From contig JAAZVY010000008.1 in the NCBI GenBank assembly GCA_018623195.1, forward strand, positions 1-46,942: a stretch of DNA of 46,942 nucleotides. The letters are read 5' to 3'. This DNA is from Flavobacteriaceae bacterium (GTDB lineage: Bacteria > Bacteroidota > Bacteroidia > Flavobacteriales > Flavobacteriaceae). The stretch's first letter is position 1; the number at the start of each line of letters is the position of its first letter. Below, one piece after another: positions 1 through 46,942 of this stretch. The notes beneath the pieces were generated by a model. It saw only the letters and a program-made list of their open reading frames with translations, had not been told where the DNA came from and did not search any database. The translations under genes and the position numbers were made by a program.

Positions 1-2
1 AT

Positions 3-1301
3 CAATTGAGAATTGCTGCCTTTGGAGCTGGAGGAAAAGGTTACAGTGATCTGACCAATGCTTATAACAGTGGAGCTAACCGTATTGTCGCACTTTGCGA
101 CATCGACCCTAAGCAGGCCGCTCGCGCCATGGCTGATCACCCTAAGGCAAAGTTCTATCATGACTACCGAGTGCTTTTAGATAAAGAACGTATTGACGCG
201 GTGACAATTAGCACGCCTGATCATACTCATGCGGTGATGACTTATGACGCCATGATGCAGGGTAAGGCAGTGTATGTTCAAAAGCCGTTAACGCATACCA
301 TTGCTGAGGCAAGATTGCTTACCGAAACTGCTAGAGAACAACGTGTGGTAACTCAGATGGGTAACCAAGGAGGTTCTAACCAAGGCGTTGTGAAGGTGAA
401 AGAATGGATTGATTCGGGAATTGTAGGTGAGGTAAAACACGTGAATGTTTGGACGAATCGCCCGGTATGGCCACAAGGTATTTCGATGCCAGAGGCCGAC
501 GAACAAGCACTTCCTGAAGACGTAGCTTGGGATCTTTGGTTAGGCCCAGCGAGTAAGCGACCTTATACACCTAATCTTCACCCATTTAACTGGAGAGGTT
601 TCTGGGAGTATGGTACAGGTGCACTGGGAGATATGGGTTGTCACCTTTTTGATGCACCTTATAAGGCACTTGGTTTAGGTTATCCTGTAGCCGTTCAAGC
701 GAGTGTTGCTGACGTATACTCTAGAATGTGGACCCCAGATTACACTCCTGAGGCTTGCCCAATCTCTACCCGAGTAACGATTGATTTCCCTGGCGGGGTT
801 GTCTTTGAATGGACAGATGGTGGAATTCAGCCTGCACTTCCAGACCTACTGGTAGAAAATAATTTCGTTCCAGATTCGAGCGGAGTGATGATGATTGGTA
901 GCAAAGGAATCATTACCGTGGATACGTACGGTAATCATCCGAAACTATTCATCGAAGGTAGAGAGGTGGAGCACTTCGATACCGATGCTCAAGGCAACTT
1001 AGATTTAATTCACAATGCTTCTTGGACCGAAGCAGTTAAGGCCGGATACGGTTCTGACCAGCATAAAGCGCTTACTTCGTCATTCGATTATGCAGGACCA
1101 TTCACTGAAACGGTGCTTATGGGGAACATCGCAATCCGCGCACACCAAATGCGTCGCGAAAATGAAAACGGGCGTTTCGACTACTTTGGTCGTCGTAAGC
1201 TCTACTGGAATGGTGAAGACATGCGCATTACCAATCTTGAAGAAGCCAATCAGTTTGTTACTAAGCCATACCGAGAAGGTTGGCACCGTGCAAATCTTTA
1301 A
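3..1301 (+). CDS. Gfo/Idh/MocA family oxidoreductase, 5' end outside the window
   Basis: NAD(P)-dependent oxidoreductase of the Gfo/Idh/MocA family, usually acting on sugars or sugar derivatives; the substrate cannot be told from sequence. Visible are an N-terminal Rossmann start with GAGGKG, the CDIDP end of the second strand, the sugar-dehydrogenase lysine motif VQKPLTHT (the family usually has EKP, here QKP) near residue 93 counted from the TTG at base 6, and the C-terminal GDMGCHLFDA segment. The frame is open to the window edge and the first internal candidate start is only a TTG immediately before the Rossmann strand. Family members of this type usually carry an N-terminal Tat or Sec signal, so the true start is probably upstream of base 1. 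The gene ends at a strong hairpin terminator shared with the convergent plsC-like gene. Confidence 0.88.
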   Translation, partial: QLRIAAFGAGGKGYSDLTNAYNSGANRIVALCDIDPKQAARAMADHPKAKFYHDYRVLLDKERIDAVTISTPDHTHAVMTYDAMMQGKAVYVQKPLTHTIAEARLLTETAREQRVVTQMGNQGGSNQGVVKVKEWIDSGIVGEVKHVNVWTNRPVWPQGISMPEADEQALPEDVAWDLWLGPASKRPYTPNLHPFNWRGFWEYGTGALGDMGCHLFDAPYKALGLGYPVAVQASVADVYSRMWTPDYTPEACPISTRVTIDFPGGVVFEWTDGGIQPALPDLLVENNFVPDSSGVMMIGSKGIITVDTYGNHPKLFIEGREVEHFDTDAQGNLDLIHNASWTEAVKAGYGSDQHKALTSSFDYAGPFTETVLMGNIAIRAHQMRRENENGRFDYFGRRKLYWNGEDMRITNLEEANQFVTKPYREGWHRANL

Positions 1302-1304
1302 TAT

Positions 1305-1330
1305 AAAACGCCCTTCGGGGCGTTTTTTTA
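1305..1330. terminator. Bidirectional intrinsic terminator
   Basis: A perfect 9-bp stem (AAAACGCCC at 1305-1313, loop TTCG, GGGCGTTTT at 1318-1326) is followed by a T-run on the plus strand and by an A-run before it, which reads as a T-run on the minus strand. It lies between the convergent oxidoreductase and acyltransferase genes and can serve both. Confidence 0.85.
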
Positions 1331-2059
1331 TTCTTTTAAAGCCGAACGAACCGCAGCCTCTGCCTGTGCGATAATGGCGTTTTTATCTCCCTTATTTTCT
1401 ATAGGCTTGTGAACGATATACTCCATGCGAACCCCAACTTGTAATGGGAAAAGGCCCTTGCTTGTAAACTGATAAGCTCTATTAATAGTAAGAGGCACTA
1501 AAAGAGCATCAGGAGCAGCATCTAATAAGGCAGAAACCCCAGCAGTTTTAAAAGGCTTCATCGAGCCACTTCTACTTCTTGTGCCCTCCGGGTAAATGAC
1601 AGCGGCAAACTTCTTTTTATTGATGAATTGACCTAGTTTTTGAATCTGTGGAATCGCCTGTTTCGGATTTTTTCGATCGATAGTTACCGACCCTCCGTTT
1701 CTAATATTGTACGAAATCGTGGGTATGCCTCGTGCCAATTCTTGCTTTACCACAAATTTTGGGTGATACTTTCTAAAGAACCAGAAGATGGGTGGAATAT
1801 CGTACATGCTTTGGTGGTTCGCCGTAAATATGAGAGGGCGATTATCGGGCAACAACTCTCTTCCTTCGACTTTATAGGTAGCCCCTAAAATTCGAGTTGA
1901 ATTGGTGAGACTCATTGTAATGATTGAAATAATGGCATCGTGCGCACGATGTCCGAAAAGTTTTAGGGTAATTCGCTGTAAAGGATCGAAGATGACCAAA
2001 ATAAGCCCAAAGGCTAGATAGAATATCGGAGATAGCAAGTAGCTAAGCAGTGTTCTCAT
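1328..2059 (-). CDS. 1-acyl-sn-glycerol-3-phosphate acyltransferase (PlsC family)
   Basis: Membrane-associated acyltransferase that makes phosphatidic acid from lysophosphatidic acid. The PlsC block I motif NHQSMYD (His82 and Asp87, HX4D) and block III motif YPEGTRSR (Glu158-Arg161) are both intact. An N-terminal hydrophobic segment (about residues 5-24) anchors it. An upstream in-frame codon at 2089 exists, but it lies inside the terminator hairpin of the upstream gene, so I chose ATG at 2059, giving 243 residues, normal for the family. It is transcribed alone. PlsC could also acylate ornithine lipids or other lysolipids; the family assignment is secure, the exact acceptor is not. Confidence 0.88.
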   Translation of the reverse strand: MRTLLSYLLSPIFYLAFGLILVIFDPLQRITLKLFGHRAHDAIISIITMSLTNSTRILGATYKVEGRELLPDNRPLIFTANHQSMYDIPPIFWFFRKYHPKFVVKQELARGIPTISYNIRNGGSVTIDRKNPKQAIPQIQKLGQFINKKKFAAVIYPEGTRSRSGSMKPFKTAGVSALLDAAPDALLVPLTINRAYQFTSKGLFPLQVGVRMEYIVHKPIENKGDKNAIIAQAEAAVRSALKE

Positions 2060-2073
2060 GGGTGTAAATCTAT

Positions 2074-2102
2074 AAAAAAACCACTCCAATGCGGAGTGGT
2101 TT
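2074..2102 (-). terminator. Intrinsic terminator of the bacilliredoxin gene
   Basis: On the minus strand a 10-bp perfect stem (AAACCACTCC / GGAGTGGTTT on the plus strand, loop AATGC) runs into a seven-base T tract. It lies 26 bp beyond the bacilliredoxin stop codon. Confidence 0.85.
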
Positions 2103-2127
2103 CTAAGTCACAAAACGTGATTATGAA

Positions 2128-2544
2128 TTATGCGCAGAATTCGTCGTAAGCACCTTTTAGATTGTCGGCAATCATTTGTGCAGGACGACCTTCAATGTGA
2201 TGACGCTCGATCATATGTACTAACTCTCCATCTTTGAAAAGGGCCATACAAGGCGAAGAAGGAGGAAAAGGTACCATCATCTCACGAGCTTTATTTACCG
2301 CTTCAATATCGAAACCTGCAAAAGCTGTCACAATTCGATCAGGAGTATGAGGGTGTGCTAAACTTATTTTTGCAGCAGGGCGAGCATTCGCAGCAGCACA
2401 ACCACATACAGAGTTAATAACGATAAGGGTGGTGCCTTCTGCATTAAGCGCAGTTTCTACTGCCTCTGCGGTCACTACCTCTTCAAACCCAGCAACCGTT
2501 AGGTCGTGCTTCATGGGTAAAACAAGTTCTTCTGGATACATCAT
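2128..2544 (-). CDS. BrxA/BrxB family bacilliredoxin (YphP/YqiW-like)
   Basis: Thioredoxin-fold protein of the BrxA/BrxB (formerly DUF1094) family, which in Bacillus reduces bacillithiol-mixed disulfides. The signature [13 protein letters not shown] is present with the CGC redox motif at Cys47 and Cys49, and the [20 protein letters not shown] segment fits the family's C-terminal half. Length 138 is typical. I placed the start at the ATG at 2544 (MMYPEELV) because the family begins at about this point; a TTG at 2562 and the ATG at 2541 are alternatives. A TAtcTTTG promoter element lies 33 bp upstream of the start. Bacteroidota of this type often make bacillithiol or use this fold with unknown thiols, so the exact thiol partner is inferred. 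Confidence 0.9.
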
Positions 2545-2576
2545 ATCGAAATTTTTTATCAAGCTTATTTAGACTA

Positions 2577-2584
2577 CAAAGATA
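2577..2584 (-). promoter_or_regulatory. Bacteroidota -7 promoter element for the bacilliredoxin gene
   Basis: Reads TATCTTTG on the minus strand, an exact match to the Bacteroidota consensus TAnnTTTG, 32 bp before the ATG at 2544. No clear -33 TTG was found. Confidence 0.55.
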
Positions 2585-2600
2585 GGGTTTTTCAAAAGTG

Positions 2601-2608
2601 TATCTTTG
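2601..2608 (+). promoter_or_regulatory. Bacteroidota -7 promoter element for the TerB-DnaJ operon
   Basis: TATCTTTG matches TAnnTTTG exactly and ends 5 bp before the ATG at 2614, so the message would be leaderless or have only a few bases of leader. It sits 16 bp from an identical element pointing the other way. Confidence 0.55.
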
Positions 2609-2613
2609 CCCTC

Positions 2614-3330
2614 ATGCGTTCAATTGCACCTATTATTGGAGCCTTTATCGGCTATTTTGTACTGCGTTTTCCTGGAGCTATTCTCGGCTATTTTATCGGT
2701 AGAATGTTTCAGTCAAACGTAACCGTTAAAACCTTTAGTCATTCGAGATCTATCGACTTTGACTTTGGCATCAACCTTATTTCATTAGCGACTGCCATCA
2801 TCAAGGCCGATGGTAAAGTAGATCAGGCTGAGCTTGATTATGTTCGTCAGTTTTTTATCAGAAACTACGGTATTCAGCGTGCTAATGAGGTTTTCAGAAG
2901 TTTCAAGTCTCAAATCAATCAGAGCGAGATTAACGTCGCAAAAATTGCCTCCACATTTCGATCATATACTTCCTATGCGACACGAGAACAGATCTTATAT
3001 TTTTTAATTGACCTTGCTAAGTCTGACGGTAGTATTAGTCAATCAGAGATCGACAAACTAGCCGAAATAGCTCGTTATTTGGGGGTACAACAATGGGAGC
3101 GTCTAAGAGCCCTATTCGAAGATAGTTCTGATCAGGCCTATAAGGTTCTAGGGATTGAGCCTTCTGCCACTAATGAGGAAATTAAAAAGGCGTACCGTAG
3201 CTTAGCTAAAACCTATCATCCCGATAAGGTAATTACCGATGACCCTGCTCTTAAAGCAGGAGCAGAGGAGAAGTTTAAACAGATTCAAAAGGCCTACGAT
3301 ACCCTTCAAAAAGAACGAGGAATTAAATAA
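2614..3330 (+). CDS. Membrane-anchored TerB and DnaJ domain co-chaperone (DjlA-like)
   Basis: DjlA-type architecture: an N-terminal glycine-zipper membrane segment (about residues 5-30, GAFIGYF...GYFIGRM), a TerB helical domain (about 50-165, with the acidic [13 protein letters not shown] and [13 protein letters not shown] repeats), and a C-terminal J domain (about 174-238) with the DnaK-stimulating HPD motif at residues 202-204. The protein would sit in the inner membrane and recruit DnaK to clients there. Its stop overlaps the next gene's start by one base (TAATG), so it is translationally coupled to the HupE-like gene. Length 238 is a little shorter than Escherichia coli DjlA (about 270). 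Confidence 0.88.
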
Positions 3331-3908
3331 TGGACACACTGTTTTTCTACTTTGAACTAGGAATCAACCACGTACTGGATCCGAACGGGTACGATCACGT
3401 ACTCTTCATGTTTGCCCTTGCCTTACCTTACACATTTAAGTCATTTTCTAGACTATTAGTGTTGGCAACGGCCTTTACCTTGGCTCATTGCCTCTCACTT
3501 GCCTTAGCCGCTTTTAATGTGATGCGTGTGGATGCAGGAATTATTGAATTTCTAATACCTATAACCATTGCGCTCACTGCCGTTCACAACTTAATAGCCA
3601 GTAGTAACTCAAAAGGATCTTATGGTATTCAACTGGCCGCAACGGTGTTCTTTGGTTTAATACACGGGTTCGGGTTTTCTAATTATTTCAGGATGATCAT
3701 GAGTGGAGAATCGAGCAAGCTCACCGCACTCACCGGATTTACCTTGGGCATTGAGTTAGCTCAAATCATTGTGATTACTTCGACCTTACTATTAACGCTT
3801 TTGATTGCGCTTTTGGCTAGTGAACGAAAGCCTCTTATCTTACGTATTCTTTCAGCTTTAGTATTGATTCTGTCAATCAAAATAGCTGTGGGTAACTGGC
3901 CATTCTAA
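3330..3908 (+). CDS. HupE/UreJ family membrane protein
   Basis: Polytopic inner-membrane protein (about six helices) of the HupE/UreJ family, whose members are linked to nickel or cobalt transport in hydrogenase and urease operons; in Bacteroidota such genes occur without either enzyme and the role is unproven. Conserved family motifs are visible: GINHVLDPNGYDHVLF with His14, Asp22 and His23 in the first helix, TLAHCLSLAL in the middle, and FGLIHGFGFS in the fourth or fifth helix. These His/Asp residues within membrane segments are the expected metal ligands. It overlaps both neighbours by a single base. No urease or hydrogenase gene is in the window, so the transported metal cannot be stated. 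Confidence 0.82.
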   Translation: MDTLFFYFELGINHVLDPNGYDHVLFMFALALPYTFKSFSRLLVLATAFTLAHCLSLALAAFNVMRVDAGIIEFLIPITIALTAVHNLIASSNSKGSYGIQLAATVFFGLIHGFGFSNYFRMIMSGESSKLTALTGFTLGIELAQIIVITSTLLLTLLIALLASERKPLILRILSALVLILSIKIAVGNWPF

Positions 3909-4333
3909 TGGAAGCAAAAAAACAACAGAAATACGATCTCGCTTATCTCGCAATGGCTAAACGCTGGGGCGAACTATCTCACTGTAACCGCAAGAAGGTA
4001 GGAGCGCTTATTGTAAAAGATCGTATGATCATTTCTGACGGATATAACGGCACCCCCACCGGCTTCGAAAACCCCTGTGAAGACGAAGAAAACTATACGA
4101 AATGGTATGTGCTTCACGCTGAAGCCAATGCTATTTTGAAGGTTGCAAGCTCCACACAATCTTGCAAAGGAGCTACGCTATACCTTACTCTTTCTCCATG
4201 TCGCGAATGCAGTAAGCTAGTTTATCAGGCAGGCATTAAAAGACTAGTTTACGATAAGGCCTATAAAGACACCACCGGTTTAGAATTTCTTCAAAAGGCC
4301 GGAGTTGAAGTCGTGCAGTTAGATGCAGAATAA
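3908..4333 (+). CDS. Deoxycytidylate (dCMP) deaminase
   Basis: Zinc-dependent cytidine/deoxycytidylate deaminase converting dCMP to dUMP for dTTP synthesis. The catalytic HAE motif (His70, Glu72) and the zinc-binding SPCRECS motif (Cys98, Cys101) are intact, and the N-terminal CNRKKVGALIVKD and GYNGTPTGFENPC segments are typical of dCMP deaminases rather than tRNA or cytosine deaminases. At 141 residues it is full length. The start overlaps the HupE-like stop by one base, so it is the third gene of a coupled operon; no functional link with the other two is evident. Confidence 0.92.
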   Translation: MEAKKQQKYDLAYLAMAKRWGELSHCNRKKVGALIVKDRMIISDGYNGTPTGFENPCEDEENYTKWYVLHAEANAILKVASSTQSCKGATLYLTLSPCRECSKLVYQAGIKRLVYDKAYKDTTGLEFLQKAGVEVVQLDAE

Positions 4334-4363
4334 CGATGCTTGGTGAATGGTGTCGTTTAGAGC

Positions 4364-4561
4364 CTATTTTAATTTCTCTTTTACCTTCAGAGATTGAAGA
4401 TTGATAAGTACGATCATAACTACAATTAACGAAACTAACACTCCGTAAATAGCAGTTCTAGAATCGTCTGCCCACATGTCGTTATAGTTGATGTGATAAG
4501 CATTGAATACAGCTAATCCGATAGCTATAAAAATGATGATGTAAGAGACAATCTTGTTCAT
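4364..4561 (-). CDS. Small two-helix membrane protein
   Basis: I do not recognise this 65-residue protein. It has two hydrophobic segments (about residues 5-21 and 38-54) separated by a short polar loop with several Asp and Trp, and ends in a basic tail (KVKEKLK), so the C-terminus is probably cytoplasmic. It follows the MarC-family gene by 10 bp on the same strand and is almost certainly cotranscribed with it. Function unknown. Confidence 0.65.
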   Translation of the reverse strand: MNKIVSYIIIFIAIGLAVFNAYHINYNDMWADDSRTAIYGVLVSLIVVMIVLINLQSLKVKEKLK

Positions 4562-4571
4562 AGTATTCTAT

Positions 4572-5150
4572 TTAAAAAAGTTGTGGTGCGTTTGCTGCAA
4601 AAAGCTTTACAGCGATAGCGAGTAGAACAATTCCAAAAACTTTTCTGATCACTGTTAGGCCATTATTACCTAGAATCTTTTCAATATGCTTCGAAGATTT
4701 TAGTACTACATAAACCACGATTAGATTAAGAATGATGGCGACAATAATGTTTTGAACATCATATTCTGCCCGTAGCGACAGAATAGAAGTCATGGTACCT
4801 GCACCGGCAATTAGCGGAAACGCAATCGGCACCACCGAAGCTGTCTCAGGAGCTTCTTCTCCGAAAATGCTTATCCCTAAAATCATCTCAAGCGCTAGGA
4901 AGAAAATTACAATTGCACCGGCCACAGCAAATGAATTCACATCAATACCGATCAGGCTCAGAATTTTCTCTCCAATAAAAAGAAACGCAATCATAATAAC
5001 CCCGGCTACGATAGAGGCTTTCTCAGACTGGATGTGTCCTACCTTCTGTCGTAGAGAAATAATGATTGGTACTGAACCGAGAATATCGATTACGGCGAAA
5101 AGAATCATTGACGCCGTTAGAATTTCTTTGCTGTTAAATTGAATATCCAT
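4572..5150 (-). CDS. MarC family integral membrane protein
   Basis: Six-helix inner-membrane protein of the MarC (UPF0056) family. The family was once tied to antibiotic resistance but its transport activity is not established. The sequence shows the expected six hydrophobic segments, the conserved AVIDILGSVPI in helix 1 and the FPLIAGAGTMTSIL motif around residue 115. At 192 residues it is of normal length. A TAACTTTG promoter element lies 23 bp upstream of the start, so transcription starts between this gene and the regulator upstream of it. It is followed closely by a 65-residue membrane protein. Confidence 0.86.
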   Translation of the reverse strand: MDIQFNSKEILTASMILFAVIDILGSVPIIISLRQKVGHIQSEKASIVAGVIMIAFLFIGEKILSLIGIDVNSFAVAGAIVIFFLALEMILGISIFGEEAPETASVVPIAFPLIAGAGTMTSILSLRAEYDVQNIIVAIILNLIVVYVVLKSSKHIEKILGNNGLTVIRKVFGIVLLAIAVKLFAANAPQLF

Positions 5151-5173
5151 TGTACTACGCTGATTAGGTAGTG

Positions 5174-5181
5174 CAAAGTTA
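5174..5181 (-). promoter_or_regulatory. Bacteroidota -7 promoter element for the marC-like gene
   Basis: Reads TAACTTTG on the minus strand (TAnnTTTG consensus), 23 bp before the ATG at 5150 and inside the 47-bp gap after the AraC-type gene. Confidence 0.5.
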
Positions 5182-5197
5182 TCCCAAATTTTGAGGG

Positions 5198-6715
5198 TTA
5201 GACGATTTCTGTGAAATATTGTCTAGGTGTCTTCCCTACGTGTCTTTTAAACGCAGAAGTATAAGCATCGATAGACATAAACCCCGCCATTTCGGCCATT
5301 TGAATAGATGATTTGTTAGATATTAACTCAGGGTTTTTTCTCACCTCAGAAATAAGATATTCAACCCTGTAACTTGAGATATATTCTGAGAAGGAGACCC
5401 CAATATTTTTATTAAATACCTGTGATAGATAAGCTGTATTTGTATTTAATTCCGTAGCCAAGGAAGAAAGCGAGATGTTATTATTAAGAAACCCTTTTTC
5501 AGAGGTCCATTGCTGAATAGCTTTGTGCAGTTTTTCAAAAACCTCGGACTTTTCAACGTCGATATTAGGTTGCTGAATGCTAGTACTTCTAACTCGACCT
5601 TTCTTTACTTCAGTTCTTTTTAGAAAAAAATAGATCGTAAAAACTACGATAAACAGGATGACGATAAGAATAAAAATATCGCGTCTTGCAATATGGCTGC
5701 GAGTAAATTCTAACCCCACCTTATCTCTATCGGATTGATTATAGTAATACAACTTCCCAATAAATTCATTTTTTGAGTCACTCTCATTGGTGAGACCGAC
5801 AAGTTCTTCATAAAGAGAACTGCCATTTGTAAATGGGGGATAATCTAGTATTTGAAGTATAGAATCCGCTTTTATTAGATATTCATAACTGTGTAAAGGT
5901 TGGTCTAACTTTTTTAATGCTACAGCAATGGTATAATAAACAGTTGGTAGTTTGCTTTGATGAAAAGCTGACAGGTTTAGAATAAGTGAATCTTTACTCT
6001 TTGAAAAATTCCCCTCTTTAAGATCCATCAACGAACCAATAATGATATGGTCATTGTAAAGAGTTTTGTCTAGTTTGATTCCAGATATAGCTAGTGATTT
6101 ATAATATCCTGCCTGTGACAGATTATTTTCGTCCAGGTAATTTTTTGCAATCTCTAGGTAAATCCAATACTTATTTGCATTTCTTTCACCTGGGTATTGT
6201 TTGTTCAGATCAGAAAGAGTGTTTTCTAGGAACGAGTTAATATCTTTTTGCCTGTTTGTTTCTCTGTAAATTCCTGTTATGGCCAAGATATTATCAATCA
6301 TTCCGTTCTTCCAATTAGCCGCTATAGCAGCGTCTAAAGATTCTTCGAACAGAGTTAAAGCGTTCAGATAATCACCTTTATAATATTCTTTAGAGGCTAT
6401 TAAATAGTGGTTTGCAGCAACTTCTCGCTTATTGTTTAAAGCCTTGGAAATTGTGTTTAATTGGCTTAAAATTTTCCCTTGATCAACTTCATGTATCGAA
6501 TACCAGTACTTCCACCTTAAAACTTTTAGCTGTTCAATAGTATCGTTTAACTCTATTGCTTTTGAAAGGTGATTATCAAAAACCGTTTTTAGTGAATCTA
6601 GGCTGTCCTTTTCTTCATACAGATCTTCAAGGGAGTAGTATTGATCATAATCACCATTCTGGCCAAAAGAAAAGTTTAGAATAAACAGGAAAAAGAATAT
6701 AATTAGCCCCCTCAC
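5198..6715 (-). CDS. Membrane-anchored TPR-containing AraC family transcription regulator
   Basis: Bacteroidota-type one-protein sensor: a signal peptide (residues 1-18, ending SFGQ), a periplasmic helical TPR-like region (about 40-330, with paired-helix units such as YYKGDYLNALTLFEES), one transmembrane helix (about 346-365) followed by a basic stretch, and a cytoplasmic AraC helix-turn-helix domain (about 395-503, with SLSSLATELNTNTAYLSQVF and AEMAGFMSIDAYTSAFKRHV). The periplasmic part probably senses a ligand or envelope state and drives DNA binding across the membrane. It is the last gene of a four-gene operon and overlaps the DUF6503-like lipoprotein gene by 4 bp (ATGA), suggesting that lipoprotein is functionally linked. 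Ligand unknown. Confidence 0.87.
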   Translation of the reverse strand: MRGLIIFFFLFILNFSFGQNGDYDQYYSLEDLYEEKDSLDSLKTVFDNHLSKAIELNDTIEQLKVLRWKYWYSIHEVDQGKILSQLNTISKALNNKREVAANHYLIASKEYYKGDYLNALTLFEESLDAAIAANWKNGMIDNILAITGIYRETNRQKDINSFLENTLSDLNKQYPGERNANKYWIYLEIAKNYLDENNLSQAGYYKSLAISGIKLDKTLYNDHIIIGSLMDLKEGNFSKSKDSLILNLSAFHQSKLPTVYYTIAVALKKLDQPLHSYEYLIKADSILQILDYPPFTNGSSLYEELVGLTNESDSKNEFIGKLYYYNQSDRDKVGLEFTRSHIARRDIFILIVILFIVVFTIYFFLKRTEVKKGRVRSTSIQQPNIDVEKSEVFEKLHKAIQQWTSEKGFLNNNISLSSLATELNTNTAYLSQVFNKNIGVSFSEYISSYRVEYLISEVRKNPELISNKSSIQMAEMAGFMSIDAYTSAFKRHVGKTPRQYFTEIV

Positions 6716-7431
6716 TCCGAAACAATTTTAGAGAGTAACTCCAATTTGCCTTTCTCAAATAGTATTGGCAAGCTATCTAATGGGGTCCCTTTAGGAGCTT
6801 TGTAGTTGTCGTAATCGAGAAATATAAAATTCCCTTGAGGTCTTTGATAGGCTTTTCTGAAGCGAATTCCTCCATCATTGATATGAAAATCATAAGATAG
6901 GTAAGAAAGTGCATAGGTTGAGGTATCGAAGTAATATCGATAAGTATCCTCATGGTCGGTGCCCCCATTCTCCTCTGAGAAGGACACCTTTAGCGTAGCG
7001 TATTCTTTTCCTTCAATGAATGTATTTTCTAGAAGTGTAATGATCGCCGCATCGTCTTTTAGAGGCAAGGGTAGCTGATAAAAATAGGCCACTGAATTAA
7101 GAGAGTTAGAGAATCGTGTTTCATCTTCTTCAGTGAGCTTAAGTCTTTCACCATTAATACTTCGACTAAATTCCGTAGAGTTCCAAAGGCTGTCGATTTG
7201 AATAATCGGTTGTCCGGTTATAGAGTCTTGTAGTTGAATTTTTTTGGTGTAGAGATAAGGAGATCGAGTTCTGTCGATAAGGTAAGTGTATTCTCTGAAT
7301 TTAAATTCTACCGGTTCTTTATAGAAGTTTTCAAACCCGTGATATTCAATAGAAGATTCAATGATTCGGGTAGCCTCTTCTTGACAAGAAGATAGTGAGA
7401 TGAGAAGGATCAGCGTAATTAAGCGATTCAT
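6712..7431 (-). CDS. Putative outer-membrane lipoprotein, DUF6503-like
   Basis: A 239-residue lipoprotein: a short hydrophobic signal ending in the lipobox LSSC (Cys16), then a beta-rich domain beginning ESSIEYHGFENF, which is the typical opening of the Bacteroidota DUF6503 family (function unknown). Charged and aromatic residues dominate and there is no obvious enzyme motif. The start overlaps the DUF2237 stop by 4 bp and its own stop overlaps the AraC-type sensor by 4 bp, so the three are translationally coupled. A role as ligand-binding partner of the membrane regulator is inference only. Confidence 0.65.
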   Translation of the reverse strand: MNRLITLILLISLSSCQEEATRIIESSIEYHGFENFYKEPVEFKFREYTYLIDRTRSPYLYTKKIQLQDSITGQPIIQIDSLWNSTEFSRSINGERLKLTEEDETRFSNSLNSVAYFYQLPLPLKDDAAIITLLENTFIEGKEYATLKVSFSEENGGTDHEDTYRYYFDTSTYALSYLSYDFHINDGGIRFRKAYQRPQGNFIFLDYDNYKAPKGTPLDSLPILFEKGKLELLSKIVSE

Positions 7432-7790
7432 AGGGCAAATTCTTTCAATACATCGATTGAAACGAATGATAGTGTTTTGTGATGACTGGCTTCGAGCTTG
7501 ATTTTTGGGGCAACCCCCGCCTCGTAGGCCTCATACCAACGGGTTACACATAAACACCAGAAATCACCGGGCTTGAGACCAGGGAAATGATAATAGGGGT
7601 TAGGTGTAATCAGATCGTTTCCTTTCGATAAACTGAAAGATAAGAATTCTTCGGTCACTTGAGCACACACGGTATGCGTACCGTGGTCTTGCGCTATGGT
7701 GTGACAGTATCCGTCTCTAAAATATCCCGTAAGTGGATCAAAGCAACAGGCTACCAAAGGAGTTCCTAAAACATTTAGTGCCTGCTCCAT
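7428..7790 (-). CDS. DUF2237 family protein
   Basis: Cytoplasmic protein of the conserved DUF2237 family, function unknown. The signature runs NVLGTPLVACCFDPLTGYFRD, then CHTIAQDHGTHTVCAQVTEEF, and later PGDFWCLCVTRWYEA; several conserved Cys (in the ACC, VCAQ and WCLC segments) and His could bind metal or be redox active. I chose the ATG at 7790, giving 120 residues and a start 4 bp after the DUF3050 stop; an alternative codon at 7835 would add 15 residues overlapping that gene. It is the second gene of the DUF3050-DUF2237-lipoprotein-regulator operon. Confidence 0.84.
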   Translation of the reverse strand: MEQALNVLGTPLVACCFDPLTGYFRDGYCHTIAQDHGTHTVCAQVTEEFLSFSLSKGNDLITPNPYYHFPGLKPGDFWCLCVTRWYEAYEAGVAPKIKLEASHHKTLSFVSIDVLKEFAL

Positions 7791-7794
7791 ATCT

Positions 7795-8574
7795 TTAGGA
7801 GAGTTGAGGTTGTTTGATTGCTTCGTAGATCCCATCCCAAAGCGCGATTCGAACCTCTAAGGATTGGATAGCAACCGCCTCTGCTTCTGCCCAAAGGGTG
7901 TCGTTATCTCCACAAAGTGTCTCAATCATTTTGAGTGCAATGGGGCCATGTTCGTCTCCGTCTAACTCAATGTGACGATCGAGATAGTATCTGAACTTAT
8001 CGTAGTCATGACCACTGGTCTTTGCCTCTTCTAGTATAGCAATGAACATGTCAGGAATAACATCTTCTCGTCCGAAGGTGAAAGAGGCAGCAATTTTATG
8101 AGCTTCTTTGGTCTCTACAATTTTAAACGTATAGTTTACGAAGTCTTGCGCTGCTTTTGGGGCATTAGCGATTTCTAGAGCTTCTCCTATATTTTTATTA
8201 TTTCGAAGTGCTACGATGAATGTCTCAATCCCTTTTGTCGAGGCGCCTAGTTGCTTCATGGCATCGAGGTACATTTCGAAATGACTCATAGGTTCACCAA
8301 CTTCGTTAATGTCACTCTCTTCGCCGTGCACAATTTCATTGATAAATCGTGCTACTACTCCGCTCCCCGTAGGTAACCAGGGTAGGCTTACGCAGGTAAA
8401 CTGAAGCTGTAAGGCTTTGAGTAAAGACATGAAGTCGAATACGGCATAAACGTGAAACTCACTGAAAAGTTTGACGTCATTAATGCTTTGCAGACTTCTG
8501 TAAAGTGGATGACTTTTTAATGACGATCTAAGCGGCGTTAACTTATTCTCTAAGGCTTCTATTCTCGAACTCAT
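7795..8574 (-). CDS. DUF3050 family protein, heme-oxygenase-like fold
   Basis: All-helical 259-residue protein of the DUF3050 family, which I recall being grouped with the heme-oxygenase-like superfamily; no activity is established. Potential metal ligands sit in the spots expected for that fold: FSEFHVYAVFDF (His41) in an early helix, INEIVHGEESD (Glu80, His83, Glu85/86) in the second core helix, and DRHIELDGDEHG (His201, Asp205, His209) in a late helix. The last pattern resembles the DxxxH element of heme-oxygenase-like diiron oxidases. It leads a four-gene operon and has a TAATTTTG promoter 21 bp upstream of the start. Substrate unknown. Confidence 0.8.
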   Translation of the reverse strand: MSSRIEALENKLTPLRSSLKSHPLYRSLQSINDVKLFSEFHVYAVFDFMSLLKALQLQFTCVSLPWLPTGSGVVARFINEIVHGEESDINEVGEPMSHFEMYLDAMKQLGASTKGIETFIVALRNNKNIGEALEIANAPKAAQDFVNYTFKIVETKEAHKIAASFTFGREDVIPDMFIAILEEAKTSGHDYDKFRYYLDRHIELDGDEHGPIALKMIETLCGDNDTLWAEAEAVAIQSLEVRIALWDGIYEAIKQPQLS

Positions 8575-8594
8575 ATTCTAGCAATTTTAGAGTG

Positions 8595-8602
8595 CAAAAT
8601 TA
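8595..8602 (-). promoter_or_regulatory. Bacteroidota -7 promoter element for the DUF3050 operon
   Basis: Reads TAATTTTG on the minus strand (TAnnTTTG consensus), 20 bp before the ATG at 8574 and between it and the upstream methyltransferase stop at 8608. Confidence 0.5.
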
Positions 8603-8607
8603 AGAAC

Positions 8608-9219
8608 TTATGGTTTTACGGCGTGCATCCGAACCACCTCAGTCTGACCTACATGACAATCCCCTTCTTCAAGTGAAATCACTTCTTGTTTTAGGGTCTT
8701 AAATCGGTATCCGTCAAAGTGAAGTTTCATGTCTTCGATACTGTATAGAAAATCATCTGATTTTGGGCCTCCGACTGAAGGTTGCTTGGCTTGGTACTTT
8801 AAGTGGTTTGGGCTGAAACCTTCTAAAATGATTGACCCTCCAGGTTTGAGATAACTGGTTAGTCGTTCAAAATTCATGGTGCGAATGGCATTTGGAAAAT
8901 GAACATAAATAAGCGCTAACGTATCAAAACTCTCAGGCTCAAAATCAAGATCAGCTAATGAGCATATTTGATAATCGATTTTGACCTTTTTTTCCTCAGC
9001 CAATTGCATCGCTTTTTTGTAGGCATTTTCAGACCAGTCATAGGCCGAGGCTTGCCATCCTTTTTCGGCAGCGTAAACAGCGTTTCGACCCTCGCCTTCA
9101 GCAGGCAGTAGTATTTTACCGGGTTGTAGCAGGTCTAGTTGTTCTTTGAAAAAGACATTAGGTTCTTTTCCATAGGCGTATTCGGCACGTCCGTAGCGAT
9201 CGTTCCAGAAGTCTTTCAT
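8608..9219 (-). CDS. Class I SAM-dependent methyltransferase (TehB/TPMT-like)
   Basis: Small cytoplasmic methyltransferase. Motif I for S-adenosylmethionine binding is ILLPAEGEGRNAVYAA, in the EGRNA form seen in TehB and thiopurine methyltransferase-like proteins. The opening FWNDRYGRAEYAYGKEPN and the later DTLALIYVHFP and LKPGGSIILEGF segments (motifs IV and V) fit the same group. A hydrophobic small molecule or an oxyanion such as tellurite is a plausible acceptor but cannot be decided. An in-frame codon at 9255 lies upstream of a TAACTTTG promoter element, so I start at the ATG at 9219, giving 203 residues. Confidence 0.82.
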   Translation of the reverse strand: MKDFWNDRYGRAEYAYGKEPNVFFKEQLDLLQPGKILLPAEGEGRNAVYAAEKGWQASAYDWSENAYKKAMQLAEEKKVKIDYQICSLADLDFEPESFDTLALIYVHFPNAIRTMNFERLTSYLKPGGSIILEGFSPNHLKYQAKQPSVGGPKSDDFLYSIEDMKLHFDGYRFKTLKQEVISLEEGDCHVGQTEVVRMHAVKP

Positions 9220-9236
9220 AGCATGATTTTGTGATG

Positions 9237-9244
9237 CAAAGTTA
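9237..9244 (-). promoter_or_regulatory. Bacteroidota -7 promoter element for the methyltransferase gene
   Basis: Reads TAACTTTG on the minus strand, 17 bp before the ATG at 9219. It argues against the longer reading frame that begins at 9255. Confidence 0.55.
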
Positions 9245-9296
9245 GGCAAAAGCAAATGGCCTAAAGAGGATCTGAAGGTTATGAAACGGGAAAGTT

Positions 9297-9755
9297 TTAC
9301 TCTCTGATTGAAGTGTCTGTCGTTATTTCGATGACCCCGCTAGAACCCCTAAACCCGTAGGCTGAGGTTTCTAAAAGAGATTTTAAGACCTTGACCGATC
9401 GTATGCTGTTGAGGTCGAGCCCCGGTGGAGCCTGTTCACCGTAAATGATACCGTCTATTACCCAAAGCGCATAGGGATTGCCAGAGGTAGGAGCATACAT
9501 TCTGTCGTTTAATACAATCACCCGGTTGTCCCGAACCTTTGCAGTCCCTAAATGAGCTCTAAGGGCTTGAATGAGGCTCGGAGCATTTACATCTACCTTG
9601 TATTCATTCAGTTCAATGCGTGGTTTGGTTCGCTTTCTTTTGCGTTTACCCTTTACCCTTACTTCTTTTAAGGCAATAGTATCTTGATTTTCTTGCGCAC
9701 TAAGGGTGGTTGTGCCTACTATAAAGACGAATAATAAGAGAAGATAACGTTTCAT
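9297..9755 (-). CDS. Stand-alone TonB-dependent receptor plug-domain protein
   Basis: Secreted 152-residue protein: signal peptide (about residues 1-20, ending TLSAQ), a highly basic linker (KGKRKRKRTKPR), and a plug-like domain. The segments SLIQALRAHLG, ALWVIDGIIYG, LDLNSIRSVKVLKSL and SAYGFRGSSGVIEITT match the order and spacing of the TonB-receptor plug (the last is the usual YGxRGxxGVIxITT ending), but the gene stops there with no beta-barrel. It is not a truncated pseudogene of a nearby receptor because no barrel sequence follows. Its start overlaps the preceding glycine-zipper peptide gene by 4 bp (ATGA). It may be a periplasmic adaptor or an orphan plug; the role is unknown. Confidence 0.72.
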   Translation of the reverse strand: MKRYLLLLFVFIVGTTTLSAQENQDTIALKEVRVKGKRKRKRTKPRIELNEYKVDVNAPSLIQALRAHLGTAKVRDNRVIVLNDRMYAPTSGNPYALWVIDGIIYGEQAPPGLDLNSIRSVKVLKSLLETSAYGFRGSSGVIEITTDTSIRE

Positions 9756-9904
9756 TTTTTCTTTGAAGAAAGGGCAACAGACATAGCGACACCGATACTG
9801 ACCCCGACACCTACACCGAGTGCAATATTGTCTTGACTTACCCCAATCGCAACCCCAATGGCTATTCCCATAGGGAGCCCTATGGCGAACTTTGACTTCT
9901 TCAT
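9752..9904 (-). CDS. 50-residue glycine-zipper membrane peptide
   Basis: Short gene found by reading the minus strand: ATG at 9904 to TGA at 9752, 50 residues. The product starts MKKSKF and ends SSKKK, with two hydrophobic glycine-patterned segments between (IGLPMGIAIGVAIGV and IALGVGVGVSIGVAMSVAL), separated by SQDN. The GxxxG-like spacing is that of glycine-zipper helices that pack together in membranes, and basic residues at both ends suggest a helical hairpin with both termini in the cytoplasm. The stop overlaps the TonB-plug protein's start by 4 bp, so the two are coupled. A stretch AAGGAAAA lies about 12 bp upstream. Function unknown. Confidence 0.72.
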   Translation of the reverse strand: MKKSKFAIGLPMGIAIGVAIGVSQDNIALGVGVGVSIGVAMSVALSSKKK

Positions 9905-9946
9905 TTTATATGGTTTTCCTTAAAGATAAATAAGATAATCCTTACC

Positions 9947-9960
9947 TAAGGTTAACCTTA
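9947..9960. promoter_or_regulatory. 14-bp perfect palindrome, possible operator
   Basis: TAAGGTTAACCTTA is a perfect 14-bp palindrome located 43-56 bp upstream of the glycine-zipper peptide start, in the position of an operator for that promoter (a TATCTTTA sequence follows it on the minus strand). It also lies about 29 bp upstream of a plus-strand promoter element. The binding protein is unknown; the nearby Crp/Fnr-type regulator is one candidate, although the sequence is not the Crp consensus. Confidence 0.4.
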
Positions 9961-9988
9961 ACTTCTCTTTAAGGGCTTCTATCCAAGT

Positions 9989-9996
9989 TATCTTTG
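9989..9996 (+). promoter_or_regulatory. Plus-strand -7 promoter element with no gene downstream
   Basis: TATCTTTG matches TAnnTTTG. All annotated genes from 4.4 to 11.5 kb are on the minus strand, so this element could only drive the hairpin RNA described at 10003-10057. Confidence 0.4.
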
Positions 9997-10002
9997 TATT
10001 GT

Positions 10003-10057
10003 AAGAGTCATAGAGGCCAAGGGATTGTTCGAGATCCGGTCTCACGACTCTTTTTTT
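10003..10057 (+). ncRNA. Candidate small hairpin RNA ending in a terminator
   Basis: A nested imperfect stem-loop: AAGAGTC (10003-10009) pairs with GACTCTT (10046-10052); inside it GAGGCC pairs with GGTCTC (one G-U pair), and inside that GGAT pairs with ATCC around the loop TGTTCGAG. A run of seven T at 10051-10057 follows on the plus strand only. It begins 7 bases after the TATCTTTG element at 9989-9996. The end overlaps the stop codon of the Crp/Fnr gene on the other strand by two bases. It could be a short untranslated RNA or a terminator protecting the Crp gene from antisense reading; expression is unproven. Confidence 0.35.
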
Positions 10058-10625
10058 ATCCCTCTCTTCGCAACTTCGATAAGAACTCAGGAGTGATGCC
10101 TATATACTTGGCAATTAATTTAAGAGGAACTTCTTGTAAGAGCCCAGGGTAGTTCGAAATAAACTGCTCATAACGCTCTTTAGCACTAAGGTTCAATAAA
10201 TCTAGATTGCGTTTTCGACTACTGACCAGTGCATTTTCGGTAATGATTCTGAAATAACGCTCCAATTTGGGTACGGCCTCAAAGAGCTTTAACTGTTCTT
10301 CTCTGGTAATGGTGAGAATTTCGCTTGAGGTTAGGGCTTCGACTGAGAGCGTTGAGGGGGCATTCGATAGATAGGCGTAGAGATCGGTGACCCATCCGTG
10401 GGGTCTCGCAAACTGCAGGGGATTAATTTGCCCTTTACTGTCAAATGAGTAAGAATAGAGACAACCACTTACCACAAAGGCTAACGATTGAGTCTTCTCG
10501 CCTTCTTCGAGCCAGAGTTCTTTGCGTTTTAATTTTGCACTACTAAAAGCGTGAATCACCTGTCGTTGTTCTTCGGCGGTTAGTTCGACGTGTTTCGAAA
10601 TTGCTTTGATTAATTCTAGCTTCAT
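10056..10625 (-). CDS. Crp/Fnr family transcriptional regulator
   Basis: Cytoplasmic regulator with an N-terminal cyclic-nucleotide-binding-type beta-roll (about residues 20-115; LKRKELWLEEGEKTQSLAFVV and later the PSTLSVEALTSSEILTI strand pair) and a C-terminal helix-turn-helix (LKLIAKYIGITPEFLSKLRR, about 167-187). At 189 residues it is typical of the short Bacteroidota members, which mostly lack the residues needed to bind cAMP; the effector is unknown. The start overlaps the upstream PH-domain gene stop by 4 bp, so it is the third gene of an operon with a lipoprotein and a PH-domain membrane protein. Confidence 0.86.
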   Translation of the reverse strand: MKLELIKAISKHVELTAEEQRQVIHAFSSAKLKRKELWLEEGEKTQSLAFVVSGCLYSYSFDSKGQINPLQFARPHGWVTDLYAYLSNAPSTLSVEALTSSEILTITREEQLKLFEAVPKLERYFRIITENALVSSRKRNLDLLNLSAKERYEQFISNYPGLLQEVPLKLIAKYIGITPEFLSKLRREG

Positions 10626-11074
10626 TCTCGAATCACTTCAATTTCAGGATTGATTTCTAAAAGAGCTGTTACGAACGCTTCATTGTCTGAAGGGCTAAAA
10701 TAGATTTCATCGTATTTATTGTAATAGATGATTACCCCGTTTCGTGCGGTAGCTGGTCGTGTGCCTACCCAAAGGGTTTGATTAATGGCTACTTTCTGAA
10801 TACTCGAAACTGAAAACTTTCCGAACAAAATACTTGATCGCCAGCGCAGTTCATCCCCGTCGATTGTATAGTAAGTATGAGTGTAAAACGCAATCATCAT
10901 TAGGGTGGTTGCGGCCAGAATTAAAAACGCAATCCACGCTTCGGTACCCGATATTCCTGAACGAATCAAGGGCCACATCGGTATTACGCAAACCGCGATA
11001 GAAAAGATGAGCATACCATTGAACAGTGCATCGGTTCGAGCTTTAAATACTTTTGTTGGGCGCGATGATTTCAT
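10622..11074 (-). CDS. PH-like domain membrane protein
   Basis: A 150-residue protein with two hydrophobic helices near the N-terminus (about residues 20-38 and 44-62) followed by a bacterial PH-like domain (about 65-150; YYTIDGDELRWRSSILFGKF, SVSSIQKVAINQT, NGVIIYYNKYDEIYFSP). This is the small membrane-PH layout common in Bacteroidota; the function is not known. It starts inside the TGATG junction with the upstream lipoprotein gene and overlaps the Crp/Fnr gene by 4 bp, so all three are coupled. Confidence 0.72.
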   Translation of the reverse strand: MKSSRPTKVFKARTDALFNGMLIFSIAVCVIPMWPLIRSGISGTEAWIAFLILAATTLMMIAFYTHTYYTIDGDELRWRSSILFGKFSVSSIQKVAINQTLWVGTRPATARNGVIIYYNKYDEIYFSPSDNEAFVTALLEINPEIEVIRE

Positions 11075-11472
11075 CAGTTGGTACAGACTTTAATTGAGAG
11101 CGTTTCAGAGGGAGTAGGCGAGTAAGCAAGGCATTGCGCACATAATTGCTCCTCTTTGATAAGTGTGAAGTAGAATTGATCTCCCTCTTTGATTTCGCTT
11201 GGGAAGTCACAGATTGATCCCAAACGAAACGCGTTAGGGTAGGTGATTTCTTCCCAGGGGTCAACCCAGCTTTTGGCAACAAAACCTTTCTCGTACCAGT
11301 CTTCAGGCACTTCCCCCTCCACTGTAATCACATAATTCATGCAGATTCCTTGAACTGCTAACTTACCTAAATAGACAGGCCCATCTTCGCAGGAAGAGTT
11401 ATTGAGCAGTGGGTCGATACTATCGCACTGCATTAGTGGTAGTAGAATAAGAAGTATTGAGAAGAATTTCAT
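11074..11472 (-). CDS. Hypothetical Cys-rich lipoprotein
   Basis: I do not recognise this 132-residue protein. It has a signal ending in a lipobox-like LMQC (Cys16), then a mature part with further Cys in SSCEDG, GICMNY, SICDFP, CAQC and VCTN, which would form disulfides in the periplasm or at the surface. The stop overlaps the start of the PH-domain gene (TGATG). It is the first gene of the lipoprotein-PH-Crp operon and is divergent from the barrel-like protein at 11500. Confidence 0.6.
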   Translation of the reverse strand: MKFFSILLILLPLMQCDSIDPLLNNSSCEDGPVYLGKLAVQGICMNYVITVEGEVPEDWYEKGFVAKSWVDPWEEITYPNAFRLGSICDFPSEIKEGDQFYFTLIKEEQLCAQCLAYSPTPSETLSIKVCTN

Positions 11473-11499
11473 CCCTATAAAATTAGTATTTTGCAGGCT

Positions 11500-12084
11500 A
11501 TGAAACGAATCGTCCTTATCCTTGTAATCTTAGGCGCTTTCACCTCTGCTCGAGCACAAGAGTTTGATCAGAATGAATTGCGATTGAATCTTTTAGACAT
11601 GCTCTCGAGAGGAACTCTTAATGCGAGTTACGAACGATTCTTAACCCCTCAAACTTCTCTAGGAGTGACTACCATGGTTGCACTCAACGACGACTTCACC
11701 GAAAAGTTTGAGTTTGCGCCTTCGTTTAGAATGTACTTCAATGACGATCTCTTAGAGCTTCGAAAAAGTGTTTTTGTTGAGGTGTTTACGGCCTTTGTAG
11801 TAGCTGATAGCGGATATGATGATTACTATTATGTGGATTGCTCTTACCCCGAACAAAGTATTCAGGCAAGCACCGAACCACAGGGTTTATCAATAGCTCC
11901 TTGCGGATATTACAGTGAACCTTCACCAGAAGCGGCATTCGCTCTAGGGATGATGCTCGGTAAAAAGTGGGTCAATCAAAGCAACTTCACCTTTGAGTTT
12001 GGTCTGGGCTTTGGTCGTTACTTAACGCAAACCTACAATGAGGCTTACCCTCGCATTAATTTGAGTATTGGGAAGCGTTTTTAG
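11500..12084 (+). CDS. Putative outer-membrane beta-barrel protein
   Basis: Secreted protein of 194 residues with a signal peptide (ending TSARAQ, about residue 20) and a series of alternating amphipathic strands (for example TLNASYERFL, SLGVTTMVAL, FTFEFGLGFGRYL) ending in an aromatic C-terminus (INLSIGKRF), typical of small outer-membrane barrels in Bacteroidota. A Cys pair (VDCSYP and APCGYY) could form an extracellular-loop disulfide. I start at ATG 11500 rather than the TTG three codons upstream because the signal peptide begins there. Its 3' end overlaps the convergent DUF3089 gene by 29 bp. Confidence 0.65.
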   Translation: MKRIVLILVILGAFTSARAQEFDQNELRLNLLDMLSRGTLNASYERFLTPQTSLGVTTMVALNDDFTEKFEFAPSFRMYFNDDLLELRKSVFVEVFTAFVVADSGYDDYYYVDCSYPEQSIQASTEPQGLSIAPCGYYSEPSPEAAFALGMMLGKKWVNQSNFTFEFGLGFGRYLTQTYNEAYPRINLSIGKRF

Positions 12085-13075
12085 CAAGCCACTGATCTCT
12101 TCTTAAAACGGCATTTTCTGAGATATCCTTCCAGAAAAGATTAATGTCAAAAGCGTGGTAGTTTTTGATGAAACTCATGAAAAAGCGTTTTGGAACTTTG
12201 GGTAAGGATGCCCAGATCATCCCATCAATCATTTCAATGGTGATGCTTTCGGGATAAATCTCTTTATCATAATACAAGAGTCCTTTATGATTTTCGAAGG
12301 TGGTCTGCTGCGTATCATTCCAGGTAATTGGATTAGAGGTCACTCGTCCCTGATAATAGCTTTGGTACCGCTTTGGTAATTTGCCTGACTTATAGGTATT
12401 CCAACTCACGTAGCCCCCAATAGATTCAGGCGTTTCAAGCGGTTTTAAAGAACTGAAGTACAACGGTTCTATTCCTGCCCCAGGTAAATAAGCGGCCACG
12501 AGCTGATTTTCAAGTTCAGTGCCATCGAAGAACTCTTTAACTAGTTTGCTCCCGTGCATACTCCCTTGTGAGTGCCCGGCGATGATGATGCCCTTACCTT
12601 TGTTGTAGTTTTTCAAATAATATTCAAAAGCCGCCTTCACGTCCTGGTAAGCAATGGTCCAAGTATCACCAGCAAGGGGTCTTAATTTGTTGTCGAATAC
12701 TTTATAATGGGCCTGTCGGTAGAAGGGTACATAAAGATTAGCTGCCTCTGCAAACGCAGAAGCTTGGTTAGTCACGCTGAGGGAGATCACCTCTTCTCGA
12801 ATGTCTGAACGATAAATATCTGCATTCCAAGCGGGGTCTTTTTTATCGCTGAATAGAGTCGGATAGATAAAAAATACATCCACCGGCTTCATATTTTCTC
12901 CTCCGACCACTTCATATAATGACTCCGGATATTGTCCGGGGAGAACCGCCCAACTTTCATTTTTCGAATAATCTGGATTTTTAGGGGTGTCTACAGAGCT
13001 AAACGGAACTATCTTTGCAGAACTACAACTGAGTAGAAAGACACTAAGCACAATAAGTAATGACTTGTTTTTCAT
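12056..13075 (-). CDS. DUF3089 family alpha/beta-hydrolase lipoprotein
   Basis: Lipoprotein (lipobox LLSC, Cys17) of the DUF3089 family, an alpha/beta-hydrolase-like group. The family opening VDVFFIYPTLF and the nucleophile elbow GHSQG (Ser169) are clear; SYYQGRVTSNPITWN and a late YHAFDINLFW with a His in catalytic position support an esterase-like enzyme attached to the envelope. The substrate is unknown. At 339 residues it is normal. Its C-terminal coding region overlaps that of the convergent barrel-like protein by 29 bp; it is divergent from the 5'-nucleotidase gene, with only 42 bp between their starts. Confidence 0.82.
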   Translation of the reverse strand: MKNKSLLIVLSVFLLSCSSAKIVPFSSVDTPKNPDYSKNESWAVLPGQYPESLYEVVGGENMKPVDVFFIYPTLFSDKKDPAWNADIYRSDIREEVISLSVTNQASAFAEAANLYVPFYRQAHYKVFDNKLRPLAGDTWTIAYQDVKAAFEYYLKNYNKGKGIIIAGHSQGSMHGSKLVKEFFDGTELENQLVAAYLPGAGIEPLYFSSLKPLETPESIGGYVSWNTYKSGKLPKRYQSYYQGRVTSNPITWNDTQQTTFENHKGLLYYDKEIYPESITIEMIDGMIWASLPKVPKRFFMSFIKNYHAFDINLFWKDISENAVLRRDQWLAKNASQYSN

Positions 13076-13117
13076 AGCATTTGAATCGAGTAGTAAATTT
13101 AATGAATCATCATTAGA

Positions 13118-14557
13118 ATGAAATCACACAGAGTTTTTATGACCACCTTCTTTCTTTCGTTAATGGCATCGATAATTAGCGCCTGCTCTTCGGGCACTGA
13201 TCCGATTACCACCCCTGAGCCATCAACCCCAAAATCATTTACAGAGATTGTGATCTTTTCAGTGAACGATGTTCATGGACGGATATACAACTTCCCTAAG
13301 CTCAAAACACTACTCGATCAGGAGCGAGAAAAAAACAATCAAGTATTCTTTGTGAGTGCTGGAGACTTATTCTCAGGCAACCCGATCGTTGACTTTCACC
13401 CCGACAAAGGATTTCCTCTAATAGACCTGTTATCTAAAACAGGTTTAGATGTAAATGTCATCGGTAATCATGAATTTGATTACGGACAAGAGGCTTTGAC
13501 GGCAAGAATGAATCAAGCGAGCTTTGATTTCGTGTGCTATAATGTAGACGGAGGTTCAGGAGCCCTAGCGCAAGTACCCGAATACACCCTTATTGAAAAA
13601 GGAGGTGTTAAAATCGCCTTTGTAGGAGTTGTTGAAACGAGTAGCCCAGGCGGCTATCCGCTGACGCATCCGAGAAAAATAGAAGGTTTGACCTTTGTAG
13701 ATGGAAATGCGGGATTCGGCAAATTTGCCAACCTAAAGAACGACACCGGTGCCGATTTATTAGTGGCGCTAACCCATCAGGGCGAGGTCAGTGATGAGGC
13801 ACTACTTCGAGCCAACCCTTTCATTGACCTTGTTATTGGCGGTCACACCAATAAAGAATATGGTATCGCTATCGGAGATGACTTTATGGTAATGTCTGGT
13901 GCTCATTTAGAAACTGTAGGTAAGACTACCATTAAACTTTACGAGGATGGAACTACTGATTTTGCGTGGCAACTCATTAACCTAGACAACTTAAACATTG
14001 CTGAGAACGCAGAAATCGCAGATTTGGTTGAGGCATATAACAACAAACCTGAGTTTTACGAAGTGATCGGCAGCTCTGCCATAGACCACTCGAGAGATGA
14101 GACGGCTTGTTTCTACACCGATGCCCTTAGACAGGTCTCAGGATCAGACTTTATTATTCAAAACAGGGGTGGAGTAAGAGCTAACTTAGACCAAGGAGAG
14201 GTAACACCTTTCGATATTTATACTATTGACCCCTTTGGAAACGGGTTTGAAACCTACAGCTTCACGGTTGGCGAAATGGAGAATGTACTTGAGTCGATCC
14301 CCACTAGTTATAGCTATTCAACCCACTACAATTTGATTTTTCAAGGGGATCAAATCGAGATCGCAGATGCCAATGGGAACTTACTTGACGACAATACGGC
14401 CGTCACCTTGAGCATCAACGATTATCTTACTAACGTATTTTCTTCGCTTTTCGATGAGCCTAGCTTTATATACGAACTAACTACAGCCGATTATCTCATT
14501 GAGTTTTTTAGGGCACATGCTGAAGGACCAGTCGATTACAGTGGCTGTACGAATTAG
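13118..14557 (+). CDS. 5'-nucleotidase / metallophosphatase lipoprotein (UshA-type)
   Basis: Envelope-attached bifunctional metallophosphatase that releases phosphate from nucleotides. A lipoprotein signal ends IISAC (Cys23). The dimetal site is complete: DVHG (Asp51, His53), GDLFSGNP (Asp83), GNHEFDYG (Asn117, His118), LTHQG and GGHTNKEYG. The C-terminal 5'-nucleotidase domain shows the substrate-binding NRGGVRANL and DPFGNGFETY segments. At 479 residues it is slightly shorter than UshA (about 550). It faces a phosphate transporter gene across a shared terminator, which suggests, as inference, a scavenging pair: phosphate liberated here and imported there. Confidence 0.92.
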   Translation: MKSHRVFMTTFFLSLMASIISACSSGTDPITTPEPSTPKSFTEIVIFSVNDVHGRIYNFPKLKTLLDQEREKNNQVFFVSAGDLFSGNPIVDFHPDKGFPLIDLLSKTGLDVNVIGNHEFDYGQEALTARMNQASFDFVCYNVDGGSGALAQVPEYTLIEKGGVKIAFVGVVETSSPGGYPLTHPRKIEGLTFVDGNAGFGKFANLKNDTGADLLVALTHQGEVSDEALLRANPFIDLVIGGHTNKEYGIAIGDDFMVMSGAHLETVGKTTIKLYEDGTTDFAWQLINLDNLNIAENAEIADLVEAYNNKPEFYEVIGSSAIDHSRDETACFYTDALRQVSGSDFIIQNRGGVRANLDQGEVTPFDIYTIDPFGNGFETYSFTVGEMENVLESIPTSYSYSTHYNLIFQGDQIEIADANGNLLDDNTAVTLSINDYLTNVFSSLFDEPSFIYELTTADYLIEFFRAHAEGPVDYSGCTN

Positions 14558-14571
14558 AAAAAGGGTAACAT

Positions 14572-14600
14572 AAAAAAGGCTCCTCATGGGAGCCTTTTTT
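14572..14600. terminator. Bidirectional intrinsic terminator
   Basis: A 12-bp perfect stem (AAAAAAGGCTCC / GGAGCCTTTTTT, loop TCATG) has a T-run on both strands and lies between the convergent 5'-nucleotidase and phosphate transporter genes. Confidence 0.9.
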
Positions 14601-14621
14601 ATTAAGTACTAGTTCTAACGT

Positions 14622-16913
14622 CTACAGTTTTAATGGTGAATCTACGCTCTCTTCGTAAGACTTGTAGTATTCAGTGATCAGAAGCGTTACCGCATTTAAG
14701 AAATCTTTGGACTCGAGCAATAGACTAAAATATAGCGTAGTATTCTTTGGACTTGAATCCTCATTACGAATATCAGTAACGTGAGCGTTGATTTTAGCCG
14801 TAATGTTATTTTCTAGTTGATCTTTCTTATCTAGAATTTCAGTGATATCCTCTGCGCTGAAGTTTTTAATTGAGTCTTCGGTGTGAATAAAAAAGTCGCG
14901 TTCAAATTGTTCCTTAATCTCTCTAAGGTCACGAAGCTGGGTGTATCTAAGCTTGTTGTGATTATTAGCGACGTGATCGTAACACATCTTTGAAATGTAC
15001 TCTAAGGATTGGCTAATATTATTCAGTTGATTCACTAACTGAATATAGAAAGCACTGGCTTTGACACTAGAATCTTCTAGGTTTTGAATGAAGTGAAAAA
15101 CACTCGCCCGAACATCTTCAACCTCCTCTGATAAAGAGTTTACTTCTTTACGACCTTGTTTTAGGGCCTCAAAATCATGCTTACTCAATCCTTCTATGTT
15201 GAGATTGATAATACTCTTTGAGCGAAGAATTACGTTTTCTACATTTTTAGCGCTCTCGTTGATTACGCCTTTTACAGTAATGCTTTCAGCACGTTTGATG
15301 TCGAAGCTTTCAGCCTCTTCTTTCATCTTTTTGTTGTAAGCCAGATAATTTCTGATAATAATTGCAGCAGCAGCTACTAAAAGAACAATAATTGCGGTTC
15401 CTCTACCGAAGTAAACAAGTGTTAGAATTACTGCAGAACTTGTAAGAGCGATAATCGCGGTACCGAACCATCCACCGATTACATTTAAAACTCCAGCTAC
15501 ACGGTAGACGGCACTTTCTGCACCCCAAGCTCGGTCAGCAAGAGAGGTCCCCATAGCTACCATAAAGGTAACGTAGGTGGTTGAAAGCGGTAATTTTAAT
15601 GAGGTTGCTATAGAGATTAGGATTCCTGCGACTGCCATATTTACCGAAGCGCGAACTACATCAAAAGCAGGAGGTTGTTCGTTGTTTTTATATACAATAT
15701 TCTTGGTGGCAGGTCGTTCAAACCGCTTATTAAGGCGATCCAATAAAGGTTGTGGCACGGCTCGGGTTACGTACTGACCAAATTGAATCGTAATGCGCAC
15801 TACCGATCTTGAAAGATAATTAGGCTTGAATCGCTCACGGGCTTCACCTTCTCGAGAAAGGTTAATCTGCGTATCTGCTACATAGCGCGCCTTCTTTGAG
15901 AACCATAATGTTAGAATCATAATCATTCCTGAAGCCAACAGAAAAGCGGTTGGTGCTTGTACCTTAGCGCTTAGAGCTTCCATGCTGTATTCGCTGGGTA
16001 ACATCCCTGACATCTGCCAGGCTTCAAACGATTGATATGCGGCAAGTGGTACCCCAACGAAATTTACTAGATCATTACCGGCAAAGGCTAGTGCAAGCGA
16101 GAAAGTTCCTGCTCCGATAATAAACTTATACATATCAAGTTTAGCTACGAGTAGGCCTAGGGACACCAAGAAAAAGAAGAGAAAAGCAATTGCTCCAACT
16201 AAAAGCGTATTACTTTCGATAAAGCTCATTAAAGATAGTCCGCCAGTAAAACTATAGCTCTGACTAGAAAATGCCGTTCCTTTGATTCCCTTAATCAGAA
16301 TAAAATAACTAATTGAGGCTAATGAAATACCCCCAAACGAAGCATTGGCAAGCTTTGAGCGTCCTTGAAAATTAAAGGATAGCCATAGACGAGTCACCCA
16401 TTGAACGAGAACACCAATGTTGAAAGCGATAAAAACAGAAAGAAGGATTCCTGTGATGATTTGAAGCGCCTTTTCGTCGTTGATATACTGAAGAATTGTC
16501 GATAGATCGGCCCCGCTTTTTACAATTTTTATGTAAGACATGGCCAGAGCTGCCCCTAGTAATTCAAATACGATTGAAACGGTGGTTGAGGTCGGAAGCC
16601 CGATGGTGTTAAAAAAATCAAGCAGTAAGATATCGGTGATCATTACTGCTAGAAACACGAACATAATTTCGTCGAAGTAGAAGAGCTCTGGGTTGAAGAT
16701 CCCTTTTCTGGCCACTTCCATCATTCCACTAGAGAAGATGGCTCCAAAAGCAACCCCTACAGAGGCTACAATCATGATTGATCGAAAAGAGATGACTTTC
16801 GATCCGATGGCAGAATTCAAAAAGTTTACCGCGTCATTACTTACCCCAACAACAAGGTCGGCGATAGCTAAAACAGCTAGTGCAATCAGCACATACAAGA
16901 AAAAGTTCTCCAT
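14622..16913 (-). CDS. PiT family inorganic phosphate transporter with C-terminal PhoU-like domain
   Basis: Cation-phosphate symporter of the PiT family. The duplicated PiT signatures are visible: GVSNDAVNFLNSAIGSK near the N-terminus with GLPTSTTVSIVFELLGAALA, and later AGNDLVNFVGVPLAA with KLPLSTTYVTFMVAMGTSLA. About ten or more helices fill residues 1-530. The last ~230 residues are soluble, helical and coiled-coil rich, resembling the PhoU-like (DUF47-type) proteins usually encoded as a separate partner, so this is a transporter-regulator fusion. I start at ATG 16913 (MENFFLYV); an upstream TTG at 16925 is less likely. Expression may respond to phosphate, but no recognisable Pho box was identified. 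Confidence 0.9.
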   Translation of the reverse strand: MENFFLYVLIALAVLAIADLVVGVSNDAVNFLNSAIGSKVISFRSIMIVASVGVAFGAIFSSGMMEVARKGIFNPELFYFDEIMFVFLAVMITDILLLDFFNTIGLPTSTTVSIVFELLGAALAMSYIKIVKSGADLSTILQYINDEKALQIITGILLSVFIAFNIGVLVQWVTRLWLSFNFQGRSKLANASFGGISLASISYFILIKGIKGTAFSSQSYSFTGGLSLMSFIESNTLLVGAIAFLFFFLVSLGLLVAKLDMYKFIIGAGTFSLALAFAGNDLVNFVGVPLAAYQSFEAWQMSGMLPSEYSMEALSAKVQAPTAFLLASGMIMILTLWFSKKARYVADTQINLSREGEARERFKPNYLSRSVVRITIQFGQYVTRAVPQPLLDRLNKRFERPATKNIVYKNNEQPPAFDVVRASVNMAVAGILISIATSLKLPLSTTYVTFMVAMGTSLADRAWGAESAVYRVAGVLNVIGGWFGTAIIALTSSAVILTLVYFGRGTAIIVLLVAAAAIIIRNYLAYNKKMKEEAESFDIKRAESITVKGVINESAKNVENVILRSKSIINLNIEGLSKHDFEALKQGRKEVNSLSEEVEDVRASVFHFIQNLEDSSVKASAFYIQLVNQLNNISQSLEYISKMCYDHVANNHNKLRYTQLRDLREIKEQFERDFFIHTEDSIKNFSAEDITEILDKKDQLENNITAKINAHVTDIRNEDSSPKNTTLYFSLLLESKDFLNAVTLLITEYYKSYEESVDSPLKL

Positions 16914-16987
16914 AGATGGCAGCAAATATCGACAAACCTAACCACAAAAGACCGAGCTAAGGTTTCAAAATGGTTAAATCAGAAGCC

Positions 16988-17686
16988 TTAGGTCAATAGA
17001 TTTCCATTTTCGTCCCATTCTGCCTTGTCATTTCGGCGACTAACATCGAGGAATTTCGGCATCCAACTTTCGTCATAGGACATGCCGTGTTTTTGAAGAA
17101 CATGATCAGGCACCCCATTCCAAACATTGGGTTGGTTTCCTTGGTAGCCTAAGTCTTTGATGCCCACTTCTGAGGTGTAATAGCCCGTCAGTGTGAGATT
17201 GCGCATCAAATTGAAGAAGGAGGCTTGCTCTTTTAATTCTTCGGACACTTCGTTCGGATATGCGATGGGCTCTAGAAGAGCATGTTGATTCGGCTCTTCA
17301 AGACTTAAAAAGTCACTATCAAAAGCTTCAGTGGCGCGCTGATTCAGAGCCGATAGGCCGTTTCTTAACGGCTCTTGAAAGGGCGGATAATCTTTGGCCA
17401 TAAACTCAATAAGCTCAGGGACTTCAGCTTTTTCAATATCTCCGATTTCGTTTGCGGGCAGTATAAGGTGTGCTAACCTTGTGATAAGGGCAAGCTCTGC
17501 TGAGGTAAAGAACTGTTGAGCCAGAAGATTGTTGTCGTGAGCGGTTTCATCGGCAGTTCTTCCGTACTTGTATTTCCAGAGACTTTTCTCAACTTCTTCT
17601 GGGTTAGACCAATCACAGCCTGAAAGAAGTAGTCCTGAGGCGATCGATCCTGCTGCTAAATATTTTAAACTTTCTCTGCGATTCAT
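16988..17686 (-). CDS. Gluconate 2-dehydrogenase subunit 3 family protein, Tat/lipoprotein
   Basis: Small subunit of a periplasmic GMC-type dehydrogenase. The N-terminus MNRRESLKYLAAGS carries a twin-arginine motif and ends in LLSGC, a lipobox, so it probably leaves through Tat together with its partner and becomes lipid-anchored. The body fits the family (LALITRLAHLILPANEIGDIE, then FFNLMRNLTLTGYYTSEVG). An earlier in-frame codon at 17740 lies inside the partner gene; ATG 17686 is two bases after that stop and gives 232 residues. The flavin subunit lacks its own signal, so hitch-hiking export via this Tat signal is expected. No cytochrome c subunit gene is adjacent. Confidence 0.87.
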   Translation of the reverse strand: MNRRESLKYLAAGSIASGLLLSGCDWSNPEEVEKSLWKYKYGRTADETAHDNNLLAQQFFTSAELALITRLAHLILPANEIGDIEKAEVPELIEFMAKDYPPFQEPLRNGLSALNQRATEAFDSDFLSLEEPNQHALLEPIAYPNEVSEELKEQASFFNLMRNLTLTGYYTSEVGIKDLGYQGNQPNVWNGVPDHVLQKHGMSYDESWMPKFLDVSRRNDKAEWDENGNLLT

Positions 17687-17688
17687 AA

Positions 17689-19407
17689 TTAGAAGTTTTG
17701 CTGTTTGAATTGATCGACGATATAATCCGATGTTCTCCACGAAAGGGCCAAGATGGTCCAGGTAGGGTTTTTATCTGCCTGAGAGACAAAAGGCCCGGCA
17801 TCGACAACGAAGACGTTATCGACATCATGTAAACGTTCGAACTCGTTCACTACCGATTGTTTGGGGTCACTTCCCATACGAGTGGTACCTACTTCGTGAA
17901 TGATTCGTCCCGGTTTATGAAGCCCATAATCACTTTCTTTTCCGGGCTTATCGCCAAGAGGGATACCTCCCATATTGACTATAATTTCCTCGAAAGTGTC
18001 GTGCATGTGTCGTGCTTGCTTGCGCTCCTCGTCACTCCATTTATAGTGAAAACGCAGTACAGGAATTCCCCACTGATCGACTTTTTCTGGGTCGATCTCA
18101 CAGTAGTTTTCTTTGCGAGCGATGGATTCTCCTCTACCAGACATACCGACCATTGATCCGTAATATTTGCGGATATCTTTTCGTAAGTGATCTCCGTACC
18201 CGCCGACGCGTTCCCCAAAGAAACGGTTGAGGTCATTTGGATTAAATCCGAAGCCATAGCTAGGCATGCCAAGACCTCCCCACACTTCAATGTGGTAGCC
18301 TCTTGCGAAATCAAGATTTTTATTGTCTAACCACCAGGGAGAGTATAGGTGCATACCACCTACTCCATCTTCGTTGTAGATTTCACGATCCATAAGGGCA
18401 GGCACAAACCCCATTCGATCAGCTCCTGTTGAGTCGTGAAGGTATTTTCCGATAAGGCCACTACTGTTACCAAGACCGTCGGGATGCACCGCACTTTTTG
18501 AGTTCAATAGTATACGCGCTGAGCTACATGCTGAGGCTGCTAGTACGACTACTTTACCTTTAAGCTCATAGTCTTTTCCGCTAGCCTTGTCGATATAGCT
18601 CACTCCATTTGCCCGACCATTACCGTCGGTTAACACCTCGCGAACCATTGCCCCTGTGTAAAGATCGATTTGTCCTCCATTTTTCTGTGCCGGAAAAATC
18701 AGACAAGATCCTGCTGAGAAATCGGCATACACTTGGCAAGAGCGATTACACTGATTGCAATAGAAACAAACACCTCGCTCGTCATTAATGCGTTTAGTGA
18801 CAATAGAAAGTCTCGAAGGCATTACTTTAACCCCAGCCATTTCGGCACCTTTCTTATAGTATAGTTCGTGCAGTCTAGGTTTTGGAGCCGGTAAAAAGAA
18901 GCCATCTGGCTCATTGTAAATACCTTCTTTGCTTCCAAAGATTCCAATCAGCTTGTCTACCTTATCGTAATAAGGCTTCACATCCTCGTAGCCAATCGGC
19001 CAATCTTCACCAATGCCATCTCGTGATTTAGATTTGAAATCTAGCGGACCGAAGCGAAGCGAAATTCGCCCCCAGTGATTGGTACGGCCTCCTAGCATTC
19101 TTGCCCTAAACCAGTCAAACTGCGTGCCTTCTACGTTAGTGTATGGTTCGCCTTCAATGTCCCATCCTCCGTATAGCGCATCGAAATCTCCAAAGGCACG
19201 ATGTATACTTGAACCCCGTCTAGGCGATTCATAAGACCACTTGAGTTGGGTTTGCTGTTCTGGGTTTGCAGGATCAAAATGATCTCCGGCTTCAACGACG
19301 GCTACTTTAAGGCCAGCCTCAGATAATACTTTGGTGGCCATACCACCGCCAGCACCCGAACCGACAATAATTACATCGTAAACTTTCTTCGAAGAAATGA
19401 TTTCCAT
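17689..19407 (-). CDS. GMC family oxidoreductase, FAD-dependent
   Basis: Flavoprotein dehydrogenase of the glucose-methanol-choline family, close to the large subunit of gluconate 2-dehydrogenase-type enzymes. The ADP-binding motif VIIVGSGAGGGMATKVL opens the protein, the acidic end of the second strand is VVEAGDHFDP, and the C-terminal motif GTTRMGSDPKQSVVNEF...NPTWTILALSWRTSDYI contains the region of the conserved catalytic residues. Around residues 213-233 is a Cys cluster (GVCFYCNQCNRSCQVYADFS) with CxxC spacing that could bind a metal or iron-sulfur centre, seen in a subset of the family. No signal peptide is present; export would depend on the Tat subunit encoded 2 bp downstream. The sugar or alcohol substrate is unknown. 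Confidence 0.88.
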   Translation of the reverse strand: MEIISSKKVYDVIIVGSGAGGGMATKVLSEAGLKVAVVEAGDHFDPANPEQQTQLKWSYESPRRGSSIHRAFGDFDALYGGWDIEGEPYTNVEGTQFDWFRARMLGGRTNHWGRISLRFGPLDFKSKSRDGIGEDWPIGYEDVKPYYDKVDKLIGIFGSKEGIYNEPDGFFLPAPKPRLHELYYKKGAEMAGVKVMPSRLSIVTKRINDERGVCFYCNQCNRSCQVYADFSAGSCLIFPAQKNGGQIDLYTGAMVREVLTDGNGRANGVSYIDKASGKDYELKGKVVVLAASACSSARILLNSKSAVHPDGLGNSSGLIGKYLHDSTGADRMGFVPALMDREIYNEDGVGGMHLYSPWWLDNKNLDFARGYHIEVWGGLGMPSYGFGFNPNDLNRFFGERVGGYGDHLRKDIRKYYGSMVGMSGRGESIARKENYCEIDPEKVDQWGIPVLRFHYKWSDEERKQARHMHDTFEEIIVNMGGIPLGDKPGKESDYGLHKPGRIIHEVGTTRMGSDPKQSVVNEFERLHDVDNVFVVDAGPFVSQADKNPTWTILALSWRTSDYIVDQFKQQNF

Positions 19408-19468
19408 AGGCTAGATATTCTGTCTATCAATGTAGTACACTTTTCGATGTGATGAAACCACTTTTCAT

Positions 19469-19520
19469 TTTTGTTTAACTTTTTTATATTTAATACGATT
19501 AAACCAATAGTTAAACAAAA
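19469..19520. repeat. 11-bp perfect inverted repeat upstream of the InsA-like gene
   Basis: TTTTGTTTAAC (19469-19479) and GTTAAACAAAA (19510-19520) are exact inverted copies with 30 bp between; the right arm ends at the ATG of the gene. The 8-base core TTGTTTAA recurs at 19939-19946 and inverted at 19988-19995, so four cores flank the gene. Placement across the promoter suggests an operator or a relic of terminal repeats. Confidence 0.55.
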
Positions 19521-19945
19521 TGCTAAATAGCTGTCCTAAATGCGAGTCAAAGGACATAACGAAGGCGGGCATTATTGATGATCGTCAGCGGTACAAGTGT
19601 AAAGAATGCAATTATCATTTTACCGTTGCGAAATCAGGAAAGTCTACCGATATCCAAATAGTCAAACGAGCTCTTCAGTTGTATCTAGAAGGTTTGAGCT
19701 ATAGAGAGATAGAATCGCTCCTAGAGGTTTCTCACGTTAGCGTGATGAATTGGGTAAAGAAGTACAAAATACAACGCCCTTCAGATCAAAGCCATCAGAT
19801 TGACCGTCATGTTTTAGCTCATGATGACGTAGTGAAACTAGTTGAGGATAGAGGGTTTTTACATGACACAAATGTGCTTATTTCTAGAATTAATGGTCAC
19901 TACATGGTGTTAACTTTTGGTCCTCAATCTAAAGATTTTGTTTAA
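19520..19945 (+). CDS. IS1 InsA-like zinc-ribbon / helix-turn-helix DNA-binding protein
   Basis: A 141-residue protein resembling the DNA-binding half of IS1 transposase. A zinc ribbon uses SCPKCES (Cys5, Cys8) and YKCKECN (Cys27, Cys30), followed by a helix-turn-helix around residues 58-80 (LSYREIESLLEVSHVSVMNW). The last 50 residues, with no DDE catalytic motif, do not resemble a transposase core. There is no InsB partner, no clear 20-bp terminal repeats and no target duplication. It lies between the GMC gene and the sodium-symporter/acs genes and may be a domesticated regulator of them, an inference from position only. A remnant of an insertion sequence is the alternative. Confidence 0.65.
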   Translation: MLNSCPKCESKDITKAGIIDDRQRYKCKECNYHFTVAKSGKSTDIQIVKRALQLYLEGLSYREIESLLEVSHVSVMNWVKKYKIQRPSDQSHQIDRHVLAHDDVVKLVEDRGFLHDTNVLISRINGHYMVLTFGPQSKDFV

Positions 19946-19960
19946 GTGTTAGCACTTAAA
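19941..19960 (+). terminator. Hairpin at the end of the InsA-like gene
   Basis: TTTAAGTG-TTAG-CACTTAAA is an 8-bp perfect stem spanning the stop codon. There is no T-run directly after it, so it is a weak terminator or RNA-stabilising hairpin. The remaining gap to 20097 is AT-rich and holds the fourth TTAAACAA copy but no gene that I can support. Confidence 0.4.
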
Positions 19961-20097
19961 TTAGATCGACATTTTCTCTTTAAATAATTAAACAAATTAA
20001 TTTCTCGACGTGGTATTAATTGCGTGATTCAATCACCTCTCCACGCTATGTTTTGATTCTATCAAGGATCCTCCTATATTCTATCAAATTACAGCCT

Positions 20098-20358
20098 ATG
20101 AGTAAATCAGATCATGCTAAAAAGTATTGGAAGGAGAATCTTCGTTATGTCACAATTCTTCTGTCTATTTGGTTTTCAGTTTCTTTTCTTGCGGGGGTGG
20201 TTCTGAAAGACCTGCTTGACCAGTATAGTATCGGAGGATTTCCGCTAGGGTTTTGGTTTGCTCAACAAGGTTCTATCTATGTATTCGTTGTACTCATTTT
20301 CGTTTATGTACGTCTGATGAACAAACTCGACAAGAAGTATAACTACGATAAAGACTAA
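20098..20358 (+). CDS. DUF4212 protein, small subunit of a sodium:solute symporter
   Basis: Small membrane protein (86 residues) of the DUF4212 family, the accessory small subunit of VC_2705-type sodium:solute symporters. It begins MSKSDHAKKYWKENLRYVTI, has two transmembrane helices (about residues 19-40 and 55-75) with the conserved GGFPLGFWFAQQGSIYVFV in the second, and ends in a charged tail. A longer frame from 20020 has no family similarity in its extra part, so ATG 20098 is the start. It lies 5 bp before the large subunit and is certainly cotranscribed with it. Confidence 0.9.
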   Translation: MSKSDHAKKYWKENLRYVTILLSIWFSVSFLAGVVLKDLLDQYSIGGFPLGFWFAQQGSIYVFVVLIFVYVRLMNKLDKKYNYDKD

Positions 20359-20363
20359 TAGCC

Positions 20364-22067
20364 ATGACGGTACAGATTTGGACTTATATCATTGTAGCGC
20401 TAACCTTTGCGCTGTATATCGGAATCGCGATTTGGTCGAGAGCCGGTTCAACCAAAGAATTCTATGTAGCGGGCGGAGGTGTTTCGCCTTTAGCTAATGG
20501 CATGGCAACCGCTGCCGATTGGATGTCTGCCGCTTCGTTCATCTCTATGGCCGGGCTTATCTCTTTTATGGGATACGATGGCTCTGTTTACCTTATGGGT
20601 TGGACAGGCGGATATGTTCTTCTTGCCCTACTTCTTGCACCCTACCTTAGAAAATTCGGAAAATTCACTGTTCCTGACTTCATTGGAGAGCGTTACTATT
20701 CCAAAACTGCTCGTTTAGTAGCGGTGTTCTGCGCTCTATTGGTTTCGTTTACCTATGTGGCTGGTCAAATGCGAGGTGTGGGAGTAGTTTTTTCTAGGTT
20801 TTTAGAGGTAGACATAACCTCAGGGGTGATTATCGGTATGATTATCGTTTTATTCTATGCCGTTCTCGGAGGAATGAAAGGAATTACTTACACCCAAGTA
20901 GCACAATATTGTGTTTTGATTTTCGCCTTCATGGTACCGGCGATTTTCATCTCTTTTCAGATGACCGGAAACCCTATTCCACAAATAGGAATGGGAGGCA
21001 AGGGAGCTGACGGCATGTATCTGCTAGAAAAATTAAATGGACTCTCTACCGAGCTTGGTTTTGCTGAGTACACAAAGGGTTCAAGATCGAAGATTGATAT
21101 TTTCGCGATGACCGCAGCTTTAATGGTGGGCACAGCAGGTCTACCCCATGTAATTGTTCGCTTCTTTACCGTGAAAAAGGTTAGGGATGCACGTAAATCA
21201 GCAGGTTTAGCCCTTTTGCTTATTGCGATTCTTTACACCGCTGCCCCTGCAGTTGCAGTTTTTGCTCGCCTCAACCTTATTCATACCGTAAGCGGACAAT
21301 CATATGCTCAAATGCCCGCCTGGTTCTCTAATTGGGAAACCACAGGTCTTTTAGGATTCAACGACAAAAACGGAGACGGCCTCATCCAATATTCTGCAGA
21401 CGCGATGATTAATGAATTGACCGTTGACAGAGATATCATGGTACTAGCCAACCCTGAAATTGCGAATCTACCTGCTTGGGTGATTGCTCTAGTGGCCGCT
21501 GGTGGTTTAGCTGCTGCTTTATCGACAGCAGCAGGGCTTTTACTGGTAATTTCTTCATCGGTTTCCCACGATTTAGTGAAGAGTGTATTCAAACCAGATA
21601 TTACTGATAAGCAAGAATTAGTGGTGGCAAGACTTTCTGCGGTTGGGGCAGTCGTTGTTGCCGGATATTTCGGAATCAACCCACCCGGTTTCGTAGCTGC
21701 TGTTGTAGCACTCGCCTTCGGTCTGGCCGCGGCCTCCTTTTTCCCTGCGATTATTCTGGGAATTTTCTACAAGAAGATGAATAAAGAAGGAGCGATTGCC
21801 GGTATGATTGTTGGTATCGGATTGATGCTATTCTACATGCTTAAATTCAAATTTGGAATTTTCGACGGAGGCAAAACTGCCGTTACCAGTTTAGCTAAAG
21901 ACTGGTGGTTCGGCATCTCTCCTGAAGGCTTTGGATTCATCGCTATGATCGTGAACTTCGTTGTCTCTCTTACGATTAATGCATTCACTGCAGATCCGCC
22001 AGAAGAGGTTCAAGAAATTGTTGAAACTATTCGAATCCCGAGCGGGGCAGGCGAGGCCACCCATTAG
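20364..22067 (+). CDS. Sodium:solute symporter, VC_2705 family (acetate-type)
   Basis: Polytopic sodium:solute symporter (SSS family), large subunit paired with DUF4212. About 13 hydrophobic segments are evident; signature stretches are EFYVAGGGVSPLANGMATAA, the GTAGLPHVIVRFFTV loop and the AAALSTAAGLLLVISSSVSHDL segment with the Ser/Thr sodium site. A soluble insertion near residues 325-360 holds DKNGDGLIQY (from Asp334), reminiscent of an EF-hand calcium loop but without the usual acidic twelfth residue. Acetyl-CoA synthetase follows directly, which points to acetate or another short carboxylate as substrate; this is inference. Confidence 0.9.
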   Translation: MTVQIWTYIIVALTFALYIGIAIWSRAGSTKEFYVAGGGVSPLANGMATAADWMSAASFISMAGLISFMGYDGSVYLMGWTGGYVLLALLLAPYLRKFGKFTVPDFIGERYYSKTARLVAVFCALLVSFTYVAGQMRGVGVVFSRFLEVDITSGVIIGMIIVLFYAVLGGMKGITYTQVAQYCVLIFAFMVPAIFISFQMTGNPIPQIGMGGKGADGMYLLEKLNGLSTELGFAEYTKGSRSKIDIFAMTAALMVGTAGLPHVIVRFFTVKKVRDARKSAGLALLLIAILYTAAPAVAVFARLNLIHTVSGQSYAQMPAWFSNWETTGLLGFNDKNGDGLIQYSADAMINELTVDRDIMVLANPEIANLPAWVIALVAAGGLAAALSTAAGLLLVISSSVSHDLVKSVFKPDITDKQELVVARLSAVGAVVVAGYFGINPPGFVAAVVALAFGLAAASFFPAIILGIFYKKMNKEGAIAGMIVGIGLMLFYMLKFKFGIFDGGKTAVTSLAKDWWFGISPEGFGFIAMIVNFVVSLTINAFTADPPEEVQEIVETIRIPSGAGEATH

Positions 22068-22083
22068 AAAATTAGTAACTTAA

Positions 22084-22119
22084 AAGGCCCGAATAATTTA
22101 ACCTGATTATTCGGGCCTT
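22084..22119 (+). terminator. Strong hairpin between symporter and acs
   Basis: A 14-bp perfect stem (AAGGCCCGAATAAT at 22084-22097, ATTATTCGGGCCTT at 22106-22119) with an 8-base loop. No T-tract follows, so it may cause partial termination or protect the upstream message; acs starts 13 bp later with no clear promoter in between. Confidence 0.6.
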
Positions 22120-22132
22120 AATACTTCTACCA

Positions 22133-24043
22133 ATGAGTAACTATCACATTAAAAACCTTGAAGAATACTTTCAGATTTATCGTAAATCGGTGCGTAACCC
22201 TGAATTATTCTGGGAAGAGATTGCTGAAGAACATTTTGTTTGGCGTAAACGTTGGAGCAACGTTTTGTCTTGGGATTTTGAAAAACCTGAGGTAAAGTGG
22301 TTCGAAGGAGCACAGCTAAATATTACCGAAAACTGCATCGATCGTCATCTCAGTAAGTACGCTGATAAGACAGCAATTTTGTTTGAGCCGAACAGTGTCG
22401 ATGAACCTGCGCAGCATATCACCTACAAACAATTGTATGCTCAGGTAAACAAAATGTCTAATGTACTGAAGTCACAAGGAGTCAAGAAAGGAGATCGCGT
22501 TTGTATCTACTTGCCGATGATTCCTGAGCTCGCTTATGCCGTTCTTGCCTGTGCTCGAATAGGAGCTGTTCACTCGGTGGTTTTTGCAGGGTTTTCATCT
22601 ACGGCTTTAGCTACAAGAATCAACGACTGTGATGCCTCTGTAGTAATTACTGCAGATGGTTCGTATCGAGGTGCTAAATCGATTGATTTGAAGTCGATTG
22701 TCGACGATGCGTTAAACGATTGTCCTGGGGTCAATTCAGTTTTAGTAGCTGAACGTACTGGAGGTAAAATGAATCTAGTAACTGGACGCGATCATCTGCT
22801 TGCCCCATTGATGAAAGGAGCCAGCGAAGAATGTGCGGTTGAGGTTATGGATGCTGAAGATCCGTTATTCATATTATACACCTCGGGTTCTACAGGGAAA
22901 CCCAAAGGGATGGTTCATACTTGTGCCGGCTACATGGTGTACACCGCCTATACCTTCAAAAACATCTTCCAGTATCGAGAAAATGATGTGTATTGGTGTA
23001 CCGCCGATATCGGATGGATCACTGGCCACTCTTACATCCTCTACGGCCCACTAGCTAACGGAGCTACAACGGTGATGTTCGAAGGAGTACCTTCATATCC
23101 CGATTACGGTCGTTTCTGGGAGGTTGTTGAGAAGCATAAGATCACTCAATTCTATACCGCACCCACTGCGATTCGCGCATTAGCAAAGGAGCCTTTAGAG
23201 CTCGTAGAGAAATACGATCTCTCTTCTCTTAAAGTCTTAGGGTCTGTCGGGGAGCCTATCAATGAAGAAGCTTGGCATTGGTACAATAACAACGTGGGTA
23301 AAAAAGAAAGCCCTATCGTAGATACTTGGTGGCAAACAGAAACGGGAGGAATCATGATTTCCCCAATCCCTTACTCAACCCCTACCAAACCCACCTTTGC
23401 GACCTTGCCTTTCATCGGCGTACAACCTGCCCTGATGGATGAAAACGGTAAAGAAATCAAAGGAAATCAGGTAGAAGGTCGTTTGTGCATCAAATTTCCA
23501 TGGCCATCGATTGCTCGAACGATTTGGGGCAACCACGAACGTTACCGAGAAACCTATTTCTCAGCTTATAAGAATATGTATTTCACTGGGGACGGTGCTT
23601 CTCGTGACGCGGTCGGATACTATCGTATCACCGGAAGAGTCGACGATGTCATCATTGTTTCGGGCCATAATTTGGGGACTGCTCCGATTGAAGATGCAAT
23701 TAATGAACACCAAGGAGTTGCCGAATCTGCTATCGTCGGATTCCCTCATGACATCAAAGGAAACGCCCTTTTCGGATATGTAATTCTAAAGGACGAGGCG
23801 AACAGTAGAGATCAAGACGAACTTCGAGCTGAAATCAATCGACTGATTTCAGAGAAGATTGGCCCTATCGCTAAACTAGATAAGATTGTCTTCGTGCCTG
23901 GTCTACCCAAGACGCGGTCAGGTAAGATTATGCGAAGAATCCTTAGAAAGATTGCTTCGAATGAGGTGTCTAACCTTGGTGATGTATCGACATTGTTAAA
24001 TCCTGATGTAGTTGAACAGATCAGGAAAATAGTTGGAGTATAG
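22133..24043 (+). CDS. acs: Acetyl-coenzyme A synthetase
   Basis: AMP-forming acetyl-CoA synthetase, activating acetate to acetyl-CoA in the cytoplasm. The ANL-superfamily motifs are complete: YTSGSTGKPKGMVH (P-loop), DTWWQTETGG, TGDGASRDAVGYYRITGRVDD (hinge), and the C-terminal TRSGKIMRRIL with the catalytic lysine that is acetylated in many bacteria to switch the enzyme off. At 636 residues it is of standard length, and VGEPINEEAWHWY together with the CTADIGWITGHSY segment are specific to Acs rather than other acyl-CoA synthetases. It follows the symporter gene after a hairpin and ends in its own terminator. Confidence 0.96.
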   Translation: MSNYHIKNLEEYFQIYRKSVRNPELFWEEIAEEHFVWRKRWSNVLSWDFEKPEVKWFEGAQLNITENCIDRHLSKYADKTAILFEPNSVDEPAQHITYKQLYAQVNKMSNVLKSQGVKKGDRVCIYLPMIPELAYAVLACARIGAVHSVVFAGFSSTALATRINDCDASVVITADGSYRGAKSIDLKSIVDDALNDCPGVNSVLVAERTGGKMNLVTGRDHLLAPLMKGASEECAVEVMDAEDPLFILYTSGSTGKPKGMVHTCAGYMVYTAYTFKNIFQYRENDVYWCTADIGWITGHSYILYGPLANGATTVMFEGVPSYPDYGRFWEVVEKHKITQFYTAPTAIRALAKEPLELVEKYDLSSLKVLGSVGEPINEEAWHWYNNNVGKKESPIVDTWWQTETGGIMISPIPYSTPTKPTFATLPFIGVQPALMDENGKEIKGNQVEGRLCIKFPWPSIARTIWGNHERYRETYFSAYKNMYFTGDGASRDAVGYYRITGRVDDVIIVSGHNLGTAPIEDAINEHQGVAESAIVGFPHDIKGNALFGYVILKDEANSRDQDELRAEINRLISEKIGPIAKLDKIVFVPGLPKTRSGKIMRRILRKIASNEVSNLGDVSTLLNPDVVEQIRKIVGV

Positions 24044-24050
24044 CTATAAA

Positions 24051-24080
24051 AAAAGACCGCCCTCTTGTAGGGCGGTTTTG
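24051..24080 (+). terminator. Intrinsic terminator of acs
   Basis: An 8-bp stem ACCGCCCT / AGGGCGGT (24056-24063 and 24069-24076) with loop CTTGT, followed by TTTTGATTTT and preceded by an A-run. Confidence 0.8.
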
Positions 24081-24185
24081 ATTTTAAATAGTGGTGTAGC
24101 GGCTACCTAAGCGTCTGATACTCAAAAGTATTATTTTTTCTTTGGGCAATCTATGCCTATATTGCTTTCCCTTAAAATTTTAGGC

Positions 24186-24716
24186 ATGCTTAAATCTAAG
24201 AAAGTAACTAACGAATCTTCTCCGATTATTTTATCGGCGCCATCGGTTATTGATGGGCAGTTTAAAACTAATCGTGGCTTACGAATTGAATGTCAGTATT
24301 TCGGAGCTGTGGTTTCTTCTGAAAAGATTTATGTTTCAACCGAAGCTAAAGTGGTGGGAGACCTTGTATGTAATGGTCTTACCGTAGACGGTGAAATCAA
24401 AGGCGATGTTTATTGTACCGGTAAAGTTTTGTTGAATGAAGGAGCTAAGGTTACGGGTAACATTTATGCTAAACTTTTTGAGAATCGATCGAATGAACAC
24501 TTAAGCTGTACCATTCGCATACCTAGCCCAAAAGCGGTTCACAGAGCATTAGAGCGCCTAGAATCTATTGACTTAGAAGTGCCTATGACTGGCACGAATC
24601 TGCTTAATGAGATTTCACTGTATTTTACAAGCAAAGCACAGTCTGAAGGTTCAGAAGCAGGATTGCGTGTTGTTGACGAAGAACCTAGTCTTCGCTCTTC
24701 TGGATCGGATTCTTAA
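24186..24716 (+). CDS. Bactofilin family cytoskeletal protein
   Basis: Polymer-forming cytoskeletal protein of the bactofilin family. The core (about residues 15-105 from ATG 24186) is the right-handed beta-helix of short repeats: SVIDGQFKTN, LRIECQYFGAVVSSEKIYV, EAKVVGDLVCNGLTVDGEI, KGDVYCTGKVLLNEGAKVTG. The C-terminal ~70 residues are unusual, non-repeat and polar. Bactofilins form membrane-associated filaments that organise cell shape or wall enzymes; no wall enzyme is adjacent. An upstream ATG at 24153 would add 11 hydrophobic residues not typical of the family. The 3' end overlaps the convergent SdpI-like gene by 32 bp. Confidence 0.82.
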   Translation: MLKSKKVTNESSPIILSAPSVIDGQFKTNRGLRIECQYFGAVVSSEKIYVSTEAKVVGDLVCNGLTVDGEIKGDVYCTGKVLLNEGAKVTGNIYAKLFENRSNEHLSCTIRIPSPKAVHRALERLESIDLEVPMTGTNLLNEISLYFTSKAQSEGSEAGLRVVDEEPSLRSSGSDS

Positions 24717-25338
24717 ATGCCCACCACGAATACCCCACCGAGTATATCGTGAGTAATAGGGTAATACCGATAACTATATAGGCCGATGCCGACTCTACAA
24801 TTAAAGGAGCAATAGCCATAAGTATCCCTCCAATCATCCATACAGGGCCGCTTGCCTTGTGCGTTCTTGTCCAGACCTCTTCGTTTTCGAGGGTCCAAGG
24901 CGTTCGAATACCAATGAAATAGTTCGGCTTTAATTTGGAGAAATACCAACCCAACACCGCAAAGAGTAAACCGACTAAGCTAATAATCCCAAACGGGCTA
25001 GACATTTCAGCTTGTTTGGTAGAATACAGAATAAATAAAGCCAGTGCCGACATGAACAAATGCATCAATAGTCGAAGGCCCGCAAGTTGAGCTTCACTAA
25101 TCTGTTTCTTAGGATCAATTTTCGGAGCGTATTTTAAGATGAAATAAAGCGGAAGATTTAGTATAAATAGTAAACCTACCAACTCATTTTTACTCCCATA
25201 TCGATCAATCTGACCCTTAGCATTCCAGTGCATAGGAACCTCTTCGGGCAGCTCTGCCCAAATCGCGAGAAGATAAATTACAGGAATTACGATTATCGCA
25301 AGAATAAAAAATTCGGTGTATTTCGAAGCGCTTTTCAT
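24685..25338 (-). CDS. DUF1648 / SdpI family membrane protein
   Basis: Inner-membrane protein with DUF1648 followed by an SdpI-like domain. The DUF1648 core motif LPEEVPMHWNAKGQIDRYGS follows the first helix, and the SdpI signature NYFIGIRTPWTLENEEVWTRTHKASG comes later; six or so helices are present. SdpI proteins confer immunity to the Bacillus toxin SdpC, but most homologues, including this one without toxin genes nearby, have unknown roles. I chose ATG 25338, 4 bp after the upstream gene's stop, rather than the overlapping codon at 25365. Confidence 0.85.
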   Translation of the reverse strand: MKSASKYTEFFILAIIVIPVIYLLAIWAELPEEVPMHWNAKGQIDRYGSKNELVGLLFILNLPLYFILKYAPKIDPKKQISEAQLAGLRLLMHLFMSALALFILYSTKQAEMSSPFGIISLVGLLFAVLGWYFSKLKPNYFIGIRTPWTLENEEVWTRTHKASGPVWMIGGILMAIAPLIVESASAYIVIGITLLLTIYSVGYSWWAFKNPIQKSED

Positions 25339-25342
25339 AGGG

Positions 25343-25735
25343 TTATTTCTTTTGCCATCCGCCAATAATAGCTCCGGCGATGATTAGGATGATCAAATTC
25401 ACTCCTCCATCTAACCATGCCAATGCATAGGGGCGTAATGAAAACAGATTCCAAGTTATAAGCCCTAAGATATAAATGGGAAAACCAATAATCAAGGCCG
25501 TTTTTGCTCCGTCTATAGCCGATACAATATTCATTCGACCATAAATATAACTAAGCATATACGTCAGTGCGGTTGCGCTTAGGATACTCACCAAATAAGC
25601 TACAGGGTGAGCAGTATCTTCCATCGTTAGATTGTTTAATGAGAGGTAGACATCTACAAATAGGCCATACCAAATGGCTGGGATGATTTGCGCGATTAGC
25701 ACTACAAGCCAAACCGCTTTGTGATTGGTTTTCAT
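25343..25735 (-). CDS. DUF1761 family membrane protein
   Basis: Four-helix membrane protein of 130 residues with the DUF1761 layout (AVWLVVLIAQIIPAIWYG in helix 1, then SATALTYMLSYIYG, GFPIYILGLITWNLF and the final LIILIIAGAIIGGW). The function of the family is unknown. It is the first gene of a two-gene operon with the SdpI-like gene, 4 bp apart. Confidence 0.76.
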   Translation of the reverse strand: MKTNHKAVWLVVLIAQIIPAIWYGLFVDVYLSLNNLTMEDTAHPVAYLVSILSATALTYMLSYIYGRMNIVSAIDGAKTALIIGFPIYILGLITWNLFSLRPYALAWLDGGVNLIILIIAGAIIGGWQKK

Positions 25736-25791
25736 CGTTAGGTTGGTTTTAGCTTGAAGGTACAGAAAAATTTAAATCGTATCGCCGAGGA

Positions 25792-27324
25792 CTAAAAATC
25801 AAACTGAATACCCTGTGCTAGCGGTAAATCTGAGGAGAAGTTGATCGTGTTTGTTTGGCGTCTCATGTAGATTTTCCAAGCGTCTGAGCCACTTTCACGA
25901 CCACCTCCAGTTTCTTTTTCTCCTCCGAAAGCACCTCCGATTTCGGCTCCTGAGGTACCAATATTAACGTTGGCTATACCGCAGTCGCTTCCCCAGTGAG
26001 ACAAGAAGGTCTCAGCCTCTTGCAAGTTATTTGAGATAATTGAAGAAGATAACCCTTGGCGAACTTCGTTCTGAATTTCGATGGCGTTCTCTACTCCTCC
26101 GCTGTAGCTGATCAGGTATAGGATGGGGGCGAAAGTTTCGTTCTGAACAATGTCTGCCGAGTGATCGATTTCGATAATTGCTGGTTTGACATAGCATTCG
26201 CTTTCGAAGCCTTTACCTTCGAGTTTACCTCCTTCGATGAGAGCTTTACCGCCTTGTTCTTTGGCGGCTGAGAGTGCGTTTAGGTATTGATCTACGGCGT
26301 CGGTATCGATTAGCGGACCCATGTGGTTATTGGCGTCTAGCGGATCTCCGATTCGAACCTGGCCATAAGCCTTTACAAGACGTTCTTTAACGGTTTCGTA
26401 GAGGTCTTTGTGAACGATAAGTCTTCGAGTTGAGGTGCATCGCTGACCGCAGGTGCCGATCGCGCCGAATACGGCTGCTCTGAGAGCGATATCCAGATTA
26501 GCGTCTGGGGTGATGATTACGGCGTTGTTCCCGCCTAATTCTAGGAGCGATTTACCTAGTCTGGCTCCGACCTTGGCAGCAACATCTTTCCCCATTCGGG
26601 TTGAGCCTGTGGCAGAGATTAATGGGATGCGGTGGTCTTCTGACATCCATTTTCCGACCGAAGCATCTCCGTTTACCAGACAAGAAATGTCCTCGGGCAA
26701 ATTGTTTTCTCTAAGAACGCTTGTGATTAGTTTTTGGCAGGCTACTCCACATAACGGAGCTTTTTCGCTGGGTTTCCAAATGCAAACGTCTCCGCAAATC
26801 CAAGCTAGAGCTGTGTTCCAACTCCAAACCGCAACGGGAAAGTTGAAGGCAGAGATAATACCGACTAATCCGAGTGGGTGGTATTGCTCGTACATGCGGT
26901 GTCCGGGTCTTTCAGAGTGCATAGTAAGCCCGTGGAGTTGACGTGAGAGGCCGACTGCGAAATCACAGATATCAATCATTTCTTGAACTTCTCCGAGCCC
27001 TTCTTGAAGAGATTTTCCCATTTCGAGAGATACGAGTTGTCCTAGCGCCTCTTTGTTTTCTCTTAGTTTGTCTCCGAACTGTCGAACAATCTCTCCTCTT
27101 TTAGGAGCAGGGACCTTACGCCACTCTGCAAAGGCTGACTCGGCAGTTTCAACGACTCTTTCAAAATCAGTTATAGAAGCGGTAGTTACCTCGGCTAAAA
27201 AGGACCCGTCAATGGGAGAGTGTGAGGCTATAGTGCTGCCGCTACCGAACCATTCTGAACCGGTGCTTACGCCGCTTTCTTTGGGGTTGATATCAAGAGA
27301 TTGAAGGAGTTTCGTATGAGACAT
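25792..27324 (-). CDS. ALDH7 family aldehyde dehydrogenase, probable L-aminoadipate-6-semialdehyde dehydrogenase
   Basis: NAD(P)-dependent aldehyde dehydrogenase of the ALDH7 (antiquitin) group, which oxidises alpha-aminoadipate semialdehyde, the open form of piperideine-6-carboxylate, to aminoadipate in lysine breakdown. Numbered from ATG 27324 (510 residues), the general base lies in LLELGGNNAV (Glu262) and the nucleophile in GQRCTSTRR (Cys296). The C-terminal run NIGTSGAEIGGAFGGEKETG with GRESGSDAWKIYMR is characteristic of ALDH7. A longer frame from 27450 runs into the DUF1338 gene and was rejected. It lies 10 bp after that gene and is the third gene of the lysine-type operon. Confidence 0.88.
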   Translation of the reverse strand: MSHTKLLQSLDINPKESGVSTGSEWFGSGSTIASHSPIDGSFLAEVTTASITDFERVVETAESAFAEWRKVPAPKRGEIVRQFGDKLRENKEALGQLVSLEMGKSLQEGLGEVQEMIDICDFAVGLSRQLHGLTMHSERPGHRMYEQYHPLGLVGIISAFNFPVAVWSWNTALAWICGDVCIWKPSEKAPLCGVACQKLITSVLRENNLPEDISCLVNGDASVGKWMSEDHRIPLISATGSTRMGKDVAAKVGARLGKSLLELGGNNAVIITPDANLDIALRAAVFGAIGTCGQRCTSTRRLIVHKDLYETVKERLVKAYGQVRIGDPLDANNHMGPLIDTDAVDQYLNALSAAKEQGGKALIEGGKLEGKGFESECYVKPAIIEIDHSADIVQNETFAPILYLISYSGGVENAIEIQNEVRQGLSSSIISNNLQEAETFLSHWGSDCGIANVNIGTSGAEIGGAFGGEKETGGGRESGSDAWKIYMRRQTNTINFSSDLPLAQGIQFDF

Positions 27325-27334
27325 TTTTATGATT

Positions 27335-28243
27335 TTAAGTTCTAGAGGTTTGTGTAGTAAAGGTGCTTTCGAAGATCTTATCGGCGTTACCCGACTCAAA
27401 ACCGTCCCGACGCATGTGTCGTTTGATTTCAGCGAAGGGAAGATGCGCAAATTCGGGGAGCGGAAGTCGTTCTGCGAATTCTACATAACTACCTGAAATT
27501 ATGGCTTTATCTCCGCCCGCAAATTCAGCTTCTACCTTTTCGGCAACCGAACTGCTTTGTCGTAGTAGGCCATCAGGGCTAACCTTAATTTCACCGCCCG
27601 AGTTATTTAAAGTGATACCAATAGATTTTAAGAAGTCATTGAATTGCTCTAGCGTACGGTGTTCGCCATCTAATTGATGTACACTAATAGTGTAGTGATT
27701 TAAATAGTAGCGATTGTAAATGACCCATGCAGCGTATTCGCTTTCTTCAAGTAGCGCCTTGTAATCTTCATGGGTAGGCAGTTGCCAAAGTGGTTTGTGA
27801 AAAAACTCAGTTACTTCTTCAACGTTGTTTAAATCAATCGAATCTACAGGGTCTGCAGTTATAGTGTCCGTATATTTTTCAATGATTTGCTGGGTCTTTT
27901 CTGAAAGATCTTTAACTCGTAATTCGCTGATAAATACTCTTGGCAATTCTTCATCAGGCGGTGCATACCAATGCGCATCGAGTTTTTTGCCTTCAAAAAA
28001 GAAGTAATCGCGCTTCTCATAACCATGAGCAAGAAAGATCTTCTCAAAGGAGGCAATTCCAAGATTTTTAACTCCCATCGTTCGAAACGCAATGTGGTCG
28101 TTCAGGATCTCAGATTGTCCTGCAACAATACCATGAGACATCATGGCGTCAGTTATTTTCTGTACGTCAGGGACTCGGTCTCTGTATACAGCAAAGACTC
28201 CTTGCAGGATCTTTGAAATGCTAGAATTGTTCGATAAATGCAT
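27335..28243 (-). CDS. DUF1338 / HglS-type 2-oxoadipate dioxygenase/decarboxylase
   Basis: Iron-dependent enzyme of the DUF1338 family. Characterised HglS converts 2-oxoadipate to D-2-hydroxyglutarate with loss of carbon dioxide in lysine catabolism. Expected metal ligands appear as His50 in NDHIAFRTMG (with Arg54 four residues on), His183 in YYLNHYTISVHQL, and Glu255 in GSYVEFAERLPL; the HWYAPP segment is also characteristic. At 302 residues it is the short form; the Pseudomonas enzyme is much longer. It sits between the lysine/saccharopine dehydrogenase and ALDH7 genes (9 and 10 bp gaps), which supports 2-oxoadipate as the substrate. Confidence 0.85.
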   Translation of the reverse strand: MHLSNNSSISKILQGVFAVYRDRVPDVQKITDAMMSHGIVAGQSEILNDHIAFRTMGVKNLGIASFEKIFLAHGYEKRDYFFFEGKKLDAHWYAPPDEELPRVFISELRVKDLSEKTQQIIEKYTDTITADPVDSIDLNNVEEVTEFFHKPLWQLPTHEDYKALLEESEYAAWVIYNRYYLNHYTISVHQLDGEHRTLEQFNDFLKSIGITLNNSGGEIKVSPDGLLRQSSSVAEKVEAEFAGGDKAIISGSYVEFAERLPLPEFAHLPFAEIKRHMRRDGFESGNADKIFESTFTTQTSRT

Positions 28244-28252
28244 ACCTTAAAA

Positions 28253-29314
28253 TTACGAATTGTAAAGCTTGCCTGATGGGGTTTCTAAGAAGGTTTTGTA
28301 GTCGATATCTTCTTGCTTGATAAATCCTTTTTGTGGGAGCTTATTGTCTGCTACCATCTCAACGGTTGCTGCGATTGCTGCGGCTGTTGTCCAGGAAATC
28401 GCTCTCCATTTATGACCTCCGATTTCTATCGGGTAAAAGGCCTTCCAATATTCTGCTCTGGCTATTTTGTCGCCTTTCCAGCCTTCAACTACGGCATAGA
28501 CGTAAACCACATCTTCTTCTACAGGAGGTTTCGCATTGGTGAGCACTCGCTCTAAAGTCTCGAAATCATCTTTCATAATTAACTCATACATTAAAAAGCG
28601 CATGAGTTTACCGTGACCTGGATACCTCATTGTCTTGTAATTCAAGGTATCTACCTTTCCTTCGAGTGTCTCGCAAAGCGTCCCAAGCCCACCAGAAGTG
28701 GAGAAAGCTTCGAATTCTTGACCTTCAATGGAGATGTATTCGGTACCCTCGAGAGATGGGACCATTTTTCGTACCCCATTGTGAATGACCTCTGCGTCAT
28801 TTAAATACTCGTTGAGAACCCCGTAAGAAGACCAGGTAAAAGAATAAGCCAATAAACCGTTCGGATATCTCGGCAAAGCCCCCACCCGTAGTTCAACGTC
28901 ACGAACCTTCGTGAATGCTTTTGTAAGATCGAATCCCATAATGCCGATAAACCCCGGTGCTAACCCACATTGAGGCACCATAGCTGCCTTAGCAGTGTCT
29001 GATAGTGATCGGATATAATTAGTAGTCGGCACATCCTCAGTTAAGTCGAAATAATGGAGCCCAAAATCGTGTGCGAATTTTGCAATCGGTTTGTTTAAAA
29101 AATAGGGTAAGGCCGATACTACCGTATCAAATCCTTTTAAAGCCGTTTCAATTTTTGAAGCATCAGATAGGTCTAAGGTTTCAGTATTGAAAGGGTGTTT
29201 ATAGTCATAGTGCGGAGGTTGTTTGTCGAATCCCGTCACCTCAAAGCGTTCAGAAAGTAAAGTGGCCACAAGGGTTCCTACTTTACCTAAACCTAGTACT
29301 GCAATTTTTTTCAT
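28253..29314 (-). CDS. Saccharopine dehydrogenase-family enzyme, possible L-lysine 6-dehydrogenase
   Basis: NAD(P)-dependent amino-acid dehydrogenase of the saccharopine dehydrogenase family, 353 residues. The Rossmann motif is GLGKVG (residues 8-13). AALKGFDTVVSALPYF, PQCGLAPGFIGIMG, EAFSTSGGLGTLCETL and LNYKTMRYPGHGKL are conserved both in saccharopine dehydrogenase (Lys9-type) and in bacterial lysine 6-dehydrogenase. The latter deaminates lysine directly to aminoadipate semialdehyde, and since no lysine-ketoglutarate reductase is encoded nearby I favour it, without proof. First gene of the three-gene operon. The 88-bp AT-rich gap before the divergent dioxygenase gene must hold the promoter. 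Confidence 0.8.
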   Translation of the reverse strand: MKKIAVLGLGKVGTLVATLLSERFEVTGFDKQPPHYDYKHPFNTETLDLSDASKIETALKGFDTVVSALPYFLNKPIAKFAHDFGLHYFDLTEDVPTTNYIRSLSDTAKAAMVPQCGLAPGFIGIMGFDLTKAFTKVRDVELRVGALPRYPNGLLAYSFTWSSYGVLNEYLNDAEVIHNGVRKMVPSLEGTEYISIEGQEFEAFSTSGGLGTLCETLEGKVDTLNYKTMRYPGHGKLMRFLMYELIMKDDFETLERVLTNAKPPVEEDVVYVYAVVEGWKGDKIARAEYWKAFYPIEIGGHKWRAISWTTAAAIAATVEMVADNKLPQKGFIKQEDIDYKTFLETPSGKLYNS

Positions 29315-29402
29315 TATTCTTGAATTATGTTATAAATGTAACTATAATGGAATGTATTGTTATATTTTATATATAATTTTATGAACAATTAAACAACCTA
29401 AC

Positions 29403-30782
29403 ATGTTAGCATCCTTTACTGACGGATTTTTCTCTGTCGACCCTAAGCACGGCTTTTTACCAATCGCTGAGCCTTTAGCAAAACTGCCAGAAACTTTTTC
29501 AGGTTTACAGAGCCTCATTGATGAGATGCCTATTTTGAAAGACGATGGTTCTCCCGGCTTGCTCGCCACAGAAGGAGCCTTTGAGAAGGCTGTTTTGGTA
29601 CTCCCAAATTATTTGAGTCAGGTTCAGACAGAAAAGGATCCGTTCGTACTCGCCGCGCTCTTTCGTGCCTATGGGTTTGTGACTTCTGCCTATACCCTTG
29701 CGCCTTCTCATCATAGCTTTGTAAAGACGGGTAAGTATGGAAAGGCGCACGAGGTGCTTCCGGCCAATGTGGCACAGCCCTTTGCTGCAGTAGCTGATAA
29801 GTTAGAGGTTTATCCTTGGATCGATTACCACTATGCGTACTCACTAGGGAACTATCAGAAAATTGATAAGTCGAAGGGTTTTGAATGGACGAATCTGGCG
29901 ATGGCCGCTAAATTCTCTGGAATGGATGATGAGCGTGGATTCATCATGCTACACGTAGATATCAATCAATATTCACCCGATCTAGTTAAAGCTGTTTATG
30001 GAATCGTAGAGAATGAAAATAGGGATGACCTGAATCGCGATGTTCATTTGTTAGCAGATACGCTCAATAAGATGAATGATCGCCGAAGGCTCATGTGGGA
30101 AGCATCAAGATGGAAACACTACAATGACTTTCGAGTTTTCATTATGGGAGTGAAGGGTAATGACGATATTTTCCCGAACGGTTTGCTTTACGAGGGTGTT
30201 TGGGAGGAACCTAAGGCTTTTAGAGGACAGACGGGTGCGCAAGACAACATTATCCCGACCGCTGATATTGTGAGTGGGGTGATACATTACTATCCGCAAA
30301 ATCAACTGACTTCGTATTTGATGGATCTTAGACAATACCGTCCGATGTGTATTCAAAACTTCTTTAAGAAACTCGCTGAACAAATGTCTAAGAAACCACT
30401 TGCACAGCGACTCATAGAAGATGACAACCAAATAGGAATGCAAGGTCTTATGAAGGCCTACGAAGAGATTTATCTTTTTAGAAATGGCCACTGGCAGTTT
30501 GTGCAGAAATACATTATGCAGAATACGGCTTATCCGAAGGCGACCGGTGGCACACCGATTACTTCTTGGATACCAAACCAAATCAAGGCCGTATTAAGTG
30601 CGATGAAAGATTTGTCAAAGGCGATGCGATCTACCCCAGAATTCTCAATGGAAGAGTGGCAAGAAGGCTATGATAAGAAGGTAAAACTCCTTAACAAGCA
30701 ACTAGAGATTGTTGCCGTTGAAGCTTTTGATCCTGAGGCAGTCTTTAAACTTAACCTAGAACTAGGATACCAAGACTTTTAA
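29403..30782 (+). CDS. Indoleamine 2,3-dioxygenase family heme protein
   Basis: Heme dioxygenase of the indoleamine 2,3-dioxygenase (IDO) family, opening the indole ring of tryptophan to N-formylkynurenine. The match with eukaryotic IDO is clear in the C-terminal half: GLLYEGVWEEPKAFRGQTGA, then YLMDLRQYRPMCIQNFF, the heme-proximal histidine in FRNGHWQFVQKYI (His363) and the substrate loop ATGGTPITSWI. At 459 residues it is somewhat longer than human IDO1. It is cytoplasmic (no signal). It is divergent from the lysine-degradation operon across an AT-rich 88-bp gap, which suggests shared control of amino-acid catabolism. No kynureninase is in the window. Its end overlaps the next gene by 21 bp. 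Confidence 0.88.
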   Translation: MLASFTDGFFSVDPKHGFLPIAEPLAKLPETFSGLQSLIDEMPILKDDGSPGLLATEGAFEKAVLVLPNYLSQVQTEKDPFVLAALFRAYGFVTSAYTLAPSHHSFVKTGKYGKAHEVLPANVAQPFAAVADKLEVYPWIDYHYAYSLGNYQKIDKSKGFEWTNLAMAAKFSGMDDERGFIMLHVDINQYSPDLVKAVYGIVENENRDDLNRDVHLLADTLNKMNDRRRLMWEASRWKHYNDFRVFIMGVKGNDDIFPNGLLYEGVWEEPKAFRGQTGAQDNIIPTADIVSGVIHYYPQNQLTSYLMDLRQYRPMCIQNFFKKLAEQMSKKPLAQRLIEDDNQIGMQGLMKAYEEIYLFRNGHWQFVQKYIMQNTAYPKATGGTPITSWIPNQIKAVLSAMKDLSKAMRSTPEFSMEEWQEGYDKKVKLLNKQLEIVAVEAFDPEAVFKLNLELGYQDF

Positions 30783-31112
30783 GCTTCTGCCGCTTAAGGA
30801 GCCTAGTCCTCCGAAGATGCCTCCGACAAGTCCCGTCACTGCAATTAGTGCACCCACACTGCCGTTTAGGGGCAATAAGACAGCGATCTTTTCAGCTAAG
30901 ATGAAGTCATTCGAACTTGAGATACTGTAGGCTTGAATGGCCCATAATAGACCGATACTCAGTAGAGGTGAGAAGAATACAGAACTTCCTTTCAGACGAA
31001 TGAAATAACTACTAATTGCCGTAGCAATAACAACACCCCACCAAGGAGTAAAACTTTGAAGTAATAGGGCTAGACCGATGCTTAAAAGGCTATGAATTAG
31101 AATTCTTTTCAT
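30762..31112 (-). CDS. Small membrane protein, unknown
   Basis: I do not recognise this 116-residue, four-helix membrane protein. Hydrophobic segments lie at about residues 5-18, 24-40, 48-62 and 80-104, the last glycine-rich (GLVGGIFGGLGSLSG). It overlaps the upstream acylase-family gene by 4 bp (ATGA) and its 3' end overlaps the convergent dioxygenase gene by 21 bp. Cotranscription with the acylase is nearly certain; a role in its export or anchoring is only a guess. Confidence 0.62.
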   Translation of the reverse strand: MKRILIHSLLSIGLALLLQSFTPWWGVVIATAISSYFIRLKGSSVFFSPLLSIGLLWAIQAYSISSSNDFILAEKIAVLLPLNGSVGALIAVTGLVGGIFGGLGSLSGRSLKVLVS

Positions 31113-33517
31113 GGTTTTAATTGCGTTGTTGATGTAATTGCACTTGTGGGTTGTGCGTTCGGCAGATAAATCAGTTCGTAATAGTCACCGGCCGCCCATG
31201 TGTCGATCATTGAGTCGTAATAGCGGCTACCAGGATTACCCGATTGTCCGCCCGGATATACCCCCATCGCTTTAGTCTCTGAACTGAGCTCAACGATCAT
31301 TCGCCATGAAGGACCATGAGTTTTGCTAGTTGCATTTACGATACTTTTATTACCTCCGATAGGAATGTCAAAACGAGAAAAAGCAGGTAGGGCTTGTAAG
31401 AGGTGTCCGACTTGAGTGCCCTTATAAGCAGCCCAGTCTAAGGACTTCCCGGTTTTCTTATACGCATCTAGTTTCTTCACAGCTTCTTTGAATGCTAGTC
31501 GAGCCAGTGCCGAGGCATCTTCAGTTTCTGAAGTGCTTTTCAGATCAAAGAATGAATGATCAGCGTGGTATTTGGTCAGCCATATCGTCTGGTAGCTATC
31601 TGGTAGCTGTAAGGCCAGTTCGCTTTCGATAAGTTCATCCCAAACCATTTTATAATACTCATCCCATAGCGCTTCAAAAATTGAAGCACCGATAGCATCG
31701 GTATGGTTGTAATAATCCCAAGACGACAAGGTGCTATAGTAAGCCTCTGAACTATTATTGACCTCTGGTTCGATCATCGACAAGAAGGTGGGTAAAATCT
31801 CAGCAGCCTTTAGGTTATAGTTGTTGTTGTGAAGGTCTTTGAAGTCTTTTACAGAGAACTTTTCTTTTGATCTGAAATAATCGTTGATCACCCTATTGCG
31901 ATACGTTTCATAGGTCGGGTCATAAACGTAGTAAGGGTAGTTCTCATCGGTCGGATGCTGATTCGCCGAACTCACAAATCCTCTCTCTGGATTACGTACA
32001 TGCGGATTATGCTCTTGCGGAATAAAGGATTGCCATTCGTTTTGAGGGTTGGTGCCATCCATTACGAATTTGCCTTGCTCATTGAATTTGTTGGCAATTT
32101 TACCTTGAATCCAAAGCGCAATATCATTGTCTTTTGACGCGAAAATGAAGTTTTGAGCAGGCGCGGTGTAGGTAGAAACTGCGGCCACATACTCCTCGTA
32201 GTTTTTAGCACGATTAAGACCTAGAAAAGTGTTTTGGTTAGAGTTAGGGAGGTGTCCGATCCACTTCATTGCTAGGTTTTCTCTTCCGTTCCCTTTGAAG
32301 TTTTCATCGTAGGTTATCGGCCCATAATGGGTATATCTAACGGTATCTAGAACTGGATTAGCTCCTTTCACCTTAATGGTTTCAACCACTTCTCGAATGT
32401 CGCGCCACTGGTCTCCATATCGGTAGCGTTTTTTACTTTCATCTTCGAACTCAATGCGATACCAGTCTTTCACATCTCGGGTTGCATTGGTGACTCCCCA
32501 TGCGATGCGGTCGTTAAATCCGATAATTACACCTAGGGCTCCAGGCAGTGTTGCTCCCATTACATTGTGGTCTGGTGCAGAGAGCTGCATTACATACCAT
32601 ATTGAAGGAAGGTTTAATCCTAAATGCGGATCATTAGCTAGAAGCGGATTCCCACTTTCTGAATGTTCGGCATCTACCGCCCAGTTATTACTTCCGTTAT
32701 CGGGGTCTGGTTTTTCTAATACTTCCTGTGTTTGAACAATGGCCTTAGAAACTCCTTCAGGACTTTCGGGTCTTTCTACCTTGCCAAAGTCACTCCAGTC
32801 TCTTTCTCTTGGGATGACCGGATCTTGATCAGCGATGAAATCGGGAAACAATAGATCGAAGGTTTCTCTTCCGAATAGACTTAAGAAGTTGGTGTTTTCG
32901 AGATCCTCGTCGCGTCCGGCCAGCATATCGGTCATGTACATGAGAAGTAAGGCCGACTTTTCAGGTTGCCAAGTTTCAGGAGCATAGCCCAGAAGTTTGT
33001 ATTCTACCGGATACTGCTCAGGAGTCAGCGAAGCAATATAATCGTTAACCCCGTCGCTGTATGCGTATAGTCTTTTAGAAAGCACAGGGTCTTTTAGCAT
33101 TTCGTTGATGGCATTTTGTGCTCCGAATACCATTCCCTTTCTGCGTTGTCCTCGGTCATATTCGATGGCCTTTTCTCCGATGATTTCAGAGAGACGTCCG
33201 GCCGCAGCGTAGGTCTGAAATTCCATCTGCCATAAGCGATGCATCGCAGTAATGTATCCTTGAGTATAGTAGAGATCTTCGTCGTTTTGAGCGAAAATAT
33301 GCGGAATTAATTCTGAGTCGTAATGAACGGTCACTTCTGATCGAAGGCCATTTAGTTGCATGGTTGCTTCAGGAGATTCACTTTGGTCGTTTTGCCAAAA
33401 ACCCGTTTGAGGGCTCATGAAATTACCTAGGGCAGGTAGTGTTCCCCAGCCACGATTTGCAGCATAAACTAAAAAAAGAGTGAGCGCTGCACTGAATATG
33501 AATTTTATCAATTTCAT
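31109..33517 (-). CDS. Penicillin acylase family (Ntn-hydrolase) protein
   Basis: Periplasmic or membrane-anchored N-terminal-nucleophile hydrolase of the penicillin acylase family, which cleaves amide bonds of acyl-amino compounds (penicillins, acyl-homoserine lactones, peptides). A hydrophobic anchor lies at residues 4-20. The autocatalytic site is NGSNNWAVDA, where the precursor is cut before Ser276, the new N-terminal nucleophile. The beta-subunit motifs NPLLANDPHLGLNLPSIWY and GVIIGFNDRIAWGVTN are present, as is the C-terminal GGNKSIVNA and PGGQSGNPGSRYYDS. At 802 residues it is typical. The substrate cannot be predicted; quorum quenching is possible but unproven. Confidence 0.9.
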   Translation of the reverse strand: MKLIKFIFSAALTLFLVYAANRGWGTLPALGNFMSPQTGFWQNDQSESPEATMQLNGLRSEVTVHYDSELIPHIFAQNDEDLYYTQGYITAMHRLWQMEFQTYAAAGRLSEIIGEKAIEYDRGQRRKGMVFGAQNAINEMLKDPVLSKRLYAYSDGVNDYIASLTPEQYPVEYKLLGYAPETWQPEKSALLLMYMTDMLAGRDEDLENTNFLSLFGRETFDLLFPDFIADQDPVIPRERDWSDFGKVERPESPEGVSKAIVQTQEVLEKPDPDNGSNNWAVDAEHSESGNPLLANDPHLGLNLPSIWYVMQLSAPDHNVMGATLPGALGVIIGFNDRIAWGVTNATRDVKDWYRIEFEDESKKRYRYGDQWRDIREVVETIKVKGANPVLDTVRYTHYGPITYDENFKGNGRENLAMKWIGHLPNSNQNTFLGLNRAKNYEEYVAAVSTYTAPAQNFIFASKDNDIALWIQGKIANKFNEQGKFVMDGTNPQNEWQSFIPQEHNPHVRNPERGFVSSANQHPTDENYPYYVYDPTYETYRNRVINDYFRSKEKFSVKDFKDLHNNNYNLKAAEILPTFLSMIEPEVNNSSEAYYSTLSSWDYYNHTDAIGASIFEALWDEYYKMVWDELIESELALQLPDSYQTIWLTKYHADHSFFDLKSTSETEDASALARLAFKEAVKKLDAYKKTGKSLDWAAYKGTQVGHLLQALPAFSRFDIPIGGNKSIVNATSKTHGPSWRMIVELSSETKAMGVYPGGQSGNPGSRYYDSMIDTWAAGDYYELIYLPNAQPTSAITSTTQLKP

Positions 33518-33560
33518 TGAAAGAGCGATTAATAAGGTTCTACAAGATAGTGTTTACGAA

Positions 33561-34574
33561 TTATAGATTGAAGAAGGCGAATACTAATAACAGCGCAAAC
33601 ACCACCATAAATACGATGGATTGTAAGAAGCCAGTCAAGAAGAAAAACAACAAGGTCTTCGGCCAACCTTTCTCAAAGAATCGCTTGAAACTCATGAGAT
33701 AATAGATAAGCCAACTAAACCCTAGAAGGCCTGAAATAAAATTAAACGCTGACCAATCGGTGCTTGAGGCTAGCAGTTCGAGGCCTTTTTGAATAAACAG
33801 CAGAATGAAAAAACTGGTTGCAATGTGTAATACAAAAATCAAGTGATCAATATACCAGTAGTGTTTTCTTCTAATGAAAACCAATTTTAAAATCAGCGCT
33901 AGAAGGGGAAGTGTGATGAAAAGTACTTGAGGTAAGCGATTTAAAATCTCCTCACCAAAGGCCTGAATGAACCCTTTCTGTCCTTCATACTTGTCTTTGA
34001 TTTGATAGAATTTCTCTACAAATTTCAATTCGAAAGAACTGCTTCGCTCCTCGGGCTTTAAAGTCAGTTGGTTGCTCAGATATTCTTCATAAGACTCGAA
34101 ATCACTTTCTAAATTGACAATCGAATCGCTTTCTCTCATTCGCTTTCCAGCTTCAATCCCTTCAGAAAACCCTTTCGCAAAGTCTGCTGCTTCAGATGCT
34201 GAATCATCAGGGGGTGATCCAATGGAGATTATATTTCCTTTTTCGTCATCCCCGGCAATATCGATAAGATCTGGATTAGAAAAGGTGCTGCTAAATAAAA
34301 AGAAGATCGCAGAGGTAAAGAGATAAAACTGAACAGGGTTCACATAGCTGCTCCGCTTGCCCTCCATGTAGGCAAGTGTTAAAGCCGCGGGTTTACTGAA
34401 AAGAAGGCGAATCGATAAAATGAGTCTACCGTCGTAATTTAAAAGGCCACTAAAAAACTGACCCAATAATTGCCAGACACTTAGTTTTTGTGGTCGATCT
34501 TCTTGACCGCAGCTGCTACAGAATTTACCGGTTAGTGGTGCGTTACAGTTTAGGCAGGTTGTTCGGTTTTCCAT
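33561..34574 (-). CDS. DUF3667 family zinc-ribbon membrane protein
   Basis: Bacteroidota-type membrane protein: an N-terminal zinc ribbon (Cys7, Cys10, Cys19, Cys22 in CLNCNAPLTGKFCSSCG), then the DUF3667 core (LLGQFFSGLLNYDGRLILSI, LLFSKPAALTLAYMEGKR and SSYVNPVQFYLFTSAIFFL), a charged extramembrane region (about 120-205) and four or five C-terminal helices. The function is unknown. It begins 4 bp after the MBL-fold gene and is followed after 43 bp by the acylase gene, so the three and the small membrane protein may form one operon. Confidence 0.85.
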   Translation of the reverse strand: MENRTTCLNCNAPLTGKFCSSCGQEDRPQKLSVWQLLGQFFSGLLNYDGRLILSIRLLFSKPAALTLAYMEGKRSSYVNPVQFYLFTSAIFFLFSSTFSNPDLIDIAGDDEKGNIISIGSPPDDSASEAADFAKGFSEGIEAGKRMRESDSIVNLESDFESYEEYLSNQLTLKPEERSSSFELKFVEKFYQIKDKYEGQKGFIQAFGEEILNRLPQVLFITLPLLALILKLVFIRRKHYWYIDHLIFVLHIATSFFILLFIQKGLELLASSTDWSAFNFISGLLGFSWLIYYLMSFKRFFEKGWPKTLLFFFLTGFLQSIVFMVVFALLLVFAFFNL

Positions 34575-34578
34575 TGCT

Positions 34579-35460
34579 TTAATCAGCCGTTTGATAAACA
34601 GATCGTATGAAGGCCTCAGGTCCTATGAAACCAGTTCCGTAGGTGCTATCCCATTCTGCAAGGGGTTTTAAATCAATGACTTCTTCAACACTTTTACCTT
34701 CATTTCGTAACTCAACGATAAGTTCTCTAAATAGATCGAGTAGATTGGCGTAGTCGACCAACTCTTTTTTATTAGCCACCTGGCCATGACCTGGGATGAT
34801 TACGGTTTGATCATCAATCATACTTGCTGCCATATAGAGGTTGGCGATCATGCCATCGATATCTCCACCTGAACTTATATCTACATACGGATAGCGACCG
34901 TTGAAGAAATTGTCTCCGAGGTGAATCACATTTTCAGTGATGAAGTAATAGAAACTATCTCCGTCAGTATGTGCGTCGTTCACGTGAAAAGCATGGATTT
35001 CAGCATCCTCTCGATACCTCAGTTTCATTTGATCAGAAAAGCTGATGGCCGGAAGCGCTTCTAATTCTGCAGGCTGTGTATTTCTTGTAGCTGATTGTTG
35101 TCCCGATTTTAATCTATCATAAACACGATCGTGTGCAATGATGGTAGCTCCTTTTCTCGCGAAATTGACATTTCCTCCCGTATGGTCCCCGTGCCAGTGC
35201 GTATTTAACACGTAAGCGATAGGCTTAGGGTTAATGCTTTTTATGGCAAATTCGATTTTGTCGCTCAAAGGAGCGAACTGATCATCGATAATATAGTTTT
35301 GATTTTCGCCGGTGATTAGAGCGATGTTACCCCCACTTCCGAAAAGAACGTAAACATGGTCAGACACTTTTACGGGTTCGATTTGAACTCCATCAAAATT
35401 TCTTTGGGCCACTAAACCAAGGCTTACGGCCGAAAAAATAAACGTGAAAATCGATTTCAT
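34579..35460 (-). CDS. Secreted MBL-fold metallo-hydrolase
   Basis: Exported zinc hydrolase of the metallo-beta-lactamase fold. A signal peptide (about residues 1-19, ending LVAQ) precedes the fold. The zinc motif NTHWHGDHTGGN gives His88, His90, Asp92 and His93; further ligands are His164 in DAHTDGDS and His225 in IPGHGQV. The sequence resembles the quinoprotein-relay/SoxH-like MBL group more than true beta-lactamases, and nothing marks it as a resistance enzyme. It leads the operon with the DUF3667 gene 4 bp downstream and is divergent from the histidine phosphatase. Confidence 0.88.
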   Translation of the reverse strand: MKSIFTFIFSAVSLGLVAQRNFDGVQIEPVKVSDHVYVLFGSGGNIALITGENQNYIIDDQFAPLSDKIEFAIKSINPKPIAYVLNTHWHGDHTGGNVNFARKGATIIAHDRVYDRLKSGQQSATRNTQPAELEALPAISFSDQMKLRYREDAEIHAFHVNDAHTDGDSFYYFITENVIHLGDNFFNGRYPYVDISSGGDIDGMIANLYMAASMIDDQTVIIPGHGQVANKKELVDYANLLDLFRELIVELRNEGKSVEEVIDLKPLAEWDSTYGTGFIGPEAFIRSVYQTAD

Positions 35461-35466
35461 ATTCGG

Positions 35467-35474
35467 TATTTTTG
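35467..35474 (+). promoter_or_regulatory. Bacteroidota -7 promoter element for the histidine phosphatase gene
   Basis: TATTTTTG (TAnnTTTG consensus) 40 bp before the ATG at 35515, within the 54-bp divergent spacer. Confidence 0.4.
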
Positions 35475-35514
35475 GAAAAGTTAGCCATTAATTTTCAGCA
35501 AATAAGTGCTCATT

Positions 35515-36030
35515 ATGAAAAACACCTTCTTACTTCTTAGTCTCGTTTTTGCTATTGTTTCTTGTCAAAATTTGGAAGAAACCCATGAAGACCATTCGAT
35601 CACTACTATTTATTTAATTCGACATGCTGAAAAAGATCGCTCTGATAAAGAGAATAGAGATCCTGAACTCACCGAAGAAGGAAAGCTGCGCGCCGAAAGA
35701 TGGGCTGAGGTATTAGGGCTCTCTAAAATGGATGCTGTTTATAGTACTAACTATCAAAGAACCCTTCAAACAGCAGCTCCTACGGCCATGCGCAATGGTT
35801 TAGAAATTCAGACTTATGAGCCGAACAGCCTGAATATCGATTCAATCGCTACGGTACATAAGGGAGAGCGTATTTTGATTGTGGGTCATTCAAATACGAC
35901 TCCGATGCTTGTGAATCGTGCACTAGGAGAAGAGCGCTTTGAATGGATTGAAGATACGGTTAACGGAAATCTATTTGTGCTCACCATCACCCCATCGGCC
36001 AAGGGGGTACAGGTGTTGTCGATTGAATGA
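35515..36030 (+). CDS. Histidine phosphatase family lipoprotein
   Basis: Phosphoglycerate-mutase-like histidine phosphatase, exported as a lipoprotein (signal ending AIVSC, Cys17). The catalytic motif is LIRHAEKDR (Arg36, His37); the second Arg in YQRTLQTAAP and the late His in VGHSNTTPMLV complete the usual active site. SixA/phosphatase-like enzymes of this size act on diverse phosphoesters and the substrate is unknown. The start MKNTFLLL at 35515 is chosen over an in-frame ATG three codons upstream. It ends one base before the convergent M20 peptidase gene. Confidence 0.85.
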   Translation: MKNTFLLLSLVFAIVSCQNLEETHEDHSITTIYLIRHAEKDRSDKENRDPELTEEGKLRAERWAEVLGLSKMDAVYSTNYQRTLQTAAPTAMRNGLEIQTYEPNSLNIDSIATVHKGERILIVGHSNTTPMLVNRALGEERFEWIEDTVNGNLFVLTITPSAKGVQVLSIE

Positions 36031-36031
36031 G

Positions 36032-37336
36032 CTACTGAATCAGTCGATAAATTAAAATAGCCGTGCGCTTAGTAAGCGCTTCGAAGGTTTTCAGGTTAAC
36101 CGTTTCGTTCGGCGTGTGTGCCCCCCTACCCATGCTTCCTAACCCACCTAGTGCGGCATCCACATAAGAGGCTGCAAAAGAAATATCTGCTGCACCTCTT
36201 CGTCCTGGGTCATAAGCTTTGACCTCACCTTGACCTAAATCTTGGCTTACTTCACTCAAGAGCTCCAGTAGTTCTAGATTGCCTTCTGTTGGAGGCATTG
36301 CCGGATATGAATCTTTGAATTCAATACTTGCCGAGGTTTGAGGGAGATTACCCGCTTCAACAATGGCTCGCATTTTTGCTCTGGCGCGTTCTTTCTGATC
36401 TTCGGTAATAAAACGTAAGCCTCCGCGAACTTCGGCCTGTTGAGCTACCACATTTGTTTTTCCGAATACTTCTGCCTGACCAGTGGTTGCATCGTAATTC
36501 ATGAAGGTTCCGCCATACAGAATTCCTGGGTTAAAAGTCAGGAGGTCTTCACCTCTAACCTCTTCGTAGAAGGCGTTCAGAATACGACCCATTTCGAAAA
36601 TCGCACCGGCACCGGTTCGATCAGAGAACACCCCTGAAGAATGCGCGCGCTTGCCTGTAGTAGTTAAATGCCATCCAGAAGCGCCTCTTCGGGCTACCGT
36701 AGCATAATCGAATCCGGTAGAAGTTTCATAGCCTAGGGCGATATCCGCATGCTTTGCTGCTTCAATCAGTGAGTGTCTTGAGATCGATAGTGGTTTTCCA
36801 GTACTTTCCTCGTCTCCGGTATATATTACCTGAATGTCGGCGTTTTCTAAAACACCAGCCTCTTTAAGTGCTTTAAGTGCATAGAGAATCATTACGTCGC
36901 CACCCTTCATATCGTTGCCTCCTGGGGCTAGTGCAATACTGTCATTGATTTTTTCGAAGGTTTGAAAGGGACTGTTTTCTTCAAATACGGTATCGAGGTG
37001 CCCGATCAGTAGTAGTTTTTTTCCCTTAGTACCCGTAGTTTTCGCGATAAGATGCCCCGCTCGATTCATTTCTTCGGGCATGCTTTCCCATTCGGTATTA
37101 AAGCCAATGGCCTCAAACCCTTCACTGAAAACAGCTCCTACCTTTTTAACCCCCTCTAGATTAAGGCTTCCGCTATTAATATTTACCACCTTTTCTAGAA
37201 AATGGATGGCTTCTTCATTATTCGCACTAACGCGCTCGATAATTCGCCGCTCATTGCGATTTAGCTTTTGCGCATGAATAGGTGCCGAAACACTGAAAAG
37301 AAGGCTTAAAACTAGGGTAGTATGAATGAGTTTCAT
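36032..37336 (-). CDS. M20 family metallopeptidase, glutamate carboxypeptidase-like
   Basis: Secreted dizinc M20 peptidase similar to carboxypeptidase G2. A signal peptide (about residues 1-22, ending PIHAQ) is followed by the catalytic domain: LIGHLDTVFE (His113, Asp115), GGNDMKGGDVM (Asp142, bridging), YTGDEESTG (Glu176 base, Glu177 ligand), and the late LGGLGSMGRGAHTPNE with a His ligand. The dimerisation domain lies in the middle (TTGKRAHSSGVF). Such enzymes clip C-terminal glutamate from peptides or folates; the substrate here is unknown. It is divergent from the Cys-rich protein/M20 pair at 37384. Confidence 0.89.
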   Translation of the reverse strand: MKLIHTTLVLSLLFSVSAPIHAQKLNRNERRIIERVSANNEEAIHFLEKVVNINSGSLNLEGVKKVGAVFSEGFEAIGFNTEWESMPEEMNRAGHLIAKTTGTKGKKLLLIGHLDTVFEENSPFQTFEKINDSIALAPGGNDMKGGDVMILYALKALKEAGVLENADIQVIYTGDEESTGKPLSISRHSLIEAAKHADIALGYETSTGFDYATVARRGASGWHLTTTGKRAHSSGVFSDRTGAGAIFEMGRILNAFYEEVRGEDLLTFNPGILYGGTFMNYDATTGQAEVFGKTNVVAQQAEVRGGLRFITEDQKERARAKMRAIVEAGNLPQTSASIEFKDSYPAMPPTEGNLELLELLSEVSQDLGQGEVKAYDPGRRGAADISFAASYVDAALGGLGSMGRGAHTPNETVNLKTFEALTKRTAILIYRLIQ

Positions 37337-37383
37337 AGATATCGATTATATTCAAGTTGTCTAAAACTAAAAAATATATTGCT

Positions 37384-37575
37384 ATGGCTACTTATTCATG
37401 TGATTCTTGTGGTATGTCGGTGAACGCCTCTTGTGCTAAATGCGATGTCCCATTAGAAAATGGAATGTTGACTTTAGATAATGGGGCTGAAGTTCAGATC
37501 TCATTTTGTCCATCTTGTGAAGGAAAAATCAAGTCTCCACAATGTTGTGGGGCTGACATGAGCTGCTCGATGTAA
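37384..37575 (+). CDS. Small Cys-rich zinc-binding protein
   Basis: A 63-residue protein with eleven Cys arranged as paired motifs: YSCDSCGMSVNASCAKCDVP, then ISFCPSCEGKIKSPQCCGADMSC. Four CxxC-type pairs and a CC pair suggest two zinc ribbons or knuckles. I know similar small conserved proteins in Bacteroidota but no function. I start at ATG 37384 because the upstream alternative is a TTG inside the divergent spacer. Its stop overlaps the start of the M20 peptidase gene by one base (TAATG), so it is translated in step with an exported enzyme, though itself cytoplasmic. Confidence 0.72.
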   Translation: MATYSCDSCGMSVNASCAKCDVPLENGMLTLDNGAEVQISFCPSCEGKIKSPQCCGADMSCSM

Positions 37576-39098
37576 TGAAGAAAAACATCTTTATTGGCGC
37601 CTTTCTGGTGCCTTTTTTCGTTTGTTCACAGCAGCTAAGTACCAAGCAGCTCAATCGTTTAACTGAACAGCATTGGCACAAGGGTCTTGATTTGCTGCAA
37701 GAAATAGTCACCGTTCCTAACGACGCCGCGATTGCATCAGATTTAAAAGCAACAGAGCAGTTAATGTCAGAGGCTTTTAGCAGCCGAGGCTTTGAATTAG
37801 AGCGCTTAGAGACTGATGGCGTACCTCTTTTGTTAGCTACTTATGAGCCCAAAAAACGCTTTTCGGGTACCACCCTGCTCTTATATTTTCATGCAGATGG
37901 TCAGGCGGTAGACTCCTCTAGGTGGTTTCAGAATGACCCGTACGAAATCGTCTTAAAGCAGCGTACTGAATCATCCGATTGGGAAACCCTAGACATTGAT
38001 TTACTGTCTTCTTCGTACGATCCAAATTGGAGACTATTCGGTAGGGCTACCTCGGACGCCAAGGGTCCTATAGCTATGTTTTTAACCGCTTTTGATGCGC
38101 TAACCGCTCAGAATAAGCTCACATCGAACCGAATCAAAGTGGTGATTGATTTGGAGGAGGAGCAAGGCTCTCCATCTCTACCTGATGCCGTTACTCGCTA
38201 TAAAGAAAAATTGATGGCTGATGCGATGCTAATCTTTGATGGGCCTAGACATGTTTCAAATCGTCCGACCCTAACCTATGGAGCCCGTGGAATCGCCAGT
38301 ATTACTTTAAAAACCTTTGGCCCAAAGCTACCACAACACAGTGGACATTATGGCAATTATGCTCCGAACCCAGCGTTTGCTCTTTCTCAGCTATTGGCCT
38401 CTATGAAAGATTCTGAGGGTAGGGTGCTTATCGAGGGTTATTACGATAATATTGTGCTTAGTGATTACGATAAAGAACAATTGGCAAAGATTCCTGATGA
38501 CGAGGTTGCTCTTAGAAGCCGGCTAGGTTTTTCAAAGGCTGATAAAGTTGCGGACACCTATCAAGAGAGCCTGCAATATCCCTCGTTGAACATTAGAGGA
38601 TTGCAGTCAGCTTATGTAGGGGCTTCGGCAAGAACCATTGTTCCTGCGACTGCTACCGCCGAGATTGATGTGCGCTTGGTCCCTGAGTCAGACCCTTATC
38701 GCTTGATGAAATTAATTAAGGCCCATATCGAAAATCAAGGTTTTACCGTATTAGATCATGAACCTAGTGACCAGGAGCGTCAACAGTTTGATCGCATCGT
38801 GCAGTTGAGTTCTAAAGTCTCTTATGCAGCTTTCAGAACCGATATGGACTCGCCAATCGGAGGTTGGTTACGCACCCAAATGGACCGTGCCGGGTTTGAA
38901 AATGTAGTACAACTTCGTTTAATGGGAGGCTCTATTCCTATCTCTCCGTTCGTAGAGGCTTTAGGGATTGACGCGGTGATTATCCCCACAGTAAATGCCG
39001 ATAACAATCAGCATAGTCCTAATGAGAATATCCGTTTGGGCAATTTCAGAGAAGGGATAACTACGATGCTCAGTCTTCTTAGCGCCCACGGCTTATAG
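37575..39098 (+). CDS. Secreted M20 family peptidase (ArgE/DapE/aminoacylase-like)
   Basis: Second M20 enzyme, 507 residues, with a signal peptide (about residues 1-19, ending FFVCSQQ; the Cys may be a lipobox). The metal and base residues are present: YFHADGQ (His106, Asp108), GRATSDAKGP (Asp161), DLEEEQGSPS (Glu194-196) and the late NADNNQHSPNENI with its His ligand. The layout resembles the dipeptidase branch (carnosinase/CNDP-type) rather than ArgE. It is coupled to the upstream Cys-rich protein by a one-base overlap and its 3' end overlaps the convergent PIG-L gene by 20 bp. Confidence 0.88.
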   Translation: MKKNIFIGAFLVPFFVCSQQLSTKQLNRLTEQHWHKGLDLLQEIVTVPNDAAIASDLKATEQLMSEAFSSRGFELERLETDGVPLLLATYEPKKRFSGTTLLLYFHADGQAVDSSRWFQNDPYEIVLKQRTESSDWETLDIDLLSSSYDPNWRLFGRATSDAKGPIAMFLTAFDALTAQNKLTSNRIKVVIDLEEEQGSPSLPDAVTRYKEKLMADAMLIFDGPRHVSNRPTLTYGARGIASITLKTFGPKLPQHSGHYGNYAPNPAFALSQLLASMKDSEGRVLIEGYYDNIVLSDYDKEQLAKIPDDEVALRSRLGFSKADKVADTYQESLQYPSLNIRGLQSAYVGASARTIVPATATAEIDVRLVPESDPYRLMKLIKAHIENQGFTVLDHEPSDQERQQFDRIVQLSSKVSYAAFRTDMDSPIGGWLRTQMDRAGFENVVQLRLMGGSIPISPFVEALGIDAVIIPTVNADNNQHSPNENIRLGNFREGITTMLSLLSAHGL

Positions 39099-39957
39099 GG
39101 AGAACTCTGTAATATTGGCGATCTAAATAGGTGGTATGGTATTCATCCCATAGGCTTGCATGTCTATGATCGCTAAGCCCAGAAGCGGTGGCCCCCCAAG
39201 CTCCAGAGTTAATCAAAATTTCTGATCGCTCAAGGTTGCTTTCTAGATTCGCCGACTGGTAATCAATGTAGTAATAGAATTCTCCTTTGAACTGATTAGT
39301 CGCTGCTTCACTGATGAAACGTGCAGCCGTCAAATGGTCAGAGTGATCGTCTACATTTAAGTCTTCGCTGAGTTCACTGAGGTGTATTTCTAATTGAGTT
39401 CCTGTGTGAGCCGCAGTAATCAATTCTTTTAGGGTTCCCAATAGATCTTCTTTATTGGTGTAAGTAGTGCTTTGGTCAATGGCTTGAAAATCGACTACTT
39501 GTCGATTGTAGAACTTCTCGAGACTTTTTTGTTGGTGTAATTCAAATCCAGAACCATCCCCGTTCCCGTCAGGAAGTCGAAGAAAATAAACTACCGTGTT
39601 GTGATAGGTATAAGTAAGTATCGGATGGTTTCTAATCAAGGTTACCTTTCGACTCATCTCATCGCCAATTTTTGATCGATCCTCTGCGGTGTTTGACAGG
39701 AACCGAACGGCTCTTAAGGCTCCTTCTTCTCTTGCTTTGTAAAAGGCATCGTTACCCATTCCATAGCCAGCATCTCCTGCAGTAAGATGAATGATTACGG
39801 TCTTGTCTTCAGGGCTCTGAATACTGTTGGCGACATTAGGATTCATAAACAGTTGCCAATCATCTTGGTGAGCTACGCCAAACACTCTCGTAGTTTGGGC
39901 TGAGAGTAAATAGACACCTAGTAATAGAGTAAAAGCGATAGCGAACTTAATTTTCAT
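39079..39957 (-). CDS. PIG-L family deacetylase, exported
   Basis: Zinc deacetylase of the PIG-L/LmbE family, acting on N-acetylated sugars or related compounds. A signal peptide (residues 1-21, ending LLSAQ) is followed by the metal motif GVAHQDDWQLFM (His30, Asp33), and DDHSDHLTAARF supplies the third ligand. The Asp-Asp pair (Asp32 as base) is intact. At 292 residues it is normal. A short segment of its 3' end overlaps the M20 peptidase gene on the other strand. The same family includes BshB of bacillithiol synthesis, but this one is exported, which argues against that role. Confidence 0.86.
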   Translation of the reverse strand: MKIKFAIAFTLLLGVYLLSAQTTRVFGVAHQDDWQLFMNPNVANSIQSPEDKTVIIHLTAGDAGYGMGNDAFYKAREEGALRAVRFLSNTAEDRSKIGDEMSRKVTLIRNHPILTYTYHNTVVYFLRLPDGNGDGSGFELHQQKSLEKFYNRQVVDFQAIDQSTTYTNKEDLLGTLKELITAAHTGTQLEIHLSELSEDLNVDDHSDHLTAARFISEAATNQFKGEFYYYIDYQSANLESNLERSEILINSGAWGATASGLSDHRHASLWDEYHTTYLDRQYYRVLPISRGR

Positions 39958-40134
39958 GAACCCAAGTTTAGTACAAAACGAAGATACACAAGATGTTCAA
40001 GGCGGTCAATGATGAAAAAATGGAGGCTATTGAAAATTTTGGATATTGTATAAATATTATATTTAATATATTGAAAATCAATTGATTAAAATATAAAATA
40101 ACATTTGAAAATAACATTATGTTTTAGACGACGT

Positions 40135-40206
40135 ATGCAAGCCCTCTTTCGAGCGGTATTTTTACCTGTTAGAAATAATGAAATAGATGAGTACCCCCTT
40201 AAATAA
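40135..40206 (+). other. Short reading frame in the ilvD leader, possible leader peptide
   Basis: A 23-codon frame (ATG at 40135, TAA at 40204) lies just upstream of and overlapping ilvD. It begins MQALFRAVFLPV, with Leu, Val and Ile making up 6 of 23 residues. It could be a leader peptide through which translation controls ilvD, but no attenuator hairpins are evident and it may be chance. The rest of the 229-bp gap 39958-40186 is very AT-rich and must contain the ilv promoter, which I could not place. Confidence 0.25.
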
Positions 40207-41866
40207 ATATAGTCAGGCGGTTAGCCAGGATCCAACCCAGCCCGCAGCGCAAGCAATGTTGCATGCCATTGGGTTAACCAAAGAAGATTTCAAAAAGCCT
40301 TTTGTCGGTATTGCGAGTACCGGTTATGAAGGTAATCCTTGTAATATGCATCTGAATGACCTATCTGTGGTTATTAAAGAGGGTGTTCAAAGTGCGGATC
40401 TTGTAGGCCTAATCTTCAACACCATTGGTGTGAGTGATGGGATTTCTATGGGAACTCCAGGTATGCGTTTTTCATTGCCTTCGAGAGATGTGATTGCTGA
40501 TTCTATTGAAACGGTTGTACAGGCCATGTCTTACGATGCGGTTATTCCTGTGGTAGGATGTGATAAAAATATGCCGGGTGCGCTTATGGCGATGCTTCGA
40601 TTGAACCGTCCGAGTATTATGGTTTACGGAGGTACCATTGCCTCTGGATGTCATGAAAGTAAAAAATTAGATGTAGTATCTGCCTTTGAAGCTTGGGGAG
40701 AGAAAGTTGCCGGTAAGATTGATGAGACTGAATTTAATTCGGTGGTTGAAAATGCTTGTCCGGGAGCTGGAGCTTGTGGTGGTATGTATACCGCAAATAC
40801 GATGGCTTCTGCTATTGAAGCCCTAGGAATGACGCTTCCTTACAACTCTTCGAACCCTGCGGTTAGCGTTGACAAAAAAGAAGAATGCGAGCGTATAGGT
40901 GCGGCCGTTAGAAAACTAATCGAGCTTGACCTGAAGCCAAAGGATATTGTTACTCGTAAATCCATTGAAAATGCAGTTCGACTGATTGCTGTATTAGGAG
41001 GTTCTACGAATGCGGTACTTCACTTTTTAGCGATTACTAGAACGGCAGAAATTGATTTTACCATTGATGATTTTCAAACACTGATGGATAAGACCCCATT
41101 CTTGGCCGATCTTAAACCTAGTGGAAAGTACTTAATGGAAGACTTACACCGAGTAGGAGGTGTTCCTGCAGTACTGAAGTTTATGTTAGAGAATGACATG
41201 TTACACGGCGATTGTATGACGGTGACAGGAAAGACTCTAGCAGAAAATCTAAAAGATGTTCCTCCGCTAGAGGTGGGTCAAGATGTAATCTATCCGGTCA
41301 ATCAACCGATCAAAGAATCGGGTCACATTCGAATTTTAAAGGGTAACCTTGCTCCTGAAGGAAGTGTTGCAAAAATCACGGGTAAAGAAGGCCTTCAGTT
41401 CAAGGGACCTGCACGTGTTTTTGAAGGAGAGTATGCAGCAAATGATGGTATTCGAAACGGAGAGGTACAACCTGGAGAGGTAGTAGTGATTCGTTATGAA
41501 GGTCCTAAAGGGGGGCCAGGAATGCCTGAAATGCTTAAGCCTACCGCTGCAATTATGGGAGCTGGACTCGGAAAGTCGGTGGCGCTGATTACCGACGGAC
41601 GTTTCTCGGGAGGTACCCACGGATTCGTAGTAGGACACATTGTTCCTGAAGCTCAAGAAGGAGGTCCTATCGCACTGATCGAGAATGGAGATATTATTGA
41701 AATTAACGCCGAAGACAACACTTTAAATATTCATCTGAGCGATGAGGTTCTTGCTGAGCGCGCTAGTAAGTGGAAACAACCTCCTTACAAATTCCAAAGT
41801 GGGGTTTTATACAAATACATTAAAAATGTCTCAACAGCCTCTAAAGGTTGTGTGACCGATCTATAA
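40187..41866 (+). CDS. ilvD: Dihydroxy-acid dehydratase
   Basis: Iron-sulfur dehydratase that forms 2-keto acids from dihydroxy acids in isoleucine and valine synthesis. The conserved cluster cysteines are in EGNPCNMH (Cys52), [10 protein letters not shown] (Cys125) and [14 protein letters not shown] (Cys197); the C-terminal segments [11 protein letters not shown] and [16 protein letters not shown] are typical. At 559 residues it is full length for the Bacteroidota form. It is the first gene of ilvD-ilvB-ilvN-ilvC, and ilvB begins at the base after its stop. ATG 40187 starts at the family N-terminus. Regulation by a leader is possible but not shown. Confidence 0.96.
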
Positions 41867-43567
41867 ATGAAAGAAAAAGCTATGCATATAAGTGGAGCTG
41901 AGGCGGTTATTCGCTGTCTTCTTGCAGAGGGTGTAGATCTTATCTACGGATACCCAGGAGGTGCGATTATGCCCGTGTATGATGAGTTGTACAAATTTCA
42001 AGACGATCTGCACCATGTGCTTACTCGTCACGAGCAAGGCGCTACTCATGCCGCTCAGGGTTACGCCCGAACTTCAGGAAAGGTTGGAGTAGCAATAGCT
42101 ACCTCAGGGCCTGGAGCAACCAACTTAATCACCGGTATTGCCGATGCGCAAATTGATTCAACTCCAATGGTTTGTATCACGGGTCAAGTAGGTTCGCATT
42201 TGTTAGGTTCTGATGCCTTTCAAGAAACAGATATTATCGGAATTTCAACTCCGGTTACTAAATGGAATTATCAGGTTACTGAGGCAAAAGAGATTCCTGA
42301 AATTCTAGCTCGTGCTTTTTACATCGCGAGATCTGGACGACCAGGACCTGTTCTTGTCGATATTACGAAAGATGCTCAATTCGGTATGCTTGATTTTGAG
42401 TATAAGCCGTGTACGGGTATTCGAAGCTATAAGCCGGTTCCGACTTTAGATCAAAGTCAAGTAGAAGTAGCCGCAGAGGCGATCAATAAAGCCAAGAAAC
42501 CGCTGATTGTTTGGGGACAAGGAGTAATTCTCGGTAACGCTGAGGCTGAATTCAAGGCCTTCGTAGAGAAGTCAGGTATTCCTGCGGTTTGGACAATACT
42601 AGGCCTTTCGGCACTGGAGACTTCACATCCGCTCAACAAAGGGATGGTAGGTATGCACGGAAACTACGCGCCTAACCTGCTCACTCAAGAATGTGATGTC
42701 CTTATCGCTATAGGTATGCGATTCGATGATCGTGTAACTGGTAGACTAGACGCCTATGCCGCTCAAGCTGAGGTTGTACACCTTGAGATTGATCCGGCCG
42801 AGATTGATAAAAACGTTCATGCCGATTACCCGGTTTTAGGTGATTGTAAGCAAAGCCTTGCTGCACTCACTGAACTTGTAGCTCCGAAAAAATTAGATTC
42901 TTGGTTAGCTCGCTTTGACGAATTATATGCCAAAGAATACGAGTTAGTTATTGAGAAAGATACAAAGCCAACCAAAGAAGGTTTAACCATGGGAGAGGTG
43001 ATCGTTGCGGTGAATAAGGCAGCGGGTTCTGATGCCGTTATTGTAACCGACGTAGGACAACACCAAATGATCGCATGTCGATATGCAGAATTTGTGAGAT
43101 CGAAAAGTAATGTAACCTCAGGTGGTTTAGGTACTATGGGGTTTGCCTTACCTGCTGCGATTGGCGCCAAAATGGGAGCCCCAGATCGACAAGTAGTTGC
43201 AGTGATTGGCGATGGTGGCTACCAAATGACCATTCAAGAGTTAGGTACGATCTTTCAAACGGGTGTAGCCGTTAAAATCCTAGTACTCAACAATGAATAC
43301 TTAGGAATGGTTAGACAGTGGCAACAGCTATTCTTCGATCGTCGTTATGCTTCGACTGAGATGACCAACCCTGACTTTGTTGCTATCGCTAAAGGATATC
43401 ATATCCCGGCTCAGAAGGTAACTGAGCGTAAAGACTTGGCTGCTGCTATTGAAGAAATGATTAACGCAGAAGGCCCATACTTCTTAGAGGTTGCGGTTGA
43501 AAAAGAAGACAATGTATTCCCAATGATTCCGACAGGGGCTTCACTTAATGAAATTCGTTTACAGTAA
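41867..43567 (+). CDS. ilvB: Acetolactate synthase, large (catalytic) subunit
   Basis: Thiamine-diphosphate enzyme making acetolactate or acetohydroxybutyrate, the first common step of valine and isoleucine synthesis. The cofactor-activating glutamate lies in RHEQGATHAAQGYAR (Glu56), the TPP-binding motif GDGGYQMTIQELGT is near residue 447, and LGTMGFALPAAIGAK and NNEYLGMVRQWQQLF are diagnostic for AHAS. At 566 residues it is standard. The start codon follows the ilvD stop directly (TAAATG); an internal ATG five codons on is the alternative. The regulatory subunit gene overlaps its stop by one base. Confidence 0.95.
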   Translation: MKEKAMHISGAEAVIRCLLAEGVDLIYGYPGGAIMPVYDELYKFQDDLHHVLTRHEQGATHAAQGYARTSGKVGVAIATSGPGATNLITGIADAQIDSTPMVCITGQVGSHLLGSDAFQETDIIGISTPVTKWNYQVTEAKEIPEILARAFYIARSGRPGPVLVDITKDAQFGMLDFEYKPCTGIRSYKPVPTLDQSQVEVAAEAINKAKKPLIVWGQGVILGNAEAEFKAFVEKSGIPAVWTILGLSALETSHPLNKGMVGMHGNYAPNLLTQECDVLIAIGMRFDDRVTGRLDAYAAQAEVVHLEIDPAEIDKNVHADYPVLGDCKQSLAALTELVAPKKLDSWLARFDELYAKEYELVIEKDTKPTKEGLTMGEVIVAVNKAAGSDAVIVTDVGQHQMIACRYAEFVRSKSNVTSGGLGTMGFALPAAIGAKMGAPDRQVVAVIGDGGYQMTIQELGTIFQTGVAVKILVLNNEYLGMVRQWQQLFFDRRYASTEMTNPDFVAIAKGYHIPAQKVTERKDLAAAIEEMINAEGPYFLEVAVEKEDNVFPMIPTGASLNEIRLQ

Positions 43568-44097
43568 TGACAACCACTTATACTATTTCGATTTATTCAG
43601 AAAATAACGTTGGCTTACTAAACCGTATTTCAGCGATTTTCTTAAAAAGACACATCAATATTGAGAGCCTAACCACTTCCCCTTCTGAAATCACAGATGT
43701 ATTTCGATTTGTGATCGTGGTGAATGTGACCGAGGCTCAAGTGAAAAAACTCGTACAGCAGATTGAAAAGCAGGTCGATGTGATCAAGGCTTTTTATCAT
43801 ACCGATGAGGAGACGATTTTTCAAGAAACTGCACTTTACAAGGTTAAGACGAGCTTCCTTTTCGAGGAACGTCAGATTCAAAACTTCATAAAGCAGAGTC
43901 ATGCGAGTATCGTTACCGTTTCTCCTGAGTTCTTTGTTATCGAAAAGACCGGATTTAGACACGAGACTGAACAATTAAGAGAGCAATTGGCTCCTTTCGG
44001 ATTATTACAATTTGTTCGATCAGGCCGTCTTTCAGTAACCAAAGCCCCAATGGGTATTTCAAAAATTTTAAATTCCTTTACAGAAAATAACCAATAA
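43567..44097 (+). CDS. ilvN: Acetolactate synthase, small (regulatory) subunit
   Basis: Regulatory subunit that confers valine feedback control on acetolactate synthase. The N-terminal ACT domain (about residues 4-75) shows [20 protein letters not shown] followed by [12 protein letters not shown], and a C-terminal ALS-SS domain covers the rest. At 176 residues it is normal. Start and upstream stop share a base (TAATG), coupling its synthesis with the catalytic subunit at a fixed ratio. ilvC follows after 2 bp. Confidence 0.93.
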
Positions 44098-44099
44098 TT

Positions 44100-45566
44100 A
44101 TGGCTAATTACTTCAACACGCTTTCACTTAGAGAGCAATTACTTCAACTAGGAAAATGTCGTTTCATGTCTTCGGACGAGTTTGCTGATGGCGTATCTGC
44201 TCTGGAGGGCAAGAAAATCGTGATCGTAGGATGCGGTGCTCAGGGTCTAAACCAAGGGTTAAACATGCGCGATTCAGGATTAGACATTTCTTATGCGCTT
44301 CGTCAATCGGCGATCGATCAAAAGCGTGCTTCTTACGTGAATGCAACTTCGAATAACTTCAAAGTAGGTACTTATGAAGAACTTATTCCGTCTGCGGATG
44401 TTGTGATCAACCTTACTCCAGACAAACAGCACACAGCAGTGGTTGAGGCGGTTATGCCACATATGAAACAAGGAGCTACTCTTACGTATTCTCACGGATT
44501 CAACATCGTTGAAGAAGGTACACAGGTAAGAAAAGACCTTACGGTAATCATGGTTGCTCCAAAGAGTCCAGGTTCAGAGGTTCGTGAAGAGTATAAGCGC
44601 GGTTTCGGAGTACCTACTCTTATTGCGGTTCACCCAGAGAATGACCCTGAAGGTAAAGGTCTAGCGCAAGCAAAGGCATATGCAGTTGCTACAGGAGGAC
44701 ACCGTGCCGGTGTACTTGAGTCAAGCTTTGTTGCTGAGGTGAAATCAGATTTAATGGGAGAGCAAACCATTCTTTGTGGAGTGCTGCAAACCGGTTCCAT
44801 TCTTTCTTTCGATAAGATGGTTGAGAAGGGAATCGAGCCAGCGTATGCTGCGAAATTGATTCAGTACGGATGGGAAACCATCACCGAGGCCTTAAAGCAC
44901 GGCGGTATTACTCATATGATGGATCGACTTTCTAACAGCGCCAAGATCAAAGCTTTCGAATTATCTGAAGAGCTAAAAACCATTATGGCTCCTTTATTTC
45001 AAAAGCACATGGATGATATCATGTCAGGTCACTTCTCGTCAACAATGATGGAAGACTGGGCAAATGACGATAAAAACCTTCTTACTTGGAGAGCAGCTAC
45101 TGCAGAAACGAATTTCGAGAAAACCGAAGCTACTTCAGCCGCTATCGATGAGCAAGAGTACTTTGACCACGGAATTCTTATGGTCGCTTTCGTTCGTGCC
45201 GGTGTTGAATTAGCCTACGAAACCATGGTAGATGCTGGTATCAAATCAGAGTCGGCTTACTATGAGTCACTTCACGAAACACCGCTGATCGCTAACACCA
45301 TCGCTCGTAAGAAGCTTTACGAAATGAACCGAGTGATCTCTGATACGGCAGAGTACGGATGTTACTTATTTGATCATGCTTGTAAGCCACTACTTACCGA
45401 TTTTATGAAGACCATCGATACCGATGTCATTGGTAAAGGTGTTGCTTCAACCGGAGTAGATAACAAGAGATTGATCGAAGTGAATGCCGCTCTACGCAAT
45501 CACCCTATCGAGGCGATTGGAACCACGCTTAGAACAGCAATGACCGATATGAAGAAGATTGTATAA
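44100..45566 (+). CDS. ilvC: Ketol-acid reductoisomerase, class II (long form)
   Basis: NADPH- and magnesium-dependent enzyme converting acetolactate to dihydroxyisovalerate. The Rossmann motif [17 protein letters not shown] and the NADPH-discriminating loop ([14 protein letters not shown]) resemble the plant/enterobacterial class II enzyme. Two C-terminal knotted KARI domains are present, giving 488 residues instead of the ~330 of class I. Magnesium-binding acidic residues appear in [14 protein letters not shown] and the second-domain [12 protein letters not shown]. It is the last gene of the ilv operon and is followed by a strong terminator. Confidence 0.96.
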
Positions 45567-45585
45567 TCACTTCAATTTAAACCAT

Positions 45586-45612
45586 AAAAAGGGCGCCATC
45601 GGCGCCCTTTTT
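45586..45612. terminator. Bidirectional intrinsic terminator between ilv and leu operons
   Basis: A 12-bp perfect stem AAAAAGGGCGCC / GGCGCCCTTTTT with a 3-base loop (ATC) and T-runs on both strands, lying between ilvC and the convergent leuB. Confidence 0.92.
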
Positions 45613-45623
45613 GTTTTCATTAC

Positions 45624-46691
45624 TTATGCTTTTTCAATGAGCGAGACCAAATAATCTCCGACCTCTGAAGTCTTGTAAGCTTTTGCACCGTCAGCAAGGT
45701 CTTCAGTAACCACACCGTCAGCCAAAGACTGATTCACCACTGAGCGAATGAGTTCGGCCTCTTCTTTCAGATTGAATGACATTTCGAACATCATAGCAGC
45801 TGACAGTACGGTGGCTAATGGGTTAGCGATATTCTTGCCAGTCGCTTGAGGGAATGAACCGTGAATGGGCTCGTAGAGTGCCACCTCTGAACCGATAGAT
45901 GCTGAAGGCATGAGTCCCATTGACCCAGAAATTACAGAGGCTTCATCGGTAAGGATGTCTCCGAATAAGTTTTCGGTGATTAGAACATCGTATGCGCTAG
46001 GCCATTGAATAAGTCGCATGGCAACGGCGTCTACTAGTTCGTAGGTTACCTTCACGTCTGGGTATTCTGCTTCCATTCCTTGAAGGGTCTCTCTCCAAAG
46101 TCTAGAGGTTTCTAGTACGTTCGCTTTGTCTACTAAACAAAGAGACTTGCGTCTTGATCTCGCAAGTTCAAATCCTTTGCGAGCTAATCTTATGATTTCT
46201 TCACGAGTGTAAGTACAGGTATCGTAAGCTGTTTCACCCTCGTCTTGTCTTCCGCGCTCTCCAAAGTAGATTCCACCGGTAAGTTCACGAACGAAAACAA
46301 GGTCGGTTCCTTCGATACGTTCTCTCTTAAGAGGAGACTTGTCGATAAGCGATGGGAAAACAAAGGTTGGACGCACATTGGCAAACAGCCCCAGCTGCTT
46401 TCTCATACGAAGTAATCCTTGCTCGGGACGAACCTTTGCTGAAGGATCATTATCAAATCTAGGGAGACCAATTGCTCCGAATAATACGGCATCAGAGCTT
46501 GCACAAACTTCATGAGTTTCTGGCGGATAAGGATCGCCCACCGCGTCAATAGCAGCAGCTCCGGTTAGCGCAGGTTTCCAATTCAGTTCGTGGCCGAATT
46601 TTTTAGCAATCGCGTTGCTCACTTTTACAGCTTCGGCGGTTACTTCTGGTCCAATCCCGTCGCCAGCAAGCAGTGCAATATTATAATTCAT
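45624..46691 (-). CDS. leuB: 3-isopropylmalate dehydrogenase
   Basis: NAD-dependent oxidative decarboxylase making 2-ketoisocaproate in leucine synthesis. Family motifs are GDGIGPEV, VRELTGGIYFGERGR, a substrate-specific Arg cluster (EQGLLRMRKQLGLFANVRP), VDAVAMRLIQWP, ENLFGDILTDEASVISGSMG and the cofactor loop EPIHGSFPQATGKNIANP. At 355 residues it is typical of LeuB rather than isocitrate dehydrogenase. Its start overlaps the stop of the upstream isopropylmalate-synthase-type gene by one base, so leuA-type and leuB are coupled, and it ends at the terminator shared with ilvC. Confidence 0.95.
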   Translation of the reverse strand: MNYNIALLAGDGIGPEVTAEAVKVSNAIAKKFGHELNWKPALTGAAAIDAVGDPYPPETHEVCASSDAVLFGAIGLPRFDNDPSAKVRPEQGLLRMRKQLGLFANVRPTFVFPSLIDKSPLKRERIEGTDLVFVRELTGGIYFGERGRQDEGETAYDTCTYTREEIIRLARKGFELARSRRKSLCLVDKANVLETSRLWRETLQGMEAEYPDVKVTYELVDAVAMRLIQWPSAYDVLITENLFGDILTDEASVISGSMGLMPSASIGSEVALYEPIHGSFPQATGKNIANPLATVLSAAMMFEMSFNLKEEAELIRSVVNQSLADGVVTEDLADGAKAYKTSEVGDYLVSLIEKA

Positions 46692-46942
46692 TAGGTAGTA
46701 ATTTGATTTAACATTTTTTCGGTAGCCTTAATGGCCGATACGGTTTGATCTACATCGAGCCCTCTAGTGGTAAATTCACGTTCGTTGTACTTCCAAGTAA
46801 TGGTAGTTTCACAAAGCGCATCTGAGTTACTACCGGGAGGTATCATCACTAAATAATCCACCAGTCTAGGAAGCTCTAACTGCTTCTTCTTATAGATTTT
46901 GCGAACCGCATTGATAAAGGCGTCGTACTGACCATCTCCTGA
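46691..46942 (-). CDS. Isopropylmalate/citramalate synthase C-terminal regulatory domain, 5' end outside the window
   Basis: The last 83 codons of a minus-strand gene cut by the window edge. The translation contains SGDGQYDAFINAVRKIY, LVDYLVMIPPGSNSDAL and CETTITWKYNERE, the LeuA allosteric (dimer) domain that binds leucine, so the protein is a 2-isopropylmalate synthase or a close relative such as citramalate synthase; the catalytic domain is not visible, so the two cannot be told apart. The stop TAA shares its last base with the leuB ATG. Leucine feedback is expected from the presence of this domain. Confidence 0.85.
   Translation of the reverse strand, partial: SGDGQYDAFINAVRKIYKKKQLELPRLVDYLVMIPPGSNSDALCETTITWKYNEREFTTRGLDVDQTVSAIKATEKMLNQITT

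Follow-up and report, generated by a model that had tools for sequence, protein, structure and literature searches.

The locus studied here raises the question of what the plug domain of a TonB-dependent receptor might do without a barrel, and of whether a small membrane peptide encoded directly ahead of it is its partner. Both genes lie on the minus strand of a 46,942-nt stretch of Flavobacteriaceae DNA (contig JAAZVY010000008.1), referred to throughout as the window. An earlier note on this DNA had described a 50-residue peptide with glycine-patterned membrane segments whose gene overlaps by 4 bp the gene of a secreted protein, and we confirmed the coordinates, the lengths and the ATGA at the junction. 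The same note had proposed that the two products form a working pair, a claim that divides into a part that holds and a part that does not.

The plug protein and its family

The downstream gene (9297..9755, minus strand) encodes P0001, a secreted protein of 152 residues delimited from its open reading frame, a family alignment, a plug profile match and comparison with SusC/RagA structures. Read from the sequence, residues 1-20 (9696..9755, minus strand) form a Sec signal peptide of the kind found in TonB-dependent receptors, with predicted cleavage between ...LSA and QEN and a mature protein starting at Gln 21; a glutamine follows the cut in nearly all relatives as well. This is the Bacteroidetes Q-rule, which one published account gives as usual in the phylum (PMC5837995). 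The signal peptide is the fastest-evolving part of P0001 in a dN/dS comparison of three species, as expected of a secreted protein. After it, the protein reads DTIALKEVRVKGKRKRKRTKPR and then enters the region that aligns with receptor plugs. A TonB-box-like motif, LKEVRV, occupies residues 29-34 (9654..9671, minus strand), and a linker, RVKGKRKRKRTKPR, occupies residues 33-46 (9618..9659, minus strand). The strongly basic character attributed to this linker is real, with 11 K/R and 4 D/E in residues 21-49.

The plug domain itself spans residues 59-150 (9306..9581, minus strand), as delimited by hhalign and dN/dS. An hhalign comparison of this span with the plugs of six TonB receptors from the same genome gave a probability of 97% (E 3.4e-11, 89 columns), and the family profile matched solved SusC/RagA plugs in the PDB with a best E of 1.3e-7. 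Two NCBIfam SusC/RagA signatures were detected in P0001 at E 3.7e-7 and 2.1e-6, with scores far under the curated cut-offs (28.9 of 368.25 bits for TIGR04056 and 27.4 of 46.2 bits for TIGR04057). Pfam Plug (PF07715, gathering cut-off 23.9 bits) did not match P0001; among the 13 rows of A2, the family alignment, it matches 6 at E<=0.1, the best at 1.4e-4. No barrel follows 3' of the plug, as the open reading frame stops at residue 152 in all three species and a methyltransferase gene comes next. P0001 is a complete, diverged plug domain without a barrel, as the earlier note had held, and its fold is read from sequence comparison because direct structure prediction from three close sequences was uninformative (mean pLDDT 39).

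Among the closest known counterparts of P0001 are the SusC/RagA receptors (TIGR04056/TIGR04057), with which it shares the 89-column plug fold region, the C-terminal plug signature IRSVKVLK...YGFRGSSGVIEITT and a pre-plug LxEVxV motif. It differs from them in having neither a barrel nor a CarbopepD-type N-terminal extension, in scoring below the curated cut-offs and, as a family, in the invariant N, A, A and R positions of an NEYxxDxxAxxxxxAxR region. LKEVRV lines up with LxEVxV in all six of the own-receptor reading frames compared (LDEVVV, LDEVIV, LEEVVV, LEEVVI, LDEVII and LEEVIL); the comparison left out L004 and L006, two of the eight own-receptor loci. It also lines up with the TonB box of Bt1763, a SusC protein of B. 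thetaiotaomicron. The study concerned found that transport requires this box (81-VDEVVV-86) and that function is lost on its removal (PMC7782687).

Relatives of P0001 were sought with its N-terminal part alone, because searches with the whole protein were swamped by ordinary receptors. Stand-alone relatives share a basic N-terminal stretch and the motif LNEYGIDxxAPxLVxAIRxHL, followed by the plug. The profile A3 placed such proteins at 15 sites in 11 of 397 genomes of the bacterial family, spread over six genera, with at least 64 bits and open frames of 109-214 aa. These sites include a short copy (G337:C1, 109 aa) and L085, which is ended by a contig edge, and leave out as weaker three fused proteins (L138, L148, L149) and other plugs (L139-L144, L150, L152, L153). 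The 11 genomes are all 1.3-2.2 Mb in size, and some carry two or three copies. Besides the window's own, no strong match was found in 395 phylum-sampled or 201 order-sampled genomes, many of which, in both samples, belong to the same family, and no TonB receptor was among the strong matches of the N-terminal family profile in the 397 family genomes. P0001 belongs to a distinct family of stand-alone plugs that occurs in six genera of one bacterial family. The TonB-box-like motif is present in the three rows from the genus, in L085 and in the three fused forms, and is absent in 10 of the 13 rows of A2. L085 is the nearest relative of P0001, with LTEVKV as its pre-plug motif.

The three fused proteins (L138, 1246-2280; L148, 922-1917; L149, 904-1965) each unite a plug-like domain with a TonB C-terminal domain in one chain. 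Like P0001, they have a signal peptide, a pre-plug LxEVIV motif (LKEVIV, LREVIV and LDEVIV), an LNxYGI region and a plug; unlike P0001, they run on for about 130 further residues that hold the TonB C-terminal domain, matched by PF03544 (TonB_C) above its cut-off at E 6e-7 to 2e-6. The fused proteins are secreted and, the signal peptide aside, have no membrane anchor. An M56/BlaR1-type protein from a Prevotellaceae MAG (L041, 3029-5185) likewise has plug-signature segments that are not part of a barrel; it is 46% like P0001 over about 56 residues. It differs in having an M56 peptidase part and membrane segments, and it is not closely related to P0001 besides the signature. This single M56 membrane protein contains two plug-signature repeats together with TonB_C domains.

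The zipper peptide and its pairing with the plug

The upstream gene (9752..9904, minus strand) encodes P0002, a 50-residue glycine-zipper peptide characterized from its reading frame, a structural model, its homologues and dN/dS. Its first segment has a glycine at every fourth residue (G9/G13/G17/G21), and the second is patterned as G30/G32/G34/G38. Of the two products modeled singly, P0002 alone gave a usable structure: AlphaFold, run with three sequences, predicted a helical hairpin (helices at residues 3-20 and 24-48) with a mean pLDDT of 82. No Pfam glycine-zipper family matched P0002 at E<=0.1, the weak Romo1 match having E 0.17. Similar peptides of 50-60 aa are found in 79 of the 397 family genomes at E<=0.01. 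Those at 27 loci (L055-L081) resemble P0002 in their length of 50-60 aa, their two glycine-patterned segments around a DN-L/I turn and their basic ends, and differ from it in that no plug gene is adjacent at any of the 27; neither of the two that were scanned received a Pfam name at cut-off. P0002 belongs to a common family of small membrane hairpins that is separate from the plug family. A link between the zippers and bacterial PH-domain genes was considered: PF06713 lies beside L056 and near the window's zipper, but the genes at L070 and L074 belong to other families.

The stop codon of the zipper gene and the start codon of the plug gene share an ATGA (9752..9755, minus strand). Where bacterial genes overlap, they most often do so by 4 bp, and the ATGA is weak evidence of partnership. 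Orthologous pairs are present in two other species (L039, PZPI01000015.1; L040, JAHEKV010000037.1), with lengths, 4-bp overlap and flanking genes all as in the window. Pairwise dN/dS among the three species is 0.064-0.112 for the whole plug gene, 0.013-0.028 for plug residues 50-152 and 0.053-0.085 for the zipper gene. Both genes are under strong purifying selection in the three species, and the same overlap and neighbors in two other species, together with the low dN/dS, argue that the pair is not a product of chance. Synonymous divergence between the window and L039 is 0.58-0.65 for the pair, 1.33 for the Crp-like gene, 1.09 for the PH-domain gene and 0.81 for the DUF3050 gene.

Within the genus, the same 3 of 11 genomes contain the zipper and a member of the plug family, and the two are jointly present or jointly absent in all 11. 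The pair forms an insert of about 0.8 kb between a Crp-like gene and the methyltransferase gene. In four species (G003, G004, G007, G008), the site is empty and the Crp-like gene adjoins the methyltransferase gene; the gap between the crp stop and the methyltransferase ATG, read directly in L107, L108 and L109, is 37 nt, and the BLAST spacing in G003 equals it. The same interval in the window is about 836 nt. Comparison of filled and empty sites indicates that the zipper gene, the plug gene and the upstream region were gained or lost together. The remaining genomes without a syntenic Crp-like gene (G001, G002, G005, G006) are uninformative on this point. A check for plasmid origin returned one distant Phocaeicola match covering only 36% of the query. 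Judging from the relatives in empty-site genomes, the methyltransferase (8608-9255, minus strand) probably starts at an ATG near 9219 (MKDFW...) and not at the upstream TTG.

Is the pair a general system? None of 28 other plug loci has a zipper beside it (controls 3/3); these comprise 12 stand-alone family matches, of which L139 is weak, the three fused forms, six epimerase-linked plugs and seven other stand-alone plugs. Conversely, none of the 27 other zipper loci, taken from the 79 matching genomes, has a plug within about 1.5 kb (controls 3/3), the neighbor check spanning about 3 kb per locus. With neither partner found at the loci of the other, the zipper and the plug occur independently of each other almost everywhere, and their pairing is a lineage-specific arrangement of three related species. 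The working pair of the earlier note survives as an overlap kept in two further species of the genus, with both genes under selection, and is not supported as a general two-part system.

A second overlap of this type occurs in the same genus. At L042-L044 (genomes G005, G002 and G006), a stand-alone plug gene overlaps a membrane-peptide gene by 4 bp, as in the window. These plugs differ from P0001 in carrying a lipoprotein-type signal and are 28-29% identical to it, and the peptide, at 52 aa, differs from P0002 in containing cysteine and having no glycine zipper. Pfam Plug is recognized in L042, the one of the three that was scanned. The overlapping genes come directly after feoA/feoB-like genes (named by eye) and are unrelated to the window's pair.

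The upstream region

Between crp and the zipper gene, the three species show strong conservation over about 150 bp. This region holds a perfect 14-bp palindrome, TAAGGTTAACCTTA (9947..9960, no strand assigned), a possible operator upstream of the zipper gene. It is the sole match in the window at up to two mismatches, yet 21 of 100 shuffled sequences hold at least one; one arm is changed in L039 and one end base in L040.

Farther upstream, a possible small RNA (9989..10057) is encoded on the plus strand, opposite to the pair. It comprises a TANNTTTG box (9989-9996), which we take to be the Bacteroidetes promoter element, a hairpin (10003-10052) and a run of seven T. Counterparts of the hairpin lie between the Crp-like and zipper genes at L039 (3696-3760) and L040 (1747-1810). 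In the window, the fold has a z-score of -3.0 on the plus strand and -4.1 on the minus strand and beats all 200 shuffles; in L039 it is moderate, with z-scores of -2.2 and -2.5 on the two strands. The hairpin sequence is present in the same 3 of 59 genomes. No Rfam match was obtained in 8500-10700, and the terminator scan did not list the hairpin because its stem is interrupted. From these sequence features, the conserved opposite-strand hairpin may be a small RNA.

What a free plug may do

The reading that we put forward, tentatively, is that P0001 engages TonB-type C-terminal domains as a periplasmic module; we infer both the binding and the partnership. P0001 would be a soluble unit of TonB box and plug, recognized by such domains through the pre-plug motif and the plug surface, and it would compete for or modulate TonB coupling while transporting nothing itself. 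The zipper gene, joined to the plug gene by the overlap in one clade and inside the insert, would probably be expressed together with it, and the hairpin peptide might serve as a lineage-specific inner-membrane docking partner. A TonB-engaging module is suggested by the LKEVRV and LTEVKV motifs and by the plug-TonB_C fusions, and the co-occurrence of plug-like and TonB_C domains in the M56 protein L041 also counts in its favor. Counting against it are the low pLDDT of P0001, the confinement of the pairing to three species and the behavior of the isolated FepA plug, which part of a review describes as that of an unfolded protein (PMC11658791). As most rows of A2 have no TonB-box-like motif, TonB binding cannot be presumed throughout the family. 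A more elaborate version strikes us as improbable: P0001 as a barrel-less TonB receptor, in which a secreted TonB box and plug act as a mobile TonB ligand or regulator held at the inner membrane by the zipper. Contact between receptor and TonB would then be retained without an outer-membrane pore, with plug and TonB_C fused in relatives.

The missing motif in those 10 of 13 rows speaks for a reading in which TonB plays no part: P0001 would be a small protein that binds a ligand in the periplasm, such as an iron chelate or another nutrient, by way of the plug's binding face, and the zipper would have a separate job. In TonB receptors, barrel loops make most of the binding site, and free plugs have no such loops, which weighs against ligand binding. 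The other stand-alone plugs of the genus, at L042-L044, follow feoA/feoB-like genes, whereas no iron-related Pfam matches were seen in the window neighborhood of the pair. The FepA precedent cuts both ways, as the review, in the part that treats the isolated plug, has it binding ferric enterobactin at about 5 uM while unfolded (PMC11658791). Taken together, we rate ligand binding as a serious rival of somewhat lower standing. The earlier proposal of a dedicated two-part complex, in which the hairpin would anchor or assemble the plug at the inner membrane for signaling or gating, we regard as rather unlikely but still a serious rival. Selection on both genes, the ATGA kept in three of three species and the joint presence or absence in 11 of 11 genus genomes agree with it, as does the second small-membrane-peptide/plug overlap after feoB-like genes in three other genomes of the genus. 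Set against these are the 0/28 plug loci with a zipper and the 0/27 zipper loci with a plug; moreover, absence from the other eight genus genomes represents one or a few events, so joint presence is not independent evidence.

The conserved hairpin bears on a further reading, that the zipper is a toxin-like hydrophobic peptide kept in check by an RNA from the opposite strand, as in type I toxin-antitoxin systems, with the plug carried along. P0002 is indeed a hydrophobic 50-residue peptide with basic ends, and the hairpin upstream of its gene is preceded by a TANNTTTG box and followed by a T run. Nevertheless, about 100 bp separate the hairpin from the zipper start, making overlap with the mRNA uncertain, and the hairpin region has no Rfam match, and we consider this reading very unlikely. 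Decay of a TonB receptor, of which P0001 would be a remnant, was rejected and keeps next to no probability. P0001 is clearly derived from receptor plugs, but a dN/dS of about 0.06-0.11 and an identical length and stop in three species contradict decay, as do the specific relatives in five other genera, which also stand alone, and the N-terminal profile with no TonB receptor among its strong matches. The earlier note had named decay as one outcome that would undo its proposal, and on this point its view of the plug is upheld.

Returning to the TonB-engaging module and its family, the finding with more staying power is the family itself, a small set of secreted plugs that lack a barrel and are under selection, some of them fused to TonB C-terminal domains; the glycine-zipper pairing is of lesser weight, being confined to one clade. 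If free plugs work, the plug is not merely a gate for a barrel but an autonomous periplasmic module, and whether TonB-type domains have targets beyond outer-membrane receptors becomes testable. It would also give a use to the many short genes annotated as "TonB receptor plug domain" that are easily dismissed as fragments. Searches of an open-access library on stand-alone plugs, Feo with a plug, M56/TonB_C/plug combinations and glycine-zipper small membrane proteins turned up no paper that, judged by title and abstract, describes a system of this kind.

Stand-alone plugs as such are not rare, and several other kinds of them occur in the same genus and family. One group, at six loci (L140, L141, L143, L150, L152, L153), lies near a gene resembling an MR_MLE dipeptide epimerase, in 6/6 loci, an assignment made by Pfam at L140 and judged by eye at the other five. 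At L049 (2489-3196, genome G086), a stand-alone plug that scores above the Pfam Plug cut-off follows an N-terminal segment with CxxC-like cysteines and one membrane segment.
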